Source: Gammaproteobacteria bacterium
GTDB lineage: Bacteria; Pseudomonadota; Gammaproteobacteria; Ga0077554; Ga007554
Direction of reading: 5' to 3'
Length of the DNA stretch: 64,000 nt
Assembly (NCBI GenBank): GCA_021731145.1
Contig: JAKFXX010000029.1
Location: forward strand, 1-64,000
Below the pieces are notes generated by a model. It searched no databases, was not told where the DNA came from, and was given only the letters and a program-made list of their open reading frames with translations. The translations under genes were made by a program, and so were the position numbers. This document shows positions 1-64,000 of the stretch, in pieces. Position 1 is the stretch's first letter. Every line of letters begins with the position of its first letter.

Positions 1-440
1 AACCTTCGGAAAAGCCCCATTCTTGAGTTTTTCCGGGAAATGCCCGGAACAAGGTTTCGAAAGCGCGGAGACCTCTATCTCCCCTCGGGGATGGGGGTCT
101 GCCCAAGCTATTTTGGCCTGTCATGCCGGTTTAGGCGCCGACTCCGGATGCCGCTGAAGGAGTCCTTTGGTAATGGTTCCAGCCCCCCCCAGACGGCTCA
201 GCATTCCAATTCTTTGAAAAATCTTGATTATTCATAAAGAGATGTTTGCCGTCTCCATCTTGAGACATGTCAACCAATTGAAAATAAACGTTTTTATATG
301 ATTACTGACAATGCTGTAGTTGTATAACAACGTATCGGCCTTAATCTTTGCGGGTGCCGCGTGGATTGAAAGTGGCCAGGGCGCGGTACTGGTTACTTAA
401 CATATTGATATTTATTTTAAATACTACGATATCTAATATG
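1..440. other. Gene-free lead region
   Basis: I see no convincing gene here. The only ATG-started open frame in the first 240 bases (40-237) is short, Cys/Arg-rich and lacks a ribosome-binding site. From about 230 to 440 the DNA turns AT-rich, unlike its surroundings, and leads into a sigma-54-type promoter. This stretch may hold upstream activator binding sites, but I cannot identify a specific one. Confidence 0.5.
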
Positions 441-455
441 TGGCATAGCGCTTGC
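441..455 (+). promoter_or_regulatory. Sigma-54-type promoter
   Basis: The string TGGCATAGCGCTTGC matches the -24/-12 consensus TGGCAC-N5-TTGC with one mismatch. The invariant GG and GC are separated by exactly 10 bases. The expected transcription start is near 467, followed by a structured leader and then the EF-hand gene at 735. Sigma-54 promoters need an enhancer-binding activator; none is encoded in this window. Confidence 0.6.
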
Positions 456-466
456 ATTAGCTTTGT

Positions 467-556
467 CGCAGGGTGCAGCACTTCCCAGGGACGGGCCAAG
501 GACGGAGCCTGACAGGATGCCGCAAAAGTTGCTTCACAGCCTTTGCGGCAAGGCTA
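467..556 (+). ncRNA. Possible structured leader or small RNA
   Basis: Starting at the predicted sigma-54 start, the sequence can fold into a small hairpin CCTGACAGG (508-516) and a perfect 9-bp stem, TGCCGCAAA (518-526) with TTTGCGGCA (542-550). A shorter alternative AGCCTT...AAGGCT overlaps the second stem, so two mutually exclusive folds are possible. I do not recognise a known riboswitch family. There is no U-run after the stem, so it is not an intrinsic terminator. The structure ends just before an inserted repeat element. Confidence 0.35.
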
Positions 557-557
557 A

Positions 558-698
558 GAACCTGTTCACGATCTTGATCAAGGGATGCAGTGCAAGGCAA
601 AATCGAACGAAAAAGCGGAGCATACACGAAGTATGTGAGCATTTTGAGTTCGATTTTAACGCCGCAATGCGCCCTTCAGCGAGATCGTGAACAGGTTC
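558..698. mobile_element. 141-bp MITE-like element, copy A
   Basis: The element is bounded by perfect inverted repeats (GAACCTGTTCACGATC at the left, its complement at the right) and by TAA on both sides (555-557 and 699-701). The copy at 15359-15499 is in the opposite orientation and, aligned by eye, differs at one base in 141. It has no coding capacity. The 3-bp TNA-type duplication suggests mobilisation by an IS5-family transposase, which is inference. It sits between a possible leader RNA and the EF-hand gene. Confidence 0.85.
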
Positions 699-734
699 TA
701 ACAAGATGTCGATGAGCAAATGGAGGAGTCGTAG

Positions 735-1016
735 ATGTACAACAAGGAAAATATGCTTCTGAACGTGGCGCTGGCTGGACTGCTTGCTTTGTCGGGCGCA
801 GCGTTTGCTCAAGGAATGCTTGGTGATACAGGGAATGCCGCGCCGGATCTCGCCAAGGTCGATACGGATGCCGATGGCTTTGTCACCCTTGGCGAGGCGA
901 AACAGGTAAACGGTCTGCCGGAAGCCTTTGGTCAGGCAGACAAAAATGCGGATGGAAAGCTTGATGCTTCAGAATACGAGGCAGCAGTGAAGGCAATGCA
1001 AAGTTCAGGCAGTTGA
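735..1016 (+). CDS. Small secreted EF-hand protein
   Basis: This 93-residue protein has an N-terminal signal peptide (hydrophobic stretch at about residues 8-24, AFA-Q cleavage-like site). It carries two EF-hand loops, DTDADGFVTLGE and DKNADGKLDASE, with Asp at positions 1, 3 and 5 and Glu at 12. It should bind calcium in the periplasm or outside the cell; a more specific role cannot be read. The start is backed by a GGAGGAG ribosome-binding site. It lies about 270 bp after a sigma-54-type promoter, with a MITE-like element in between, so its present transcription is uncertain. Confidence 0.85.
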   Translation: MYNKENMLLNVALAGLLALSGAAFAQGMLGDTGNAAPDLAKVDTDADGFVTLGEAKQVNGLPEAFGQADKNADGKLDASEYEAAVKAMQSSGS

Positions 1017-1134
1017 TTGAAATCATGCTGGACTCTACATTTGCGCTCCTCACTGGTGCATTCATTGAATAGCAGCGCAGGACTTTCAACGGACTTATAA
1101 CGTCCTGCGTGCGACAGTGTTTTACCCCCCTTGA

Positions 1135-1161
1135 CGCGGCTGAGAGGCCGCGTTTTTTTTT
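1135..1161 (+). terminator. Intrinsic terminator
   Basis: A perfect 6-bp stem CGCGGC / GCCGCG with loop TGAGAG is followed directly by nine T residues. It lies after the EF-hand gene and before ybgC. It therefore supports a ybgC start downstream of it rather than the longer open frame that begins at 1109. Confidence 0.85.
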
Positions 1162-1231
1162 GGTGTGCAAAAAGCGCTCTCTGAGCTTGTTCATGGTAAC
1201 ATTTCGAAAATTTCAGGAGCGTAGCGGACTT

Positions 1232-1651
1232 GTGAGTGAGTTTCGATGGCCTGTCCGTGTCTATTACGAAGATACCGACAGCGGTGGGGTTGTTTATTAC
1301 GCCAATTATCTGAAGTTTATGGAGCGTGCGCGCAGCGAATGGTTGCGCGGCGTGGGCGTGGAGCAAGACGAGCTGATAGCCAGGGAGAATGTTATTTTTG
1401 CCGTGCGATCTGCGGAACTGGAGTTTCTCAGGCCGGGGCGGTTTAATGATTTTCTGCACGTCAGCGCAAGGGTGGTGCGGCGTGGTCGCGCCAGTCTGGT
1501 TTTTGAACATATAATAACGCGCGCGGATCAAGGCGAATCCCCGCTATGCGTTGGCAGCATCAAAATCGCCTGCCTCAATGCCGCTACATTGCGCCCGTGC
1601 CCCATCCCTGATTATATTCTTGAAAAAATTCCCTGCGGAGATATTCAGTGA
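1232..1651 (+). CDS. ybgC: Acyl-CoA thioesterase YbgC (tol-pal)
   Basis: This is a hot-dog-fold thioesterase of about 139 residues, the usual YbgC length. The N-terminal motif YYEDTDSGGVVYYANYLKF carries the catalytic Asp and the conserved tyrosines of the 4-hydroxybenzoyl-CoA thioesterase class. I chose the GTG at 1232, preceded by AGGAGC about 11 bases upstream; an in-frame ATG at 1193 is an alternative, and the open frame reaches 1109 only through the terminator. YbgC hydrolyses acyl-CoA or acyl-ACP and is the conserved first gene of the tol-pal operon. Its stop codon overlaps the GTG start of tolQ. Confidence 0.93.
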   Translation: MSEFRWPVRVYYEDTDSGGVVYYANYLKFMERARSEWLRGVGVEQDELIARENVIFAVRSAELEFLRPGRFNDFLHVSARVVRRGRASLVFEHIITRADQGESPLCVGSIKIACLNAATLRPCPIPDYILEKIPCGDIQ

Positions 1652-2331
1652 CGGCTGATTTGTCGATTCTTCACCTTGTGTTAAATGCCAGTCTGCTGGT
1701 GCAGCTTGTGATGGCGCTGTTACTGGTGGTTTCAATGGTCTCCTGGACCCTGATCTTCCGCAAATGGGCGGCGCTGAGAGAGGCGCGCCAGATGGCGAAC
1801 GCGTTTGAAACGCGCTTCTGGTCTGGCAATGATCTCAATAGCCTGTATAAAGAGGCCTCCCAGCGGCGTGAGCTGGCTGCGGGCATGGAAGGCCTGTTCT
1901 GCGCGGGCTTTAAGGAGTTTGCTCAGTTGCGTAAACAGGGTGGTGCCGAGCCGATGGCCGTGCTGGAGGGCGCGCAACGTGCCATGCGGGTGGCGTTGAA
2001 TCGTGAGATCGACGTCCTGGAGATGAATTTGCCCTTTCTCGCTACGGTGGGTTCTACCAGCCCGTATGTCGGCCTGTTCGGGACTGTCTGGGGCATCATG
2101 AACTCCTTCCGTGGGCTGGGCAATGTTCATCAAGCTACGCTTGCGATGGTGGCGCCAGGCATTGCCGAGGCGCTGATCGCCACCGCCATGGGATTGTTCG
2201 CCGCGATTCCGGCAGTGGTTGCCTATAACAGGTACAACAACGACGTGGAGCGCTTGATCAACCGCTATGAAACCTTTCTTGAGGAATTTTCCACGCTGCT
2301 GCAACGCCATGCGCATCAAGGAGTGGGCTAA
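1648..2331 (+). CDS. tolQ: Tol-Pal system proton channel protein TolQ
   Basis: This 227-residue inner-membrane protein belongs to the MotA/TolQ/ExbB family. It has a membrane segment near residues 15-37 and two more around residues 130-190 with the family pattern LPFLATVGSTSPYVGLFGTV. With TolR it forms the proton-driven motor that energises TolA during outer-membrane constriction. Translation starts at a GTG overlapping the ybgC stop. The stop codon TAA is itself the left target-duplication base triplet of an inserted element, so the original C-terminus appears unchanged. Confidence 0.96.
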   Translation: MTADLSILHLVLNASLLVQLVMALLLVVSMVSWTLIFRKWAALREARQMANAFETRFWSGNDLNSLYKEASQRRELAAGMEGLFCAGFKEFAQLRKQGGAEPMAVLEGAQRAMRVALNREIDVLEMNLPFLATVGSTSPYVGLFGTVWGIMNSFRGLGNVHQATLAMVAPGIAEALIATAMGLFAAIPAVVAYNRYNNDVERLINRYETFLEEFSTLLQRHAHQGVG

Positions 2332-2596
2332 GAGCCTATCCATGAATAAATCATCCCTGCGTTGCTGCCCCAAAACACGCCAGGCAAGGCGCGAGCCGCG
2401 AAGTTTGGTAGTTCCAAATGAGCGGCGAGCAACGCCGCATGGCGTGTTTTGGGGCGCAACCCGAAGGGACGGGGCTGGTTTTGCGCAGTGCGGCGTCACG
2501 CTTCGCTCATGTGCAACAAGCACACTACGCTCAACGTTCCTTGCCCTGCGCAAAACCAGTCCCCGTCGCAGGGATGATTTATTCATGGATAGGCTC
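2332..2596. mobile_element. 265-bp MITE-like element between tolQ and tolR
   Basis: Perfect terminal inverted repeats of about 30 bp (GAGCCTATCCATGAATAAAT and onward to CTGCG) bound the element, flanked on both sides by TAA (2329-2331, 2597-2599). Inside are two further stems: CCCCAAAACACGCCA paired with TGGCGTGTTTTGGGG, and CTGGTTTTGCGCAG paired with CTGCGCAAAACCAG. It has no credible coding capacity. It interrupts what is normally a tightly packed operon and separates an AAGGAG ribosome-binding site (2318-2323) from the tolR start. Confidence 0.88.
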
Positions 2597-2602
2597 TAAG
2601 CC

Positions 2603-3043
2603 ATGGCCCGTAACCGCCAGCGTAACCGAAAGCGCCCCATGGCAGAGATGAACGTGGTGCCCTACATCGACGTGATGCTGGTGTTGCTGGTCATCTTCAT
2701 GATTACTGCACCGCTGCTGACCCAGGGCGTCAAGGTCGATCTGCCCAAGGCGGAGGCCGAAGCCGTTGATAGCGGGGATCAGGAGCCGCTGGTGGTGACT
2801 GTGGATGCGGAAGGACAGTACCACCTCAACATAGGCGGCAACACTGGCAAAAGTATTGATGAAAACACGCTACAGCAACGTGTGGCCGCAGTGCTGAGCA
2901 GTCAGCCCAAAAGACAGGTGTTGGTGCGTGGCGATAAAGACGTCAATTATGGCCGGGTAGTCAACGCCATGGTGCTATTGAAAGGTGCTGGGGTTGAGAG
3001 TGTAGGGCTTGTGACTGAGCCCGCAGATAAACCGGCAAAATGA
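2603..3043 (+). CDS. tolR: Tol-Pal system protein TolR
   Basis: This 146-residue ExbD/TolR family protein has one N-terminal membrane helix (about residues 19-40) containing the conserved motor aspartate in VPYIDVMLVLLVIFM, followed by a periplasmic domain. Its ancestral ribosome-binding site, AAGGAG at the end of tolQ, now lies 265 bp further upstream because of the inserted element. The nearest replacement is GGATAGG at 2588-2593, supplied by the end of the element itself. Without the insertion the ATG would sit a few bases after the tolQ stop, as is usual. Confidence 0.95.
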   Translation: MARNRQRNRKRPMAEMNVVPYIDVMLVLLVIFMITAPLLTQGVKVDLPKAEAEAVDSGDQEPLVVTVDAEGQYHLNIGGNTGKSIDENTLQQRVAAVLSSQPKRQVLVRGDKDVNYGRVVNAMVLLKGAGVESVGLVTEPADKPAK

Positions 3044-3080
3044 TAGTGGTGGTATCAAGTAAGGCAACGCCCGGCTGCTT

Positions 3081-4025
3081 ATGTTGAAAAAAACCGCTTT
3101 CACCCCTCGCGCCGTGGTGTATGCGATTCTTGTCCATGCCGCGCTCATCGCGTTGCTGGTGGTCAGTCTCGATTGGACGCCCAAGCCTAAACCGGCGCAA
3201 CCCGAGGTGGATACCATCAAGGCGACGGTGGTAGATACCAGCCAACTTCAGGCCGCACATCAAGAACGCAAGCAGGCAGAGCAGCGCAAGCAGCAAGAAC
3301 AGGAAGATCGCCGGAAACGTCTGGATGAAGAAAAGCGTGCAGTTGAGCAACAGCGTGAGAAAGAGCAGCAGAAAAAACAAGCTGAGGAGCTTGTCCAAAA
3401 TAAGAAGCTTGAAATTAAACGCCAAGAAGAATTGAAAAAACAGCAGCAGGTTGGGGAACTTTCACTCAAGAAGAAGCTCGAATCGGAGAAGTTGAAAAAA
3501 GAACAGGAGGCCGAACGCCTTACTACGCTGAAGCAGGAAAAAGAGGCCGCAGAAAAAAAGCGCAAGGAAGAAGAAAAACGCCTTGTCGAGCTGGAAGCCA
3601 AACGCAAGACAGCGGAAGCGGATAAAAAGCGCAAAACTGAAGAAGAACGACATCGCCGCGACACGGAAGAGCGCGCCTTGCAGGAGCAGCTTGATGCCGA
3701 GCAGCAGCGTCAGAACGCCGACAAGGAACGTCAAGCAAAGGCCGCCGAAGGAAAATACCAGGGGCTGATCCAGCAAAAGGTCAAACGTAACTGGCTGCGC
3801 CCGCAAAATACGCGTGACGGCCTGAAGTGTACGGTGCTGGTGCGTCTCGCGCCGAGCGGTGAGGTGTTGGTGGCGCGTGTAACGCAAAGCAGCGGTGATG
3901 TGGCGTTTGACCGCTCGGCAGAAGCCGCCGTGTACAAGGCGTCTCCCTTGCCGGTGCCGCAGGATGCGTCATTATTTGATGAGAGATTTAGAGAGTTTAA
4001 TTTCGTTTTCAGGCCAGAAGGATGA
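3081..4025 (+). CDS. tolA: Tol-Pal system protein TolA
   Basis: This 314-residue protein has an N-terminal inner-membrane anchor (residues 11-30). A long Lys/Glu/Gln/Arg-rich helical stalk runs from about residue 50 to 225, and a TonB-like C-terminal domain includes GLKCTVLVRLAPSGEV and the AFDRSAEAAVYKASPLP element. It spans the periplasm and links the TolQR motor to TolB/Pal. The start has no strong ribosome-binding site. Its last codons overlap the ATG of tolB by 4 bases, so the two are translationally coupled. Confidence 0.95.
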   Translation: MLKKTAFTPRAVVYAILVHAALIALLVVSLDWTPKPKPAQPEVDTIKATVVDTSQLQAAHQERKQAEQRKQQEQEDRRKRLDEEKRAVEQQREKEQQKKQAEELVQNKKLEIKRQEELKKQQQVGELSLKKKLESEKLKKEQEAERLTTLKQEKEAAEKKRKEEEKRLVELEAKRKTAEADKKRKTEEERHRRDTEERALQEQLDAEQQRQNADKERQAKAAEGKYQGLIQQKVKRNWLRPQNTRDGLKCTVLVRLAPSGEVLVARVTQSSGDVAFDRSAEAAVYKASPLPVPQDASLFDERFREFNFVFRPEG

Positions 4026-5347
4026 GTTTTGTGTTTTCCAGGTTCGCCCCGTTGCTTCTAGTGTTTTGCCTGTGCGCCATGGCGCTGGCCACCCCTGTCC
4101 GTGCCGCGCTCACCATCGAAATCACCGGCGGCGCGGAAGGCGCGCAACCCATCGCTATCGTCCCCTTTGGGTGGGATGGTCCAGCCGCGCCACCTGCTGA
4201 TCTTGCCGGCATCGTCTCCGCCGATCTGTATCGCAGCGGTGAGTTCGCCCCCATGCCGGAAAAGAATATGGTGTCCAGACCCCATGAAGGTTCTCAGATC
4301 AACTTTGCTGATTGGCGTGCGGTGGGCGTGCCAAATCTGGTGATCGGCAAGTTGCGCGCTTCCGGTAGCGGTTATGTTGCTCAGTTTCAGCTCTTTGATG
4401 TCTTCAAGGGTGAGCAACTGGCGGGATACAGCATTGCTTCGAGTGAGCAGGATCTGCGCCGCACTGCGCATCAAATCAGCGACATTATCTACGAAAAACT
4501 CACTGGCCAGCCCGGCGCCTTTGCGACGCGCATCGCCTACGTCACCGAGGTGCGCGGCGCCAACGCCAAGAGCCGCTATTCGCTTTGGGTGGCCGATGCC
4601 GATGGTTATAACCCCGTGGCCATTCTGAACTCCGCGCAGCCTCTCATGTCGCCGGCATGGTCGCCGGACGGTACACGGCTCGCGTATGTCTCGTTTGAGC
4701 GGCGCCGTCCCGAGGTGTATGTGCAGGAGATAGCAACCCGTCACCGGGAATTGGTGGCATCGCACCCTGGAATTAACAGCGCACCGGCCTGGTCGCCGGA
4801 TGGCACCCGTCTGGCGCTTGTCCTTTCAAAGGACGGCAACCCGGACGTTTACATTCTGAGTATGAGAAATAAATCGCTGTTTCGTGTTACCGACAGCCCG
4901 GCGATTGATACGGAGCCCGGCTGGTCACCCGATGGCAACAGCCTGGTATTTACTTCGGATAGAGGAGGGCGTCCCCAGTTGTATCGCGTATCCGCAGGCG
5001 GCGGCAAGCCCCAGCGCCTGACCTTCGAGGGTGACTATAATGCGCACGGCGTGTTTTCACCCGATGGGCGTTCCCTGGTGATGGTGACGGGAGAGAGCAA
5101 CCGGTTCCGCATCGCTGTACAAGATTTGAGTACAGGCGCACAGCGGATCGTGACCGATACCCGCCTGGACGAGTCGCCGAGCTTTGCGCCGAATGGTGCT
5201 ATAATTGTATATGCTACCGAGGTGAATAACCGGGGGGTGCTGGCGATGGTGTCGGTTGATGGCCGGGTGCGTCAACGTGTGACCCAGACGGAAGGCAACG
5301 CAAGGGAGCCCGCGTGGGGTCCGCGAACCAACCGTATCAAGCCATAG
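4022..5347 (+). CDS. tolB: Tol-Pal system beta-propeller protein TolB
   Basis: This 441-residue periplasmic protein has a signal peptide (about residues 1-28, ending VRA-A) and an N-terminal alpha/beta domain. A C-terminal beta-propeller follows with five visible WD40-like blades of the type PAWSPDGTRLAY, PGWSPDGNSLVF and GVFSPDGRSLVM. TolB binds Pal and hands it to TolA during constriction. It overlaps tolA and is followed 32 bp later by pal. Confidence 0.97.
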   Translation: MSFVFSRFAPLLLVFCLCAMALATPVRAALTIEITGGAEGAQPIAIVPFGWDGPAAPPADLAGIVSADLYRSGEFAPMPEKNMVSRPHEGSQINFADWRAVGVPNLVIGKLRASGSGYVAQFQLFDVFKGEQLAGYSIASSEQDLRRTAHQISDIIYEKLTGQPGAFATRIAYVTEVRGANAKSRYSLWVADADGYNPVAILNSAQPLMSPAWSPDGTRLAYVSFERRRPEVYVQEIATRHRELVASHPGINSAPAWSPDGTRLALVLSKDGNPDVYILSMRNKSLFRVTDSPAIDTEPGWSPDGNSLVFTSDRGGRPQLYRVSAGGGKPQRLTFEGDYNAHGVFSPDGRSLVMVTGESNRFRIAVQDLSTGAQRIVTDTRLDESPSFAPNGAIIVYATEVNNRGVLAMVSVDGRVRQRVTQTEGNAREPAWGPRTNRIKP

Positions 5348-5379
5348 TTTTTTCATAAACAAAACTCAAAAAGGAGTGA

Positions 5380-5952
5380 ATGATGAAGATGTATGCAAAA
5401 CTGCTCGTGAGCATCGCGCCTGTTGTGCTGATTGTGGGTTGCACCACAACGCCCAAGGTGGCGGAAAAGTCTGCGCCTGTTGAAGAGCGCGCGGCACCGG
5501 TTGCCAGCGCCCCCTCGGCTGCAACGCTTGCTCCCGCAGGTTCTTCCGGTGTTGAGGTGCTCGCCGCGCCCGACAAGGGCGGATTCAAGGGCGATCCGCT
5601 CAACGATCCCGCCAGCCTGCTCTCCAAGCGCGTTGTCTTTTTTGAATTTGACAGCAGCGAGATCAAAGACGATGCACGTCCAGTCATTGAGGCCCATGCC
5701 GCCTACCTGGCGGAGCGCCCCAAGGTGTCGATCACACTCGAAGGCCATGCCGATGAGCGCGGCTCGCGTGAATACAATCTGGCATTGGGGGAGCGCCGCG
5801 CAAAGGCGGTGCAGCAGCTCATGCAGCTCAAGGGAGCGTCCTCCAAGCAGTTGGATGTTGTCAGTTTCGGTGAAGAGCATCCGATAGCCTTAGGTCATGA
5901 CGAATCTGATTGGGCGCAGAATCGCCGTGTCGAACTGGTATACCCTAAGTAA
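5380..5952 (+). CDS. pal: Peptidoglycan-associated lipoprotein Pal
   Basis: This 190-residue outer-membrane lipoprotein has a lipobox LIVGC with the lipidated cysteine at residue 21 and an Ala/Pro-rich linker. The C-terminal OmpA-like domain includes VVFFEFDSSEI, LEGHADERGSREYNLALGERR and NRRVELVY, the peptidoglycan-binding surface. It anchors the outer membrane to the wall and is the TolB partner. The ribosome-binding site AAGGAG is clear. An ATG one codon downstream gives nearly the same protein. Confidence 0.97.
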   Translation: MMKMYAKLLVSIAPVVLIVGCTTTPKVAEKSAPVEERAAPVASAPSAATLAPAGSSGVEVLAAPDKGGFKGDPLNDPASLLSKRVVFFEFDSSEIKDDARPVIEAHAAYLAERPKVSITLEGHADERGSREYNLALGERRAKAVQQLMQLKGASSKQLDVVSFGEEHPIALGHDESDWAQNRRVELVYPK

Positions 5953-5961
5953 GGCTTTTTT

Positions 5962-6804
5962 GTGACGCGGCGGCTTGTACTCCCTGGATATATCGCAGGG
6001 TTAATATGTCTTGGTCTGGCCTCAACCGGACTGACGGCACCGCAGGGTGCTGCAAGCGCGCCGGTTATTTCAGCGCCGTCTCCTGTTTCATTACTGGAGG
6101 CGCGCGTCACAAAACTGGAGCAATTACTGGAAAGCCAGACGCTGGTGGAAATGCTGATGCGTCTGGAGCGCATGCAGGCGGAAGTGCAGCGCCTGCATGG
6201 CGATGCCGAAGTGCAGGGGCACGATATCGAAAGCCTCAAACGGCGCCAGCGTGATTTATCCCAGGATATTGACCGCCGCCTGCGCCAGATAGAGCAGGCG
6301 GCAGCCGCTGCCAAGACGGTGCCAGAGACGCCTCCCACGCAAATACCGCAACCGCCTGTGACCTCGCCGCCCGCCGCATCACTACCTCCTCCCGATATGG
6401 CGGCGAAGACCGATGTGTCACGCGAGCAAGTGATGTATCAGCGCGCACTCGATGGATTGAAAGCGAGCCGTTATGATCAGGCTATCAGTGATTTTCAGGC
6501 CTTTCTTACCAGCTACCCCAAGAGCGAATATGCTGCCAATGCGCAATATTGGCTGGGAGAGGCCAATTATGTAACGCGCCGTTTTGAAGCAGCCGCCGCA
6601 CATTTTAAAAAAGCCATCGACAACTATCCTGCCAGCACCAAACTTGCGGACGCCACGCTCAAGCTCGGATTTGCCTATTATGAACTGGGTGACCGGGAGC
6701 AGGTGCGCAAGACGCTTAATGACGTGGTGACACGCTACCCTGGTACAACTGCGGCGCGTCTGGCCACGGAGCGTCTGCAAAAAATGAAGAGTGAAGGCAG
6801 ATAA
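5962..6804 (+). CDS. cpoB: Cell division coordinator CpoB (YbgF)
   Basis: This 280-residue periplasmic protein has a signal peptide and a coiled-coil segment (about residues 43-112) that mediates trimerisation in this family. A Pro-rich linker follows, then TPR repeats (about residues 150-275) recognisable from YQRALDGLKASRYDQAISDF, YWLGEANYVTRRFEAAAAHF and LGFAYYELGDREQV. In E. coli CpoB couples PBP1b wall synthesis with Tol-driven constriction. It starts at GTG, 9 bp after pal, in the usual last position of the tol-pal operon. Confidence 0.93.
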   Translation: MTRRLVLPGYIAGLICLGLASTGLTAPQGAASAPVISAPSPVSLLEARVTKLEQLLESQTLVEMLMRLERMQAEVQRLHGDAEVQGHDIESLKRRQRDLSQDIDRRLRQIEQAAAAAKTVPETPPTQIPQPPVTSPPAASLPPPDMAAKTDVSREQVMYQRALDGLKASRYDQAISDFQAFLTSYPKSEYAANAQYWLGEANYVTRRFEAAAAHFKKAIDNYPASTKLADATLKLGFAYYELGDREQVRKTLNDVVTRYPGTTAARLATERLQKMKSEGR

Positions 6805-6806
6805 CT

Positions 6807-7445
6807 TTGAGTTTGCGCATTACCGAGATTTTTTATTCCTTGCAGGGCGAGACACGCACGGTAGGTTTGCCCACGGTATTTGTACGCCTTACCGGCTGTC
6901 CGCTGCGTTGCCGGTATTGTGATACGGCGTATGCCTTTCAGGGCGGGCAAACGATGCCGCTGCCGGAGATTCTCGCGCAAGTCGCAGCCTACCAGCCGCG
7001 CTATGTGACGGTGACCGGCGGCGAACCCCTGGCGCAAAAGGCCTGCCACGATCTGCTTGTATCGTTATGCGACGCAGGCTACGAAGTGTCGCTGGAAACC
7101 AGCGGTGCGCTGGATGTCTCCGCAGTTGATCCTCGTGTGGTTAAAGTCGTTGACCTCAAGACCCCAGGCTCCGGCGAGTTGGATAAGAATCGTTACAGCA
7201 ATATCGAGCACCTGAATAAACAGGATCAGGTTAAGTTTGTGTTGTGTGACAGGGCCGATTACGAATGGGCAAAGGGTATTCTGGTGCAACATGATCTGAA
7301 CGCCCGTTGCGAGGTATTGTTTTCGCCCAGCCACCAGCAATTGTCCGCGACCGATGTGGCGGACTGGATATTGGCGGATCGCCTGCCGGTGCGTTTGCAA
7401 ATTCAGTTGCATAAACACCTGTGGGGCGATGCGCGAGGCAAATAA
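6807..7445 (+). CDS. queE: 7-carboxy-7-deazaguanine synthase QueE
   Basis: This 212-residue radical-SAM enzyme has the cluster motif C31-x3-C35-x2-C38 within TGCPLRCRYCDTAYAF. It carries the SAM-binding GGEP motif in VTVTGGEPLAQ. It converts 6-carboxy-tetrahydropterin to 7-carboxy-7-deazaguanine in queuosine (preQ0) synthesis. The start is TTG at 6807, two bases after the cpoB stop, and the gene abuts queC. The tol-pal-cpoB-queE-queC order is common in Proteobacteria. Confidence 0.95.
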   Translation: MSLRITEIFYSLQGETRTVGLPTVFVRLTGCPLRCRYCDTAYAFQGGQTMPLPEILAQVAAYQPRYVTVTGGEPLAQKACHDLLVSLCDAGYEVSLETSGALDVSAVDPRVVKVVDLKTPGSGELDKNRYSNIEHLNKQDQVKFVLCDRADYEWAKGILVQHDLNARCEVLFSPSHQQLSATDVADWILADRLPVRLQIQLHKHLWGDARGK

Positions 7446-8153
7446 GTGACCGGAGAGTCCTGTAAAAAAGCCGTGGTATTGGTGTCCGGCGGACTCGATT
7501 CGGCAACTACCTTGGTGCTTGCCAGAGAGCAAGGTTTCAGTTGCCATGTCTTGAGTTTTGATTACGGTCAGCGCCATCGCTCCGAGCTTGCCGCCGCAGA
7601 CCGCATTTCAAAGGCTTTGGGGGCCACCGAATACAAGGTCATCAAACTTGATCTGGGTGGTATCGGCGGCTCTGCGCTTACTGACCTGTCGATTCCCGTG
7701 CCGGACCAGCCCACCCAAGGTATCCCCGTTACCTACGTCCCCGCGCGCAACACCATCTTCCTGGCGCTGGCGCTGGGATGGGCGGAAGTGCTGGGCGCAC
7801 GTGATATATACATCGGCGTGAATGCAGTGGATTACTCCGGTTACCCGGACTGTCGCCCGGAGTTCATCACGGCCTTCGAACGGCTTGCCAACCTGGCAAC
7901 ACGCGCCGGTGTTGAGGGAGAACACGTTGCCATACGCACGCCCTTGATTTCCTTGAGCAAGGCGCAGATCATTCGCGAAGGGATGCGTCTGGGAGTGGAT
8001 TATGCGCTCACGGTATCCTGTTACAGCGCCGACGGGCAGGGCCGCGCCTGTGGTGTGTGTGACTCGTGCAGGTTGCGCGCCGCAGGCTTTGAGGCGGCGG
8101 GGGTGGCAGACCCTACGATTTACATAACTACAAGCATCGAGTTTATTAAATGA
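7446..8153 (+). CDS. queC: 7-cyano-7-deazaguanine synthase QueC
   Basis: This 235-residue ATP-dependent enzyme converts 7-carboxy-7-deazaguanine to preQ0. It has the PP-loop motif SGGLDSATT near the N-terminus and a C-terminal zinc-binding cysteine cluster, [19 protein letters not shown]. It starts at GTG directly after the queE stop and overlaps the ratA start by 4 bases, so queE, queC and ratA are probably co-transcribed. Confidence 0.96.
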
Positions 8154-8587
8154 CAATAGTGAGCAGAAGCGCGCTGGTCGCGTATGCCGCGAGCGAGATG
8201 TATGCGCTCGTTGATGACATCAAGACCTACCCGGATTTTTTACCGTGGTGCAAGACCGCCACGATATTGAGCCGTGACGAAGACGAAGTGCGGGCCTCAA
8301 TTGAGCTGGCGCGTGGTGGGATACAAAAATCATTCACCACCTGCAACCGGCTGCAACACAACAAGATGATCGAGATGCGCCTGGTGGAAGGCCCGTTTCG
8401 CCATTTGGAGGGCTTTTGGCGTTTTGATGCGCTGGGCGAGCGAGCATGCAAGGTATCGCTGGACATGGATTTTGAATTTTCCAACAAGCTGGTTGGCATG
8501 GCGATAGGCCCGGTGTTCAACCAGATCGTCAACAGCCTGGTGGATGCCTTTTGCGCGCGTGCTGTGGATGTCTATGGGCAGCGCTGA
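8150..8587 (+). CDS. ratA: RatA/COQ10-type START-like protein
   Basis: This 145-residue polyketide-cyclase/COQ10-type lipid-binding domain protein has the typical [17 protein letters not shown] and [20 protein letters not shown] segments. In E. coli the homologue RatA was described as a toxin that blocks 70S assembly; other members bind ubiquinone and help respiration. Both roles remain possible here. In E. coli ratA is next to smpB; here it follows queC with a 4-base overlap, while the usual partner rnfH follows after an inserted repeat. Confidence 0.88.
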
Positions 8588-8591
8588 GATG

Positions 8592-8831
8592 ATCCTAAAA
8601 ACGGTAGTTGACCGCTTCTTTGGACGGCTAGAAATATGTTTTATATAGACTTTATCATGCCCCGCAGGTTAACCTGTTTGGTGGGTCCGCTACGGGGTGG
8701 ATTGCACGATTTTCAGTGCACATGGCGGCGTTGCAACTCCTTGGAATGGAATAACCATTCCGCGTCGTTGCGCCTAGCCCTGCACCCTGAAAATCGCACA
8801 CTCCACCCCGTCCAACTACCGTTTTTAGGAT
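8592..8831. mobile_element. 240-bp inverted-repeat element between ratA and rnfH
   Basis: Perfect 19-bp terminal inverted repeats (ATCCTAAAAACGGTAGTTG at 8592-8610 and its complement at 8813-8831) bound a non-coding stretch. The interior resembles the repeat at 10113-10302, for example TATCATGCCCCGCAGGTT here and TATCATATTCCTGCGGGTT there. The last bases overlap the rnfH start codon at 8830-8832. No transposase is present. Confidence 0.8.
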
Positions 8832-9156
8832 GATACATGTCGAGGTGGCGTATGCCCGCCCTGATGAACAGATCATCATTCCGCTCGAAATCCATGCCGG
8901 CGCGACACTGGAAGAGACAATCAGGCATTCAGGTGTTTTGGAGCGCTTTCCTGAAATTGATCTTGGCGTGAACAAGGTGGGTGTTTTCGGCAAGCTCGGG
9001 AAGTTAAGCGCCAACTTGCGCGCGGGCGACCGCGTGGAGATTTATCGCCCCTTGCTGGCTGATCCTAAAGAAGTGCGAAAACAGCGCGCCGCTCAAGGCA
9101 AGAAGATGAAGAAAGGCGGGGGAGAGCTCGATGCTGCCTCGACCGCTGAAGTGTAG
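8830..9156 (+). CDS. rnfH: RnfH family ubiquitin-like protein
   Basis: This 108-residue beta-grasp protein of the RnfH/RatB family has the family segments VEVAYARPDEQ, IDLGVNKVGVFGKLGKLS and the closing GDRVEIYRPLLADPKEVRKQR. The cellular role of RnfH is not settled; it travels with ratA and bamE in many gammaproteobacteria. The ATG at 8830 lies on the junction with the upstream element and has almost no spacing to AGGA, so initiation may be weak, or may occur at the GTG at 8845. Confidence 0.9.
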   Translation: MIHVEVAYARPDEQIIIPLEIHAGATLEETIRHSGVLERFPEIDLGVNKVGVFGKLGKLSANLRAGDRVEIYRPLLADPKEVRKQRAAQGKKMKKGGGELDAASTAEV

Positions 9157-9207
9157 CGCGCCGTTACGGCGTGGCGCCTTGCGCCCCGGGAGCAGGTATT
9201 ACGCCCT

Positions 9208-9540
9208 TCATGGGCGCTTCGCGCCCGGCCAGCCCTCAATCCGCACCAGTTTGTCCTCCTCGAAAAAGAGTGTCATGCGTTGCAGTTCAGGCTTGTTTTT
9301 GCCCGTCTGGAGACGGTATATGTAATCCCAGCGGTCACGGTGAAATGGGTCGGCAAGCAGCGGTGTACCAAGGATAAAGCCCACCTGGCGCTTGCTCATA
9401 CCTTCCTTGATCTGGTCGCGCATCTCTTGCGTGATAACGTTGCCTTGTTGAACATCGACTTTGTGGATGCTGCACGCTGATAAAGTCAGGCTGGCGGCGT
9501 ATAGTGCGATAATGAGAATCTTTTGCATTCTGGGCGGCAT
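9208..9540 (-). CDS. bamE: Outer membrane assembly lipoprotein BamE
   Basis: This 110-residue lipoprotein has the lipobox LSAC (Cys23 from the chosen start) and a SmpA/OmlA domain with VDVQQGNVITQEMRDQIKEG, KRQVGFILGTPLL and the DPFHRDRWDYIYRL motif. It is a component of the BAM complex that inserts beta-barrel proteins into the outer membrane. It is convergent with rnfH and divergent from fur, the conserved arrangement. A Fur-box-like sequence lies within its first codons. Confidence 0.94.
   Translation of the reverse strand: MPPRMQKILIIALYAASLTLSACSIHKVDVQQGNVITQEMRDQIKEGMSKRQVGFILGTPLLADPFHRDRWDYIYRLQTGKNKPELQRMTLFFEEDKLVRIEGWPGAKRP
9508..9526. promoter_or_regulatory. Possible Fur box
   Basis: GATAATGAGAATCTTTTGC matches the classical 19-bp Fur box at 15 positions. 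It overlaps the start of the bamE coding region and lies about 115 bp before the fur start codon, so it could serve fur autoregulation or repress bamE. The match may also be a by-product of the codons for KILIIAL. Confidence 0.35.
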
Positions 9541-9640
9541 TGCTTAATAATTTGCTCGGGTATTGTTCCCGTGACAACCGGAACTGACAACCAGAACCGG
9601 GTGAAAATAATAACATGGTTCAGACTTGAGGGAGTGGCTA

Positions 9641-10060
9641 ATGGAAAACCCGAATCTTAAAAAAGCGGGGCTCAAGGCAACCTTGCCGCGTGTTAAAATC
9701 CTGGAGATCCTGGAGAGTAATACGTTGCGGCATATGAGCGCCGAGGATATGTACAAGGCTTTGCTGGAAACAGGGGAAGATGTCGGGTTGGCGACGGTGT
9801 ACCGGGTATTGACGCAATTTGAAGCGGCAGGACTGGTGGCGCGCCATCACTTCGAAGGCGGACAGTCGGTATTCGAGCTGAATCAGGGAGAGCATCACGA
9901 TCATATATTGTGCATCAGTTGCGGCAAGGTCGATGAATTTAGCGATGAAACCATTGAACAACGGCAGCGCGCCATCGCAAAAAAGGCCGGCTATATGATG
10001 ACCGATCACTCCTTGTATATTTATGGCGTGTGTGCCGAGTGCCAGAAGAAAAAGGGTTGA
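9641..10060 (+). CDS. fur: Ferric uptake regulator Fur
   Basis: This is a 139-residue iron-dependent repressor. It has the N-terminal winged helix (LKATLPRVKILEILES, DVGLATVYRVLTQFEAAGLV) and a C-terminal metal-binding and dimerisation domain with HHDHILCISCGKVDEF and a final C-x2-C in YGVCAECQKKKG. I chose the ATG at 9641, which gives the usual N-terminus and has GAGGGAG before it; an open frame reaches 9626 but adds untypical residues. Confidence 0.96.
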   Translation: MENPNLKKAGLKATLPRVKILEILESNTLRHMSAEDMYKALLETGEDVGLATVYRVLTQFEAAGLVARHHFEGGQSVFELNQGEHHDHILCISCGKVDEFSDETIEQRQRAIAKKAGYMMTDHSLYIYGVCAECQKKKG

Positions 10061-10112
10061 ATTTCTGGCAGGCTGCGGGCACTATCTGCCGGAATTCTAT
10101 GCCGTGTAGGCT

Positions 10113-10302
10113 CCAATCGCCGTTTTCAGGATTATCGGTACCGTTAAATGATTGTTAATGGGTATCATATTCCTGCGGGTTCACCGGTTTGGTGAGGCCG
10201 CTACATCGTCCCCGTAAGGGGATAATATGCCCTTCACCCTGAAACCGCATACTCCGCCCCGTACCCGTGAAGGGCGTAATGTCCAACCGCCGTTTCCAGG
10301 AT
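10113..10302. repeat. Diverged copy of the ratA-rnfH element
   Basis: Between fur and the mscS-like gene lies a non-coding region bounded by two direct 20-bp repeats, CCAATCGCCGTTTTCAGGAT (10113-10132) and CCAACCGCCGTTTCCAGGAT (10283-10302). Both resemble the right end of the element at 8592-8831. The interior shares TATCAT, GGTTTGGTG, CCGCTAC and CACCCTGAAA blocks with that element. It seems to be an older, rearranged family member. The rest of 10061-10409 holds no gene that I can see. Confidence 0.65.
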
Positions 10303-10409
10303 CACCCGCCTGCTCACTGAAGATGGGGTGGAAGGGTTGTCGCGGATCCGGTGCTGGCGCGGCCTCTGCCAGGGAGTTGCCCCGCTGTCCTATCCCTGTT
10401 GCGATAGTG

Positions 10410-10991
10410 TCAGATGCCGGGTGACGTTTGGTCTTCATCGTCAGGTTCGCCCTTTATGATCTTCGTTGCGGACATTGGCTGTATTCGTTGTTTGCCTGCC
10501 TCATCCAGCACGATGGCATTAGTAAAAAGCACAGAGTTGGGGATCAGGATTTTTTGCTCTTTTCCCTGTAAGGTGGTGTAGCGCAGATCGATGCTGATCA
10601 CGGTCCCGCTGAAATCCGCAACCGTGACCTGATCGCCGCGCTTGAATGGGCGGTAGATGAGCAGGAATATGCCCGCCAGCAGATTGGATAATGCGTCCTT
10701 GAGAGCGAAGCCCAGCGCAAAACCGGTAAGGCCCAGTCCGGCCACCATTGCGGTGACGTTGACCCCGAGCGTGCCCAGCGCCGTGATGCCGCCGGTGATC
10801 AGTAGCACAGCTTTGGCTATCTGGCCCAACAGGTTGAAGACATCGTTTTTACCTTGGTCGGCCTTGGCGCCGATGCCGCGCAACAGCGTGCGGGCGAGAT
10901 TAGCGGCGAACCAGAAGGCGAAAAAGATGCCTATGGCGGCGAAAAATGTCGGTGTGAGGCGGGCTGCTTCAGTGATTAACTTCTCAATCAT
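10410..10991 (-). CDS. Small MscS-type mechanosensitive channel
   Basis: This 193-residue protein has three membrane helices (about residues 13-32, 55-75, 78-103). The third is the Gly/Ala-rich pore helix GLGLTGFALGFALKDALSNL, followed by the MscS beta domain with YRPFKRGDQVTVADFSGTV and IPNSVLFTNAIV. It should be an inner-membrane tension-gated channel for osmotic down-shock. It is shorter than E. coli MscS (286 residues), lacking most of the C-terminal cage. It is divergent from smc, sharing a gap of about 100 bp. Confidence 0.88.
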   Translation of the reverse strand: MIEKLITEAARLTPTFFAAIGIFFAFWFAANLARTLLRGIGAKADQGKNDVFNLLGQIAKAVLLITGGITALGTLGVNVTAMVAGLGLTGFALGFALKDALSNLLAGIFLLIYRPFKRGDQVTVADFSGTVISIDLRYTTLQGKEQKILIPNSVLFTNAIVLDEAGKQRIQPMSATKIIKGEPDDEDQTSPGI

Positions 10992-11088
10992 GCGGTTATT
11001 TTGCCATTGTTGTTTGTGTCACGGTATTTTCACCCGCATTGGGTTGTCTTGTATACTACCTGCTTTATATCGTGATGCCTGAAGTTCA

Positions 11089-14000
11089 ATGCGCCTGAAG
11101 AAGATCAAGCTCGCCGGTTTCAAGTCATTCGTCGATCCCACCACGATCCATCTTCCCGGTAACCTTATCGGTATCGTGGGGCCGAACGGCTGTGGCAAAT
11201 CGAACACCATCGACGCGGTGCGCTGGGTAATGGGCGAAAGCTCGGCCAAGCATCTGCGTGGCGACTCCATGGCCGATGTCATTTTCAATGGCTCCACCTC
11301 TCGCAAGCCGGTGGGGCAGGCCTCTATTGAGCTGATTTTCGATAATAGCGACGGCGGCCTGGGCGGCCAGTATGCGGCATATGCCGAGATTGCCGTGAAG
11401 CGTCAGGTGTCGCGTGATGGACAATCCGTTTACTTTCTCAATGGCACGCGCTGCCGCCGCCGCGATATTACCGACATCTTCCTCGGCACCGGGCTGGGTC
11501 CGCGCAGCTATGCGATTATCGAGCAGGGGATGATCTCGCGCCTGATCGAAGCCAAACCGGATGAGCTGCGCATTTTTCTTGAAGAAGCCGCCGGTATCTC
11601 CAAGTACAAGGAACGCCGCCGCGAGACTGAAACGCGAATGCGTCATGCTCAAGAAAACTTGAGCAGAATAAATGACATAAGAGATGAACTTGAGAAACGG
11701 CTTCAAACCCTGCAACGCCAGGCGAACGTAGCCGAAAAGTACAAGGAATTGAAACAGCAGGAACGCCTGCTCAAGGCCCAATTGCTGGCGTTGCGCTGGC
11801 GGGTGCTCGATATTGATCTGCACGAGCAGGAACGGCGCATTCAGGCCCAGGAAACAGCCCTGGAGGCACAGATCGCCGAATTGCGCCGGATCGAGGCGAC
11901 GCTTGAACAGCAACGTGAACAGCACGTTGATCAAAGCGAGGCCTTTAGCCAGATACAAGCACAGTTTTACAGCGTCGGCGCGGACATTGCGCGCCTGGAG
12001 CAGGCCCTGCACCATGCCAAAGAGACGCGCCAGCAGCAACAGCGTGAGCTGGGTCGCATCGAACAGTCGTGGAGCGAGGCGCAAAATCACCTTAACAATG
12101 ATCACCAACTCATTGAAGAGCTTACATACTCATTGCAGGATGACGAGCTGTCTCTCGCGCAAGCCAAGGAATCCGAAGGCATCTCCGTTGCCGCATTGAC
12201 CGAGGCGGAAACCGCGCAGCACGCCTGGCAACAGGAATGGGATGAGTTCAACGTCCGGGCCAGCGCCCAGGTGCGTTCCGCCGAAGTGGAGCGCGCGCGT
12301 ATTCAGCATCTGGAACAGCAGCAGCGGCAGCTTGAACAGCGCTTGGTGCGTCTGGAGGAGGAGCGGGGCGGACTGTCAACCACGGCGCTGGAAGAGGAAA
12401 TCGCCGCGCTCAGCGAGCAGCGTGAGGAGCTTGATGAGCGCGTGGAGCGGTTGCAGCAGGAGGTGCAAAGCCATCAGGCGCGCATTGCTACGGAGCGTGA
12501 CGATCACAACCGTCTTGCCAGTGAACTGAACACCGAGCGCGGCCGCTTGCAGGGCATGAAAGGGCGCCACAGTTCACTGGAAGCGCTTCAGCAGCAGGCC
12601 TTGGGCAAGGGCGCGGGCGCGGTAACCTCCTGGCTCCAACAGCACGGTTTGGGGGATATGCAACGTCTGGCGCAGGGCTTGACCGTTGAACCGGAATGGC
12701 AGCGCGCGGTGGAGCATGTGCTGGGCCTCCATTTGGAATCGGTTTGCGTAGAAGGCATGGATAGCGTCACCGCCATGCTGGATACGCTTCAGCGCGGTAG
12801 TCTCGGGGCGTTTGATGTGACGGCGCCGGTTCCGGTGAATCATGGCGCGCTGGCTGCGCCCTTGCTTGGCAAGGTGCAATCACCCTGGCGGCTGGATGCG
12901 TTATTGGCGGGCGTCTATGCCGCAGATGACATGGTCCAGGCACTGGCGCTGCGTTCACATCTTGCGCCGCATGAATCAGTGATTACCCGCGAAGGGATCT
13001 GGCTGGGTGCCAACTGGCTGCGCGTGGTGCGTGATGTCGATGAGAAGGCCGGGGTGCTGGCGCGCGAACAGGAGATCAAAAACCTGTCGCTGCAAATGGA
13101 GGAGCTGGCCGCGCGTATCGACGAGATCGAGCAGATGCAGCATGACAGCGCCGCGCATTTAAAATCGTTTGAGACGGCGCGTGAGCAGAGCCAGGCGGCG
13201 TTGAGCGCCGCAAGTCAGCGCCGCGCCGAGGCGCAGGCGCAACTGAGCGGCAAGCAGGCGCGGCTGGAGCAGATGCATGCGCGTAACAACCGCCTGCGTA
13301 TCGAGCTGGAAGATATTCTCGCGCAAAAGCAGGGCGGCGAAGAGGAAATGGAGGAGGTGCGCATGCGATTGCATGATGCCCTGGCCGCCGCCGAAGATCA
13401 TGCCCAGCACCGCGACGCGCTGGTGCGCAGCCGTGACGAGCATCGCCGCCAACTGGAGCAGATCCGCACGCAGGCCCGCACTGACCGCGATGCAGCACAT
13501 GGAATTGCATTGCGCATTCAAACGGTGCGCGCACAGATCACATCCACCCAGGAAAGGCTGCGCCGCATGCAGGATCAGCTTAATCAACTGACCCACCGCC
13601 GCGAGGAATTGAGCATCGCTGTGGAGGAGGGTGGCCAGCCCCTGGAGGACCTGGCAGCCGAACTTGAACAGATGCTGGCCCGGCGTCTTGCCGTAGAGTC
13701 GGAGCTGGCGCAGGCGCGCCGTCGGGTAGAAGAGTGCGATCACGCGTTGCGTCAGTTAAACGAGCAGCGCAATGTGACAGAACAAAAAATTCGCCAGGGA
13801 CAGGCTGATCTCGACAAGCTGCGTATGGCCTGGCAGGAGGTCAAAGTGCGGCGCGAGACGCTACAGGAGCAGATTGGCGAATCCGATTTTACCATTGAGG
13901 TGTTGCTTGTCGAAATGCCGGAGGGCGCGACGGAAGTCGACTGGCAAGGGCAAGTGGAGCGTATCGCACAACAGATCAGCCGTCTCGGGGCGATTAATCT

Positions 14001-14601
14001 GGCGGCGATTGAAGAATTTGCCCAGGAGTCGGAACGCAAAAACTATTTGGACGCCCAGCATGCCGATCTGAGCGAGGCGCTGACCACGCTTGAAAACGCG
14101 ATACGCAAGATCGACCGTGAAACCCGCGACCGTTTCAAGGAGACCTTTGATAAAGTCAACGCTGGCCTGCAAGCCATGTTCCCGCGTCTGTTTGGCGGTG
14201 GAGAAGCCTATCTTGAATTGACCGGGGAAGATTTACTGGATACCGGGGTCACGGTGATGGCGCGTCCTCCCGGCAAGCGCAACAGCACTATTCACCTTCT
14301 ATCCGGCGGCGAAAAAGCGCTCGTTGCGGTGGCATTGGTGTTCGCTATCTTCGAGCTGAATCCCGCACCGTTTTGTATGCTGGACGAGGTGGACGCGCCG
14401 CTCGATGAGGCCAACGTCGGGCGCTTCTGCAAGCTGGTGAAGGAAATGTCCGAGCGTGTGCAGTTTATTTATATCAGCCATAACAAGGCCACCATGGAAA
14501 TGGCCAATCAACTGATTGGCGTCACCATGCACGAACCCGGCGTATCGCGCTTGGTCGCGGTTGATGTGGAAGAAGCAGTTAAAATGGTTGCAACAGGTTA
14601 G
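11089..14601 (+). CDS. smc: Chromosome segregation protein SMC
   Basis: This 1170-residue condensin ATPase has the Walker A motif GPNGCGKSNTIDAVRW near residue 32, long coiled coils and a hinge domain at about residues 510-650. At the C-terminus are the ABC signature LLSGGEKALVAVALVFAIF and Walker B/D-loop PFCMLDEVDAPLDEANV. It compacts and segregates chromosomes. The length is normal. It is followed 25 bp later by zipA, as in many gammaproteobacteria that use SMC rather than MukB. Confidence 0.97.
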   Translation: MRLKKIKLAGFKSFVDPTTIHLPGNLIGIVGPNGCGKSNTIDAVRWVMGESSAKHLRGDSMADVIFNGSTSRKPVGQASIELIFDNSDGGLGGQYAAYAEIAVKRQVSRDGQSVYFLNGTRCRRRDITDIFLGTGLGPRSYAIIEQGMISRLIEAKPDELRIFLEEAAGISKYKERRRETETRMRHAQENLSRINDIRDELEKRLQTLQRQANVAEKYKELKQQERLLKAQLLALRWRVLDIDLHEQERRIQAQETALEAQIAELRRIEATLEQQREQHVDQSEAFSQIQAQFYSVGADIARLEQALHHAKETRQQQQRELGRIEQSWSEAQNHLNNDHQLIEELTYSLQDDELSLAQAKESEGISVAALTEAETAQHAWQQEWDEFNVRASAQVRSAEVERARIQHLEQQQRQLEQRLVRLEEERGGLSTTALEEEIAALSEQREELDERVERLQQEVQSHQARIATERDDHNRLASELNTERGRLQGMKGRHSSLEALQQQALGKGAGAVTSWLQQHGLGDMQRLAQGLTVEPEWQRAVEHVLGLHLESVCVEGMDSVTAMLDTLQRGSLGAFDVTAPVPVNHGALAAPLLGKVQSPWRLDALLAGVYAADDMVQALALRSHLAPHESVITREGIWLGANWLRVVRDVDEKAGVLAREQEIKNLSLQMEELAARIDEIEQMQHDSAAHLKSFETAREQSQAALSAASQRRAEAQAQLSGKQARLEQMHARNNRLRIELEDILAQKQGGEEEMEEVRMRLHDALAAAEDHAQHRDALVRSRDEHRRQLEQIRTQARTDRDAAHGIALRIQTVRAQITSTQERLRRMQDQLNQLTHRREELSIAVEEGGQPLEDLAAELEQMLARRLAVESELAQARRRVEECDHALRQLNEQRNVTEQKIRQGQADLDKLRMAWQEVKVRRETLQEQIGESDFTIEVLLVEMPEGATEVDWQGQVERIAQQISRLGAINLAAIEEFAQESERKNYLDAQHADLSEALTTLENAIRKIDRETRDRFKETFDKVNAGLQAMFPRLFGGGEAYLELTGEDLLDTGVTVMARPPGKRNSTIHLLSGGEKALVAVALVFAIFELNPAPFCMLDEVDAPLDEANVGRFCKLVKEMSERVQFIYISHNKATMEMANQLIGVTMHEPGVSRLVAVDVEEAVKMVATG

Positions 14602-14626
14602 GTCACCAAGAAGGAGGACTTTGTAA

Positions 14627-15328
14627 GTGGATCCGGAAAGTATGTTAACGATACTCGGCGGTGCCGGCGCGGTTGCCGTGGTATTGCTGCTGTGGCGTCC
14701 AGGCCAGAAAAAGAACGTTATTGGAGCAGATGTTTCTGTTTCAGCGGAAAAGGAACGCGCCCTGGATCAATTCAACGGTGATGCAGAAGAAGAGTGGGAG
14801 ATAACACCCATCACCACCCCTCGTTCCGGCAGGCAAGGGCTGAGGGAGGATGCAGATGAAGACTTCTCCATATCGACTGCTGACGTTGTCCCACCACCGG
14901 CAGCGGATTCACGCAACGTGCCCGAGGATTTAATCGTGGTGTTGAACATCATGGCGCATCAGGGCCAGGTGTTCGACGGCGCTGCCATTCTCGACGCCAC
15001 GCACGACGCAGGCCTGGTGTTCGGCGAGATGCAGATTTTTCACTACATCTACAACGGCGCGCCGCTTTTCAGTCTTGCCAATGCGCTTAACCCGGGCAGC
15101 TTTGATATCAACGCGATAGAGAATGCCGCCACGCCGGGTCTGACCCTGTTTCTGCGTCTGCCCGGCCCCATTGATGGCCTGGCTGCGTTTGAGCGGATGT
15201 ACAGCGTTGCAGCACAACTGGCCACAACGCTGGGTGGCGAAGTCTGTGATGCCCGCCGCGCGATCTTGACGGCGCAGGCTTTGGAAAAGCAACGGGATGA
15301 GATTGCGGAGTATCAGCGTAGCCATTAG
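14627..15328 (+). CDS. zipA: Cell division protein ZipA
   Basis: This 233-residue protein has an N-terminal membrane anchor (residues 6-24), a short acidic/variable linker and a C-terminal FtsZ-binding domain from about residue 100 (VPEDLIVVLNIMAHQGQVF, GEMQIFHYIYNGAPLFSLAN). It tethers FtsZ to the membrane. The start is GTG with AAGGAGGA upstream. The usual downstream partner ligA is absent; instead a 141-bp element begins 30 bp after the stop. Confidence 0.93.
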   Translation: MDPESMLTILGGAGAVAVVLLLWRPGQKKNVIGADVSVSAEKERALDQFNGDAEEEWEITPITTPRSGRQGLREDADEDFSISTADVVPPPAADSRNVPEDLIVVLNIMAHQGQVFDGAAILDATHDAGLVFGEMQIFHYIYNGAPLFSLANALNPGSFDINAIENAATPGLTLFLRLPGPIDGLAAFERMYSVAAQLATTLGGEVCDARRAILTAQALEKQRDEIAEYQRSH

Positions 15329-15358
15329 GCAGTAAGTGAAACGCATTGGGCACTCTAA

Positions 15359-15499
15359 GAACCTGTTCACGATCTCGCTGAAGGGCGCATTGCGGCGTTA
15401 AAATCGAACTCAAAATGCTCACATACTTCGTGTATGCTCCGCTTTTTCGTTCGATTTTGTCTTGCACTGCATCCCTTGATCAAGATCGTGAACAGGTTC
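15359..15499. mobile_element. 141-bp MITE-like element, copy B
   Basis: This is the inverse-orientation partner of the element at 558-698, with the same 16-bp terminal repeats and TAA on both sides (15356-15358, 15500-15502). By direct reading the two copies differ at one base. It lies between the convergent genes zipA and the membrane-protein gene at 15519, where its palindromic ends could act as a bidirectional transcription stop. Confidence 0.85.
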
Positions 15500-15518
15500 T
15501 AAGGGCGCCAAGCCAAGC

Positions 15519-16109
15519 TTATGCAGCCTCGGCGCGGCCAGTGAAGTTGTTTTCGATTGCTTCAAGGATCTCGGTGTTGGTGAAGGCGTTGTTGCTGCTG
15601 AGACTCTGGTAGAGGGCGTGAAGGGTAGCGCAAATGTCCTCGGGAGCCATCTTGACCAACCTTCCCTCGCGCGAGGCCTTGATCAACTCCTCGATATCAA
15701 CCTTCTTCAGAACCATCTGTTTCAGCAATGGTTCGTAGCGCCATAGGGCGCCATCCGCGCCTTCAAAGGCGGCGACGTGGGCACGGATATCTTCACGGAT
15801 CGGGAATTCGCGGCGGTTGCCGCTGAGCAGGAAGGCGAACAGCCCCACCACCGTGGCGGGGATCATGAAGATAAAGGCAAATGTGTTGAGCATGATGGTG
15901 TCAATACTCTGTTGAGTCCAACTGTAGTAGGCCAAGCCAAAACCGGCGAGGTAAATGCACCCCGCAAATATCATCCCCACGACTTTGGCCATGTCCTTGG
16001 CCGGTTTGCTGCGGCGGCTGTAGTCAAGACGGTTGAGGTCGAACTGCCCCTCAAAACGGCGCAGGAGGTTTTTGCGGATGTTGCGTTTGTTGGGCTGTTT
16101 GATGCTCAT
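15519..16109 (-). CDS. Uncharacterised two-helix membrane protein
   Basis: This 196-residue protein is not assigned to a family. A basic N-terminus (residues 1-40) is followed by two predicted membrane helices at about residues 43-65 and 74-96. A soluble C-terminal region with an acidic/basic mixed helix pattern contains GADGALWRYEPLLKQMVLKK. Both termini are probably cytoplasmic. It is convergent with zipA across a repeat element and divergent from the monooxygenase-like gene at 16264. The ribosome-binding site is weak. Confidence 0.7.
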   Translation of the reverse strand: MSIKQPNKRNIRKNLLRRFEGQFDLNRLDYSRRSKPAKDMAKVVGMIFAGCIYLAGFGLAYYSWTQQSIDTIMLNTFAFIFMIPATVVGLFAFLLSGNRREFPIREDIRAHVAAFEGADGALWRYEPLLKQMVLKKVDIEELIKASREGRLVKMAPEDICATLHALYQSLSSNNAFTNTEILEAIENNFTGRAEAA

Positions 16110-16263
16110 GTTTGTTTGTCTTCTGTTGGTGAGGGGCCATTATTCCAGTACAGTGCAGTAGGGCGCAATAACTGAAGGACATTGCACCTTGCGTGCTTTG
16201 GTTCATCCCTGTCACGATAGGTATATCGTAACGTCATTTAATTTTTCAGTGGAGACGGTATCT

Positions 16264-16566
16264 ATGTTTATAGCCATGAACAGATTCAAAATCGCCAAAG
16301 GCAGCGAGGAAGAGTTCATCTCTATTTGGAAAAATCGCAAAAGTTATCTTGATGAGGTGCCCGGTTTTCGGGAGTTTCATCTGCTTAAGGGGCCGACCCA
16401 TGAGGAATACACGTTATTTGCGTCACACTCCATTTGGGAATCGCAACAGGCCTTTGAAGAGTGGACTCGCTCTGAGTCGTTTCGCCTGGCGCACAGCCAG
16501 GCGGGCGCAGCCAAAGGTGTCTATCTTGGCCCGCCACAGTTCGAAGGGTTCGAGGCCATTCTCTAA
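16264..16566 (+). CDS. Antibiotic biosynthesis monooxygenase (ABM) domain protein
   Basis: This is a 100-residue single-domain protein of the dimeric alpha/beta barrel ABM fold, seen in FKIAKGSEEEFISIWKNRKS, PGFREFHLLKGP and the S/F-W-ESQQAFEEWTRSESF segment. The closest functional classes are heme-degrading monooxygenases (IsdG/HmoB type) and quinol monooxygenases. The sequence alone does not settle which, and a heme link is inference. I chose the ATG at 16264 because upstream codons read unlike protein. Confidence 0.8.
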   Translation: MFIAMNRFKIAKGSEEEFISIWKNRKSYLDEVPGFREFHLLKGPTHEEYTLFASHSIWESQQAFEEWTRSESFRLAHSQAGAAKGVYLGPPQFEGFEAIL

Positions 16567-16597
16567 CTCCCAAAAATTGCAACTCACGCAAGCTGTT

Positions 16598-16677
16598 GGG
16601 GTCGGGTCTTGTGATGAAATACTATTGATTAAATTGAAGAATAGAAAAAGAAATATGTTAATGCAAGACTTGACCCT
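16598..16677. repeat. Small inverted repeat, about 80 bp
   Basis: GGGTCGGGTCTTG at the left and CAAGACTTGACCC at the right form imperfect inverted repeats around AT-rich DNA. A tandem GACCCTATGCTTCCTT motif follows at about 16672 and 16691. This marks the broken edge of the transposase remnant next to it. Confidence 0.4.
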
Positions 16678-16713
16678 ATGCTTCCTTTCTGACCCTATGC
16701 TTCCTTCTATGCT

Positions 16714-17080
16714 TCAGTGTGCGCGCCAGCGCCAACCGGCCGGGGCGTGGCCGCTGAGCAGTTGCCCCGTGTGCCGGGCCAGCTCGCTGACCATCTCAAC
16801 GGGCAGGCGTTGGCGTGCCTTGCAGTAAGCTCCTGTATTGACACTCTTCACACCCAGGCCTTCCGCTGTACGCTGCGCCGCCCAGCCCGCCACCGCTTTT
16901 TGGCACGAGCCGTCTTCGTTCAGCGCCTGCATCATGAACATCGACAACGTCACCGTCGGCGGATGCAGCCGTTCCCGATACTCGGGCAGATACGAATCGG
17001 TCATCTCCAATCCAAAAGCGCGGGCCCCGTGAGCAGATTGAAAAAATCCACCGTTTCGATCTGGCGCACGCGGCGGCTGA
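16714..17080 (-). pseudogene. IS4-family transposase remnant
   Basis: Only the N-terminal part of an IS4-family transposase is left. One frame (about 17080-17010) reads RQIETVDFFNLLTGPALLD; after a one-base deletion the next frame continues MTDSYLPEYRERLHPPTVTL and GAYCKARQRLPVEMVSELAR, then stops at 16714 just after GWRWRAH. The catalytic DDE region is missing. It is non-functional and marks an old insertion. Confidence 0.8.
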
Positions 17081-17245
17081 CACTCTTTATCTGTTGATGG
17101 GATTCAAATTCTGCATTACGATTGCTCAAGGCTGGCCTCGCGGTCGTTGGCGGGTGATGTGTGGTAACAACATCCTACCAATCTCGGTGGCCAGCCTTCC
17201 CTTTTATTTCAATCTATTAGCTCAACGTGCTAATACCTCTGCGGC

Positions 17246-17308
17246 TTAAGTCAGTGCCATTCTGGCTAAGGCCTGATCAATAAACGCTTCTGAATACTTC
17301 GATTTCAC
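17246..17308 (-). pseudogene. Transposase N-terminal fragment
   Basis: A GTG-started 20-codon frame with a GAGGAG ribosome-binding site reads VKSKYSEAFIDQALARMALT and then stops. It resembles the N-terminal helix-turn-helix start of IS3-type transposase OrfA proteins as I recall them. With the IS4 remnant it makes the 16.6-17.35 kb stretch an insertion-sequence graveyard. The remaining bases show no further gene. Confidence 0.4.
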
Positions 17309-17349
17309 GATTGACTCCTCTTCAAATAATTAATTTTTAGAGGCGACAA

Positions 17350-18240
17350 CTAGCCTGACACAGGGGATTTCCTTCCATTTACTGCTGCGGCTATCCCCTC
17401 GCGCCGTAGCGCCATGATTCCCGCAAGGCATACCAGTAGCGCCCCTGCCAGAGTCAAGGCATCCAGTTTCTCGCCCCATAGCATCCAGCCTAACAGCGCG
17501 GCAAAAACCACCGCGCTGTAGGTGAAAGGGCCAACGAATGCGGCCGGGGCCAGGGCATAGCTGCGTGTGAGCAGCAATTGCCCCGATGTAGCGAATATCC
17601 CTGCAACGGCCAATAAGCCCCACAGTGTTGGCTCGGGTGTCTGCCAGCTCCACAGCAGAGGTATCGCCGACACCATAACGCTGATAGTGCTGAAGTAAAA
17701 CACAATGCGTGTGGTCGGCTCGGTTTCTGCCATGCGCCGGATATTAACCACTGCGAGCGCCGCCAGTGCGCCCGAGGCCAGGCCGATCAAGGTGGCTAGC
17801 GAGAATAGTCCCATGCCGGGTTTGAGGATCAGCGTAATTCCGGCAAACCCCACGGCTATCGCCACCCACAGTACACGTCCCACTTTCTCGCGCAGCCAGA
17901 GCAGGGCGATAAAAGGCGTAAACAGCGGTGCGGTAAAGTTTAGCAGCACCGCTGCAGCAAGATGCAGGTGAGCAATGGCATAGAAAAAGCAATACATGGC
18001 CGCCAGTCCGGCCAGTGAGCGCATCAAATGCGAACCAAAATGCTGTGTCGCCAACGCCTTGACGCCGCCACGCAATAGCCAGGGGAGGAGGGCGATAAGA
18101 CCAAAGAAATTGCGGAAAAACACCACCATTTCATTGGGTAGATGCGCTGATACTGTTTTGATGGTGGCGCCCATGGCGGCGAACATCAAGGCGGCGGCGA
18201 TGGCTAACATTGCGCCACGGGCACGGTTTTCAGGATACAT
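17350..18240 (-). CDS. DMT/EamA family transporter
   Basis: This 296-residue inner-membrane protein has about ten hydrophobic segments in two EamA repeats. It starts with a short basic tail and a first helix at residues 10-28 (LAIAAALMFAAMGATIK), and carries the repeat feature YRTG-like LTRSYALAPAAFVGPFTYSAVVFA in the second half. Such proteins export metabolites or amino acids, but the substrate cannot be read from sequence. It is co-directional with petABC but about 95 bp after petC, so co-transcription is possible. Confidence 0.88.
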   Translation of the reverse strand: MYPENRARGAMLAIAAALMFAAMGATIKTVSAHLPNEMVVFFRNFFGLIALLPWLLRGGVKALATQHFGSHLMRSLAGLAAMYCFFYAIAHLHLAAAVLLNFTAPLFTPFIALLWLREKVGRVLWVAIAVGFAGITLILKPGMGLFSLATLIGLASGALAALAVVNIRRMAETEPTTRIVFYFSTISVMVSAIPLLWSWQTPEPTLWGLLAVAGIFATSGQLLLTRSYALAPAAFVGPFTYSAVVFAALLGWMLWGEKLDALTLAGALLVCLAGIMALRREGIAAAVNGRKSPVSG

Positions 18241-18334
18241 GGGACGTGGATTTTTTTCGGTGCTTTGCCATGGAAACCTTACTTGAAGTTCCTAATAAAG
18301 CCATGTGCCCCTGGAATGCGCAGTGTAACAGGAG

Positions 18335-19030
18335 TCAGAGATCGGCCTTGGAGGAGGCGAGTTTCGTGGGAGGCGGCGCAAGCCGGCGCCAAATCCTTCT
18401 TTTGAGCAGATAGAGCAGTCCTGTCAGTACTATCAGATAGCCGATGACATAGTAGCCGAGGTGGCGGCGTTCATTGGCATGGGGGTCTGCTGCCCAGTTC
18501 AAAAAAGCCGCCACCTCGGCGGCATTGGTTTGCAGCTCATGCCGTGCGGCAGGATCATTTGCAGCGCCTGCACCGAGGATGTCAGGCATCTTGATGCTCG
18601 GGAACAGCCGGTTATCGGTGTTTCCGGTTGAGTCTTGGTAAAAGCTGGTAAGCAGCGTATAGATATAATGCGGCCCGTCGTCGCGTGCCTTTGCCATCAA
18701 GGAGAGATCCGGTGGTATCTTTCCATAGGCGGCCAGGCTGGCCTCGGGGGGTGTTTGGCTGATCAGGGCTGCCCCCAGGGGATGTTCGGCACGCATCTCG
18801 TCGACCTCTTGTTTCGTAAACCCTAGCGCCAGCAGGTCGTGATATGTGATGTACTTCAAGTCATGGCACCCCATGCATGTGCCGACTGCGGTCTGCGCGC
18901 CACGCTTCAATGCATCAGGGGCATCCGGGATGATGACATCGGCGAGCTTCGCGGGTTCAGCCCATGCGTCCAGGCAAGGCAACATAAGCATGAATAGCAG
19001 GCTATAGCGAGACAGGCGCATTGTGCTCAC
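18335..19030 (-). CDS. petC: Cytochrome c1 (bc1 complex)
   Basis: This 231-residue protein has a signal peptide (residues about 8-24), the heme-c motif C-x2-CH in [12 protein letters not shown], a probable distal Met ligand in SIKMPDILG, and a C-terminal membrane anchor (about residues 195-215). It is the c1 subunit of ubiquinol-cytochrome c reductase. The GTG start overlaps the petB stop (GTGA), with an ATG three codons later. It is the third gene of petA-petB-petC. Confidence 0.96.
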
Positions 19031-20256
19031 TTTCGTGCACCATGCTGAGATGCTTCGTTGGCAAGGATTTCCTGCACGGCGGGCGGCAACCCGCGTGCGC
19101 GCAGCCAGCGTTCTTCCCAGATGGAGGCGAAAGGCAGAACCAGGAACACACCAAAATAGATAAACGTGGCGATGCGGTTGATAGACACTACAGGGCCCAG
19201 GGGCGGCTGACCACCCACATAGGCAAGCACCATGATATCCAACACGAATATGTAAAATAGGAACCTATAAATTGGCCGGTAACGTGCCCCTCCGGGTATT
19301 TTTGAACGGTCCAGGTAAGGTAGGGCGCCATAGATCAGGATTGACAGCGCCATGGCCACGACGCCGCCCAAGGCGTCAGGCACAGCGCGCAGGATGGCGT
19401 AAAATGGCAGGAAGTACCATTCCGGTTCGATATGGGCGGGCGTATGCAAGGGATTCGCAGGAATATTATTTTCTGTTTCGATGAAAAAATCAGGCTTGAA
19501 GAACAAGAAGGCACAAAACACGATAAGGAATATGCCCAGCCCGAAGAAATCCTTAATGGTGAAGTACGGGTGAAAGGGGATATTGTCCTTTGCTTTAAGG
19601 TTGATGCCCGAAGGATTGCTGCTCTTTACGCTGTGCAACGCGATGAGGTGAATGAATACCATGGCGACGACAATAAAAGGTAATAGGTAATGCAACGCGA
19701 AAAATCGCGTGAGTGTCGGGTCGCCGACCACAAAGCCGCCCCGCAGCCAGATTACGATCTGGTCGCCGATGAATGGTGTTGCGCGGAAGAGGTTGGTGAT
19801 TACTTGGGCGCCCCAATATGACATCTGTCCCCACGGCAGCAGATAGCCCATAAAGGCGGTTGCCATAAGCGTCAGCAATATAATCTGGCCAGACCACCAC
19901 ATCAGTTCGCGTGGTGCACGGTAAGATCCATAATATAAAGTGCGCGCCATATGGAGATAAATCACCACAAAAAAGGCTGAGGCACCTGTTGAGTGCATGT
20001 AGCGCAGCAACCAGCCGTAGTTAACATTGCGCATGATGTGCTGCACGGAATCGAAAGCAAGCGCCGTGTCCGGCTTGTAGTGCATCGCCAGGAAAATACC
20101 GCTCACCATCTGCAGCACCAGCACAAAACCAGCGAGAAAGCCGAAGTTCCACCAGTAGCTGAGATTGCGGGGCGTAGGGTATTCGGTAAGGTCGTGCTTG
20201 ATGAATGAGGTGAGTGGAAAGCGCTGATCGATCCATGCGATGACACGGTTGGACAT
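19027..20256 (-). CDS. petB: Cytochrome b (bc1 complex)
   Basis: This is the 409-residue full-length cytochrome b with eight membrane helices. Paired heme-ligand histidines lie in [20 protein letters not shown] and in the H-x14-H pattern around [11 protein letters not shown]...FIHLIALH. The Qo-site PEWY motif appears as [17 protein letters not shown]. It carries quinol oxidation and reduction across the inner membrane. It lies 12 bp after petA and overlaps petC by 4 bp. Confidence 0.97.
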
Positions 20257-20268
20257 GGGTGTTTGCCT

Positions 20269-20793
20269 TTATGACTTGCCGATCACAATCTTGTCGGCGT
20301 TAGCGAAGGTATAGGGGGGGATGTCAAGGTTGCGTGGTGCTGGGCCACTGAGAATGCGTCCGCTATTGTCATAGACGCTGCCATGGCAGGGACAGAGCCA
20401 CCCATCGGAATTGTTGTTGGGGATGCAGCCCAGGTGGGTACACAGGCCGATCACGACCAACCATTCTGGGTTTTTAACACGCTGCTCATCAGGTTGCGGG
20501 TCTTTGCCGCCATTGGATGCGGCCATCGCGGCGATTTCATCAGGTGTGCGATGCAGGATGAAAATGGGCTTTCCCTGCCAGGCGACGGTTTGCATCTGCC
20601 CCGCAGCGATGCTGCTGAGATCGACGTCGGTGTTTGCCTCTGCCAGCACGTCTGTGCTCGGGTTCATGCTGCTGATGAAGGGCCAGCAGGCCGCCACGGC
20701 ACCTGCAGTGACTACCGCTGCCGTCACTGTGCCAAGAAAATCCCGCCGTGCGGGATCCTGGGGAACATGGTCATCGTCGCTGGCTGCTGTCAC
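20269..20793 (-). CDS. petA: Rieske iron-sulfur protein (bc1 complex)
   Basis: This protein of about 174 residues has a twin-arginine signal-anchor (ARRDFLGTVTAAVVTAGAVA). The two cluster-binding boxes of the Rieske fold are CTHLGC and CPCHGS, with a conserved Gly/Pro loop GPAPRNLDIPPY. I chose the GTG at 20793 because GGAGA lies 7 bases upstream; an ATG at 20826 adds 11 residues. A much longer frame to 21066 has no support. It is the first gene of the bc1 operon and is divergent from nhaA. Confidence 0.94.
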   Translation of the reverse strand: MTAASDDDHVPQDPARRDFLGTVTAAVVTAGAVAACWPFISSMNPSTDVLAEANTDVDLSSIAAGQMQTVAWQGKPIFILHRTPDEIAAMAASNGGKDPQPDEQRVKNPEWLVVIGLCTHLGCIPNNNSDGWLCPCHGSVYDNSGRILSGPAPRNLDIPPYTFANADKIVIGKS

Positions 20794-21068
20794 ACCTTGG
20801 TCTCCACTGTTGTTCACAGTACACATGACATATGTTGTTTTAATTTTAACACACTCCATCACCCAACCAGACGCATCAGCATTGCAGGAAGGGGGCGTTG
20901 CAGTAGTCCGGCGCGTTGTGTAGCATCCATTCTGGCCGTCCGATGTGTGTTTTGATAACCCACATCTTGCCAGAAATGGCAGCGCCCAACCGCGCTTTTT
21001 ACAGCAAAAAACCAACCGTAAATGGCGAGTTTTGCACCCACCTCCAATAAAAATAAAGGAATTCAATC

Positions 21069-22451
21069 ATGGCTGATCCCCACCGCGACCATGCCACGCT
21101 GGAGGACGCGCAGCTCGCGGCACCGTGGGAGCATGTCTTCGAGCGCATCACCACTCCCTTCGAGCGATTTATCCATAATCAAACCAGTGCCGGTCTGCTG
21201 CTGATGGTGGTCGCATTGCTCACGCTCCTGCTGGCCAATTCGCCCTGGAGCACAGCCTACGAACATCTGCTGCATACGCCCTTGTCTCTGCGTCTGGGGG
21301 AGTGGTCGCTGGAACTCTCACTGCAACATTGGGTTAACGATGGGCTCATGGCCTTGTTCTTCTTCCTGGTGGGCCTGGAGATCAAGCGCGAGCTGCTTGT
21401 TGGCGAACTCGCATCGGTACGCAAGGCCGCCTTGCCTATCGTTGCGGCTGTGGGGGGTATGGTAGTGCCGGCTGCAATTTACTTTTTGGTTAACCCCGAG
21501 GGCGATGCCGCGCGCGGCTGGGGCATTCCCATGGCCACCGATATCGCCTTTGCCGTAGGCGCCCTGGTGCTGCTGGGCCGGCGCATTCCCAGAAATTTGA
21601 TCATATTCCTCGCGGCGCTGGCTATTGTGGACGACCTTGGTGCGGTAGTGGTGATTGCCTTGTTCTATACTGACGATCTCGCATTGATACCGCTTGCCTG
21701 GGCGGGGGCGTTGCTCGCCTCATTGATAGCCCTCAATCTGGGTGGCGTGCGTCGGCCGTTACCCTATTTCCTGGCCGGTATTCTCATGTGGTTCGCCATG
21801 TTGCAATCTGGTATACACGCCACCGTCGCCGGTGTACTGCTGGCCTTCACCATCCCCACGCGCCCGCGATACCACCCGGAGCGCTTTAGCAGCCATGTGC
21901 GCAAACTCATGGATCGCTATGACCACGTCAGGCAGCCCGGTGTGAGCCTTTTGGAGAATCCGGACCAGGCATCCATCGTGCAGGCATTGGAGGCCGGCGT
22001 TGAGCGGGTGCAACCCCCGCTTGCGCGGCTGGAGCGCGCATTTCACCTGCCCGTGGGGCTGCTGGTCATCCCCGTGTTTGCCCTGTTCAATGCCGGCATT
22101 CCTATTGAGTTCACAACCCTGGCTGCTACTTTGAGTCATCCCGTAACCTTCGGTGTCATGTCCGGTCTGTTGATAGGTAAATTCCTGGGCATCACAGGTG
22201 CCTCCTACCTGGCCTCGCGCTATGCCGGCGCCGCATTGCCCGACGGTGTGAACATGCGCCATATCATCGGCGTGGGTCTGCTCGGTGGCATCGGTTTTAC
22301 CATGTCCATATTTATTGGTGAGCTGGCTTTTGCTACGCTGCCGGAACATCTGCTGATGGCCAAGACCGGCATTCTTGCAGCCTCACTGGCTGCGGGTACG
22401 CTGGGGTATGCCTGGTTATTGTGGGCAACACGTAGCGATGCTTCCCCATGA
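21069..22451 (+). CDS. nhaA: Na+/H+ antiporter NhaA
   Basis: This 460-residue inner-membrane antiporter has about 11-12 helices and the NhaA signatures GWGIPMATDIAFAVGAL and ALAIVDDLGAVVVIALFY, which hold the two ion-binding aspartates. GGIGFTMSIFIGELAF lies near the C-terminus. It exports sodium in exchange for protons. The N-terminal tail of about 45 residues is longer than in E. coli NhaA. AAAGGA precedes the ATG. A GC-rich hairpin without a U-run follows at 22458-22479. Confidence 0.95.
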   Translation: MADPHRDHATLEDAQLAAPWEHVFERITTPFERFIHNQTSAGLLLMVVALLTLLLANSPWSTAYEHLLHTPLSLRLGEWSLELSLQHWVNDGLMALFFFLVGLEIKRELLVGELASVRKAALPIVAAVGGMVVPAAIYFLVNPEGDAARGWGIPMATDIAFAVGALVLLGRRIPRNLIIFLAALAIVDDLGAVVVIALFYTDDLALIPLAWAGALLASLIALNLGGVRRPLPYFLAGILMWFAMLQSGIHATVAGVLLAFTIPTRPRYHPERFSSHVRKLMDRYDHVRQPGVSLLENPDQASIVQALEAGVERVQPPLARLERAFHLPVGLLVIPVFALFNAGIPIEFTTLAATLSHPVTFGVMSGLLIGKFLGITGASYLASRYAGAALPDGVNMRHIIGVGLLGGIGFTMSIFIGELAFATLPEHLLMAKTGILAASLAAGTLGYAWLLWATRSDASP

Positions 22452-22583
22452 GATCGTGCAGACCAAACACCCGGTCTGCGGGTATACTTTAGGGGCCGTC
22501 CCCACCATTTTAAATGTACAGATTACAATGAACGACGGCTTAGCCCCACAATAAACAAACAATCTCCAAAACGAGGCGTAGTA

Positions 22584-23696
22584 ATGACTGTTTATCACGG
22601 TGAGGCGGGATACTCCCATGGCACTTTGCCTGTTACCGGCATATTGATCACCAATCTTGGAACACCCGATGCGCCCACCGCACAGGCTTTGCGTCGTTAT
22701 CTGGGTGAGTTTCTGTGGGATCCGCGTATCGTGGAAATCCCGCGTCCGCTGTGGTGGCTTATCCTGCATGGCGTGATCCTGCGTATCCGCCCTAAACGCT
22801 CGGCACATGCCTATCAGAAGGTATGGACCGACGAGGGTTCTCCATTACTTGCGATTTCGCGCAAGCAAGCTGCGGCGCTGCAACAGCTTCTGGAGAAGCA
22901 GTTCGGTGGGCCGGTGAAGGTTGCGCTGGGGATGCGTTATGGCAACCCCTCCATCGCCGATGGATTGGCGGAGCTGCGCCGCGCCAATGCACGCCGCATC
23001 CTGGTGTTGCCGCTTTATCCTCAATATGCAGCGTCCACCACGGCCTCCACCTTCGATGCCGTGGCCGATGTGCTCAAGACCTGGCGCTGGATACCCGAGT
23101 TGCGCATGGTCAACCATTATCATGACGATCCTGCTTATATCAATGCCCTGGTGACCAGCATCCGTGAGAGTTGGGAGAAGCACGGCCAGGCCGAACGCCT
23201 GTTGTTTTCCTTTCATGGCATACCTAAACGCTGCCTGCTGGCGGGCGATCCTTATCATTGTGAATGTCACAAGACGGCGCGGCTGGTGGCAGAGCAGCTC
23301 CAGTTACCCGCCGACCGCTGGCAACTGGCGTTTCAGTCGCGCTTTGGCCGTGAGGAGTGGTTGAAGCCCTATACCGATAAAACCCTGGAGGCCTGGGGCA
23401 AGGCGGGGGTGAAAAGCGTGGACATAGTATGCCCCGGCTTTTCCGCCGATTGCCTGGAGACACTGGAAGAAATGGCCATGCTCAATCGCGGCGTATTCCT
23501 TGAGGCGGGTGGAGAAAAATACCATTACATCCCGGCGTTGAACGACCGCGATGATCACATGCAGGCACTCGCTGATCTGGTGAAGAAGCATACCCAAGGC
23601 TGGCCGGAGGTTGATGCTGAGTGGAATGCAACGCACCATACCGTGGAATCCGAAGCCAGCCGTCGCCGCGCGCTGGAGATGGGCGCGGCACGTTAG
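22584..23696 (+). CDS. hemH: Ferrochelatase HemH
   Basis: This 370-residue enzyme inserts Fe2+ into protoporphyrin IX, the last step of heme synthesis. It shows the family N-terminus ILITNLGTPDAPTAQALRRY, the catalytic-histidine segment LLFSFHGIPKRCL and the C-terminal VDIVCPGFSADCLETLEEM with the metal-site Glu. The C-terminal extension after residue 340 is variable. Heme supply fits a window with cytochrome bc1. It stands alone, 130 bp after nhaA. Confidence 0.97.
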   Translation: MTVYHGEAGYSHGTLPVTGILITNLGTPDAPTAQALRRYLGEFLWDPRIVEIPRPLWWLILHGVILRIRPKRSAHAYQKVWTDEGSPLLAISRKQAAALQQLLEKQFGGPVKVALGMRYGNPSIADGLAELRRANARRILVLPLYPQYAASTTASTFDAVADVLKTWRWIPELRMVNHYHDDPAYINALVTSIRESWEKHGQAERLLFSFHGIPKRCLLAGDPYHCECHKTARLVAEQLQLPADRWQLAFQSRFGREEWLKPYTDKTLEAWGKAGVKSVDIVCPGFSADCLETLEEMAMLNRGVFLEAGGEKYHYIPALNDRDDHMQALADLVKKHTQGWPEVDAEWNATHHTVESEASRRRALEMGAAR

Positions 23697-23823
23697 TGCG
23701 GCGGCACCGCATGGTGCGGGTTCATTAAGTGAGAAAAATTGGGACTCAGTGCGCCATGTTCATTGCGAAGACACGGTGCTAAACTGAATGTCATCAAGCG
23801 CCTGAAGAGGAAGGGGGATCGCC

Positions 23824-24081
23824 ATGAAGAGAATAATTGAAATTGATTGCCCGCCGGAGTTGTTGATTGGCTTGCATCTGAACGCTGAAGACATGGCCGA
23901 TTATATCAAGCGGCAAGCGGCCATTAATTTCTTCAAAGAAGGACGGTTATCCTCGGGTTCGGCTGCCACCTGGTTAGGGATTTCCCGTGTCGCTTTTCTG
24001 CATCTGGCCTGGAATGCTGGAGCAGTATTGCTGGAGGATTCACAGGATGATTTTGATCGTGAAAGGTCATTATTGTCGTGA
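23824..24081 (+). CDS. UPF0175 family antitoxin-like protein
   Basis: This 85-residue protein of the UPF0175 type (predicted HTH antitoxin) is seen in the helix-rich segment ADYIKRQAAINFFKEGRLSS followed by GSAATWLGISRVAFLHL, a helix-turn-helix. Such genes are usually paired with DUF3368 PIN-domain toxins. Here the toxin gene overlaps by 4 bases (ATGA-type) and is frameshifted. The ribosome-binding site GAAGGGGG is strong. Confidence 0.85.
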   Translation: MKRIIEIDCPPELLIGLHLNAEDMADYIKRQAAINFFKEGRLSSGSAATWLGISRVAFLHLAWNAGAVLLEDSQDDFDRERSLLS

Positions 24082-24552
24082 TCGTTTTTTCTAACACAAC
24101 CCCTCTTATCGCAATTGACAAGTATTGGTCATCTGGAATTAATGCCGCGCTTATTTGGGCAGGTTCATGTGGTCAGCGACGTGATCGACGAGTGCGCTGC
24201 AGGCGGAGCAATTCCAGTGCCTCGCCTGCGTACGCTTGCCTGGGTGGTCGAGGTGGTGCCTACCCCTGCAGCCAATCCGATGATGTTGCTGGAGCTGGAC
24301 CGAGGTGAAAAACATACATTGGATATGGCCCTCAAGGCCAAAGCCGACAAAGTCGTTATTGACGAGAAGTTAGGGCGCGCATTGGCCGAGTATCTGGGGC
24401 TCTCCGTAACGGGAACGCTGGGTATTTTACTGAAAGCAAAGCAGGCTGGATGGATCCCGTCCTTCCGTGAGGCCGTGACTGGAATGCAGGCCCAGGGCAT
24501 ACGTTATCACCCAGCACTGATTGAAAAACTGGCAGCCTCAATCGGCGAATAA
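24078..24552 (+). pseudogene. DUF3368 PIN-domain toxin, frameshifted
   Basis: The gene starts at ATG 24078 with MIVFSNTTPLIA, the typical PIN-domain start carrying the first-metal-site region. It then shifts frame near 24113-24115, where one extra A breaks the reading. Removing one base joins it to a long frame reading SIGHLELMPRLFGQVHVVSD, the acidic DRGEKHTLDMAL and VIDEKLGRALAEYLGLSVTG, which is intact to 24552. DUF3368 proteins are putative VapC-like RNases. The toxin is probably inactive unless the shift is a sequencing error or programmed. Confidence 0.8.
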
Positions 24553-24732
24553 TTGCCAAGATTAACATCGCTAAAGGCCCGGCCTACATGCGGTGCGCAG
24601 GATAGGTGGAACATAGCGTTAACCCATTATCAGTTAAAATTTCTTCCGAAATATCACCATATTTTTTATCGCCAGGATCGAAAAACTCTGTGCCCTCTGT
24701 GCCTCTGTGGCAAAAATCAAACCAGGAAAATA

Positions 24733-25818
24733 ATGTTTTACGAACTTATTAAACCCGCTTTCTTCCGCGTCGATCCGGAGCAGGCCCATGACCTTGTTAT
24801 GGGTTGGATGGAGAAGACCGGCCCTTGCCGTGTAACGCGTGGTATTGCGAAATCCATTTATTATCTGGAAGATTCACTGCTCACCCAAACCCTATGGGGG
24901 CTGCGTTTTGTCAATCCGGTGGGGATGGCTGCGGGGTTCGATAAAAACGCCCGCGCCATTCAGGGGCTTACGGCGCTGGGTTTTGGTTTTATTGAAATAG
25001 GCACGGTTACACCGCGCGCCCAGCCCGGCAACCCCAGGCCGCGCATTTTCCGTCTGCCTGCGGACCATGCCGTAATCAATCGCATGGGCTTCCCCAACGA
25101 GGGGGCCGATGCTGTGGCGGCGCGTATGGCGGCACTGGGCAAGCAGCCTGTTCCGATAGGCATTAATCTCGGCAAGAACAAAGACACCGCATTGGAAGAT
25201 GCCGCTGCCGATTATGTCGCGGCATTGGAAAAACTTTTCCCTTACGGTGACTATTGTGTCGTTAATGTCAGCTCACCAAATACACCTGGACTACGCTTAT
25301 TGCAGGGCGCCGATTATCTGGAAACATTGATGGCCGAAGTGCAGGCCGCCAACCGGCGCCTCGCCGCGCAGCATGGCCGCCAGCCCTTGCCCTGCCTGCT
25401 CAAAATCGCGCCCGATCTCGCCCGCGAAGACCTCGAAGCCATAGCTACGCTGGCGCTCGGCCCCACCATCGACGGCCTTATCGCCACCAACACCACGCTG
25501 AGCCGTGAGGGACTTGCTCAGTCTGTGAATGAGGCCGGAGGGCTGAGTGGCGTGCCGCTGCGCGTGCGCAGTACGGAGGTGATTCGCACGCTGTATCGCA
25601 TCACCGGCAAACAGGTGCCCATTATCGGCGTGGGCGGTATAGCCAGCGGCCAGGATGCCTATGAAAAAATCCGCGCCGGGGCCAGCCTGGTGCAAATATA
25701 CACCGCGTTTATCTATGAAGGGCCGGCGATTGCACGGCGTATCAAGGCAGAACTCATCGAATTGTTGCGCCGCGATGGGATAGGTCATATCAGCTCGGCG
25801 ATTGGCAGGGATGTTTAG
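24733..25818 (+). CDS. pyrD: Dihydroorotate dehydrogenase (quinone), class 2
   Basis: This 361-residue membrane-associated flavoenzyme oxidises dihydroorotate to orotate using the quinone pool. It has the class 2 N-terminal helix ([20 protein letters not shown]), [12 protein letters not shown], the catalytic serine region [13 protein letters not shown] and the FMN-binding [18 protein letters not shown] chose ATG 24733, with AGGA upstream, over an open frame from 24553 that adds 60 unrelated residues. It is 15 bp before the helicase gene. Confidence 0.96.
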
Positions 25819-25833
25819 CCCGAAGGTACAGTA

Positions 25834-28800
25834 ATGTCCAATGTTTCACCCATTGCCGACGCAGAACAACGCTGCGAGGCGCTCGACCCCTCACGCTCGT
25901 TTATCGTTCAAGCCCCGGCCGGATCGGGCAAGACCAGCCTCCTGACGCAACGTTATCTCACCTTGCTGGGGCGCGTGGAGTCCCCGGAAGAGATCGTGGC
26001 GATCACCTTTACCCGCAAGGCGGCAGCGGAGATGCGTAATCGCATTCTTGAGGCATTGCACGAGGCGCGCGATGCGCTGCCGCCCGATGCCGCGTATGAG
26101 CGCGCCACCTGGGATCTGGCGCGTGCGGTGCTGGCGCGTAATGAGCGTCTGGAATGGGATGTGCTGTCGCACCCGGCGCGGCTGCGCATCCAGACCATCG
26201 ACTCGCTGTGCAACGCATTGACGCGGCAAATGCCGGTGTTGTCGCGCTTTGGTGCTGTGCCTGCCACTACCACCGATGCCGCCGATCTCTACAGCGATGC
26301 TGCGCGCGCGACACTGGCGTTGCTTGAGGCGGGAGAACAATGGTCACCCGCAGTGGAACGGCTGTTGCGCCATCTGGATAATGACCTGGCACTGGTGGAA
26401 GGATTACTCGCCAACATGCTGGCACGACGTGACCAGTGGTTGCGGCATGTGGTGAAAGGGCCAGACCGTGAACAGCAACGTGCGAGTCTGGAGGCTGCGT
26501 TTAAAAGCGTCATCGAAGAAGCGCTGGCTGCAACGGCGCGAGCCTTGCCAACGGATGCAGGCGGAAAGATTATTGAGTTTGCGCGCTTCGCCGCATCGAA
26601 TCTGGATGACGGAAATAATTCCGATCTCTTATTTTGCCGTGACATGGACTACCTTCCGGGCTGCACTACTGAGGATCTGCAAAGGTGGCGCGGCATCGCC
26701 ACGCTGCTGCTGACCAATGAAGGAGAATGGCGCAAGACAGCCAACAAAAATATTGGTTTTCCCGCCCCCATCTCCACAAAAGACGCAGGTGAAAAAGCAC
26801 ACTACCAGGCGATGAAAGAGCACTTCCTGGCATTGCTGGATGATCTCGCAAAAGAAGGGGATGCTTTTCGTGTCCATCTGGATGCCCTGCGGTGTCTCCC
26901 GCCGGAGCATTACACCGAAGATCAATGGCAGGTGATGCAGGCGCTGTTTGACCTGCTGCCGGTTGCAGTCGCGCAATTGCAGATAGTCTTCCGCGAGCAG
27001 GGACAAGTGGACTTCAGCGAAGTGGCGCAGTGTGCGCTGGAGGCGTTAGGCGAGCCGGACAATCCCACCGATCTCGCACTGGCGCTCGACTATCGCATGC
27101 AGCACATCCTGGTGGACGAGTTTCAGGATACCTCCTTCGGACAATATCAATTACTGGAGCGGCTTACCGCCGGCTGGCAGCACGGCGATGGCCGCACACT
27201 GTTCGTGGTGGGCGATCCCATGCAGTCGATCTACCGCTTCCGCGAGGCCGAGGTGGGCCTGTTCCTGCGCGCCCGTCAGCAGGGGGTCGGATCGATTCGA
27301 CTCACACCGCTAACCCTGAGCGTCAACTTCCGCTCCCAGGCAGGTATTGTTGAATGGGTCAACCAGAGCTTCGCGCAGGTTTTTCCGGTAACGGAAGATA
27401 TCTCCAGCGGCGCAGTTGCGTATAGTCCATCCCAGGCATCGCATGAAATGGGCGAACACCGCGCCGTGCAGGTGCATCCGTTCTTTATCAATGACGCGAA
27501 CGCCGAGGCGTCCAAGGTGGTTGATCTGGTACAACAGGCCCGGCGGATCAGCCCAAAAGGCACCATAGCGATTCTGGTGCGCGCGCGCAGCCATCTGGCG
27601 CAAATCGCCCCCGCCTTGCAGGCATCAGGCCTGCGTTACCGCGCCATTGAAATCGAACGTCTGGGGCATCGCCCCGTGATTCAAGATTTGCTTGCGCTCA
27701 CCCGTGCGCTGTTGCATCCCGCTGATCGCATCGCCTGGCTGGCGATACTGCGTGCGCCCTGGTGTGGGCTGACACTCGCCGACCTGCACGCACTGGCTGC
27801 GGGTGACCATCATGCCGCACTGTGGGACCTCATGCAGAATCCCGCCATCATTGATCTCCTTAGTGCCGATGGAAAGTGCCGCCTTGAGCGCGTGCGTAGC
27901 GTCCTGCAAACCGCGCTTGCCCAACGCCAGCGCCGTACCTTGCGGCTTTGGACCGAAGGCGTATGGCTGGCGCTGGGCGGGCCAGCCTGTGTGCAAGCAG
28001 GGGCGGACCTTGAAGATGCGCGCGTGTTTTTCGAACTCCTGGAGAACATGCATACGGAGGGCAATCCCAGCGGCTTTATGCGCATTGAGGAACGGGTCGA
28101 AAAACTGTTTGCACTACCCGACATGGAGGCCGATGAATCGCTGCAATTAATGACCATACACAAGGCCAAAGGCCTGGAATTTGATACCGTCATCGTGCCC
28201 GCCCTGGGGCGGCGTATGCCATCCGACGAAAGCCGTTTGCTGATGTGGATGGAACGGCCCGCGCTGGCGCGCGAGGAGGGCGACCTGTTGCTTGCGCCGA
28301 TCAAAGGGAATGGCCAAAAGGACGATCCGATTTATACCTATATAAAAAGCATGGATCAGCAAAAGGGCGTGTACGAGGCAGGGCGATTGCTCTACGTGGC
28401 CGCTACCCGCGCCAGGAAAAAGCTGCACCTGCTGGGCCATACCACGCTTTCAGAAAAAGACGGCGCGGCGAAAAAACCGCAAAGCGGTTCACTGCTGAAC
28501 CAGTTGTGGGAGGTAGTGGAAAAAGAGTTTGTTACCAGTTCCGGAGTTGCTCAAGCGACGGGAGATACGGCGCCGACTGCCCCCATTCCCGGTCTGCGCC
28601 GTCTCAAGTCGGGCTGGTGCTTGCCCGACGCACCCGCATCGGTAATTCTAACCTCGGTTATGTCACGGCCCACTCCCAGCAATTCAGCGGAAAACATCGA
28701 ATTCCTCTGGGCCAGTGACACCGCGCGGCATGTCGGCACCGTAGTGCATCGCATCCTGCGTAAAATTGCCCAGCAGGGGACAGACTTCTGGAGCGGCGAA

Positions 28801-29253
28801 TTCATTGCCGCGCAACGCCCCCGTTATCGCGCACTCCTGGCGCAGTCAGGCGTAACCGCGCGGGAATTGGATGAGGCCGCACAGCACGTCGAAACTGCTC
28901 TGATGCGCACACTGGAAGACGAGTGTGGGCGCTGGCTGCTCGATCATCACCATCATGACGCCCAGTGCGAGTATGCGCTGACCGGCATTGTCGATGGCAA
29001 GCCCGTCAACGTCATCATCGACCGCACCTTCGTCGATCAACAAGGCGTGCGCTGGATCATTGATTACAAAACCGGCGGCCATGAAGGCACGGATACAGGC
29101 GCCTTTCTCGACAACGAACAAAACCGCTACCGCCCGCAACTAGAGCGCTACGCGGAATTGATGAGCAAACTGGACGACAAGCACGCCATCCGCCTTGGGC
29201 TCTATTTCCCCCTGCTCGGTGGATGGCGCGAATGGCCGCACAACGCAAGTTAA
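25834..29253 (+). CDS. UvrD-type helicase-nuclease (AddA-like)
   Basis: This 1139-residue protein has superfamily 1A helicase motifs in order: Walker A QAPAGSGKTSLLTQRYL, VAITFTRKAAAEMRNRI, Walker B HILVDEFQDTSFGQYQLL, VVGDPMQSIYRFREAE, MTIHKAKGLEFD and LLYVAATRARKKLHL. A C-terminal PD-(D/E)XK nuclease domain includes VIIDRTFVD and WIIDYKTGGHEGTD. It should process double-strand DNA breaks like AddA/RecB. The usual AddB-like partner gene is not adjacent; pyrD lies upstream. Confidence 0.9.
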   Translation: MSNVSPIADAEQRCEALDPSRSFIVQAPAGSGKTSLLTQRYLTLLGRVESPEEIVAITFTRKAAAEMRNRILEALHEARDALPPDAAYERATWDLARAVLARNERLEWDVLSHPARLRIQTIDSLCNALTRQMPVLSRFGAVPATTTDAADLYSDAARATLALLEAGEQWSPAVERLLRHLDNDLALVEGLLANMLARRDQWLRHVVKGPDREQQRASLEAAFKSVIEEALAATARALPTDAGGKIIEFARFAASNLDDGNNSDLLFCRDMDYLPGCTTEDLQRWRGIATLLLTNEGEWRKTANKNIGFPAPISTKDAGEKAHYQAMKEHFLALLDDLAKEGDAFRVHLDALRCLPPEHYTEDQWQVMQALFDLLPVAVAQLQIVFREQGQVDFSEVAQCALEALGEPDNPTDLALALDYRMQHILVDEFQDTSFGQYQLLERLTAGWQHGDGRTLFVVGDPMQSIYRFREAEVGLFLRARQQGVGSIRLTPLTLSVNFRSQAGIVEWVNQSFAQVFPVTEDISSGAVAYSPSQASHEMGEHRAVQVHPFFINDANAEASKVVDLVQQARRISPKGTIAILVRARSHLAQIAPALQASGLRYRAIEIERLGHRPVIQDLLALTRALLHPADRIAWLAILRAPWCGLTLADLHALAAGDHHAALWDLMQNPAIIDLLSADGKCRLERVRSVLQTALAQRQRRTLRLWTEGVWLALGGPACVQAGADLEDARVFFELLENMHTEGNPSGFMRIEERVEKLFALPDMEADESLQLMTIHKAKGLEFDTVIVPALGRRMPSDESRLLMWMERPALAREEGDLLLAPIKGNGQKDDPIYTYIKSMDQQKGVYEAGRLLYVAATRARKKLHLLGHTTLSEKDGAAKKPQSGSLLNQLWEVVEKEFVTSSGVAQATGDTAPTAPIPGLRRLKSGWCLPDAPASVILTSVMSRPTPSNSAENIEFLWASDTARHVGTVVHRILRKIAQQGTDFWSGEFIAAQRPRYRALLAQSGVTARELDEAAQHVETALMRTLEDECGRWLLDHHHHDAQCEYALTGIVDGKPVNVIIDRTFVDQQGVRWIIDYKTGGHEGTDTGAFLDNEQNRYRPQLERYAELMSKLDDKHAIRLGLYFPLLGGWREWPHNAS

Positions 29254-29360
29254 TGACTGATAATGCCTTGGATCGGGATCACACTTATGGGAAGATAGCC
29301 CGCAGCACCGGGCCATGCAGTCCGACGGCTCTATTATGACAATTATGCAGAGGAATATTT

Positions 29361-30038
29361 ATGAAGATCAGATTTGTACTCGGCGCTTTTGCGGCGGCCG
29401 TTTGTGTCAATAGCTATGCTGCGGACACCACAGCGTTGAGTACCGACGAGCAGAAATTCAGCTACGTCGTCGGCTATCAATTTGGCCTGACCCTTAAACA
29501 GGATGGTTTGAAGGTGGATACCAAGGCTGTCAGCCAAGCCATTCAAGACGCCATGAGCGCCACGCCTCCCAAGCTGACGCAGGAGCAGATGCAGGCGGTC
29601 ATGGAGATTTATCGCAAGAAGCACGACCAGGAACGGCTCGCAGTGGCGGACAAGAACCAGAAGGCGGGACAGGCCTATCTCGCCAACAACAAGAAGCAAC
29701 CGGAAGTAAAAGAACTCGCTGACGGAATACAATACAAAGTACTGAAGGCCGGTACGGGCAAGAAACCCAAGGCATCGGACTCGGTAATGGTCAATTACCG
29801 TGGCACCCTGATCAATGGTGAGGAGTTCGACAGCTCCTACAAGCGTGGGCAGCCGGTCAAGTTCCGCGTCGATCAGGTCATCAAGGGTTGGCAGGAAGTG
29901 CTGCAACTCATGCCCACTGGTTCCAAGTGGCAGGCGGTCATCCCTGCCAAGTTGGCTTATGGCGCGCAGGGTGCCGGTGGCCCCATAGGCCCTAACGAGA
30001 CCTTGATTTTTGAAATTGAGTTATTGGAAATCAAATAG
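29361..30038 (+). CDS. FKBP-type peptidyl-prolyl isomerase (Mip/FkpA-like)
   Basis: This 225-residue periplasmic protein has a signal peptide ending SYA-A, an N-terminal dimerisation helix domain (residues 30-115) and a C-terminal FKBP domain. The catalytic segments are VMVNYRGTLINGEEFDSSYK, VIKGWQEVLQLMPTGSKW and IPAKLAYG followed by PNETLIFEIELL. It catalyses prolyl isomerisation and acts as a folding helper in the periplasm. AGAGGAA lies before the ATG. Confidence 0.93.
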   Translation: MKIRFVLGAFAAAVCVNSYAADTTALSTDEQKFSYVVGYQFGLTLKQDGLKVDTKAVSQAIQDAMSATPPKLTQEQMQAVMEIYRKKHDQERLAVADKNQKAGQAYLANNKKQPEVKELADGIQYKVLKAGTGKKPKASDSVMVNYRGTLINGEEFDSSYKRGQPVKFRVDQVIKGWQEVLQLMPTGSKWQAVIPAKLAYGAQGAGGPIGPNETLIFEIELLEIK

Positions 30039-30103
30039 TTACCATTAATATATAAAGTTAATTTTACTTTAAAGACTGACAAACAACGCGTACCGGAGAA
30101 CGT

Positions 30104-30433
30104 ATGACCGACAAGATTCCCGGATTGAATGAAGCCATTCCCAAGTGGGATGTGGCCCTGGAGGCTCTGGCCCGCAACGAGTACCAGCAAAAGGGTGCGG
30201 CGTTGCGCATCGACGACTTTACGCGTCTCTCCAAAGACCACGTTATCCGTTTCGACGATATCATGGTAACGCTATTCGAGCTGGTGCTACAGGGCGAGTG
30301 GCGCTACGAGGACGACGAGCGCACGCTCAAAGTCCTTACCCGCGACGAGATAAACCACTTGTACGTCAACGGCCGCCTCAGCGACCGGGATGTGCGCCAC
30401 TATACGGGGTATTGGAGTCCGATTCATCGCTAG
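30104..30433 (+). CDS. Uncharacterised 109-residue soluble protein
   Basis: I do not recognise a family. The protein is acidic, lacks a signal peptide or membrane helix, and has a well-spaced ribosome-binding site (GGAGA). Its composition (ALRIDDFTRLSKDHVIRFDD, WRYEDDERTLKVLTRDEINH) reads as a genuine folded protein. It follows the FKBP gene after 65 bp and converges on the dnaJ remnant, close to the boundary of the accessory island. Confidence 0.75.
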   Translation: MTDKIPGLNEAIPKWDVALEALARNEYQQKGAALRIDDFTRLSKDHVIRFDDIMVTLFELVLQGEWRYEDDERTLKVLTRDEINHLYVNGRLSDRDVRHYTGYWSPIHR

Positions 30434-30470
30434 GGTACAAAGAACGAGTGCTTGATTGTGGAATTAAGCG

Positions 30471-31130
30471 CTAGCTTTTCTTGCCCAACTCCTTCAGCCG
30501 TTCATACAATTTCCGTTCTTCCGAAGATAGCTGCTCCGGTACATGCACGTTAATGCGTATCAAAATATCTCCAAGGCCAGGGCTGCCGAATTGTGGCAGA
30601 CCTTTTCCGCGCAGGCGCAATATGGTATCAGGTTGAGTTCCAGCGGGGATGGTGACGGTGGTAGGGCGGCCAAGGGGTGGGCACCTCGCGGGAGGCGCCG
30701 AGCACGGCATCCGTAAGTGGGATGGTTTCCTCGCGCCATAGGTCCGCGCCGTCACGCACAAAGCGAGGGTCCGGCGCGGTGCGTACTAACACGAGCAGAT
30801 CGCCGGGAATGCCGCCCGGCTCCTGGCTGGCGCTTCCTCTCCCGGGGATGCGTAGCACCAGTCCTTCTTCCGCCCCTGGCGGGACGGTTACCATGAGAGT
30901 CTCGTGCCTGGGAATATTGCCGTGTCCGGCACATTTTGGGCAGGGTTGATCAATGATGCTGCCGCGCCCGTGACAGTCTGGGCAGAGTGTTGTCTGCTGG
31001 AAAAATACGCCTCCTTCCCGTCGACTGGTTGTTTTGCGCCCCGTTCCCTGGCAGGTGTCGCAGCGGCGCGGCGAGGTGCCGGACTTGGCGCCTGAGCCAT
31101 GGCAGTCTGGGCAGGGCGCCGTGCGGCTCA
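30471..31130 (-). pseudogene. dnaJ: DnaJ remnant (zinc-finger and C-terminal domains)
   Basis: From 31130 downward the sequence encodes SRTAPCPDCHGSGA, CDTCQGTGR, CPDCHGRG and CPKCAGHG (the four zinc-finger repeats), then the substrate-binding domain to GASREVPT. One extra C near 30672-30678 shifts the frame, after which GRPTTVTIPAGTQPDTILRL continues to the natural end EERKLYERLKELGKKS. The J domain and G/F linker are missing. It is therefore a truncated and frameshifted DnaJ, probably once the partner of the DnaK at 33968. Confidence 0.85.
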
Positions 31131-31175
31131 GTAGTAGTCACGTTGTTTGGGTGTGACGATGGTCCACCTTCCTGG

Positions 31176-31757
31176 TTATGTCAATGCCTGCTGAACGCTC
31201 ACCCGCTTTTCATAGATGCTGCTAATCTTCACGCCATCCCATACATAACACAAATGCCTCTCTTGCCGGCAGTTGGAGAGCATAGGTGGGCGGAATACGG
31301 CCGCACACTCGCCGCTATGATAGCGTACGCTGTCGTAGACGATACCCCAAGACCCTTCAAGACGTAAGCGGCGGGCCAAGGTTTGCGCCGCAGAGTAGTC
31401 GTCCGGATCATAGAGTTCGGGTGTGCTTTCTTGCATGCCGCGGATATCGTGTAGCGCACCATCGAGATCAGTGAGGTAGACGCGCATATCCAGCCCCATT
31501 TTTGTCTCGCGGGTAGCTAACATGAAGCGTTCGCGCTGATGGCAGGTTTCAGCAATGGCGGCATCGAGAGTATTCGCGCAATAGAACACGCCGTAACTGC
31601 CATCGCTGAAGCGGCTTCCAACCGGGTTGGGATGAGTGAAGGCGGCCATGATGCTGCTGGTTCCCGGACCACTGATGCGGTCGGCGGGTGGGATTAGCTC
31701 GATCCTGCCGACCTCGTCGCGGATGCGGTCGTTGGTCATGCCTTCGAGTTCGATCAC
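31176..31757 (-). CDS. RES-domain toxin (NAD+-degrading type)
   Basis: The RES domain is seen in ISGPGTSSIMAAFTHPNPVG, RFSDGSYGVFYCANTLDAAIAET and GSWGIVYDSVRYHSGECAAVF, which carry the conserved Arg, Glu and Ser of the fold. RES toxins of RES-Xre pairs deplete NAD+ by phosphorolysis. Family-like sequence (IIWKPCWRLIPSRFPPIQLF...) continues upstream of the GTG at 31757 to about 31870, but that stretch has no ATG, GTG or TTG in frame. The true start may be a rare codon such as the CTG at 31871-31869 overlapping the antitoxin stop, or a small indel may be present. Confidence 0.88.
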   Translation of the reverse strand: MIELEGMTNDRIRDEVGRIELIPPADRISGPGTSSIMAAFTHPNPVGSRFSDGSYGVFYCANTLDAAIAETCHQRERFMLATRETKMGLDMRVYLTDLDGALHDIRGMQESTPELYDPDDYSAAQTLARRLRLEGSWGIVYDSVRYHSGECAAVFRPPMLSNCRQERHLCYVWDGVKISSIYEKRVSVQQALT

Positions 31758-31867
31758 CGCTTCAAGATCGGCGGGGTCAGCGACACGCTCGAACAGTTGA
31801 ATCGGTGGAAAGCGGCTCGGAATAAGCCGCCAGCAAGGTTTCCAGATGATTTGTTTGATTAGGATGT

Positions 31868-32275
31868 TCAGGACCAGCCGCCCCGTTGCGCATCAAGGTA
31901 TTGGCGCACCACATAAAGATCGCTGACATGGCCGGACAGCATCCGCTCCAATGCACTGCGGCCTGAAAACAGCGGCGCGTTATTGGGGCGGGTGATCCAG
32001 GTATCGGCGGCGGTTTCATCGGGCAGAAGGATTTGTAGGGCTTTATAGATGCCCAGGATATAGGAAATGCGTTCCAGGGTATCCTTGGGGAGGGCGACTT
32101 CCGGGTCTTTCTTCCATTTGAAATAGGTAGAGCGAGAGGTGAGGCCGAGCAGGGTCATCTGCTGCTCTACATTAAGGTCCCACATGTCAGCAATGCGGAA
32201 AAAAGTGCGCAGGGCGGGCCCGGACAACGCCTTGCGGTCGATTTTCTTGACCGGATGCGCGATAGATACATGCAT
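31868..32275 (-). CDS. Xre/MbcA/ParS-type antitoxin of RES toxin
   Basis: This 135-residue DUF2384-type antitoxin has an N-terminal helix-turn-helix (NVEQQMTLLGLTSRSTYFKW). The C-terminal toxin-binding domain is ISYILGIYKALQILLPDE...WITRPNNAPLFSGRSALERM. It neutralises the RES toxin encoded immediately downstream and should autoregulate the operon. A strong promoter and a small palindrome lie just upstream. Confidence 0.92.
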   Translation of the reverse strand: MHVSIAHPVKKIDRKALSGPALRTFFRIADMWDLNVEQQMTLLGLTSRSTYFKWKKDPEVALPKDTLERISYILGIYKALQILLPDETAADTWITRPNNAPLFSGRSALERMLSGHVSDLYVVRQYLDAQRGGWS

Positions 32276-32284
32276 TTTATATTG

Positions 32285-32334
32285 TCCAAATATGGATTTA
32301 ATAGTTTTATAGTATATTTATGGGTATTTGTCAA
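32285..32334 (-). promoter_or_regulatory. RES-Xre promoter and putative operator
   Basis: On the minus strand TTGACA (32334-32329) and TATAAA (32311-32306) are spaced by 17 bases, a near-ideal sigma-70 promoter. Downstream, TCCATATTTGGA (32296-32285) is an imperfect palindrome between the promoter and the antitoxin start at 32275, suitable as an operator for the Xre-like antitoxin. The operator role is inference. Confidence 0.65.
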
Positions 32335-32516
32335 GTTGCATTTGTTCTGGTGGCTTGTTGGACTTAGGTCCGACAGCCAGGCTACTAATGATCAGTTGTA
32401 GTGGTTCAGATTTAACCTGACAGACTGCGTCATATCTCGAATGACGGGGTTGTGTCGAATCCAGAAATTGTCATTCAAACATCGCCCGCCAGGTCAGGCC
32501 TGAACAACCACACATA

Positions 32517-32795
32517 CTAAGCCCTCAGCTTGCACGCGACGAGCCGGCTTCGCCACTCCGCAAGGATACGCTGATGAATCGAGGCGTCGTCATGGCTCAT
32601 CAACAACGTCTCCTTGGACACCCGTAGTGTGGTACTTTCCCAGGCACCCTCTGACACCATGGCGCACTCCACCCTGAGTTCCCATAGCTCATCACGGGGT
32701 TTTATCTCGAAGAGGTAGGCATCCAGTCCGAGATCATCGAGCAGCTCGGCGGTCACTTCGCGGGCGCGGGCCAATTCGGTGATCGATAAAGTCAT
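32517..32795 (-). CDS. Uncharacterised small protein after capA-like gene
   Basis: This 92-residue soluble protein has no recognised family. It contains an acidic N-terminal helix (ITELARAREVTAELLDDLGL) and a beta-rich middle (YLFEIKPRDELWELRVECAM). It lies 23 bp after the CapA-like gene on the same strand with a GGAGG-type ribosome-binding site, so it is probably the last gene of a dnaK-capA-like operon. The 240 bp that follow to the antitoxin hold only the RES-Xre promoter. Confidence 0.7.
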   Translation of the reverse strand: MTLSITELARAREVTAELLDDLGLDAYLFEIKPRDELWELRVECAMVSEGAWESTTLRVSKETLLMSHDDASIHQRILAEWRSRLVACKLRA

Positions 32796-32818
32796 AACGT
32801 CCGCCTCCTGTCGTTAGG

Positions 32819-33955
32819 TCAATCCCATTTGAGGCTGAGGGTATTAGCCGCGCTCAATTCGACTCGGGTTCCGAATTGGGCGCCTTCTCTGTTCAATGTC
32901 TCGGTAAGCCATAACGTGTCCTCTTTCGATGTGCGGTTCAATCTAAAGTGTTTAATCTGCATGGGGATCATATGCAGATCGGTGAGTCTCCCCGTCGACG
33001 GCTCCATGCTCACAAAGTACATCACGGCCAGATCATCCCTGAATTCCTCATGGCCACTGATGCCCTCGTAGTCATTCAAGAAGTCACCGCAGCCATAGAG
33101 TATGGGCTTTTCTTTGTAAATCTCGATTCCCTTTGCATGATGAGAAGAATGACCATGGACGACATCAATCCCCGCCTCGTCGATCAGTTTATGGGCGAAT
33201 AGCGTTTGTTCACGAGGAATGGAGTAACCCCAGTTGTCGCCCCAATGAAGGGAGACTACTGCAAGATCGCCCCGCCGTTTCACGTTACAAACATTCTCCT
33301 TGATATGCCGGACCGTTTCATCCGACAAATCCTTCAACAGATTCACGCCGGGGTGGTCTCCTGCCGCAGCCCAACGTCGAGGAATACCGCTGGTTTCCGA
33401 TCCGCAGGCGAATACCAGAACCCTGCCTTTGCCGGGGATATCCACTATCGCAGGCGCTTCCGCTTCCTGGCGGTTGCGCCCTGCGCCGGTACTTTTCACC
33501 TTCACTTTTTCCAGTGTGCCCAGCGTCTCCGTCAGCCCGGCACGCCCCCAATCCAACACGTGATTATTTGCCAGTGCACAACAATCGATCTTGGCCGCGG
33601 TAAGGCAAGGGATGTTTTTGGGATGCATGCGGTAGTTGATGACCTTGCCTCGCCAATAATCACTGCTCGTGGTGACACTCGTCTCTAAATTGATGATGCG
33701 GACATCTGGTGATACGCGCGCCAGTTCTTCCAGAGCATCCCCCCAGATGTAAGAGAAATCTACCGGTTTTGGAATCGGGCCATGCACCCTCTCCGCCAGT
33801 TCGACATAACCTGTGGCGCTGTGCATGTAAGACTCGTAGAGAACCGGGTCGCTCTGATGCGGCAACACTTGATCGATGCCCCTGCCGGTCATCACGTCGC
33901 CGCACAGGAACAGGGTGATCCGATCAGCATTTATTGACGGCTCAACTATCACCAT
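32819..33955 (-). CDS. CapA-like metallophosphatase-fold protein
   Basis: This 378-residue protein of the CapA/PgsA family has the metal-binding blocks FLCGDVMTGRGID, IINLETSVT, CALANNHVLDWG, VVSLHWGDNWGY and VVHGHSSHHAKGI. The original CapA is involved in poly-gamma-glutamate capsule export, but this form has no signal peptide or membrane anchor and lies in a chaperone operon. A cytosolic hydrolase role is more likely and the substrate is unknown. It follows dnaK by 12 bp. Confidence 0.85.
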   Translation of the reverse strand: MVIVEPSINADRITLFLCGDVMTGRGIDQVLPHQSDPVLYESYMHSATGYVELAERVHGPIPKPVDFSYIWGDALEELARVSPDVRIINLETSVTTSSDYWRGKVINYRMHPKNIPCLTAAKIDCCALANNHVLDWGRAGLTETLGTLEKVKVKSTGAGRNRQEAEAPAIVDIPGKGRVLVFACGSETSGIPRRWAAAGDHPGVNLLKDLSDETVRHIKENVCNVKRRGDLAVVSLHWGDNWGYSIPREQTLFAHKLIDEAGIDVVHGHSSHHAKGIEIYKEKPILYGCGDFLNDYEGISGHEEFRDDLAVMYFVSMEPSTGRLTDLHMIPMQIKHFRLNRTSKEDTLWLTETLNREGAQFGTRVELSAANTLSLKWD

Positions 33956-33967
33956 CGCGGATTCAAA

Positions 33968-35833
33968 TTACCGTGACTCTGTGTATTCTGCATCCACCAC
34001 TCGCCCGCGCGGCCCTGAGCCGCTTGGGCGCGCCTCTCCTGTTGAGGCGCCGAGATCGGGTTGTGGCTGTGGGCTAGTGCCAGCGCTGCTGGTTTGGGCA
34101 TAGATGGCACTCCCGGCATCCTGCAATGCCTTTTTCAGCGTTTCCGCGCGTTTGGTGGCAAGTGCGGCATCGCGCTTGGCAAGTGCCTCACGGGTCTCTC
34201 GCAGGCCGGACTCGATACGTTTGCGTATGTCTTCGTTAAGTTTTGCCCCAAAGTCAGACAATGTCCTTTCTGCCTGATAGCATACTGAGTCTGCCGTATT
34301 GAGCTTGTCCGCCTCCTCTCGGCGTTTCTTGTCCTGTTCAGCATAGTGTGCAGCCTCTTCAACCATGCGCCGTTTCACATCCTCGGGGAGACGGGTGGAG
34401 CCGGTGATGCGCACCGATTGAGATTTGCCGGTGGCGGTATCACTGGCAGAGACGTTGAGTATGCCGTTGGAGTCGATGTCGAAAGTGACTTCGATTTTAG
34501 GTACACCGCGTGGGGCGGGCGGTAGTCCGTCCAGGTTGAATTCGCCGAGGCTGGTGTTGTCGCCAGCCATGGGCCGTTCGCCCTGGAACACATGTATGGT
34601 CACCGAGGTCTGCATGTCTGCGGCAGTGGTGAAGGTCTCTGACTTTTTAACCGGGATGGGCGTGTTGCGCGCGATTAGCGGCGTGGCTACCCCACCAAGG
34701 GTTTCCACCCCCAGTGTGAGCGGTGTGACATCCACCAGCACAATATCGCCCACTTGTCCGGTGAGCACGCCCGCCTGGATGGCTGCACCGCTGGCGACGC
34801 ACTCCATCGGGTCAACGCCCATCTCTGCCGGTCTGCCGAATAGCTCTTCAAAAAAGGCGCGTACCACCGGCATGCGGGTGGGGCCGCCGACAAATATGAT
34901 GCGGTCGATCTGTCGTGGTGTGAGCGCAGCATCGTGCAAGGCCTGTTCCACGGGCGCGCGGCAACGCTCTATCACCGGGCGCACGAGGCGCTCCAACTCG
35001 GTGCGGGTGAAATCCATTTCAAGATGACGTGGTTCGCCTTCAGTAGTCGCCAGATACGGCAGGCTGATATGGGCAGTAGTGCTGGTGGAGAGTTCGATCT
35101 TGGCGATTTCAGCCGCTTCCAGCAGCCGTGCGCTGGCCTTGCGGTTAGTGCGGGTGTCTATCCCCATCTGATCGCGGAAGCGGGCGGCGAGGTGTTCGAA
35201 GATGGCTTGGTTCATGTCTGTGCCACCAAGCTGAGTGTCCCCGCTGGTGGCCTTCACCTCGAACACACCCTTGCCGAACTCCATGATGGTCACATCCAGT
35301 GTGCCTCCACCCAGGTCGATCACCACAATACGCAGTTCCTGCCCCAGCCGGTCAAGCCCGTAGGCCAGCGCTGCGGCAGTCGGCTCATTCACTAGGCGGG
35401 CCACGTCAAGGCCGGCGATGCGGCAGGCGTCCTTGGTGGCGCTGCGCTGGTTATCGTCGAAGTAGGCTGGAACCGTGACTACTGCCTGTGTGACGGGTTC
35501 GCCCAAAAAAGCCTCAGCATCACGCTTGATTTTCTGCAGCAGAAAGGCGGAGAGCTGTTCGGGAGAAAACTCGCGGTCGCGCAGGCGGATTTTCTCGCGC
35601 CGCCCCATCTGGCGCTTGAAGGCCGTGGCGGTCCCTTCCGGGTTCGACGTCGCCTGGCGCCGAGCAGGCTCGCCCACAATCACCTGACCATCGGCAGTGA
35701 TGGCTACATAACTGGGAAAGGCCTTGCCGCCAAGGCTTATCCCCTCGCCACTAGGAATCAGCACGGGTCGTCCGCCGCGCAACACCGCCGCCGCCGAGTT
35801 GGAAGTGCCCAGGTCGATACCGATGATTGCCAT
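33968..35833 (-). CDS. dnaK: DnaK-type chaperone (accessory copy)
   Basis: This 621-residue Hsp70 has the N-terminal ATPase motif [15 protein letters not shown], the phosphate-2 motif [19 protein letters not shown] and [20 protein letters not shown], the linker-substrate domain [14 protein letters not shown], and a C-terminal Gln/Pro/Ser-rich tail ending VDAEYTE. It lacks an adjacent grpE, and its dnaJ neighbour is decayed, so it may depend on co-chaperones encoded elsewhere. AAGGAGG precedes the ATG. Upstream is a perfect FNR-type box at a class II position. Confidence 0.94.
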
Positions 35834-35864
35834 ATTGCCTCCTTACGACTTTTAGAAGATTTTC

Positions 35865-35907
35865 ATTCTAGCGCTGAAAAGACTGCATGGATTTTGATTT
35901 AGATCAA
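35865..35907 (-). promoter_or_regulatory. FNR/ANR box and -10 element of dnaK
   Basis: TTGAT-TTAG-ATCAA (35894-35907) matches the FNR/ANR half-site consensus at all ten positions. On the minus strand a -10 hexamer TAGAAT (35870-35865) follows after 23 bases, the geometry of a class II site centred near -41.5. The expected start is near 35858, about 25 bases before dnaK. This predicts oxygen-controlled transcription of dnaK and the genes after it. Confidence 0.75.
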
Positions 35908-35953
35908 AGTTTGTATATAAAACAGGATATAAAATTCTAGGTGTATTTTTTAG

Positions 35954-36114
35954 CCCGAATGTTTCATAAATTCGCGCGATGATCGCGCAGGATTTTGGTT
36001 GATAGGGGGATTTTGTGAAGGAGCGCCGTAGTGATTCATACGGCCGACTGAACAAAATCACCATAGCGATCAAAAGACCAGCGAGGGCGCGTGTCAATTT
36101 ATGAAACATTCGGG
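35954..36114. mobile_element. 161-bp MITE-like element, IS1380-like ends
   Basis: Perfect 19-bp terminal inverted repeats (CCCGAATGTTTCATAAATT and complement) are flanked by the 4-bp duplication TTAG (35950-35953, 36115-36118). The ends resemble IS1380-family termini as I recall them. It has no coding capacity. It lies in the divergent region between dnaK and hsp20 and separates hsp20 from the FNR-type box. Confidence 0.88.
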
Positions 36115-36207
36115 TTAGGTCAGGTTGCCGCATGCGCCCTGACAATGAGGTCTATCTCAAGTGGCCTGCGACTATTGCCATGCCGCTAAAATGGAGGAGC
36201 ATCCAAC

Positions 36208-36714
36208 ATGCTTGAATCATTGAAAAAGGTTGGCACGGAAATTGGCAAGGAACTCAACCGGGCATGGGAGAATCTTGCGGAAGGGTGGCGTGAATTAGTG
36301 AGCCGCAGCGGCGATGCCCTGACCCATTTCACTAAGCACAAGGAAATCGAATACGTCGAGGAGACCGCCGCCGGGACACGATTTCCAAGTTGGGGGCTGC
36401 TTGCAGGAGAGTTGAAGGAGACCAAGGATTCAATCGTTGTGCGTCTGGAGATGCCGGGCATGGAAAAGGGGGATTGTGCAATCTCGATTGAAGGTAATAC
36501 CCTGTGTGTGCGGGGTGAGAAGCGTTTTCAGCGAGAGGCAGACGACGGCGTTTATCATGTCATGGAACGTGCCTACGGCAGCTTTCAGCGTGCCATCCTG
36601 CTGCCACATAACGTTGACGCTGATAACGCTAAAGCAGCATACGAAAACGGGGTGTTGACGGTAACTTTACCCAAAACTGGCAGCGCAACGACGAAACGCA
36701 TAGAGGTCAAATAA
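36208..36714 (+). CDS. Hsp20 small heat shock protein
   Basis: This 168-residue protein has an alpha-crystallin domain from about residue 65: KDSIVVRLEMPGMEKGDCAI, LCVRGEKRFQREADDGVYHV and the C-terminal ENGVLTVTLPK. A long charged N-terminal region (MLESLKKVGTEIGKELNRAW) precedes it, and the closing I-x-I motif is modified. It should bind unfolding proteins without ATP and pass them to DnaK. It is 1 base before the thioredoxin gene, so hsp20, trx and the PRPP-synthetase paralogue form an operon. Confidence 0.92.
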   Translation: MLESLKKVGTEIGKELNRAWENLAEGWRELVSRSGDALTHFTKHKEIEYVEETAAGTRFPSWGLLAGELKETKDSIVVRLEMPGMEKGDCAISIEGNTLCVRGEKRFQREADDGVYHVMERAYGSFQRAILLPHNVDADNAKAAYENGVLTVTLPKTGSATTKRIEVK

Positions 36715-36715
36715 C

Positions 36716-37150
36716 ATGAGTGATTCTTTGCATATTGTCTGCCCGCACTGTGATGCGATAAACCGGGTGCCCGCCGCAAAACTAGGGGAGGGTGCCAAAT
36801 GTGGCCAATGCAAGCAACGTTTATTTGGCGGGCATCCCGTGGGACTCACCAGCGCCAGTTTTCAGCAGCATATCGGGCGCAACAGCATACCCGTGGTGGT
36901 GGATTTCTGGGCGCCCTGGTGTGGTCCGTGCCGGATGATGGCGCCAGCATTTGAACAGGCGGCCAGCCAACTTGAACCCCATGCACGGCTGGCAAAGATT
37001 AATACAGAAACAGAGCAGGCCATCGCAGCCCAGTTTGCCATACGCAGTATCCCTACACTGGCGATTTTCAAAGGTGGCCATGAGATCGCCCGCCAGGCCG
37101 GCGCGATGGACCACAGTAGCTTGGTGATGTGGGTGCGTTCGCATGTGTAG
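36716..37150 (+). CDS. trxC: Thioredoxin 2 (TrxC type)
   Basis: This 144-residue protein has an N-terminal zinc ribbon (CPHCDAINRVP...CGQCKQRLF) and a thioredoxin domain with the active site WCGPC in VDFWAPWCGPCRMMAPAFEQ and the cis-proline IRSIPTLAIF. It reduces protein disulfides, and TrxC forms are typical of stress responses. It overlaps the hsp20 operon and precedes the PRPP-synthetase paralogue by 15 bp. Confidence 0.95.
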   Translation: MSDSLHIVCPHCDAINRVPAAKLGEGAKCGQCKQRLFGGHPVGLTSASFQQHIGRNSIPVVVDFWAPWCGPCRMMAPAFEQAASQLEPHARLAKINTETEQAIAAQFAIRSIPTLAIFKGGHEIARQAGAMDHSSLVMWVRSHV

Positions 37151-37165
37151 CCGTGGAGACTTTTA

Positions 37166-38152
37166 GTGGGCGCCGAAGACATCACTCTGTTTGCTCTCCA
37201 TGCCAGCCGCGAATTTGGCGAGAGAGTCAGCGCGCATCTTGGCGTCCCGTTGAGTGATCACGAGGAAAGGGAGTTCGAGGATGGGGAGCATAAATCCCGT
37301 CCGTTGGTAAATGTGCGGGGGAGTGACGTATTTGTCATCCAGTCCCTCTACAGCGATTTACAGCAGAGCGTCAATGACAAACTTTGCCGGCTGCTGTTTT
37401 TTATAGGCGCCCTCAGGGATGCGTCTGCGCAACGTGTTACGGCGATAGTTCCCTATCTTGGTTACGCGCGCAAGGACAGGAAGTCACAGCCCCGCGATCC
37501 GGTGACAAGCCGCTATGTCGCCAGTCTGTTTGAAGCAGTCGGTACAGACCGTGTTGTGACGCTTGATGTGCACAATCTGGCTGCTTATCAAAATGCCTTC
37601 CGTTGCCACGCGGACCATTTGGAAGCCAGAAAACTATTCGTGCAATATTTCGCCGGGCTGGTGCAGGACGCCGAGGTTGTTGTGGTGTCGCCGGATATTG
37701 GCGGCATAAAGCGTGCGGAGCAGTTCAGGCAGGCGCTGAGCCGGGCGCTGGACAAGACGGTGTCCACCGCTTTCCTCGAAAAATACCGCAGCAAAGGAGT
37801 TGTTACCGGCGAGGCAATTGTGGGGGATGTTAAGAACCGGGTGGTTATTATCATCGACGATTTGATCAGTACCGGAACAACCATGGCGCGCGCGGCGAAA
37901 GCGTGTCATGACCTGGGCGCTGTAAAAGTCTATGCCGTGGCATCGCACGGGGTGTTTGTTGGCGCGGCCAGCCAGGTCTTGGGGGATCAGTCCTTGGAGA
38001 AGATCGTGATTACAGACACTATTCCGCCATTCAGGTTTGATCCTGTTCTGGTAAAAGATAAAGTTGTCATCCTGGATGCCGCAGCGCTATTCGCCGAGGC
38101 CATTAAAAGAATCCATTCAGGGGGTTCGCTTGTGGAGTTGTTGGAAATTTAA
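37166..38152 (+). CDS. Ribose-phosphate pyrophosphokinase paralogue
   Basis: This 328-residue protein of the PRPP synthetase family has [20 protein letters not shown], the metal-site [17 protein letters not shown] and the PRPP-binding loop [19 protein letters not shown]. It would make PRPP from ribose 5-phosphate and ATP. The sequence differs from housekeeping Prs at several places (for example [20 protein letters not shown]), and its location with hsp20 and trxC suggests a stress paralogue. It starts at GTG with GGAG upstream. Confidence 0.88.
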
Positions 38153-38170
38153 TTAAAAGAATGGCTACGA

Positions 38171-39265
38171 TTAAAGACCTGCACCGGCTGCACGAATATG
38201 CGTATCAGCCATGTCGAGATATTGTCTTGCCAGGGTGAGCCATTTTGAGGCATCCTGAACTTTCGGTTCTCGCAGATGCCAGACGGCCAGCTTGGCCCGC
38301 AGGCCAGCCCGGTAACTCTTATAAAAGTGCAGCAGTTTTTCGGGAGGGGTGTCGCCGGTGATCTGGCTATACGTCTCCATGATGAGGCGTTCTACAAAAG
38401 CGGGCGCGCCGAGCCGTTCGCACTCCATGACCAGAAACGAGAGTTCATCCGCCGGATCAAGGATCCGAAATTCGCGCTTGAATTCGAGACAATCGATAAT
38501 CACGGGTTCCGGCTCCAGGCAGATATGCTCAGGCCGTAAATCGCCGTGCGCTTCGATAATCCTTCCCTCGCGGACGCGTCGGTCGAACAGTTCGAACGCG
38601 CCTTTGAGAAATTCCAGCTGCGCCGCGCAGACGCTGGGCACCCGATCCACAGGCAAGCCGTAGGCCGGTATCGTCAGTTCCCGGAGGTTGGCATGTATGT
38701 CTGCCTCGAATCGTTGTCTATATTCGGAAGGCGCTATCTCAATGGGTGGGGAGTCTTTATAGAAATTGGCAAGTACCATTGCGGTATTGGTAATCTCAGC
38801 CGCGCTGACAGTGCGATTTTTTATCACATGGTCGAGCATCCGTCCCCGAGGCAGGCGGCGCATCTTGACCAGCCAATCAACCGCCGTGCCTTCGCCACCC
38901 AGGCGCATGTCGCCCATCTCACTAGCCATGAGGGGCACAGTGCCAATATATATATCACGCGCCAAACGGCGGTTTAGCCTTACTTCCTCATCACAATCGT
39001 GATGCCGCGCATCGACGGTGCTGAAGTCCAGGAATTCGTAACGTACGGGCTTCTTGAGCTTATAGGCATAGTTGTCAGTCAGAAATACCCATGACATATG
39101 GGTTTCCACGGCTTCAATTTGCCGCGGTTTATCCGGGTAGCTTGCTGGCCTTTTTAAAAATTCAACCTTGGCCTCGATTGCATCCCAGGCATCGTGACTG
39201 CGCTCCAACTCAGGCGGCATGCTTGGCTGGAGAGGGGCGGTTAAGCCCTTCTTCCGTACTGTCAT
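38171..39265 (-). CDS. COG2187-type aminoglycoside-phosphotransferase-like protein
   Basis: This 364-residue protein has an APH-type kinase fold. The catalytic loop is HGDLRPEHICLE, the DFG-like metal motif is IIDCLEFKREFRILDPADEL, and the N-terminal lobe includes YAYKLKKPVRYEFLDFSTVD. It is the stand-alone N-terminal half of proteins that in other bacteria are fused to a COG0645 nucleotide kinase. The substrate is unknown. It overlaps the CBS gene by 4 bases and converges on the PRPP-synthetase paralogue. Confidence 0.82.
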   Translation of the reverse strand: MTVRKKGLTAPLQPSMPPELERSHDAWDAIEAKVEFLKRPASYPDKPRQIEAVETHMSWVFLTDNYAYKLKKPVRYEFLDFSTVDARHHDCDEEVRLNRRLARDIYIGTVPLMASEMGDMRLGGEGTAVDWLVKMRRLPRGRMLDHVIKNRTVSAAEITNTAMVLANFYKDSPPIEIAPSEYRQRFEADIHANLRELTIPAYGLPVDRVPSVCAAQLEFLKGAFELFDRRVREGRIIEAHGDLRPEHICLEPEPVIIDCLEFKREFRILDPADELSFLVMECERLGAPAFVERLIMETYSQITGDTPPEKLLHFYKSYRAGLRAKLAVWHLREPKVQDASKWLTLARQYLDMADTHIRAAGAGL

Positions 39266-39711
39266 TTCCGGTTTTTTGCTTCCCTGACCTGTTCACGCGA
39301 GATGAGCTTGGCGAGTTCGCTCATCTCCTCGGCCAGCAGCTCAACCAGGTCATCCACCGAGACGATGCCCACCAGTCCACCGTGGTGGTCTACCACCGGC
39401 ATTCTGCGTACCCCTTTGAGGCGCATCAACTGAATCGTCTCGAATACACCCTCGGCTTCCCTCGTCGTGACCAATTCCGGCCCCATGATGTCGCCCGCTG
39501 TCAGGCTGTTGATGTCAGCCTCCTTGGCGATGACCTCAATGACGATGTCCCGGTCTGTCACGATGCCAACAGGGATACGCTTGTCGTTCTTTTCATCCAC
39601 CACAACCAGGTCACCCACGTGATGGCGGCGCATGAGTTGCGCGGTTTCCAGGATGCTGGTATCACGCGTGGCAAATACCACTTCGCGGTTACAAATTTCA
39701 CCGATAGGCAT
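39262..39711 (-). CDS. Two-CBS-domain protein
   Basis: This 149-residue Bateman module has two CBS domains (about residues 6-62 and 72-130), seen in VGDLVVVDEKNDKRIPVGIV, TDRDIVIEVIA and MRLKGVRRMPVVDHHGGLVG. Such modules sense AMP/ATP or other adenosine ligands. It resembles the hypoxic response protein Hrp1 type in size and layout. It lies between the DUF2934 gene and the kinase-like gene in one operon. Confidence 0.92.
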   Translation of the reverse strand: MPIGEICNREVVFATRDTSILETAQLMRRHHVGDLVVVDEKNDKRIPVGIVTDRDIVIEVIAKEADINSLTAGDIMGPELVTTREAEGVFETIQLMRLKGVRRMPVVDHHGGLVGIVSVDDLVELLAEEMSELAKLISREQVREAKNRK

Positions 39712-39750
39712 GGTGGTTCTCCTTGTGATTATGGTGGGGTGCCGTAGGTT

Positions 39751-40146
39751 TTACAGCGTCTTGTCGATTTCCGCTTCCGCCTCCAGCCAGTCCATATGGG
39801 GATCACCGGAAAAGCCGCGCTGTTCTGCCCGGTAATAGGCCGCTTCGGCAATCATTGCATGGCGTTCAGCGGGAATAACGGTGAACTTCTTTGCGCGCTT
39901 CGGGGCGGCCTTGGCAGCTTTTGAGGGCTTGGCATCTACCGCCTTGCCTGGCGCCTCGCTGGTTGTGCGTGCCGGTTTCTTGGGCGCGGCCTTTTTAGGC
40001 TCAACTGCCAGCGCATCCTCCTTCTTTGCACGCTTCGGGGTGTCCTTGGCAGCTTTTAGCGGTTTGGCATCCCCAGTCGTCTTGCCTGGTGCCTCACCAG
40101 TGGTGCGTACCGACTTCTTTGGTGCAGCCTTTTTAATGTCATTCAT
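39751..40146 (-). CDS. DUF2934 protein with Lys/Ala/Pro-rich repeats
   Basis: This 131-residue protein has an N-terminal two-thirds built from imperfect tandem repeats of about 38-40 residues (APKKSVRTTGEAPGK...PKRAKK, then APKKPARTTSEAPGK...PKRAKK), resembling histone H1-type tails. A C-terminal DUF2934 motif follows, HAMIAEAAYYRAEQRGFSGD and WLEAEAEID. The basic tail suggests nucleic-acid binding (inference). It is the first gene of the DUF2934-CBS-kinase operon, 63 bp from an FNR-type box. Confidence 0.85.
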   Translation of the reverse strand: MNDIKKAAPKKSVRTTGEAPGKTTGDAKPLKAAKDTPKRAKKEDALAVEPKKAAPKKPARTTSEAPGKAVDAKPSKAAKAAPKRAKKFTVIPAERHAMIAEAAYYRAEQRGFSGDPHMDWLEAEAEIDKTL

Positions 40147-40208
40147 GAGTACATCCTCCTTCTACAGTAGATATGGGTACATATTTAAGAATATTACACG
40201 ATGTTTCT

Positions 40209-40222
40209 TTGATCTATATCAA
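40209..40222. promoter_or_regulatory. FNR/ANR box between DUF2934 and VOC genes
   Basis: TTGAT-CTAT-ATCAA matches the FNR/ANR consensus at all ten half-site positions. It is 63 bp from the DUF2934 start codon (minus strand) and 127 bp from the VOC gene start (plus strand). AT-rich hexamers such as TTAAAT follow on the minus side, but the -10 is less clear than at dnaK. Confidence 0.7.
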
Positions 40223-40348
40223 ATCTCTCTCAATTAGGAGTAATTCATTGTATTGACTTGCTGATAACATGTACGGAAATATCGGAATCCCCCGAATTTA
40301 CAAAGCCAAGGTAGGTTGTTGGTCCGTCCTGGTCAAAGGAGAAACGTC

Positions 40349-40714
40349 ATGCTCGATCATATAGGGATTGATGTAAGTGATTACGAAAAGAGCAAAGAAT
40401 TCTACAAGGCTGCTCTGGCGCCGCTGGGCTATGGCCTGATTATGGAAGTGTATGGCCATGCCGGTTTTGGTGCTGATGGCAAACCCGATTTTTGGATTCA
40501 TGGGGGTAAGGTAACCACTCCGCAGGTTCATATCGCATTCGGAGGAAAAAACAGGGCCACGGTATCAGCGTTTTATGAGGCGGCGATCAACGCAGGTGGC
40601 AAGGATAACGGCCCGCCCGGCATACGAGCCATGTATCATCCCCATTATTTCGGCGCTTTTGTGCTGGACCCTGATGGCCATAATATTGAGGCGGTCTGCC
40701 ATGACCCTGAGTGA
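40349..40714 (+). CDS. VOC family (glyoxalase-like) protein
   Basis: This 121-residue protein has one vicinal-oxygen-chelate domain, with MLDHIGIDVSDYEKSKEFYK and the C-terminal YFGAFVLDPDGHNIEAVCH holding His and Glu metal ligands. It could be a lyase, dioxygenase or resistance protein; the substrate is not readable. I chose ATG 40349, preceded by AAAGGAG, over an open frame from 40316. Confidence 0.87.
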   Translation: MLDHIGIDVSDYEKSKEFYKAALAPLGYGLIMEVYGHAGFGADGKPDFWIHGGKVTTPQVHIAFGGKNRATVSAFYEAAINAGGKDNGPPGIRAMYHPHYFGAFVLDPDGHNIEAVCHDPE

Positions 40715-40783
40715 TAATCCCGATGAAGAAGTATAGCTGGAGAGTGGAGGCAGTGGTCAAAGCATAAATTCAAGGAGGGTGTC

Positions 40784-41434
40784 ATGATTTTTTCAAACCG
40801 TTCCGAAGCCGCCTCCCGACTCGCAAAGAAACTCGCGGGCTATGAGGGCAAAAACCCGTTGATTCTCGCCATCCCCCGAGGCGCGGTGCCTATGGCGAAA
40901 ATCATTGCCGATAAACTGGGCGGGGAATTCGACGTGGTGCTGGTGAGGAAATTACGTGCGCCGTATAACCCGGAATTCGCTATAGGCTCGCTAGACGAAA
41001 GCGGGTGGGCCTATATCGCGGAGTATGCCGAAGGGGCGGGCGCCACCAAGGACTATATCGAGCGCGAAAAGCAGGAACAACTAGAGACCATGCGCAGAAG
41101 GCGCGCCCAATATACTCCGGTTCGCCCACCGATTGATCCGGCGGGCCGTATCGTCATCGTGGTGGATGATGGGCTTGCCACCGGCGCCACCATGATTTCC
41201 GCATTGCATGCGTTGCGCGCCAAGCATCCCGCAAAACTGATCTGCGCCGTACCCGTTGCGCCACCGGATACCGTGGAGAAGGTGAAAGCCTATGCCGACG
41301 AGGTGATATGCCTGGAAACTCCGGTTTATTTCCAGGCGGTAGGGCAATTTTACGCCGCATTTCCGCAGATTGAAGATGATGAGGTTGTCGAGGTTCTCAG
41401 GCGGAGCGTACAGGCGGCCAGGCAAAAACAGTAG
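40784..41434 (+). CDS. Predicted phosphoribosyltransferase (COG1926 type)
   Basis: This 216-residue PRTase-fold protein has the N-terminal FSNRSEAASRLAKKLAGYEG and LAIPRGAVPMAKIIADKL, the PRPP-binding loop IVIVVDDGLATGATMISALH, and VICLETPVYFQAVGQFYAAF near the end. The acceptor base is unknown. It is convergent with the dienelactone-hydrolase-like gene, with one base between the stops. In several bacteria these two activities are fused. Confidence 0.88.
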   Translation: MIFSNRSEAASRLAKKLAGYEGKNPLILAIPRGAVPMAKIIADKLGGEFDVVLVRKLRAPYNPEFAIGSLDESGWAYIAEYAEGAGATKDYIEREKQEQLETMRRRRAQYTPVRPPIDPAGRIVIVVDDGLATGATMISALHALRAKHPAKLICAVPVAPPDTVEKVKAYADEVICLETPVYFQAVGQFYAAFPQIEDDEVVEVLRRSVQAARQKQ

Positions 41435-41435
41435 G

Positions 41436-42077
41436 TCAGGCTTCCCTGAGAAAGTGGCTAAACCACTGCGCCGCCTGACGCGCGACCTCTTCCAGGGTGC
41501 CAGGCTCCTCGAACAGATGCGTGGCGCCCGGGATGATGACCAATTCCTTTTGGCAATCCAGGTATGCGCATGCCTGCTGGTTCAACTCAATGACCACATC
41601 GTCAAAGCCACCCACCAGAAACAAGGCCGGTGCCTTGACCCTGCTTAACTCATCAGCCCCCGTCAAGTCGGGCCGTCCGCCGCGGGATACCACGGCGCCG
41701 ATCTTCCCAGGCAGTTGGGCCGCAACCATCAGTGCCGCTGCAGCGCCGGTGCTGGCGCCGAACAGACCGACGCGCAGTATTTGGGTCTGAGGAGTTTCCC
41801 CGAGCCAGCGGACAGCGGCAAGCAGGCGCTGGGTGAGCAGGGGTATGTTGAAGCGGTTTGCATAGTCACTGTCTTCCTCTCGGGTTAACAGGTCAATCAG
41901 CAACGTAGCCAAGCCCGCGTCACGCAGCACCCCCGCCACATAATTATTGCGCGGACTGTGGCGGCTGCTGCCGCTGCCATGGGCGAACAGCACGACGCCC
42001 TGGGCATTCTGCGGCACTTCCAGCATCCCCTCCAGACTGATCGAATCGGCGGGGATATGTACCAGTTGTTTCAGCAC
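41436..42077 (-). CDS. Dienelactone-hydrolase-like alpha/beta hydrolase
   Basis: This 213-residue alpha/beta hydrolase has an oxyanion-hole segment GVVLFAHGSGSSRHSPRNNY, the nucleophile elbow GLFGASTGAAAALMVA (Ser in G-x-S-x-G), acid residue in FLVGGFDDVVIELN and catalytic His in IIPGATHLFEEPG. The substrate is unknown. It starts at GTG with AGGAGG. It completes the stress island on its right side. Confidence 0.88.
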   Translation of the reverse strand: MLKQLVHIPADSISLEGMLEVPQNAQGVVLFAHGSGSSRHSPRNNYVAGVLRDAGLATLLIDLLTREEDSDYANRFNIPLLTQRLLAAVRWLGETPQTQILRVGLFGASTGAAAALMVAAQLPGKIGAVVSRGGRPDLTGADELSRVKAPALFLVGGFDDVVIELNQQACAYLDCQKELVIIPGATHLFEEPGTLEEVARQAAQWFSHFLREA

Positions 42078-42244
42078 GGCTGTTACCTCCTGTTTTCAAA
42101 TAGTAACTATTCAGCACTGCGCCCGGCAAAGTCAGGTTCTTCCCCTGAAAGAGTAACTTTAGCGCCTCGCTCGCGCCGTTGCACCTGAAACAACTTTAAC
42201 TTTGGCATACAATAGCGCAATCGGAAAGATTACGGAGCGTCATT

Positions 42245-43090
42245 GTGAAATTGTCAGTAGAAAAATTCCGGGCATGGGAACATAAGTCCATCACCTTGCT
42301 GGGGATGTCAGGTGTAGGCAAAACCCGCCTTTCGGCTATGCTGCGTCAGCGTAACTGGTTTCATTATTCGGGTGACTATCGGATAGGCACTCGCTATCTC
42401 GACGAACCGATCCTGGACAATATCAAGCTCCAGGCGATGCAGATCCCTTTTCTGCGCGACCTGCTGCGCTCGGATTCGATCTATATCAAGAACAACCTCT
42501 CGGTCGACAATCTCAAACCGGTGTCGAGCTTTCTCGGCAAACTCGGCAACCCGGAGCTAGGTGGTCTTTGCTTGCCGGAATTCAAGCGCCGCCAGGAGCT
42601 ACACCGCAAAGCAGAAATTGCCGCAATGCGCGACGTGCCGGAATTTATCAGCAAGGCGCAAGACATCTACGGCTACATGCACTTCATCAACGATGCCGGT
42701 GGCAGCGTCTGCGAGCTCGATGACCCGGAAACGCTGGAAATTCTGGCGCAGCACACCTTGATTCTGTATATCAAGGCGACACAGACCGACGAGCAAGCGC
42801 TCATCAGCCGCGCCGAGGCCGATCCCAAGCCGCTCTATTATCGCGAGTCCTTCCTTGACGAGCAGTTGCAGACCTATCTGCTTGATCGTGGCTTGGCCTA
42901 TGTCGCGCAGATCGATCCCAACGATTTCGTCCGGTGGATGTTTCCTCGGCTGTTTTATTCACGCATCCCGCGTTACGATGCCATTGCAAGCCGTTATTCC
43001 TATACCGTCACCACTGATGAACTTGCTCAGGTTAAGAATGAGGCGGATTTTATCGCTCTGGTGGAGCAAGCCATCACCCGTCAGCCTTAA
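42245..43090 (+). CDS. P-loop ATPase of unknown function
   Basis: This 281-residue protein has a Walker A motif GMSGVGKTRLSAML near residue 20, after KSITLLG. The rest is not one of the common kinase families that I can name; it contains FINDAGGSVCELDDPETLEI and an LYIKATQTDEQALISRAEAD segment resembling nucleotide-kinase lids. It starts at GTG. It is 32 bp before metA in the same direction, and with the unknown gene after metA forms a three-gene unit. Confidence 0.75.
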   Translation: MKLSVEKFRAWEHKSITLLGMSGVGKTRLSAMLRQRNWFHYSGDYRIGTRYLDEPILDNIKLQAMQIPFLRDLLRSDSIYIKNNLSVDNLKPVSSFLGKLGNPELGGLCLPEFKRRQELHRKAEIAAMRDVPEFISKAQDIYGYMHFINDAGGSVCELDDPETLEILAQHTLILYIKATQTDEQALISRAEADPKPLYYRESFLDEQLQTYLLDRGLAYVAQIDPNDFVRWMFPRLFYSRIPRYDAIASRYSYTVTTDELAQVKNEADFIALVEQAITRQP

Positions 43091-43122
43091 ACCCGCCCCT
43101 GACCTGTCAAGAGAAGTTTGCG

Positions 43123-44190
43123 ATGCCCTTAGTAGCTAATTCTGATTTGCCCACATTCAAACGCCTGGAAGAGGAGGGTGAAACCATCGTCCAAGGCGAT
43201 GATGCCATCCACCAAGACATCCGCGAGCTGCACATCGGCCTGCTCAATATGATGCCCGACGCCGCACTTGCAGCCACTGAGCGGCAATTCTTCCGCCTGG
43301 TCGGCGAAGCGAATCAGATTGCGCAATTTTACATGCACCCGTTCACCCTGGACGCATTGCAGCGCGGCCCGGAAGCCCGTGCCCATGTCCAGCAGTACTA
43401 CGAAACATTCGAGCAGATCAAGGAAAAAGGCCTGGACGCGCTGATCATCACCGGCGCTAATGTCAGCCAGCCCGACCTTTCGCTGGAGCCATTTTGGCAG
43501 CCTTTGATTGCAGTCATCGACTGGGCCTATGAAAACGTCACATCGACCTTATGCTCTTGCCTGGCCACCCATGCCGTGCTGCAATTTCGATATACCCAGA
43601 AACGGCGCGCGCTCGGTTTCAAGCAGTGGGGTGTGTATCCGCACCGTGTAGTTGACCGGATGCATCCGCTGGTGATTGGCGCCAACACCCGTTTTGATGT
43701 GCCTCACTCGCGCTTCAATCAGATCGACCGTAGCCAGTTTGATGCCGCTGGTCTGCATGTGCTCGTGGAAAGCGAGGAGGCCGGTGTACACCTGGCGGTA
43801 AGTGAAGACCTGTTCCGGCTGGTCTTCTTCCAGGGCCACCCGGAATATGACATCATCAGCCTGCTCAAGGAATACAAGCGCGAAGTCATACGCTTTGTTC
43901 GCCGCGAACGCCCGGACTACCCGCCCATGCCTGAAAATTACTTTCCACTCAGAATCGCCGCTATTCTCGATGAGCACAAGGAAAACGTGCAACACGCGTT
44001 CAATCGGGGTGAGCAGATTACGGAGCTGCCTGAGTCGCTGATCATTCCCGAACTCGACAACACCTGGCACGATAGCGCCGAGGCCGTGATTAACAACTGG
44101 ATCGGCAAGGTCTACCAAATCACCAGCAGTGATCGCCGCCTGCCGTTCATGGACGGTATCAATCCCAATGATCCTCTGGACTTAAAATGA
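43123..44190 (+). CDS. metA: Homoserine O-succinyltransferase family (MetA)
   Basis: This 355-residue protein of the MetA class I glutamine-amidotransferase-like fold has the N-terminal block ELHIGLLNMMPDAALAATER, a nucleophile Cys in TLCSCLATHAVLQF, PHSRFNQI and the catalytic His-Glu motif FFQGHPEYD. It acylates homoserine for methionine synthesis; succinyl versus acetyl specificity is not determined here. It overlaps the next gene by 4 bases (ATGA). Confidence 0.9.
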   Translation: MPLVANSDLPTFKRLEEEGETIVQGDDAIHQDIRELHIGLLNMMPDAALAATERQFFRLVGEANQIAQFYMHPFTLDALQRGPEARAHVQQYYETFEQIKEKGLDALIITGANVSQPDLSLEPFWQPLIAVIDWAYENVTSTLCSCLATHAVLQFRYTQKRRALGFKQWGVYPHRVVDRMHPLVIGANTRFDVPHSRFNQIDRSQFDAAGLHVLVESEEAGVHLAVSEDLFRLVFFQGHPEYDIISLLKEYKREVIRFVRRERPDYPPMPENYFPLRIAAILDEHKENVQHAFNRGEQITELPESLIIPELDNTWHDSAEAVINNWIGKVYQITSSDRRLPFMDGINPNDPLDLK

Positions 44191-45353
44191 GCGCACAGGC
44201 AGGAAATATCATTTATCTTGGGCCGCCTGGCTGGACGCGTGAACAGGCTATATGCGAATCTCAACGCTTGGGATTCGACGAACCGCTTTGGCTGGGCCGG
44301 CGTGGCTATGGTGTCGGCTGGGTGGCTCAAAACCGCAGCATGGCCCCCGCCAAAGCGGATGCACGCGCCCTCTGGCAGTCAGGGAATGGCGTATTTCTTC
44401 CTGGCCTGGTTGCGAACGGCCTGGCCGCACAACAAGCGCACATCGCCGCCGCCCAGCGATTGATGGAGCAGATTCTGGAGGGGGAGGGCGGTGCTGATTT
44501 GCTGGACGAAGAGCCCTACGCCACACGCCTGACGCCACAGTTTGAGCTGCTGGCATCCACCTGTGATGAAGGCGACGACCAGGAAATAGAGTCGCTTGAG
44601 TTTGATGTCCTCGACAACGGCAACATCGTTGCCGAGAATCTCTGGGTCAAGCTCTCCTGGCTCTCCTATGACGAAGATGACGCCTCACTGCGTTTTCGCT
44701 TTTCATTCGGGATGGTGGGTTATGAAGACGTAGCGGCGGATTATCAGCGCCAGCAATATGCGGCGCAATTGACTGAGGCCGTGTTTCCCGAGTCGTGCAT
44801 CATAAGTGCAAACCCCGAGGTGGAGCGTATCCTGTGCGCAACCTTGGCGATCAAGGCGCCGGCCTATGTCGAACGTATCGTGTATTTCAATGCGCCCAAT
44901 GGTGGCGCCCAATTCCATCAAGACGTTGAGCGCGGGCATCTTGGCGTTATCTTCGCCCAGGTTTACGGCCGCACTAGTTGGCTGGCGGTACCGAAACCGT
45001 CACTCATCAATGAAATTCAGCGTTATCTGGCGCGTCCTGATGCGCATGCGGAGTTGATTGAGGCTGGCCTGAAGCCCCGCAGCTTGAAGACATTGCTGGC
45101 CAAGGCAGCGAACAACGATAGCCTGTCCGCATACCTTGACGATCATCAAAATGATCCGCTGGACACCCTGCTCAACCGTGTCCCTGCCTTTGCGCAACAA
45201 CTGATTGAGGCCGGATACGCCTACCTGCTTGAACCGGGTGATGTCATCCTGTTGCCGCAACAGGGTATCAACCATTGCTGCTGGCACTCGGTGTTTTGCA
45301 TGGATGATTACTCCGGCGAGGCGCTTTCATTTGCCGTGCGAGAGCGGCCTTGA
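44187..45353 (+). CDS. Uncharacterised protein, possibly cupin/2OG-oxygenase fold
   Basis: This 388-residue protein of no recognised family is translationally coupled to metA. The middle holds NAPNGGAQFHQDVERGHLGV, an H-x-D type dyad, and the C-terminal part holds EPGDVILLPQQGINHCCWHS. This spacing is compatible with a double-stranded beta-helix metal site of cupin or Fe(II)/2-oxoglutarate oxygenases. That assignment is inference only. The N-terminal 150 residues look like a separate domain. A role linked to methionine or homoserine metabolism is suggested by the operon. Confidence 0.7.
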   Translation: MSAQAGNIIYLGPPGWTREQAICESQRLGFDEPLWLGRRGYGVGWVAQNRSMAPAKADARALWQSGNGVFLPGLVANGLAAQQAHIAAAQRLMEQILEGEGGADLLDEEPYATRLTPQFELLASTCDEGDDQEIESLEFDVLDNGNIVAENLWVKLSWLSYDEDDASLRFRFSFGMVGYEDVAADYQRQQYAAQLTEAVFPESCIISANPEVERILCATLAIKAPAYVERIVYFNAPNGGAQFHQDVERGHLGVIFAQVYGRTSWLAVPKPSLINEIQRYLARPDAHAELIEAGLKPRSLKTLLAKAANNDSLSAYLDDHQNDPLDTLLNRVPAFAQQLIEAGYAYLLEPGDVILLPQQGINHCCWHSVFCMDDYSGEALSFAVRERP

Positions 45354-45387
45354 TGGCGTGCCTCACGGGTTTTTACTACGGGTTGTA

Positions 45388-47298
45388 TTATTTCGAACAA
45401 ACAGCGCGTATGCGGCTGATATCTGTATGGCCTTGCACCACCTTCTCTATGCCATCCTGTTTAAGACTACGCATACCTTCATTAAGAGCTATTGTGGCGA
45501 CCTGGGGTACTGATAGATGATCGACAATGGCCTTTTTTACCGTATCACTTGCAATAAGCAATTCGTGAATACCCAGACGTCCTCGATATCCGGTATTGTC
45601 ACATTTAGCGCAGCCAACTGCTCGACACAAGGTATGTTTTCCGTCCGCCGTTGCATAACGCTGCTTCCACTCATTTAGCACCTGAGCTACGCATTCCTTC
45701 TTGTTTTCATTTTTAGCGAGATTTTCGCAATACTCTTCGGCCAACTCACAAATTTCCTGGTCACTGGGAGTATAAGCCTGTTTGCAATCAGTACATAAAC
45801 GCTTCGTTAGGCGTTGAGCCAAGATGCCTAGCAAGGCATCAGAGAAGTTGAAGGCATCCATGCCCATATCGAGCAGGCGTACAATACTTTCTGGAGCGCT
45901 ATTAGTATGTAAAGTAGAAAATACCAAGTGACCAGTGAGTGAGGCTTCGATCCCTGCACTGGCAGTCTCCTCGTCACGCATTTCACCCACCATGATGACA
46001 TCCGGATCGGCGCGTAAAAAGGAGCGAAGGGCCACGGCAAAGGTAAGGCCGATTTTTGGCAATACCTGCATTTGACGCAACCCTTTTTGAGTGATTTCCA
46101 CTGGATCTTCAGCGGTCCAGATCTTCCTCTCCGGGGTGTTGAGGTAACCTAAAATGGAATGCAGTGTTGTTGTTTTCCCGGACCCTGTTGGGCCGCATAC
46201 TAAAAAAAGTCCGTAGGGTTTATCGATAGCCTTAAGCAGATTTTTCTTATTCTGATCGGTGAGGCCTAGCTTATCCAAGGGCACAGGTTCACTGCTGGAA
46301 AGAATTCGCATGACGACATCTTCCATGCCGCCGGCGGTCGGGAGTGTTGCAACACGCAACTCTATTTTAAGCGGCCCGAATTTTTTAAAATCAATCTTTC
46401 CATCCTGGGGTTTACGTCGCTCGGATATATCCAATTGCGCCATAATTTTGATGCGAGAGATCAGTGAATTACGATACTGTGCGGGTAATTCATGATAATT
46501 TATTAGGGTGCCATCCTTGCGGAAACGGATACGCACCTTGCCTTGTCCTGGGTAAGGTTCAATATGGATATCGGATGCATTTCTGTCGAAGGCATCTACA
46601 ATCACCTTATTGATAAGCTTAACCACCACATTGTCAGCCAGGGCCTGCGCCTCGGACGACATCGACTTATCTTCTTCTTCGACTACCTCTACCGCCGCAA
46701 GTTCATCTAGCGACGCCCCATCAATCTGCGACGGGTAATAAAATTTTATGGCCCACTTAATATCTGTAAGATTAGCTATCACCGCCTCGGAAAACTGCTT
46801 TGTCTGAAAGCGAAGATCATCCAATACTTTGGTATTTAAGGGGTTTTCAGTGGCAACAACCAGCTTTCCGTCATACAGTGCGATGGGGACAATAGAGTAT
46901 TTTTCTGAAAAATCGCGCGGAACGGCACTAAGAACATTAGGTGGGATTTTGTATTCTCGCAGATTTACTATTGGGATGCCGAGCTTCTTGGCCAAGGCTT
47001 GTTGCACATTTATAGTTGTGATCAAGCCCTGCTGGATCAAAATTTCTCCCAGCGGTACGCTTCGGTTTTTTTTCTGGTGTTCCAGCGCACAGTCAATTTT
47101 CTCCTGGGTCACCAGACCTTCCATGAGCAGGATTTCCCCCAAGCGCAGACTTGGCATGGTCTTTTGATGTTTCAAAGCACGTATCAGCTCTTCTTCAGTG
47201 CTTACTGCGGGTGTAATCTTTTCTACGTTATTCATCTGAAATTGATCAGCAGGTGTGCCTGCCTTAAATGCGGGCAACTTTACACTCGAACTTAACAT
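45388..47298 (-). CDS. GspE/PilB-type secretion or pilus ATPase (orphan)
   Basis: This 636-residue protein has N-terminal MshEN-type domains (RLGEILLMEGLVTQEKIDCA, PLGEILIQQGLITTINVQQA, of the c-di-GMP-binding kind). The hexameric ATPase core has Walker A VCGPTGSGKTTTLHSILG, the Asp box, Walker B RADPDVIMVGEMRDEETAS, and a tetracysteine zinc motif (CTDCKQAYTP ... CAKCDNTGYRG). No other type II/IV pilus gene is adjacent, and a broken gene lies upstream. Confidence 0.9.
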   Translation of the reverse strand: MLSSSVKLPAFKAGTPADQFQMNNVEKITPAVSTEEELIRALKHQKTMPSLRLGEILLMEGLVTQEKIDCALEHQKKNRSVPLGEILIQQGLITTINVQQALAKKLGIPIVNLREYKIPPNVLSAVPRDFSEKYSIVPIALYDGKLVVATENPLNTKVLDDLRFQTKQFSEAVIANLTDIKWAIKFYYPSQIDGASLDELAAVEVVEEEDKSMSSEAQALADNVVVKLINKVIVDAFDRNASDIHIEPYPGQGKVRIRFRKDGTLINYHELPAQYRNSLISRIKIMAQLDISERRKPQDGKIDFKKFGPLKIELRVATLPTAGGMEDVVMRILSSSEPVPLDKLGLTDQNKKNLLKAIDKPYGLFLVCGPTGSGKTTTLHSILGYLNTPERKIWTAEDPVEITQKGLRQMQVLPKIGLTFAVALRSFLRADPDVIMVGEMRDEETASAGIEASLTGHLVFSTLHTNSAPESIVRLLDMGMDAFNFSDALLGILAQRLTKRLCTDCKQAYTPSDQEICELAEEYCENLAKNENKKECVAQVLNEWKQRYATADGKHTLCRAVGCAKCDNTGYRGRLGIHELLIASDTVKKAIVDHLSVPQVATIALNEGMRSLKQDGIEKVVQGHTDISRIRAVCSK

Positions 47299-47326
47299 GA
47301 TATTTTTAATTTCCTATAGTGCCTGA

Positions 47327-47460
47327 TCATTTCATGTAACCCAGAATGCTCCAATTGATGGTTTTTTCGGGTTCTTCCTTGGCCTTATCGGCATATGAGG
47401 GGAAAATTTTAGAGAGTTGGACGGGGTGTTCGACGGGCGACGGTTGCTCCGATACTAAAT
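47327..47460 (-). pseudogene. C-terminal remnant of a truncated gene
   Basis: A minus-strand frame without a usable start codon reads FNLVSEQPSPVEHPVQLSKI, then FPSYADKAKEEPEKTINWSI and LGYMK before a TGA at 47327. The composition looks like genuine protein, but the frame is cut upstream (about 47461-47481) by a repeat element. It ends 28 bp before the GspE/PilB-like start. The family is not recognised. Confidence 0.45.
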
Positions 47461-47682
47461 TAAAGGGGGCAGAGCCTCATGGTACTCGGTTAAGCAATAA
47501 CAGCAATTAAATCATAAGGATAGAAATATCGCCTTCCTTCGGCAATCCCGCTTTGCCGTGGATGTAGAACGGTTTGCCTCCCGCTGCCTGCATGCTGGTT
47601 GGCCAGGCACCCATTAGCGGATCGCATGTATCGCCATGATTTTAATGATATTTAGAGTGCAATGAGGCTCCGGCCCCTTAAA
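47461..47682. mobile_element. 222-bp inverted-repeat element
   Basis: Imperfect 21-bp terminal inverted repeats (47461-47481 and 47662-47682, 18 of 21 matching; inner part GAGCCTCAT) bound the element. Inside, a minus-strand frame without start reads GDTCDPLMGAWPTSMQAAGG and continues KPFYIHGKAGLPKEGDISIL to a stop at 47508, perhaps captured or residual coding DNA. It interrupts the gene remnant next to it. The following 47683-47812 shows no gene. Confidence 0.55.
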
Positions 47683-47812
47683 ATAGGGATAAGTGAAAGC
47701 CCAGAAATCGTTGGGTGGATTAGCACTTTATGCGTAACCCAACAAGAGTTGCGTAGCAACGCACTTTATTCTTATAGTGTCCGCCTTAAACACACGAATC
47801 GGGAGACCCAGC

Positions 47813-48514
47813 ATGGGCGCGCAGTGGAAAACAAAATGCAAAGAAACTGCAGCCAACGCCAAAGGCCGCATCTTCACCAAGCTCGCCAAGGAGATCATGG
47901 TCGCGGCGCGCGCTGGCGCCAGTCCGGATATGAATCCGCGCTTGCGCCTGGCCGTGGATCAGGCGAAGAAGGCATCGATGCCCAAGGATACCGTCGAACG
48001 AGCGATCAAGAAGGGCGCTGGCCTGCTTGACGCAGGGGTGAGCTACGAGAAGCTCACCTACGAAGGTTTTGCGCCGCACCGGGTTCCCGTGATCGTCGAG
48101 TGCCTAACAGACAATACCAACCGCACCGCCTCCAACATTCGTGTGTTATTTCGCAAGGGGCAACTGGGCGCCTTGGGTTCGGTATCCTGGGATTTTGATT
48201 ATCTTGGGATGATCGAGGCGACGCCGGAAGCCGCGCAAGCCGACGCAGAGCTTGCGGCCATCGAGGCCGGTGCCCGGGACCTGGAGTCTGGCGAAGACGG
48301 CGCAATGCTATTTCTCACCAACCCCGCCGAGATGGACGCGGTATCCCGCGCATTACCGGCATACGGATTTGCCGTGCAGTCCGCGCAACTGTGTTACCGC
48401 CCCAAAAATCCGGTAACGCTGGGTGAAGCGGAGCGCGCGGAAGTCGAAGCGTTCCTGGACGCCATCGATGCGGATGATGATGTGCAAAACGTATTTTTTG
48501 GGCTGGCTGGTTAG
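47813..48514 (+). CDS. YebC/PmpR family transcriptional regulator
   Basis: This is a 233-residue protein with the YebC start [20 protein letters not shown], then [20 protein letters not shown], and [19 protein letters not shown]; the C-terminal half includes [19 protein letters not shown]. Proteins of this family regulate transcription or assist translation at polyproline stretches. I chose ATG 47813, with GGGAGA upstream, since the 12 earlier residues are not family-like. The start GAQWK instead of the frequent GHSKW is the non-YebC-subgroup form. Confidence 0.9.
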
Positions 48515-48560
48515 GGTCGGCGTACTGATATCGCTTCGCATAATGTATATTATGTAAAAT

Positions 48561-49232
48561 TCAGTCGTTTATGGGTTTCCTGCTGCGTATTACTATGGCA
48601 AGCAAAACAATCATGCCCATGGTCATTCCCATTATCATCCCACCAATCATCAAGGCGTAAGCCAACGGCGGACTTACGTGGCTGGCCATCGCCATCGCGA
48701 TGCCCTCGCCCAGCATCATGCCGATGAACATGCCGATATTGCAGATAGCATAAATAAAAAAATCGCTACTCGCCGGCATGAATCGTCGACTTCTCAATCC
48801 ATCAAAGAACCACATCCCCAGATTGCCGCCCACGAACATGCCAAGGTAGGATAAAGGTGAGGCTTGCACCCATTGCCAGAGATCAAGCCCGCCCGTCAAC
48901 ATAACCGGTGACATGGCCATGTGATGTGACAATATACCGTGGTTGCCGGCATGATCCATATCCAACCAGCAACCCAGAATCATCCCCAAACCGCCAGCGG
49001 CGAACATCCCCACGACCAATTCCGTATAGAACATACCAGGCAAACGCAATAGCAAGGTATAACATGCAATTGCGATAGCAAGGCCCGCCGGCAAGGAAAA
49101 CACCAAAGAACTCGAAAAATTGCTAGTCAACAAATCGCCGACCAGCATCGCCTGAACAATCACAAATACGCCGACGATCACGGCTTTCAGCAGGATATAA
49201 TTACCTTGTTCACTTTCCGGAAAGCGCAGCAT
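48561..49232 (-). CDS. Met/Gly-rich multi-pass membrane protein
   Basis: This 223-residue protein of unknown family has about six hydrophobic helices and a loop rich in His and Met (DMDHAGNHGILSHHMAMSPV). The last helices contain Gly-Met repeats (GGMIMGMTMGMIVLLA). Such residues could bind soft metals such as copper, but this is inference. It overlaps the SufU-like gene by 23 bp and is probably co-transcribed with it. Confidence 0.75.
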   Translation of the reverse strand: MLRFPESEQGNYILLKAVIVGVFVIVQAMLVGDLLTSNFSSSLVFSLPAGLAIAIACYTLLLRLPGMFYTELVVGMFAAGGLGMILGCWLDMDHAGNHGILSHHMAMSPVMLTGGLDLWQWVQASPLSYLGMFVGGNLGMWFFDGLRSRRFMPASSDFFIYAICNIGMFIGMMLGEGIAMAMASHVSPPLAYALMIGGMIMGMTMGMIVLLAIVIRSRKPIND

Positions 49233-49632
49233 TCAATGCCTCCCAAGCGAGCAATACACAACGCCGACGGGCCGGATATTCACGCACGGCGGACAGAGCA
49301 CTGAGCGACGCAGGCGGCTCCGGCAACACATCGCCTTCATCTGAGGAAAACCATGCCTGCATGTCATGACAGAGTTGTCCTGCCTCATCCACTTGCATAC
49401 CCGTCACCACCTCAGTCATCATTGAGGCAGACGCCAGACATATCGAACATCCCCTGCCGTGAAAGATGACTTGTTTGAGAGTATCGTTCTCGAAATTCAC
49501 GCCAATCTCGATATCATCCCCACAGGTTGGGTTGCTACCCCGGCGAACCACATCGGCACCCGCGACATCACCGCGGTTACGCGGGTGCCGGTAATGATCC
49601 ATCAATGTATCTTTGTACAGGGTTGCACCCAA
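49210..49632 (-). CDS. sufU: SufU-type Fe-S cluster assembly protein
   Basis: This 140-residue NifU/IscU-like scaffold or zinc-dependent sulfur-transfer protein has HYRHPRNRGDVAGADVVRRG, the first cysteine in NPTCGDDI, the second in GRGCSICLASASMM, and the third in ARRRCVLLAWEAL. It lacks other suf genes nearby. It is encoded in the same direction as the cox operon, about 160 bp beyond its last gene, and might support cofactor assembly there (inference). Confidence 0.88.
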   Translation of the reverse strand: MGATLYKDTLMDHYRHPRNRGDVAGADVVRRGSNPTCGDDIEIGVNFENDTLKQVIFHGRGCSICLASASMMTEVVTGMQVDEAGQLCHDMQAWFSSDEGDVLPEPPASLSALSAVREYPARRRCVLLAWEALNAALSGK

Positions 49633-49794
49633 AATCTCATACTCTCTACAGGAAGGCGCAGTGCGCCGCGTTGATGGCCTAGATCAAGGCTTCGACAGCT
49701 TCAAGTCGGTTATATGCCTTGCTTGAACCCATCCGGCAACTATCGCGTCACGCCGGTAAAGTGTGGTGTGCGGTAGACACGTCCATTGCCATTA

Positions 49795-50622
49795 TCAGCC
49801 TCCCACTGCCTTGACTTTTACACGCTCCTGTTCCATCTGAAGCTTGTCTCGCATGCGCATACCACTGCCGCCACGCCGTGTCATTACGATCTCACTCATG
49901 ACAGAAAGGGCGATCTCCTCCGGCGAACCCGCGCCGAGATCGATACCGGCCGGCGCCATCACCCGACTGAGCGCTGCATCGTCGAACCCCTCTTCACGCA
50001 GATAATCGAGCACCAGACGGGAACGCTTGCGGCTGGCAATGAGCGCAATGTAACCCGCCCCCGAGGCAAGCGCACGCTTCATTGACTCATGATCCCCCTT
50101 GTGCTGGGTAGCGATAACCACGAAGTCGCTTGCCACTGGGGTGAGTTGTTCATAATCCAGGTCATCGGTGACGAGACGCGAGGCATTAGGGTATTTATCC
50201 CTGTCAACACCCGGGTCGTTGACTACGACTATGAGCCCCATCAAGTCGCCCATCAGGCACAGGCACTCCGCCACGCGCCCGTGGCCCATAATCCAAAGCG
50301 TTGGCCGAGGCATAACGGGCTCTACGTAAACCCTCATGCTGCCGCCGCAAGGCATGCCTACCCCCAGCATCTCATCGTCAAGATCAATATCGAGCACAGC
50401 CGTCTCCCCCGATGCCATACATGCCATAGCCTGCTCAACAGTGGCAGATTCCGCACACCCACCGCCGACCCAGCCTGCTACTACTTGTCCCTTATGACTG
50501 ATCACTGCTTTGGAAGAGGTCTTGGCGGAAACGGAACCCACCGTTTCCACCACAGTCGCCACCGCGAAAGGCTCGCCGGTCGCCCTAATCTCCTGAATCA
50601 CATCAAAGATCTCTTTCGCCAT
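49795..50622 (-). CDS. XdhC/CoxI family maturation protein
   Basis: This 275-residue protein has an N-terminal XdhC/CoxI domain with AVATVVETVGSVSAKTSSKA and GWVGGGCAESATVEQAM, and a C-terminal Rossmann domain with LWIMGHGRVAECLCLMGDL and MAPAGIDLGAGSPEEIALSV. Members take part in molybdenum-cofactor insertion or sulfuration of xanthine dehydrogenase and CO dehydrogenase. I chose ATG 50622 over the longer frame. It is the last gene of the cox operon, 7 bp after the mocA-like gene. Confidence 0.9.
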   Translation of the reverse strand: MAKEIFDVIQEIRATGEPFAVATVVETVGSVSAKTSSKAVISHKGQVVAGWVGGGCAESATVEQAMACMASGETAVLDIDLDDEMLGVGMPCGGSMRVYVEPVMPRPTLWIMGHGRVAECLCLMGDLMGLIVVVNDPGVDRDKYPNASRLVTDDLDYEQLTPVASDFVVIATQHKGDHESMKRALASGAGYIALIASRKRSRLVLDYLREEGFDDAALSRVMAPAGIDLGAGSPEEIALSVMSEIVMTRRGGSGMRMRDKLQMEQERVKVKAVGG

Positions 50623-50629
50623 CGTTCGT

Positions 50630-51274
50630 TCAGACCTCGTGTACAGCCTCGGTATTTGCCACTTTCCGGCGCTCTGCATTCAGCCTGCTTTGCAGTACCT
50701 TGTAGTCCGCCGGTGAGTCCAGATCAAACACCACATGGTCGTTGTCCATCTCCAGGACCGTCACCAACTCGGGACTTTCCTCGATAAAATGCTTGCACCC
50801 CAGATTGCGATCGCCGTCGAGGATGCTCTGGCAGTGCTGGCGCGCCAGGATTATGGGATTGCCGCGTTGCCCCCGATAAGTTGGGACCAGCACTGCGCTG
50901 GAGCATCGGTGAAGAAACGCATCGATCAGTCTGTCGATGTCCGCCGTCTCCAGCAATGGTTGATCCGACAGGCAGACCATCACGCCATCGCATGGCGCTT
51001 GCAGAGCTGCAAGGCCGCAGTGGACAGAACTCATCTGCCCATCATGGTAATGTTCATTCACCACCAGCCGCAATGGCAAATCAGCGAGCAATGACCGCGC
51101 GGTCTCCTGCTCGTGCCCCAGCACCACCACGATCTCCTTGAGCCTGGCGCCAAGCAGGGTCATCACCGTGCGTCGCAGCAGCGGCACTCCATGCACCGGC
51201 AGGCCCAATTTATTGGTTCCACCCATGCGCCGGGATTCGCCGGCGGCGAGCAGGATGGCAGATGCCGAGTTCAT
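50630..51274 (-). CDS. mocA: MocA-like molybdenum cofactor nucleotidyltransferase
   Basis: This 214-residue nucleotidyltransferase has the NTP-binding motif ILLAAGESRRMGGTNKLGLP and DGVMVCLSDQPLLETADIDR. It should transfer CMP (or a related nucleotide) to molybdopterin, as needed for the molybdopterin cytosine dinucleotide of CO dehydrogenase. I chose ATG 51274, which overlaps the previous stop by 4 bases; the longer frame to 51460 is not family-like. Confidence 0.9.
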   Translation of the reverse strand: MNSASAILLAAGESRRMGGTNKLGLPVHGVPLLRRTVMTLLGARLKEIVVVLGHEQETARSLLADLPLRLVVNEHYHDGQMSSVHCGLAALQAPCDGVMVCLSDQPLLETADIDRLIDAFLHRCSSAVLVPTYRGQRGNPIILARQHCQSILDGDRNLGCKHFIEESPELVTVLEMDNDHVVFDLDSPADYKVLQSRLNAERRKVANTEAVHEV

Positions 51275-52332
51275 GGCATGCCCCGAGCACCCGTCAGGTA
51301 GTGCTTCGGATCCTTTTCGAAGCTGTGCTGGCAGCCTGCACAACAAAAGTAGTAAATCTGGCCGGCGTGTTCGGCGCGATATTCCGCCGTAGCTACATCG
51401 ACGCTCATCCCGCAAACCGGGTCTACAGCGCTCGCACCGGCAGCCTTCGAGCCGCTGCAACAGCTTGTGCCTGATGCGGCTTGCGGCGCAGCATGCAAAC
51501 CGCCACTACGCTGCGCCTCGCGTGCCCGCACAGCGCCTGTTGCGCCGATACCCGCTTCACGCCGAGCCTTAACCAGGCCGGCGAGCACCGAGAGCGCAAT
51601 CTCCTCAGGTGTGACGGCGCCGATTTCGACCCCGGCCGGCGCAACAACAGCATCCACGCGCGCCGCTTCGTGTCCCCGCTCTTTTAGATAGCTGAACATT
51701 TTTTGGGCTTTGCGCTCGCTGGCGATAAAAGCAATGTAGGGGGCACCAATCGCCAATGCTGCCTCTAGGCCAGATTCGTCGCGCTTGCCCTGGGTCGCCA
51801 CTACCACGAACGGCGGCACACCACACGCTAGCGCCGAAACGTCCAGCCCGTCGACGATATCCACCGCATCGGGAAACATCTCGACGTTGGCGCCGGGAAA
51901 GGCAGCGCTGACGGCAAAGCCGGTGCGATGCGCCAGCGCACAGAGCGCTTGGGCGGCGGGAGAGGCGCCGATGATCAGTAGTGCCGACCGCGGAATGACG
52001 GGTTCGATGAAAATGTCCAAGGTGCCTCCGCTATGACAGGTCATGCCGAAGTCGATAATACCCTCTTCTACCGCCGCCCCTTTGACAGGGCTGACGCGAA
52101 TGAGGCGCGGCTGACCGTCCTTGAGCGCCTTCTTGGCCGTATCGATCACCGCCGGCTGGGCGCAACCACCGCCAATCCAGCCGTGGATCTCACCTTCGGC
52201 ATCCACGATGGCCTTGGCGCCGGGCTTGGCCGAGGTGGGCGACTCGCATCGCACGACTGTAGCCAGCACAAAAGGGATACCCCTGCTCTTCAGCTCGTTG
52301 ACTTTATCCAGCACTTGATCGGAATACATCAC
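51271..52332 (-). CDS. XdhC/CoxI family protein with C-terminal YHS domain
   Basis: This 353-residue protein has an N-terminal XdhC domain (RGIPFVLATVVRCESPTSAK, GWIGGGCAQPAVIDTA), a Rossmann domain (LLIIGASPAAQALCALAHRT, VVAPAGVEIGAVTPEEIALS), and after a Gly/Ala/Ser linker a YHS domain with DPVCGMSVDVATAEYRAEHA and YYFCCAGCQHSFEKDPKHYL. The YHS part has metal-type cysteines. It occupies the coxF/coxI place of the operon, 15 bp after the CoxE gene. Confidence 0.9.
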   Translation of the reverse strand: MMYSDQVLDKVNELKSRGIPFVLATVVRCESPTSAKPGAKAIVDAEGEIHGWIGGGCAQPAVIDTAKKALKDGQPRLIRVSPVKGAAVEEGIIDFGMTCHSGGTLDIFIEPVIPRSALLIIGASPAAQALCALAHRTGFAVSAAFPGANVEMFPDAVDIVDGLDVSALACGVPPFVVVATQGKRDESGLEAALAIGAPYIAFIASERKAQKMFSYLKERGHEAARVDAVVAPAGVEIGAVTPEEIALSVLAGLVKARREAGIGATGAVRAREAQRSGGLHAAPQAASGTSCCSGSKAAGASAVDPVCGMSVDVATAEYRAEHAGQIYYFCCAGCQHSFEKDPKHYLTGARGMP

Positions 52333-52347
52333 CCTCTCTCCTCCGTT

Positions 52348-53532
52348 TCAAAGACTGATGAGTGTGGACTCAAGCGCCATGAGGCTTTGTAGATTATGCG
52401 CCGGTGCAAACAGATCCAACAGCGGCAGTGCCGCCTGCATACTGGCGGTCTTGGGCTCGTAACCCGCGCGGCCCAGCAAGGGATTGAGCCAGACAAGCTT
52501 GCGGGCGCGGCGTTTGATCAGTTCCAGCTGGCATGAAAGCCGCTCCGGCTCGCCCGTGTCGAGGCCATCACTAACGACCATCACGACGCTGCGGGAGTTG
52601 AGCAGGCGTCCATAGTCACGGTTGAAATATTCCAGGGATTCTCCGATGCGCGTCCCCCCGGACCAACCCTGGGAGATCAGTGCCAGATTGTGCCGGACCT
52701 TGAGCAAGTCTGGCTGGCGCAAAGCATCAGTGATATGTACCAGGCGTGTATGGTAGGCAAAGGCATCAGCATCACGGAAGGCGTTGACGATACCGCGCGC
52801 AAAGCGCAGGAAGATGTAACTGTACATCGACATGGAACGGCTGACATCGATAATCAGGATCAGCCGCGGCTGACGCCGCGCACGGCGTTGATAGGCGAGT
52901 TGCAAGGGCATACCGCCATAGCGTAGAGAGTTACGCAGGGTACGGCGCAAATGGATCTTGCGCCCCAGCTGCTGTACCTTCTGTCGGCGCACCATTCGCC
53001 GACGCATGCGACGGGCCAGTCGTTCCACCAATAACTCCACGGCGCGCATCTGTCCGCTATCTGCAATAAACTGAAAGTCGGCCCGCATGAGGTTCTCCCG
53101 CCAGCTTGTCCCCTCACGGACGCCGCCTTCCCCCGCATCGTCACCCTCGGCTTGCCGGGCTTGATCGGCTTCAGAAGCCTGGCCATCAGAGCCCTTGTGG
53201 CCAGTCCCGTCCTGGGCCTTGCGTTTCACCAGCGCCCCTGCCAAGGATTGGGTTCGCGCCGCACCTTTGCCCGAGTGCCAATAGGCATCGAATAATTCGT
53301 CAAAACGCTCCCAGTCATCCTGGCTCGAGCAGAGCAGGCTACGCAATCCCCAGCGCAAACGCCAAGCATTGATCATACCGCAATGGAGTGCAACTCGATG
53401 CGCGTCGACCTCCTCGGCCACCCCGACCCTAAACCCATTTTCCCGGGCCAGCCGGACAAACTCCACCAAGCGGATCTGGAGCATTTCCGCTGGGGTCGGC
53501 TCGGCCTTGCTCTGAAGTGCAAGCCGACTCAT
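52348..53532 (-). CDS. coxE: VWA-domain protein CoxE
   Basis: This 394-residue protein has an N-terminal helical region and a C-terminal von Willebrand A domain with the MIDAS motif LILIIDVSRSMSMYSYI and the later VVMVVSDGLDTGEPE. It works with the MoxR-type ATPase CoxD in forming the Cu-S-Mo centre of CO dehydrogenase. It overlaps coxD by 4 bases. Confidence 0.93.
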   Translation of the reverse strand: MSRLALQSKAEPTPAEMLQIRLVEFVRLARENGFRVGVAEEVDAHRVALHCGMINAWRLRWGLRSLLCSSQDDWERFDELFDAYWHSGKGAARTQSLAGALVKRKAQDGTGHKGSDGQASEADQARQAEGDDAGEGGVREGTSWRENLMRADFQFIADSGQMRAVELLVERLARRMRRRMVRRQKVQQLGRKIHLRRTLRNSLRYGGMPLQLAYQRRARRQPRLILIIDVSRSMSMYSYIFLRFARGIVNAFRDADAFAYHTRLVHITDALRQPDLLKVRHNLALISQGWSGGTRIGESLEYFNRDYGRLLNSRSVVMVVSDGLDTGEPERLSCQLELIKRRARKLVWLNPLLGRAGYEPKTASMQAALPLLDLFAPAHNLQSLMALESTLISL

Positions 53533-54416
53533 ACCGATCTCGCCACCATGCGCTCGACCTCCACCTGACTCACATCCTTACTATCCTCCCGTGTCTTGAG
53601 TAGACAGACCAGGGAATCCATGACCGCCTCAATGTCCTGATCCAGACTATTGACACCTAGGCGCATCAGGGCCGCTGCCCAATCCAGGCTCTCCGCTATC
53701 CCCGGCTTTTTGCGCATATCGCCCTTGCGCAACTCCTGCACGAACGAGACCACCTGGCGCGCCAGCTGCGGACCGATATCGGGCAGTCGAGCGTTAACAA
53801 TGCGCAACTCTTTATCAAATCCTGGATATTCCACGTAGTAATAGAGGCATCGGCGGCGTAACGCATCGCTGAGTTCACGGGTGCTGTTAGAGGTGAGTAC
53901 AACGTATGGTTTGCTCGTGGCCTTGATGGTGCCCAGCTCCGGCACGCTGATCTGAAAGTCCGACAACACTTCCATGAGGTAGGCCTCGAACTCCTCGTCG
54001 GCGCGGTCGATCTCGTCGATCAAGAGGACCGGAGATCTTGGCTGTGTGATCGCCTGCAGCAACGGCCGTTTCAACAGGTATTTTTCGCTGAAAATCTGGT
54101 GTTCGGCGCTTTCAGGATCGACCTTCCCCTGTTCCAGCAATTTGATCGCCAGCAGTTGATGCTGGTAGTTCCACTCGTAGATGGCCGCGTTGACGTCCAA
54201 TCCTTCATAACACTGAAGTCGGATCAGCGGGCAGTCGAACAGATGGGAAAGCACGCGCGCGATTTCTGTCTTGCCTACCCCGGCTTCCCCCTCCAATAAC
54301 AAGGGCCGCTTGAGGGCGGTGAACAACTCCAAAGTAGCGGCAAGGCTGCGCTCGGCAACGTATCCGGCCTCCGCCAAACGCCGCTGCAATTCATTGACCC
54401 GTGTTGTTTCACTCAT
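53529..54416 (-). CDS. coxD: MoxR-family AAA+ ATPase CoxD
   Basis: This 295-residue AAA+ protein has Walker A LLLEGEAGVGKTEIARVL, Walker B VLLIDEIDRADEEFEAYL and an arginine-finger region in SNSTRELSDALRRRCLYY. CoxD is needed for sulfuration and copper insertion at the CoxL active site in Oligotropha. It lies between coxG and coxE in the operon. Confidence 0.93.
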   Translation of the reverse strand: MSETTRVNELQRRLAEAGYVAERSLAATLELFTALKRPLLLEGEAGVGKTEIARVLSHLFDCPLIRLQCYEGLDVNAAIYEWNYQHQLLAIKLLEQGKVDPESAEHQIFSEKYLLKRPLLQAITQPRSPVLLIDEIDRADEEFEAYLMEVLSDFQISVPELGTIKATSKPYVVLTSNSTRELSDALRRRCLYYYVEYPGFDKELRIVNARLPDIGPQLARQVVSFVQELRKGDMRKKPGIAESLDWAAALMRLGVNSLDQDIEAVMDSLVCLLKTREDSKDVSQVEVERMVARSV

Positions 54417-54441
54417 ATCTGCCCCCTACCCGTTTCTCCAT

Positions 54442-55041
54442 TCAAGCCGTATCGCCCGGCTTCTTGCCGAACAGACTTTTGAAAAAACCGACGATGACAG
54501 ACCAGGCGAAGGCCAAGCCGTTGAGTTCCTTGGGCTGCTCGGCTAGTTGTTCCTTGGCCGCTTCGGCTGCCTCAGCATCACCGCCAAGGGTAATGACATT
54601 GTTGATAAAGTTTTGTCCAAATTGGTTGAGGATTTGATCCGCCACCTGGGTCATCATGCGCCCGCCCAGGCTGGCGGCCTTGCCGTTGACAGTGACCGTG
54701 GCCTTGCCCTTGAGTTCACAGCCACCACCATCAGCATCGACGATCCAGGCGGTCAAATCCATCTCTGCTGTTGAAGTCCCCTTGGTATCCTGCCCCGTAC
54801 CAATCAAGCGCAATTCACGCTTATCGGCATTGATACCCTTGATCACGATATCGCCATTGAAGGCCATTGTGGCAGGCCCGATCTTGGTCTTCACCTTCCC
54901 CTTATAGTTTTTGTCATCAATGGTTTCGGTAATCTCCGCGCCTGGCATGCAGCCAGCCACGCCGGGAATATTCTGCAGAAACGCCCAACCAGCAGCGGCT
55001 GACGACGCGATGGGAAAAGACTTATCAATATTGACTTGCAT
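54442..55041 (-). CDS. coxG: CO dehydrogenase subunit G (CoxG, SRPBCC)
   Basis: This 199-residue SRPBCC-fold protein has WAFLQNIPGVAGCMPGAEIT and GKATVTVNGKAASLGGRMMT. A C-terminal amphipathic/hydrophobic tail (LAFAWSVIVGFFKSLFGKK) fits the known role of CoxG in attaching CO dehydrogenase to the membrane. I chose ATG 55041; the longer frame to 55092 is not family-like. It follows coxL by 57 bp. Confidence 0.9.
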   Translation of the reverse strand: MQVNIDKSFPIASSAAAGWAFLQNIPGVAGCMPGAEITETIDDKNYKGKVKTKIGPATMAFNGDIVIKGINADKRELRLIGTGQDTKGTSTAEMDLTAWIVDADGGGCELKGKATVTVNGKAASLGGRMMTQVADQILNQFGQNFINNVITLGGDAEAAEAAKEQLAEQPKELNGLAFAWSVIVGFFKSLFGKKPGDTA

Positions 55042-55098
55042 GTGTTGCCTCCAACTGCATTGAATAACCGGGGCACATAAGACCCCGGTCAATCTGGA

Positions 55099-57504
55099 TC
55101 ACTCACGCTTATCCAAACTCAGCTCATGGATCTTCTGCCATACTCGGAACGAGGTGTGCGGCATGTTCATGTGAGTGACGCCTTTGTGGGCAAAGGCATT
55201 CACCACCGCCGAAGTGAAGCAGGGAATGCTTCCAACGTGGGGCGACTCGGCCACACCCTTGGCGCCCAACGGATGATGGGGCGAGGGAGTAACGGTATAG
55301 TCCGTCTCCCAATGAGGCGTCTCCATGGTAGTGGGGATGAAATAGTCCATGAAAGTGTTGCCAAGAATATTACCCTCCGCATCGAAAGGCAGCTCTTGAC
55401 CCATGGCCACGGCAAAACCCTCATTCAAACCGCCGTGAATCTGCCCTTCGATGATCATGGGGTTGATGCGCGTGCCGCAGTCGTCCAGCGCATAGAAACG
55501 CCGCACCTTGACCTCACCCGTGTATTTGTCGATATCCACCACACACAGATAGGCGCCAAACGGGTAGGTAAAGTTGGGCGGATCATAATAATTCACCGCT
55601 TCCAGTCCTGGTTCCAGCCCCTCTGGTGGGCGATTGTAAGCCGCCCAAGCGATCTCCTTCATGGTCTTTTCCGCACCCGGCACGCCCTTGACTTTGAAGC
55701 GGTCAATATCCCATTCCAGATCATTCTCGCTGGCCTCAAGCAGATGGGCCGCAATTTTGCGGGCCTTGTCATGGATTTTGCGTGCTGCCATGGCCGTCGC
55801 GGCACCGCCTACCGGGGTGCTGCGGGAACCGTAGGTTCCCAGACCATAAGGTGCAGTATCGGTATCGCCCTCTTCGATTTGAATCTCATCCGACGGGATA
55901 CCCAGCTCGCTGGCGATGATCTGGGCATAGGTGGTCTGGTGTCCCTGCCCCTGGCTTATGGTCCCCATGCGGGCAATTACGCTACCGGTAGGATGTACCC
56001 GGATCTCAGCACTATCGAACATGCCGACGCCAAGGATGTCACAGTTACGGCTGGGACCAGCCCCCACGACCTCAGTGAAGGTGGTGACACCAATACCCAT
56101 CAACTCGCCCTTGCTACGTTTCTCGGCTTGCTCTTTGATAAGTCCTTCATAATCAACCGCTTTTAAGACCTTTGTCAGCGCAGTGTGGTAGTCGCCGCTG
56201 TCAAGCTCCCAGCCAAGTGCCGTGTGGTAGGGGAACTGCTCCGGCTTAACGAAATTGCGCATGCGCAGCTCCATCCTGTCTATGCCCAGTTTCTGGGCCA
56301 GCACGTCCATCATGCGTTCAATGACATAGACTGCCTCGGTGACACGGAAAGAACAACGGTAGGCCACCCCGCCCGGGGCCTTGTTAGTGTAAACACCGTC
56401 TACCTTGACATAGGCGACAGGGATATCATAGGAACCGGTGCAAATACTGAAAAACCCGGCGGGCCACTTGGTCGGCTGCGCATGGGAATTGAAGGCGCCG
56501 TGATCAGCCAGAACGTTGACGCGCAACCCCTTGATGCGGCCGTTCTTATCGGCGGCCAACTCGCCTGTCATGTAATAGTCGCGGGCCCAGGCGGTCGTAG
56601 AGAGATGTTCCATACGATCCTCGACCCACTTGACAGGACGCCCCAGCACGATAGACGCCACGATGGCCGTGACATAACCGGGATAGATCCCCACCTTGTT
56701 ACCAAAACCACCGCCGATGTCGGGCGAAATGATCCGTACCTTGCTTTCCGGTAGGCCGGACAACATGGACACCACCGTGCGTACGATGTGCGGTGCCTGG
56801 GAGGTGATATAGACCATGAGGCTGCCCTTGACCTTATCAAAAGAGGCCACGCACCCGCAGGTCTCCAGCGGGCTGGGATGGACCCGCGGATAGTATATCT
56901 CCTCCTTGACGACAACCTCCGCTTCATCAAACGCCCGACTGGTCGCTTCCTGCTCACCCACTTCCCAACTGAAGATATGATTGGGGTGCTTGCGCGGCCC
57001 CTGTCCTGCATTGTCTTTATCCTTTATATCCTCACGCAGGATGGGCGCATCGTCATCAAGGGCCTTGTGCGGATCAACCAGTACTGGCAGTGGTTCGTAC
57101 TCCACCTCCACCAGTTCCACGGCATCGGCGGCGATATAGCGATCATCCGCGATAACCACCGCCACCTCCTGATATTGGAGATGCACCTTTTCGTCAGCCA
57201 GCACGGCCTGAACATCACCGGCAAGCGTGGGCATCCAGTGCAGATTCAGCGGCTTGAGGTCTGCGGCCGTTAACACGGCATGCACACCGGGCAGCGCCAA
57301 CGCCTTGTCTTTGTTGATGGACTTGATACGGGCATGGGCATAAGGACTGCGCACCATATCGGCAAAGAGCATGCCGGGCAGTTTGACATCATCAACATAG
57401 GTGCCCTTGCCTTGAATGAAACGCGGGTCTTCTTTGCGTTTGCGTGAACAGCCAAGCCCTTGGAGCTTGTCTTCCCGAGCCAAATCTTCTGCTGTAGTTG
57501 CCAT
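55099..57504 (-). CDS. coxL: CO dehydrogenase large subunit CoxL, form I
   Basis: This 801-residue molybdopterin enzyme has the form I active-site motif AYRCSFR at residues 381-387 (56344-56364); Cys384 corresponds to the Cu-Mo bridging Cys388 of Oligotropha CoxL. Other family blocks are PDIGGGFGNKVGIYPGYVTA, ISQGQGHQTTYAQIIASELG and HPLGAKGVAESPHVGSIPC with the catalytic Glu. It oxidises CO to CO2 and feeds electrons through CoxS and CoxM to the respiratory chain. I chose ATG 57504 although the frame is open to 57861. Confidence 0.97.
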   Translation of the reverse strand: MATTAEDLAREDKLQGLGCSRKRKEDPRFIQGKGTYVDDVKLPGMLFADMVRSPYAHARIKSINKDKALALPGVHAVLTAADLKPLNLHWMPTLAGDVQAVLADEKVHLQYQEVAVVIADDRYIAADAVELVEVEYEPLPVLVDPHKALDDDAPILREDIKDKDNAGQGPRKHPNHIFSWEVGEQEATSRAFDEAEVVVKEEIYYPRVHPSPLETCGCVASFDKVKGSLMVYITSQAPHIVRTVVSMLSGLPESKVRIISPDIGGGFGNKVGIYPGYVTAIVASIVLGRPVKWVEDRMEHLSTTAWARDYYMTGELAADKNGRIKGLRVNVLADHGAFNSHAQPTKWPAGFFSICTGSYDIPVAYVKVDGVYTNKAPGGVAYRCSFRVTEAVYVIERMMDVLAQKLGIDRMELRMRNFVKPEQFPYHTALGWELDSGDYHTALTKVLKAVDYEGLIKEQAEKRSKGELMGIGVTTFTEVVGAGPSRNCDILGVGMFDSAEIRVHPTGSVIARMGTISQGQGHQTTYAQIIASELGIPSDEIQIEEGDTDTAPYGLGTYGSRSTPVGGAATAMAARKIHDKARKIAAHLLEASENDLEWDIDRFKVKGVPGAEKTMKEIAWAAYNRPPEGLEPGLEAVNYYDPPNFTYPFGAYLCVVDIDKYTGEVKVRRFYALDDCGTRINPMIIEGQIHGGLNEGFAVAMGQELPFDAEGNILGNTFMDYFIPTTMETPHWETDYTVTPSPHHPLGAKGVAESPHVGSIPCFTSAVVNAFAHKGVTHMNMPHTSFRVWQKIHELSLDKRE

Positions 57505-57521
57505 GATAGTTCGTTCCTCCG

Positions 57522-57998
57522 TCACACTGACTGCATTTTTTCTGCAGCGACCTTGACCGCCTTGATGATGTTCTGATAGCCCGTACAGCGGCACAGGTTG
57601 CCCGACAAACCCCAGCGAATTTCTTCTTCCGTTGGGTTCGGATTTTCCTGCAAAAACCGGTAGGCACGTATTAGCATGCCAGGAGTGCAAAAACCGCATT
57701 GCAGTCCATGCTCCTGCATGAACGCCTCCTGAACAGCATGCAGCACGCCGTTCTGAGCCAACCCCTCTACAGTCATCACCTCGCTCCCGTCCGCCTGGAC
57801 GGCAAGCACGGTGCAGGATTTGACCGATTCGCCATTCAGGTCGACAGTGCAAACGCCACAATGACTGGTTTCACAGCCGATGTGCGTGCCGGTCTGACCA
57901 CATTGTTCGCGGATAACGTGTACCAGTAGCTCGCGCGATTCAACCAGCGCATTCACCTGTTGGCCATTGAGCTTGAAGGAAATATTATGCTTTGCCAT
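57522..57998 (-). CDS. coxS: CO dehydrogenase small subunit CoxS
   Basis: This 158-residue protein binds two 2Fe-2S clusters: an N-terminal plant-type ferredoxin site ([19 protein letters not shown] plus SC) and a C-terminal site ([32 protein letters not shown]). It passes electrons from CoxL to CoxM. It lies 17 bp before coxL and 5 bp after coxM. Confidence 0.97.
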
Positions 57999-58003
57999 AT
58001 CGA

Positions 58004-58870
58004 TTACCCCTTTGCCCGTGCCAGCGCGTCGCGAATAGAGCGCCGGGTCATTTCTGCTGCCATGTGAGTCTTGTATTCCTCGTCGCCACGCAGGTCCTTT
58101 GCCGGTTCGCAGACCGCCATCACCTGCTGCGCGGCTTGTTCAATTAGGGCTTCACTGATTACCTGCCCACGCAGGATGTTCTCGGCCTCGTCGGCCCTGA
58201 ATGCAGTGGGGCCCACATTAGTGAGAGTGATGCGAATGTCGGCACATGTGTTTCCATTAAGCTTCAGCACCACTGTCGACGCCGCCGTGGCAAAATCCCC
58301 AGTCTTGCGCTTAAGCTTGTTAAAGCCGTAACCGGTACCAGAAGTGAATGGAGGAACGCGGATCTCGGTCATGATTTCGCCCTGCTGCAGATCCGTCCAA
58401 TAGGTGCCAAGAAAGAATCCGTTAGCGGGTACCTCACGCTCACCATTCGGACCGCGCAACACGAATGTTGCGTCGAGCGCCATCATGGCGGCAGGGTGGT
58501 CGTTACCGGGATCGCCGTGCGCGATATCTCCACCGATCGTGCCACGATTACGCACCTGCGGGTCTGCAATCAATCGCGCCACTGCGGGAATGAGCGGGCA
58601 CTTCTGTTGGAGAAGTTCGGAGGCAATCAGTTCATTCTCAGTGGTCATCGCACCGATGCGAACTGTTCCGCCCTGTTCGTGGATACCCTTTATCTCACCG
58701 ATACGACTGATGTCAATCAGGTGTGCCGGCTCGGCGAAACGCAGCTTCATCATAGGCAATAAACTATGCCCCCCAGCGAGTATCTTGGCTTCATCGCCAT
58801 ACTCCCCAAGTAGGGCGACCACCTCGTCTACGGTGGTCGGTATATGGTATTCGAACTTACCAGGAATCAT
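58004..58870 (-). CDS. coxM: CO dehydrogenase medium subunit CoxM
   Basis: This 288-residue FAD-binding subunit has the two flavin motifs of the family, [19 protein letters not shown] and [18 protein letters not shown]. It passes electrons to quinone. It is the first gene of the cox operon; GGGGAGG lies before the ATG. The 262 bp upstream (58871-59132) hold no gene and should contain the cox promoter, which I could not place with confidence. Confidence 0.96.
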
Positions 58871-59132
58871 TGGCGCCTCCCCTATGGCAAATCTAAGTAA
58901 CGAAGCGCCACCAGTACCCTGCTACGGTTCCACGGGAGGCGCGTCTTGGAATGCTACCATATGAGTATCGGCTCGCCAGATAACATTATCAAGCCCTAAT
59001 TCATTGCTACTATCAATTTTTTCGCGCAGGTAGACATAGGGGAAGTGGCAGGGTATTTCTTGCACGTTTTCGCAGCCGTCGCAAGCCGCGCTCGTTGGGG
59101 ACGAGAGTTGAGCACAAGGTAGGAGGCCGCCT

Positions 59133-60410
59133 TTATTTCACGTCCACTTGTTCAACTCGCTTCTCAAACCATGGCGTAAGTTGCCCTTTGGTCTCTGCGG
59201 CTGCATGTCCCACCTGATGTTTCATCATAAGTACCTTGCACAGCACCAGCATGGCGAACAAGTGATAGTAAAGGTCGAAATATGCCAAGCCTAAAAAGGT
59301 TCCCGCCGCAGCATACCCAATCAGGCTCACTTGAAGCATGGACGCTAAATCAGACAGCCATTTTGCATCAGGGATTCCCTTGGCGTTTTTGATTACCCAG
59401 CCTCCCGCCCGCCATGCAAATAGCCATATCATCAAAAACAGGATTAGGCCTACAAAGCCGTGCTCACCAAGAATCTCAAAATAAATGCTGTGCGCTTCGG
59501 TTCGTCCGGCAAAGATTTCAAAGCCGCCTCCGGTGAGAGGATTTTTTACTGCGGTATCAAAAGCAAATTGCCAGGCTTCAATTCGCCCTTGAGCCGATTG
59601 ATCAGCCTCATATGTCTTAATGGTATGCATACGGTCAAACCAGGATTGAGGCATGAAAGATAATGCCGCAGGAATGGCAAGACTCAAAAGAATCAGCAGG
59701 ATAACTTTCTGGCGGCTTTTCATGATAAGAAAAAGCCCCATTACGGACATGCCCAGTAGCGCACCGCGTGATTGCGTCCCCAATATCGCGATGATGGTAA
59801 AAAACATGGCCCCTGCAAGGCCATTACGCAGCCATATCTGCCGGGTATTTAATTGAAGATACCGCATCAGGGGGATGGTCATAATCAGCGCAAGGCCAAT
59901 TTCGTTATTGCCACCGATAAATGTGCCATTCGGGCCCATTACATGCTGACCGCCACCGCTGGTGATAGTGAAAATCCCACCCTTTATCCCATAAAACCCT
60001 AATGACAAGGCGATGATCCAAACCAGGGCATGCAGGCGCTCGCGGGTATTTATGAGTATCAGCGTCAGAAATATCATTACCTGAATTTTGACGACCTTTT
60101 CCAACTGCAGCCACGCCAGATTGGAATACTGCGCGAAGAAGGTGGTCGTCAGCATCCATAGAATGAATACTAACAACAAGATGGTTTCCTTGGTCCATGG
60201 AATACGCTTGGGTTCTTTCGAGAAAATAAAAGCAACGAGCGTGACAACCCCCACGATCATGGCAAAGGGGAAGTTGGTGGCAAAACCCCAGGATAAACGG
60301 TGTGGGTTCATATACCCAAGCCACGACCAGAGCAATATTCCAATGTAAGGTTGCAGGAATATTGACGGAAGGGTGCCCAGGACAACCAGGGTTACGAAAA
60401 TATCTCTCAT
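59133..60410 (-). CDS. O-antigen ligase-like protein, exosortase A system-associated
   Basis: This 425-residue membrane protein has about ten helices and the characteristic start VTLVVLGTLPSIFLQPYIGI followed by WLGYMNPHRLSWGFATNFPF. This matches the family described as putative O-glycosylation ligase of exosortase A clusters. A large periplasmic loop contains TGGGFEIFAGRTEAHSIYFE with the Wzy/WaaL-type conserved residues. It should polymerise or transfer glycans. It is the last gene of the polysaccharide operon seen here. Confidence 0.88.
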   Translation of the reverse strand: MRDIFVTLVVLGTLPSIFLQPYIGILLWSWLGYMNPHRLSWGFATNFPFAMIVGVVTLVAFIFSKEPKRIPWTKETILLLVFILWMLTTTFFAQYSNLAWLQLEKVVKIQVMIFLTLILINTRERLHALVWIIALSLGFYGIKGGIFTITSGGGQHVMGPNGTFIGGNNEIGLALIMTIPLMRYLQLNTRQIWLRNGLAGAMFFTIIAILGTQSRGALLGMSVMGLFLIMKSRQKVILLILLSLAIPAALSFMPQSWFDRMHTIKTYEADQSAQGRIEAWQFAFDTAVKNPLTGGGFEIFAGRTEAHSIYFEILGEHGFVGLILFLMIWLFAWRAGGWVIKNAKGIPDAKWLSDLASMLQVSLIGYAAAGTFLGLAYFDLYYHLFAMLVLCKVLMMKHQVGHAAAETKGQLTPWFEKRVEQVDVK

Positions 60411-60422
60411 ATCGCCACTTTT

Positions 60423-61229
60423 TTATTTCCTGAACCAGAAAACACGCTGTTGTAGACTTGTGCCTTTTAAGAGACCATTTCGTAATAACTCCGCGACTTT
60501 GCGCTCATGCCGCAAGCCTCGATCCTTCACTTGGTAAAGGTGTCCTTTGCTGGTTTGTGTCTGGCCTAACTGTTCCCCCTGCTCCAGCCGATCAAACAGT
60601 TCCGCATAAATTTCTGCACTGTCACGCACGGCTCGCCAGAAGAGCGTCAATTCATCATCCCCCTCTTCCACTGCCGGGCTGATGTGAGCGATGAGCTTGC
60701 CTGAGTCTATACCGGCATCGATAAAATGGAGGGTACAACCCACCTGCTCCGGCTCTTTATTGTAAAGCGCCCAAAAAGTATTGTCGGCGCCACGGTAGTT
60801 TGGAGAAAGGCCGCCATGTAAATTTACGATGCCTATCCGCCCTTTTTTTAGCAGCTCCCCGCGTATCAATGATGTGCCAAATACGGCGATGATATCTGGA
60901 TTGTGGTTTTCAACCAATGCAATGACATCCGGATGGTTGATGTGTGGCACCTCCACCAGTAAATCTTTTCTTTCAAGGTGAGGGTTCTGATCACCAAAGA
61001 AAAAAGTCGCTTCACCACCGCCCGTGTAGCGTTTCCGGTCACGCAGCCAACGCCATGCTTTGCGAAAGAGATTGTCGGGCCTTAACAGTTTCGCAATCTT
61101 TTTTGCGCTCCAGTGGCTTCCGGTTTCCTGGGCTATGGCGACCGGATTGGCAGCGCGGCACAACCTGTTAGCCACATGTAAATGACGTGGCGAGCGTCCG
61201 CAGAGGATCATAACCGTCAGCTTAGACAT
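60423..61229 (-). CDS. Formyltransferase-fold protein
   Basis: This 268-residue protein has the formyltransferase core: IAVFGTSLIRGELLKKGRIG, IVNLHGGLSPNYRGADNTFW (with the catalytic Asn-His-Asp pattern as HGGLSP-YRG) and GCTLHFIDAGIDSGKLIAHI. It probably N-formylates an amino sugar precursor using 10-formyl-tetrahydrofolate, as in surface polysaccharide pathways. It overlaps the toroid-protein gene by 8 bases. Confidence 0.87.
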   Translation of the reverse strand: MSKLTVMILCGRSPRHLHVANRLCRAANPVAIAQETGSHWSAKKIAKLLRPDNLFRKAWRWLRDRKRYTGGGEATFFFGDQNPHLERKDLLVEVPHINHPDVIALVENHNPDIIAVFGTSLIRGELLKKGRIGIVNLHGGLSPNYRGADNTFWALYNKEPEQVGCTLHFIDAGIDSGKLIAHISPAVEEGDDELTLFWRAVRDSAEIYAELFDRLEQGEQLGQTQTSKGHLYQVKDRGLRHERKVAELLRNGLLKGTSLQQRVFWFRK

Positions 61230-62439
61230 GATGCTGAATCTCTACAGCGGGTTTCTTCACGTCGGACACGGGTGGTATGGCGATGTCCGCCATGTCCATC
61301 ATCAGCGCATCCGCGAAAAACTTTGCAGCCCAGTTGGGGTATTCAAACCTTGAATATCCCCCCCAGATGGGTGCTGATCCTGCGATTCCGCCTTTTACTG
61401 TGCTGCATGGATCATTGAGTCGATGATTTTTTTTCAGGTAGCTCAGCGCGCGGCGCGCGGGCTCTTTGAATTCGATTACGCCACAATCCTGCGCCAGACG
61501 CGTCCAGTTAAGGCTCATTTGCGCAACACCCGTGAGGCAGCAATAGCTTGATTTAGGAACCCAGCCATCACCGTATGTCCCTGCAAGCCAGCCGTCTTGA
61601 CGCTGTGCCGTCGACATGGCTTTGGCCGCTTTGATTGCCACCCCGATATATCGCTCGTCACCCAGCAATATGCCACTTTCAAGAAATCCCCGGATGGCAT
61701 AGGCAATCGTGTGGGTAAACGGTGGACGGTCGAGGGTGAACGCATTGGTGGCAAACCAGCCGGAATCGGTTTGCTGGGTAAGCGCCCAGTCGAGGTTGCG
61801 TGTCGCTGCATTTTTTAACGCCAGCTCTTCCGCGACCAGCCCTGCGCTGAGCAAGGCCCAGGTTCCACGGGTGTTGTAGGTGTGAGGTAAAGCGTTGTGC
61901 TCATAGCGGCGCCAACAGCCATCTTCATCCTGTTGTTTGACAAGCCAGTGCCCGGCTTTTACTGCGGCAAGCAAACACTCTGAGCGACCCAGTTGCAGAT
62001 AACCCGCCAACATGCCGTGCATAATCTGCCCGGTGTTGAAAATGACAGGCTGGCTGCCGGGTTCGCCGAAGTGGCCGGGAAAAGCACCGTCGGCCTGCTG
62101 TACTGACAGCTCCCAGTCGATCATGCGGTGTGCCCGGCGCAATAATTCAGGCTGATCTAAAAGTCTCGCGGCTGCTATAAAAGTTTCGATGATATAGCCC
62201 GTTGTTTCCGGGTAACTTGGCAGCCACCCATCCTCAAAACTCCAGCCTGCCGAGACGCCGCCGGCATCGGATTTTCCGTCTCTTGCGTCTTGCGCCACAC
62301 ACAACCATTCGATGGCCGCCCGCAGATGGGTCATATGGTCCCGCTCGGGCTGGCTCGACATTGCCATCACATCTTGGACGATGAGACGCAGATGGCGCGG
62401 TCGCCAGGGTTTATAGCCAATAAGTTTACTGAGGCTCAT
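61222..62439 (-). CDS. Alpha/alpha-toroid protein in polysaccharide locus
   Basis: This 405-residue protein is built of repeated helical hairpins with Trp/Tyr-Gly motifs (WELSVQQADGAFPGHFGE, HWLVKQQDEDGCWRRYEHNA, WALTQQTDSGWFATNAF), the (alpha/alpha)6 toroid pattern of glycoside hydrolases, lyases and terpenoid cyclases. No catalytic site was recognised. With its position between a formyltransferase and an AMP-ligase it is likely a polysaccharide-modifying protein (inference). Confidence 0.75.
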   Translation of the reverse strand: MSLSKLIGYKPWRPRHLRLIVQDVMAMSSQPERDHMTHLRAAIEWLCVAQDARDGKSDAGGVSAGWSFEDGWLPSYPETTGYIIETFIAAARLLDQPELLRRAHRMIDWELSVQQADGAFPGHFGEPGSQPVIFNTGQIMHGMLAGYLQLGRSECLLAAVKAGHWLVKQQDEDGCWRRYEHNALPHTYNTRGTWALLSAGLVAEELALKNAATRNLDWALTQQTDSGWFATNAFTLDRPPFTHTIAYAIRGFLESGILLGDERYIGVAIKAAKAMSTAQRQDGWLAGTYGDGWVPKSSYCCLTGVAQMSLNWTRLAQDCGVIEFKEPARRALSYLKKNHRLNDPCSTVKGGIAGSAPIWGGYSRFEYPNWAAKFFADALMMDMADIAIPPVSDVKKPAVEIQHHV

Positions 62440-62451
62440 CGCTTTATTTCT

Positions 62452-63882
62452 CTACAAATGCTGTTCTTGAGTTTGCCCGATAGCACCTGCCCCAGCAGGC
62501 AGCGCCACATGGCTGACAACATAACGGTGTTTCCCGGAGGCTTCTGGAGGAATGTCGTCCACCAGGCGCACTTCAACCCTGACGTCTGTACCCAATCGCG
62601 CCTGAATTCCTTGTATAACTTTATTGCCGAATTCAGGCTGCCAGCGTTGATTTGGAACTACCAGAATTTCTACCCTATCTACGGTATGCTGGATAAATTT
62701 AAATTCCCCTATCCCCTCAGTCGCTCTTAGCACATAAATTACCGCCAGGGCGTGCATCACCGTGCCGTCCGGGTGAATAATAAAATCCGTGGTGCGGCCT
62801 ACCACTTCTGAAATAACGTGCAGCCCCCTGCCCTCTTTGCACGCTTCATCGGCGCAGCGCACCATGTCACCTGTACGATAGCGGATAAACGGCTGGGCCT
62901 GGGAACATAGGCCCGTCATCACCGCTTCTCCAATTTGGCCGGGCGCAACGGGGCGGCCATTCGGGTCGAGAACTTCGAGAATGATACTTTCGCTCATGAG
63001 CAGCATCTGGCCTTCAGGTGTTTCATGGGCGGTAAAACCAATGTCGCGACTGCCGAATTCATTGGCTGCCGGCACACCAAAGACAGTCTGGATCAATGTT
63101 CTTTGATAGGGATAAAGCGGCTCACCGGTAGTGCATACCACTTTCAGGCCGGGCAAATTAAGCTTTATGCCACGCGCCTCTACCCTTGCCGCCAGGAGCG
63201 CCACGCTACTCGCATACCCATAGATACACTTTGGTTGAAAAATTTGGATGGCGTCGATGTAGGCATCCATGTTCGATATCGACATATCGAAGGCATTTAA
63301 AACCAGTTGATTAAGCATACGGTCGCGCAGGGTTTTAATGCGATCCGTTTTGCTCAATTCCACAGGCGCTCCCCACAGATAGACTTCCCGGTCACCCACA
63401 TCAACGCCCCACCAGCGGCGCGCACGAATGCGCCCTGCCGCATCGGATGCTTGACGCCAGCGGCCATAGTAGAAGATCAAGGGCTGGCCACTGGAGCCGC
63501 CAGTGTTGTACTTGAATGCCCCGCCTGGAACAGCGCGCCATGCAATATGATCAATATTTTCCATCGCGTCTGCCTTATTCATTGTAGGCAGGCGTTGCAG
63601 ATCTTTCATGGTTAGTGGCGCAACCTTTCCTAACTCTATACCCGCCTCGCGGATTCGCTTGGCATGCCAGGGGCTGTGCTTGAGCGCGAGATCAAGCAAC
63701 TCTCCAAGTTTAACCATTTGAAGTTTTTCGATCTCTTCCCTGGAAAGCCACTGGCTGTGCTCCAAGTTGCCCAAATACGGGAAAGTAGGACGATGCATCA
63801 GACGTTCGTGCAACGGAAAAAACACGCTGGACACCCAGGCGGGGTACCCATTGCGCGAAGCGGAAAATCTATCTCTCATCAT
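62452..63882 (-). CDS. Phenylacetate-CoA ligase-like (CapK family) protein
   Basis: This 476-residue adenylate-forming enzyme of the PaaK/CapK type has the P-loop-like FKYNTGGSSGQPLIFYYGR, VCTTGEPLYPYQRTLIQTVF, ANEFGSRDIGFTAHE and the RYRTGDMVRCADEACKEGRG motif. CapK-type members are common in capsule and exopolysaccharide loci, but the acyl substrate is unknown. Its start codon overlaps the stop of the partial glycosyltransferase at the window edge. Confidence 0.88.
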   Translation of the reverse strand: MMRDRFSASRNGYPAWVSSVFFPLHERLMHRPTFPYLGNLEHSQWLSREEIEKLQMVKLGELLDLALKHSPWHAKRIREAGIELGKVAPLTMKDLQRLPTMNKADAMENIDHIAWRAVPGGAFKYNTGGSSGQPLIFYYGRWRQASDAAGRIRARRWWGVDVGDREVYLWGAPVELSKTDRIKTLRDRMLNQLVLNAFDMSISNMDAYIDAIQIFQPKCIYGYASSVALLAARVEARGIKLNLPGLKVVCTTGEPLYPYQRTLIQTVFGVPAANEFGSRDIGFTAHETPEGQMLLMSESIILEVLDPNGRPVAPGQIGEAVMTGLCSQAQPFIRYRTGDMVRCADEACKEGRGLHVISEVVGRTTDFIIHPDGTVMHALAVIYVLRATEGIGEFKFIQHTVDRVEILVVPNQRWQPEFGNKVIQGIQARLGTDVRVEVRLVDDIPPEASGKHRYVVSHVALPAGAGAIGQTQEQHL

Positions 63883-64000
63883 CGGTTATTACCACTCGCC
63901 GCCTTGTCCAACACTTCAGCGTATAGTGCGAACAGGCGCGGCTTGATTTCAGGCCAAGTATAGCGCTGTATCAATTCATAGCCCGCCGCCACCATCTGTC
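63879..64000 (-). CDS. Glycosyltransferase C-terminus (partial)
   Basis: This minus-strand frame enters from the right edge. The visible 39 residues read QMVAAGYELIQRYTWPEIKP and RLFALYAEVLDKAASGNNR, then TGA. The ending is typical of GT4-type glycosyltransferases of exosortase A clusters. It overlaps the ATG of the CapK-like gene, so the genes are translationally coupled. The rest lies outside the window. Confidence 0.65.
   Translation of the reverse strand, partial: QMVAAGYELIQRYTWPEIKPRLFALYAEVLDKAASGNNR

Follow-up and report, generated by a model that had tools for sequence, protein, structure and literature searches.

In the window, the stretch of 64,000 nucleotides analyzed here, a perfect FNR-type box (TTGATTTAGATCAA, 35894-35907; TTGATCTAAATCAA on the minus strand, 35907-35894) lies between dnaK2 on the left (33968-35833, minus strand) and hsp20 on the right (36208-36714, plus strand). 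Judged from its setting, the box is probably an FNR site centring a divergent pair of sigma-70 class II promoters for a low-oxygen chaperone set. The intergenic palindrome, TTGAT-N4-ATCAA, is predicted to be common to both promoters, and because this putative site stands between the two genes, dnaK2 and hsp20 are probably both switched on at low oxygen. The first-pass annotation had noticed a perfect FNR-type box before dnaK at an exact class II distance. The box itself was confirmed and such boxes occur far above chance in the genome. A DnaK gene does follow it, but this gene is a second paralogue and not the housekeeping dnaK, which keeps CIRCE and sigma-32-like signals. In addition, the divergent hsp20-trxC-prs operon at the same box had been overlooked.

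We evaluated the frequency of the palindrome in the window and in the genome. Ten boxes with at most one mismatch were observed in the window, where 2.1 would be expected, and this number was not reached in any of 100 shuffles. The whole genome contains 18 perfect boxes, against about 1.3 expected from the base composition of the window, and the reversed control pattern was absent. Most of the perfect boxes are intergenic (11/18), and the seven found inside genes are probably non-functional. A near-box at 42476, which is inside an ORF, was discarded as a likely chance match.

Both flanks of the box carry a -10 element scoring 5/6, at distances of 22 and 23 bp. On the hsp20 side, the predicted TAAAAT (35930-35935, plus strand) is 22 bp away, and the start predicted near 35942 would put the box centre exactly at -41.5. 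On the dnaK2 side, the -10-like TAGAAT described earlier was found after 23 bases on the minus strand (35870-35865), and with the start predicted near 35858 the box centre would be at -42.5, which misses the class II position by a single base. The exact class II distance, which had been assigned to dnaK, thus belongs to the hsp20 side. No other convincing promoter was detected upstream of dnaK2 besides the box-linked one.

The 22-bp spacing is also the one that this genome prefers. The 11 perfect boxes between genes have 22 flanks, and in 9 of these a -10 scoring 4/6 or higher stands exactly 22 bp away. Spacings of 21 and 23-26 bp yielded 0-2, and over the scanned range of 10 to 39 bp no spacing other than 22 bp exceeded 5. 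The 14 flanks of intragenic boxes lack such a -10 at 22 bp. The excess at intergenic boxes indicates, from within the genome and across all of it, that this organism uses class II architecture.

We then compared the locus among relatives. In G001 and G003, the two sister species that keep the locus, the box and both spacings are identical to those in the window, and in the three-species intergenic alignment (window, G001 and G003, with a MITE of the window left out) the box lies inside the longest invariant run, 36 of 216 columns. The hsp20-side -10 reads TAAAAT in G003 and TAGAAT in G001, and at the dnaK2 position both sisters have the weaker TAAGAT. In both, hsp20 is 93% identical to that of the window. 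The state of dnaK2 varies: in G001 it has shrunk to two small remnants with the box and the hsp20 side intact, in G003 it is frameshifted, possibly by an assembly error, and in G002 it was not found. The dN/dS values between the window and G003 are 0.12 for dnaK2, 0.13 for hsp20 and 0.14 for trxC, so dnaK2, with a value like those of its neighbors, was under purifying selection until recently. The intergenic region of a family-level relative, G007, could not be aligned.

Farther away, the 200 bp upstream of 52 more distant dnaK2 orthologues contained 8 boxes with at most one mismatch, an approximately 10-fold enrichment (binomial p 2e-6), and in four of these 8 a -10 scoring 4/6 or higher stands 21 bp away. 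The other 44 orthologues, including the nearest ones from Sulfuricella, have no box within the same 200 bp, and FNR control of dnaK2 would therefore be lineage-specific and not ancestral. With only 8 of 52 at this threshold, the box was rejected as a general feature of dnaK2 orthologues.

The dnaK2 product (621 aa; Pfam HSP70, 3e-201), with its ATG at 35833, shares about 49% identity with the canonical DnaK that the genome also encodes (G000:C24:30932-32731), and its gene lies outside the hrcA-grpE-dnaK-dnaJ context. The housekeeping operon of that order is located elsewhere, at G000:C24. There, hrcA is preceded by a CIRCE-like element (16/18), and grpE and dnaK by sigma-32-like promoters (CTTGAAA-N13-CCCAATTT for dnaK, sigma-32 score 14/15), but the operon has no FNR box. 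Upstream of dnaK2 and hsp20, the best score for the sigma-32 pair (CTTGAAA / CCCCATNT) was only at shuffle level, and no CIRCE was found. Since the boxed gene is dnaK2 and the canonical operon keeps its heat-shock signals, this is not a case of a rewired core heat-shock operon. The earlier proposal of an FNR-type promoter in place of a sigma-32 one holds as a prediction of class II type, with no sigma-32 signal nearby, a cognate FNR encoded in the genome and conservation in two sister species.

The genes following dnaK2 were also inspected. A gene for a CapA/PgsA-like protein (PGA_cap; 32819-33955, minus strand; Pfam PF09587, 1.8e-83) starts 12 bp downstream and is likely part of the dnaK2 operon. 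Most relatives have an intact dnaJ2 downstream of dnaK2; in the window, tblastn with the DnaJ2 of L040 detected a broken remnant (30486-31113, minus strand) covering about residues 141-353 of 365, with one frameshift and without the J-domain. A RES-domain / Xre-MbcA-ParS pair, resembling a toxin-antitoxin system, occupies the expected place of the N-terminal part of dnaJ2 (31176-32275).

On the other side, hsp20 encodes a small heat-shock protein (Pfam PF00011, 2e-24) and is followed in its operon by trxC for thioredoxin 2 (36716-37150, plus strand; NCBIfam PRK10996, over cut-off) and by a ribose-phosphate pyrophosphokinase-like gene, prs (37166-38152, plus strand; TIGR01251, over cut-off). 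Inserted in the hsp20 leader is a 161-bp MITE-like element (35954-36114, plus strand), which shows perfect terminal inverted repeats of 19 bp (CCCGAATGTTTCATAAATT) and a 4-bp TTAG target duplication. Four full-length copies with 92-100% identity are present in the genome, and the element is missing from the hsp20 leader in G001 and G003. Its insertion in the leader could alter hsp20 expression.

Three proteins of the Crp/Fnr family are encoded: an FNR (L011, G000:C22), a CRP and an FtrB/DNR-like protein (L012). L011 is the sole bona fide FNR; it exceeds the curated Fnr cut-off, carries an N-terminal C-x2-C-x5-C motif with a downstream Cys and the FNR-like recognition helix ETISRLL, and has solved FNR structures as its best matches. 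From these features, together with the box and its surroundings, we infer FNR binding, activation, the start sites and the physiological role, as follows. When oxygen falls, L011 would assemble a 4Fe-4S cluster, dimerize and bind TTGAT-N4-ATCAA. The bound FNR would then contact RNA polymerase in both directions, for hsp20-trxC-prs at -41.5 and for dnaK2-capA at about -42.5, the hsp20 arm being the one with the better geometry. The small heat-shock protein, Hsp70, thioredoxin, and the PRPP synthase-like and CapA-like proteins would form a low-oxygen set for protein protection and survival, separate from the heat-inducible hrcA-grpE-dnaK-dnaJ operon. A wider reading, which we put forward tentatively and hold to be somewhat short of an even chance, is that Hsp70 is split by signal: heat would call on the canonical dnaK and oxygen loss on the sHsp-Hsp70 pair, through one FNR dimer shared by two divergent class II promoters, in a module that was recently recruited and is already decaying in the genus.

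The box might instead really serve hsp20-trxC-prs, with dnaK2 activated weakly or incidentally. This is unlikely, although it is the reading to which the exact 22-bp geometry and better conserved -10 of the hsp20 side, the G001 locus with its dnaK2 remnants, and the missing box at most dnaK2 orthologues all point. Against it, a 5/6 -10 on the dnaK2 side stands no more than one base from the class II distance, no other convincing promoter was found on that side, and all three species retain the 23-bp spacing even though dnaK2 is intact in only one of them.

The identity of the reader could also differ, such that another Crp/Fnr protein, for example L012 (responding to NO or another signal) or CRP, acts in place of the oxygen-sensing FNR. 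DNR-type regulators share the TTGAT-N4-ATCAA consensus, and L012, although it has no Cys cluster, carries an E-x2-S-R recognition helix resembling that of FNR. However, L012 stays under every curated family cut-off, CRP prefers TGTGA half-sites, and the box matches the FNR consensus perfectly in a genome with a bona fide FNR, which makes a different reader improbable. A chance palindrome without function would be in line with the intragenic location of 7 of the 18 perfect sites, but is hardly credible for an intergenic site that has two -10s at class II distances and does not vary among three species, in a genome where such boxes are enriched. The divergent promoter pair under FNR thus remains the reading that we prefer.

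FNR control of a chaperone had been called unusual, but it is less so than assumed, since published work describes Hsp20 genes under FNR/FixK and predicts Anr boxes in front of dnaK (PMC11784457, PMC6515984, PMC6588701). In Rhizobium leguminosarum, a reporter for the sHsp gene rlv_1399 showed about 50-fold microaerobic, FnrN-dependent induction (PMC11784457). That gene, like hsp20 here, is an sHsp gene with an FNR-type anaerobox, but it belongs to an Alphaproteobacterium, has two anaeroboxes and has no divergent dnaK reported. In Bradyrhizobium diazoefficiens, low oxygen induces Hsp20 (blr7961) and CBS-domain, host-attachment, USP and J-domain proteins, several of which are direct FixK2 targets (PMC6515984; predicted FixK regulon in PMC2908626). 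Similar gene types adjoin boxes in the present genome, whereas FixK2 is not an Fe-S FNR and no dnaK2 with an FNR box has been described there. For Pseudomonas, the portion of PMC6588701 consulted predicts Anr boxes ahead of dnaK and groEL; the TTGATNNNNATCAA-type box in the dnaK promoter region of three species is similar to ours, but the gene is called simply dnaK in that portion, without mention of a paralogue or a divergent arrangement. In micro-oxic Burkholderia, the DnaK, DnaJ and GrpE proteins go up (PMC3759415). As FNR/FixK control of Hsp20 is known experimentally and Anr boxes before dnaK are predicted, the present locus belongs among known kinds. No published description of an FNR site shared by divergent hsp20 and dnaK genes was found in a literature search that was incomplete. 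If the proposed control is true, the locus would be a clean example in which a spare Hsp70 and an sHsp are placed under an oxygen sensor through a single shared site, and would support the idea that low-oxygen chaperone capacity is provided apart from the heat-shock response. The sister species, in which dnaK2 decays while the box is retained, would then offer a natural comparison as to whether the hsp20 arm alone is selected.

The surroundings may be a counterpart of low-oxygen islands with Hsp20 and stress proteins, such as lxa and the DosR-type dormancy loci. The stretch to the right of the hsp20 operon contains CBS-domain, phosphoribosyltransferase and DLH-like genes along with another perfect box, and the cluster as a whole combines Hsp20, CBS, phosphoribosyltransferase, CapA-like and DLH-like genes with two boxes, with no USP among the scanned genes. 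The low-oxygen-activated lxa locus of Burkholderia cenocepacia, which contains Hsp20 and stress proteins, differs in having six USPs and, according to the part of PMC6127331 consulted, no dnaK. The CBS protein of the window is similar to M. tuberculosis Rv2626c. DosR is a response regulator and not an FNR.

The second perfect box of the window (40209-40222) is located between DUF2934-CBS-kinase genes on the minus strand and a glyoxalase-like gene on the plus strand, and neither of its flanks has a -10 scoring 4/6 or higher at 21-23 bp. Other intergenic perfect boxes in the genome precede a second hsp20, cytochrome c, polX and FBPase genes. One of them separates another hsp20 from a 2-hydroxyacid dehydrogenase gene (L122, G000:C12:20000-24000, local ~1985), and towards this hsp20 a TATATT -10 follows after 22 bp. 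Another is found between divergent genes for DNA polymerase X and an archaeal-type fructose-1,6-bisphosphatase (L128, G000:C33:21000-25100, local ~2046).
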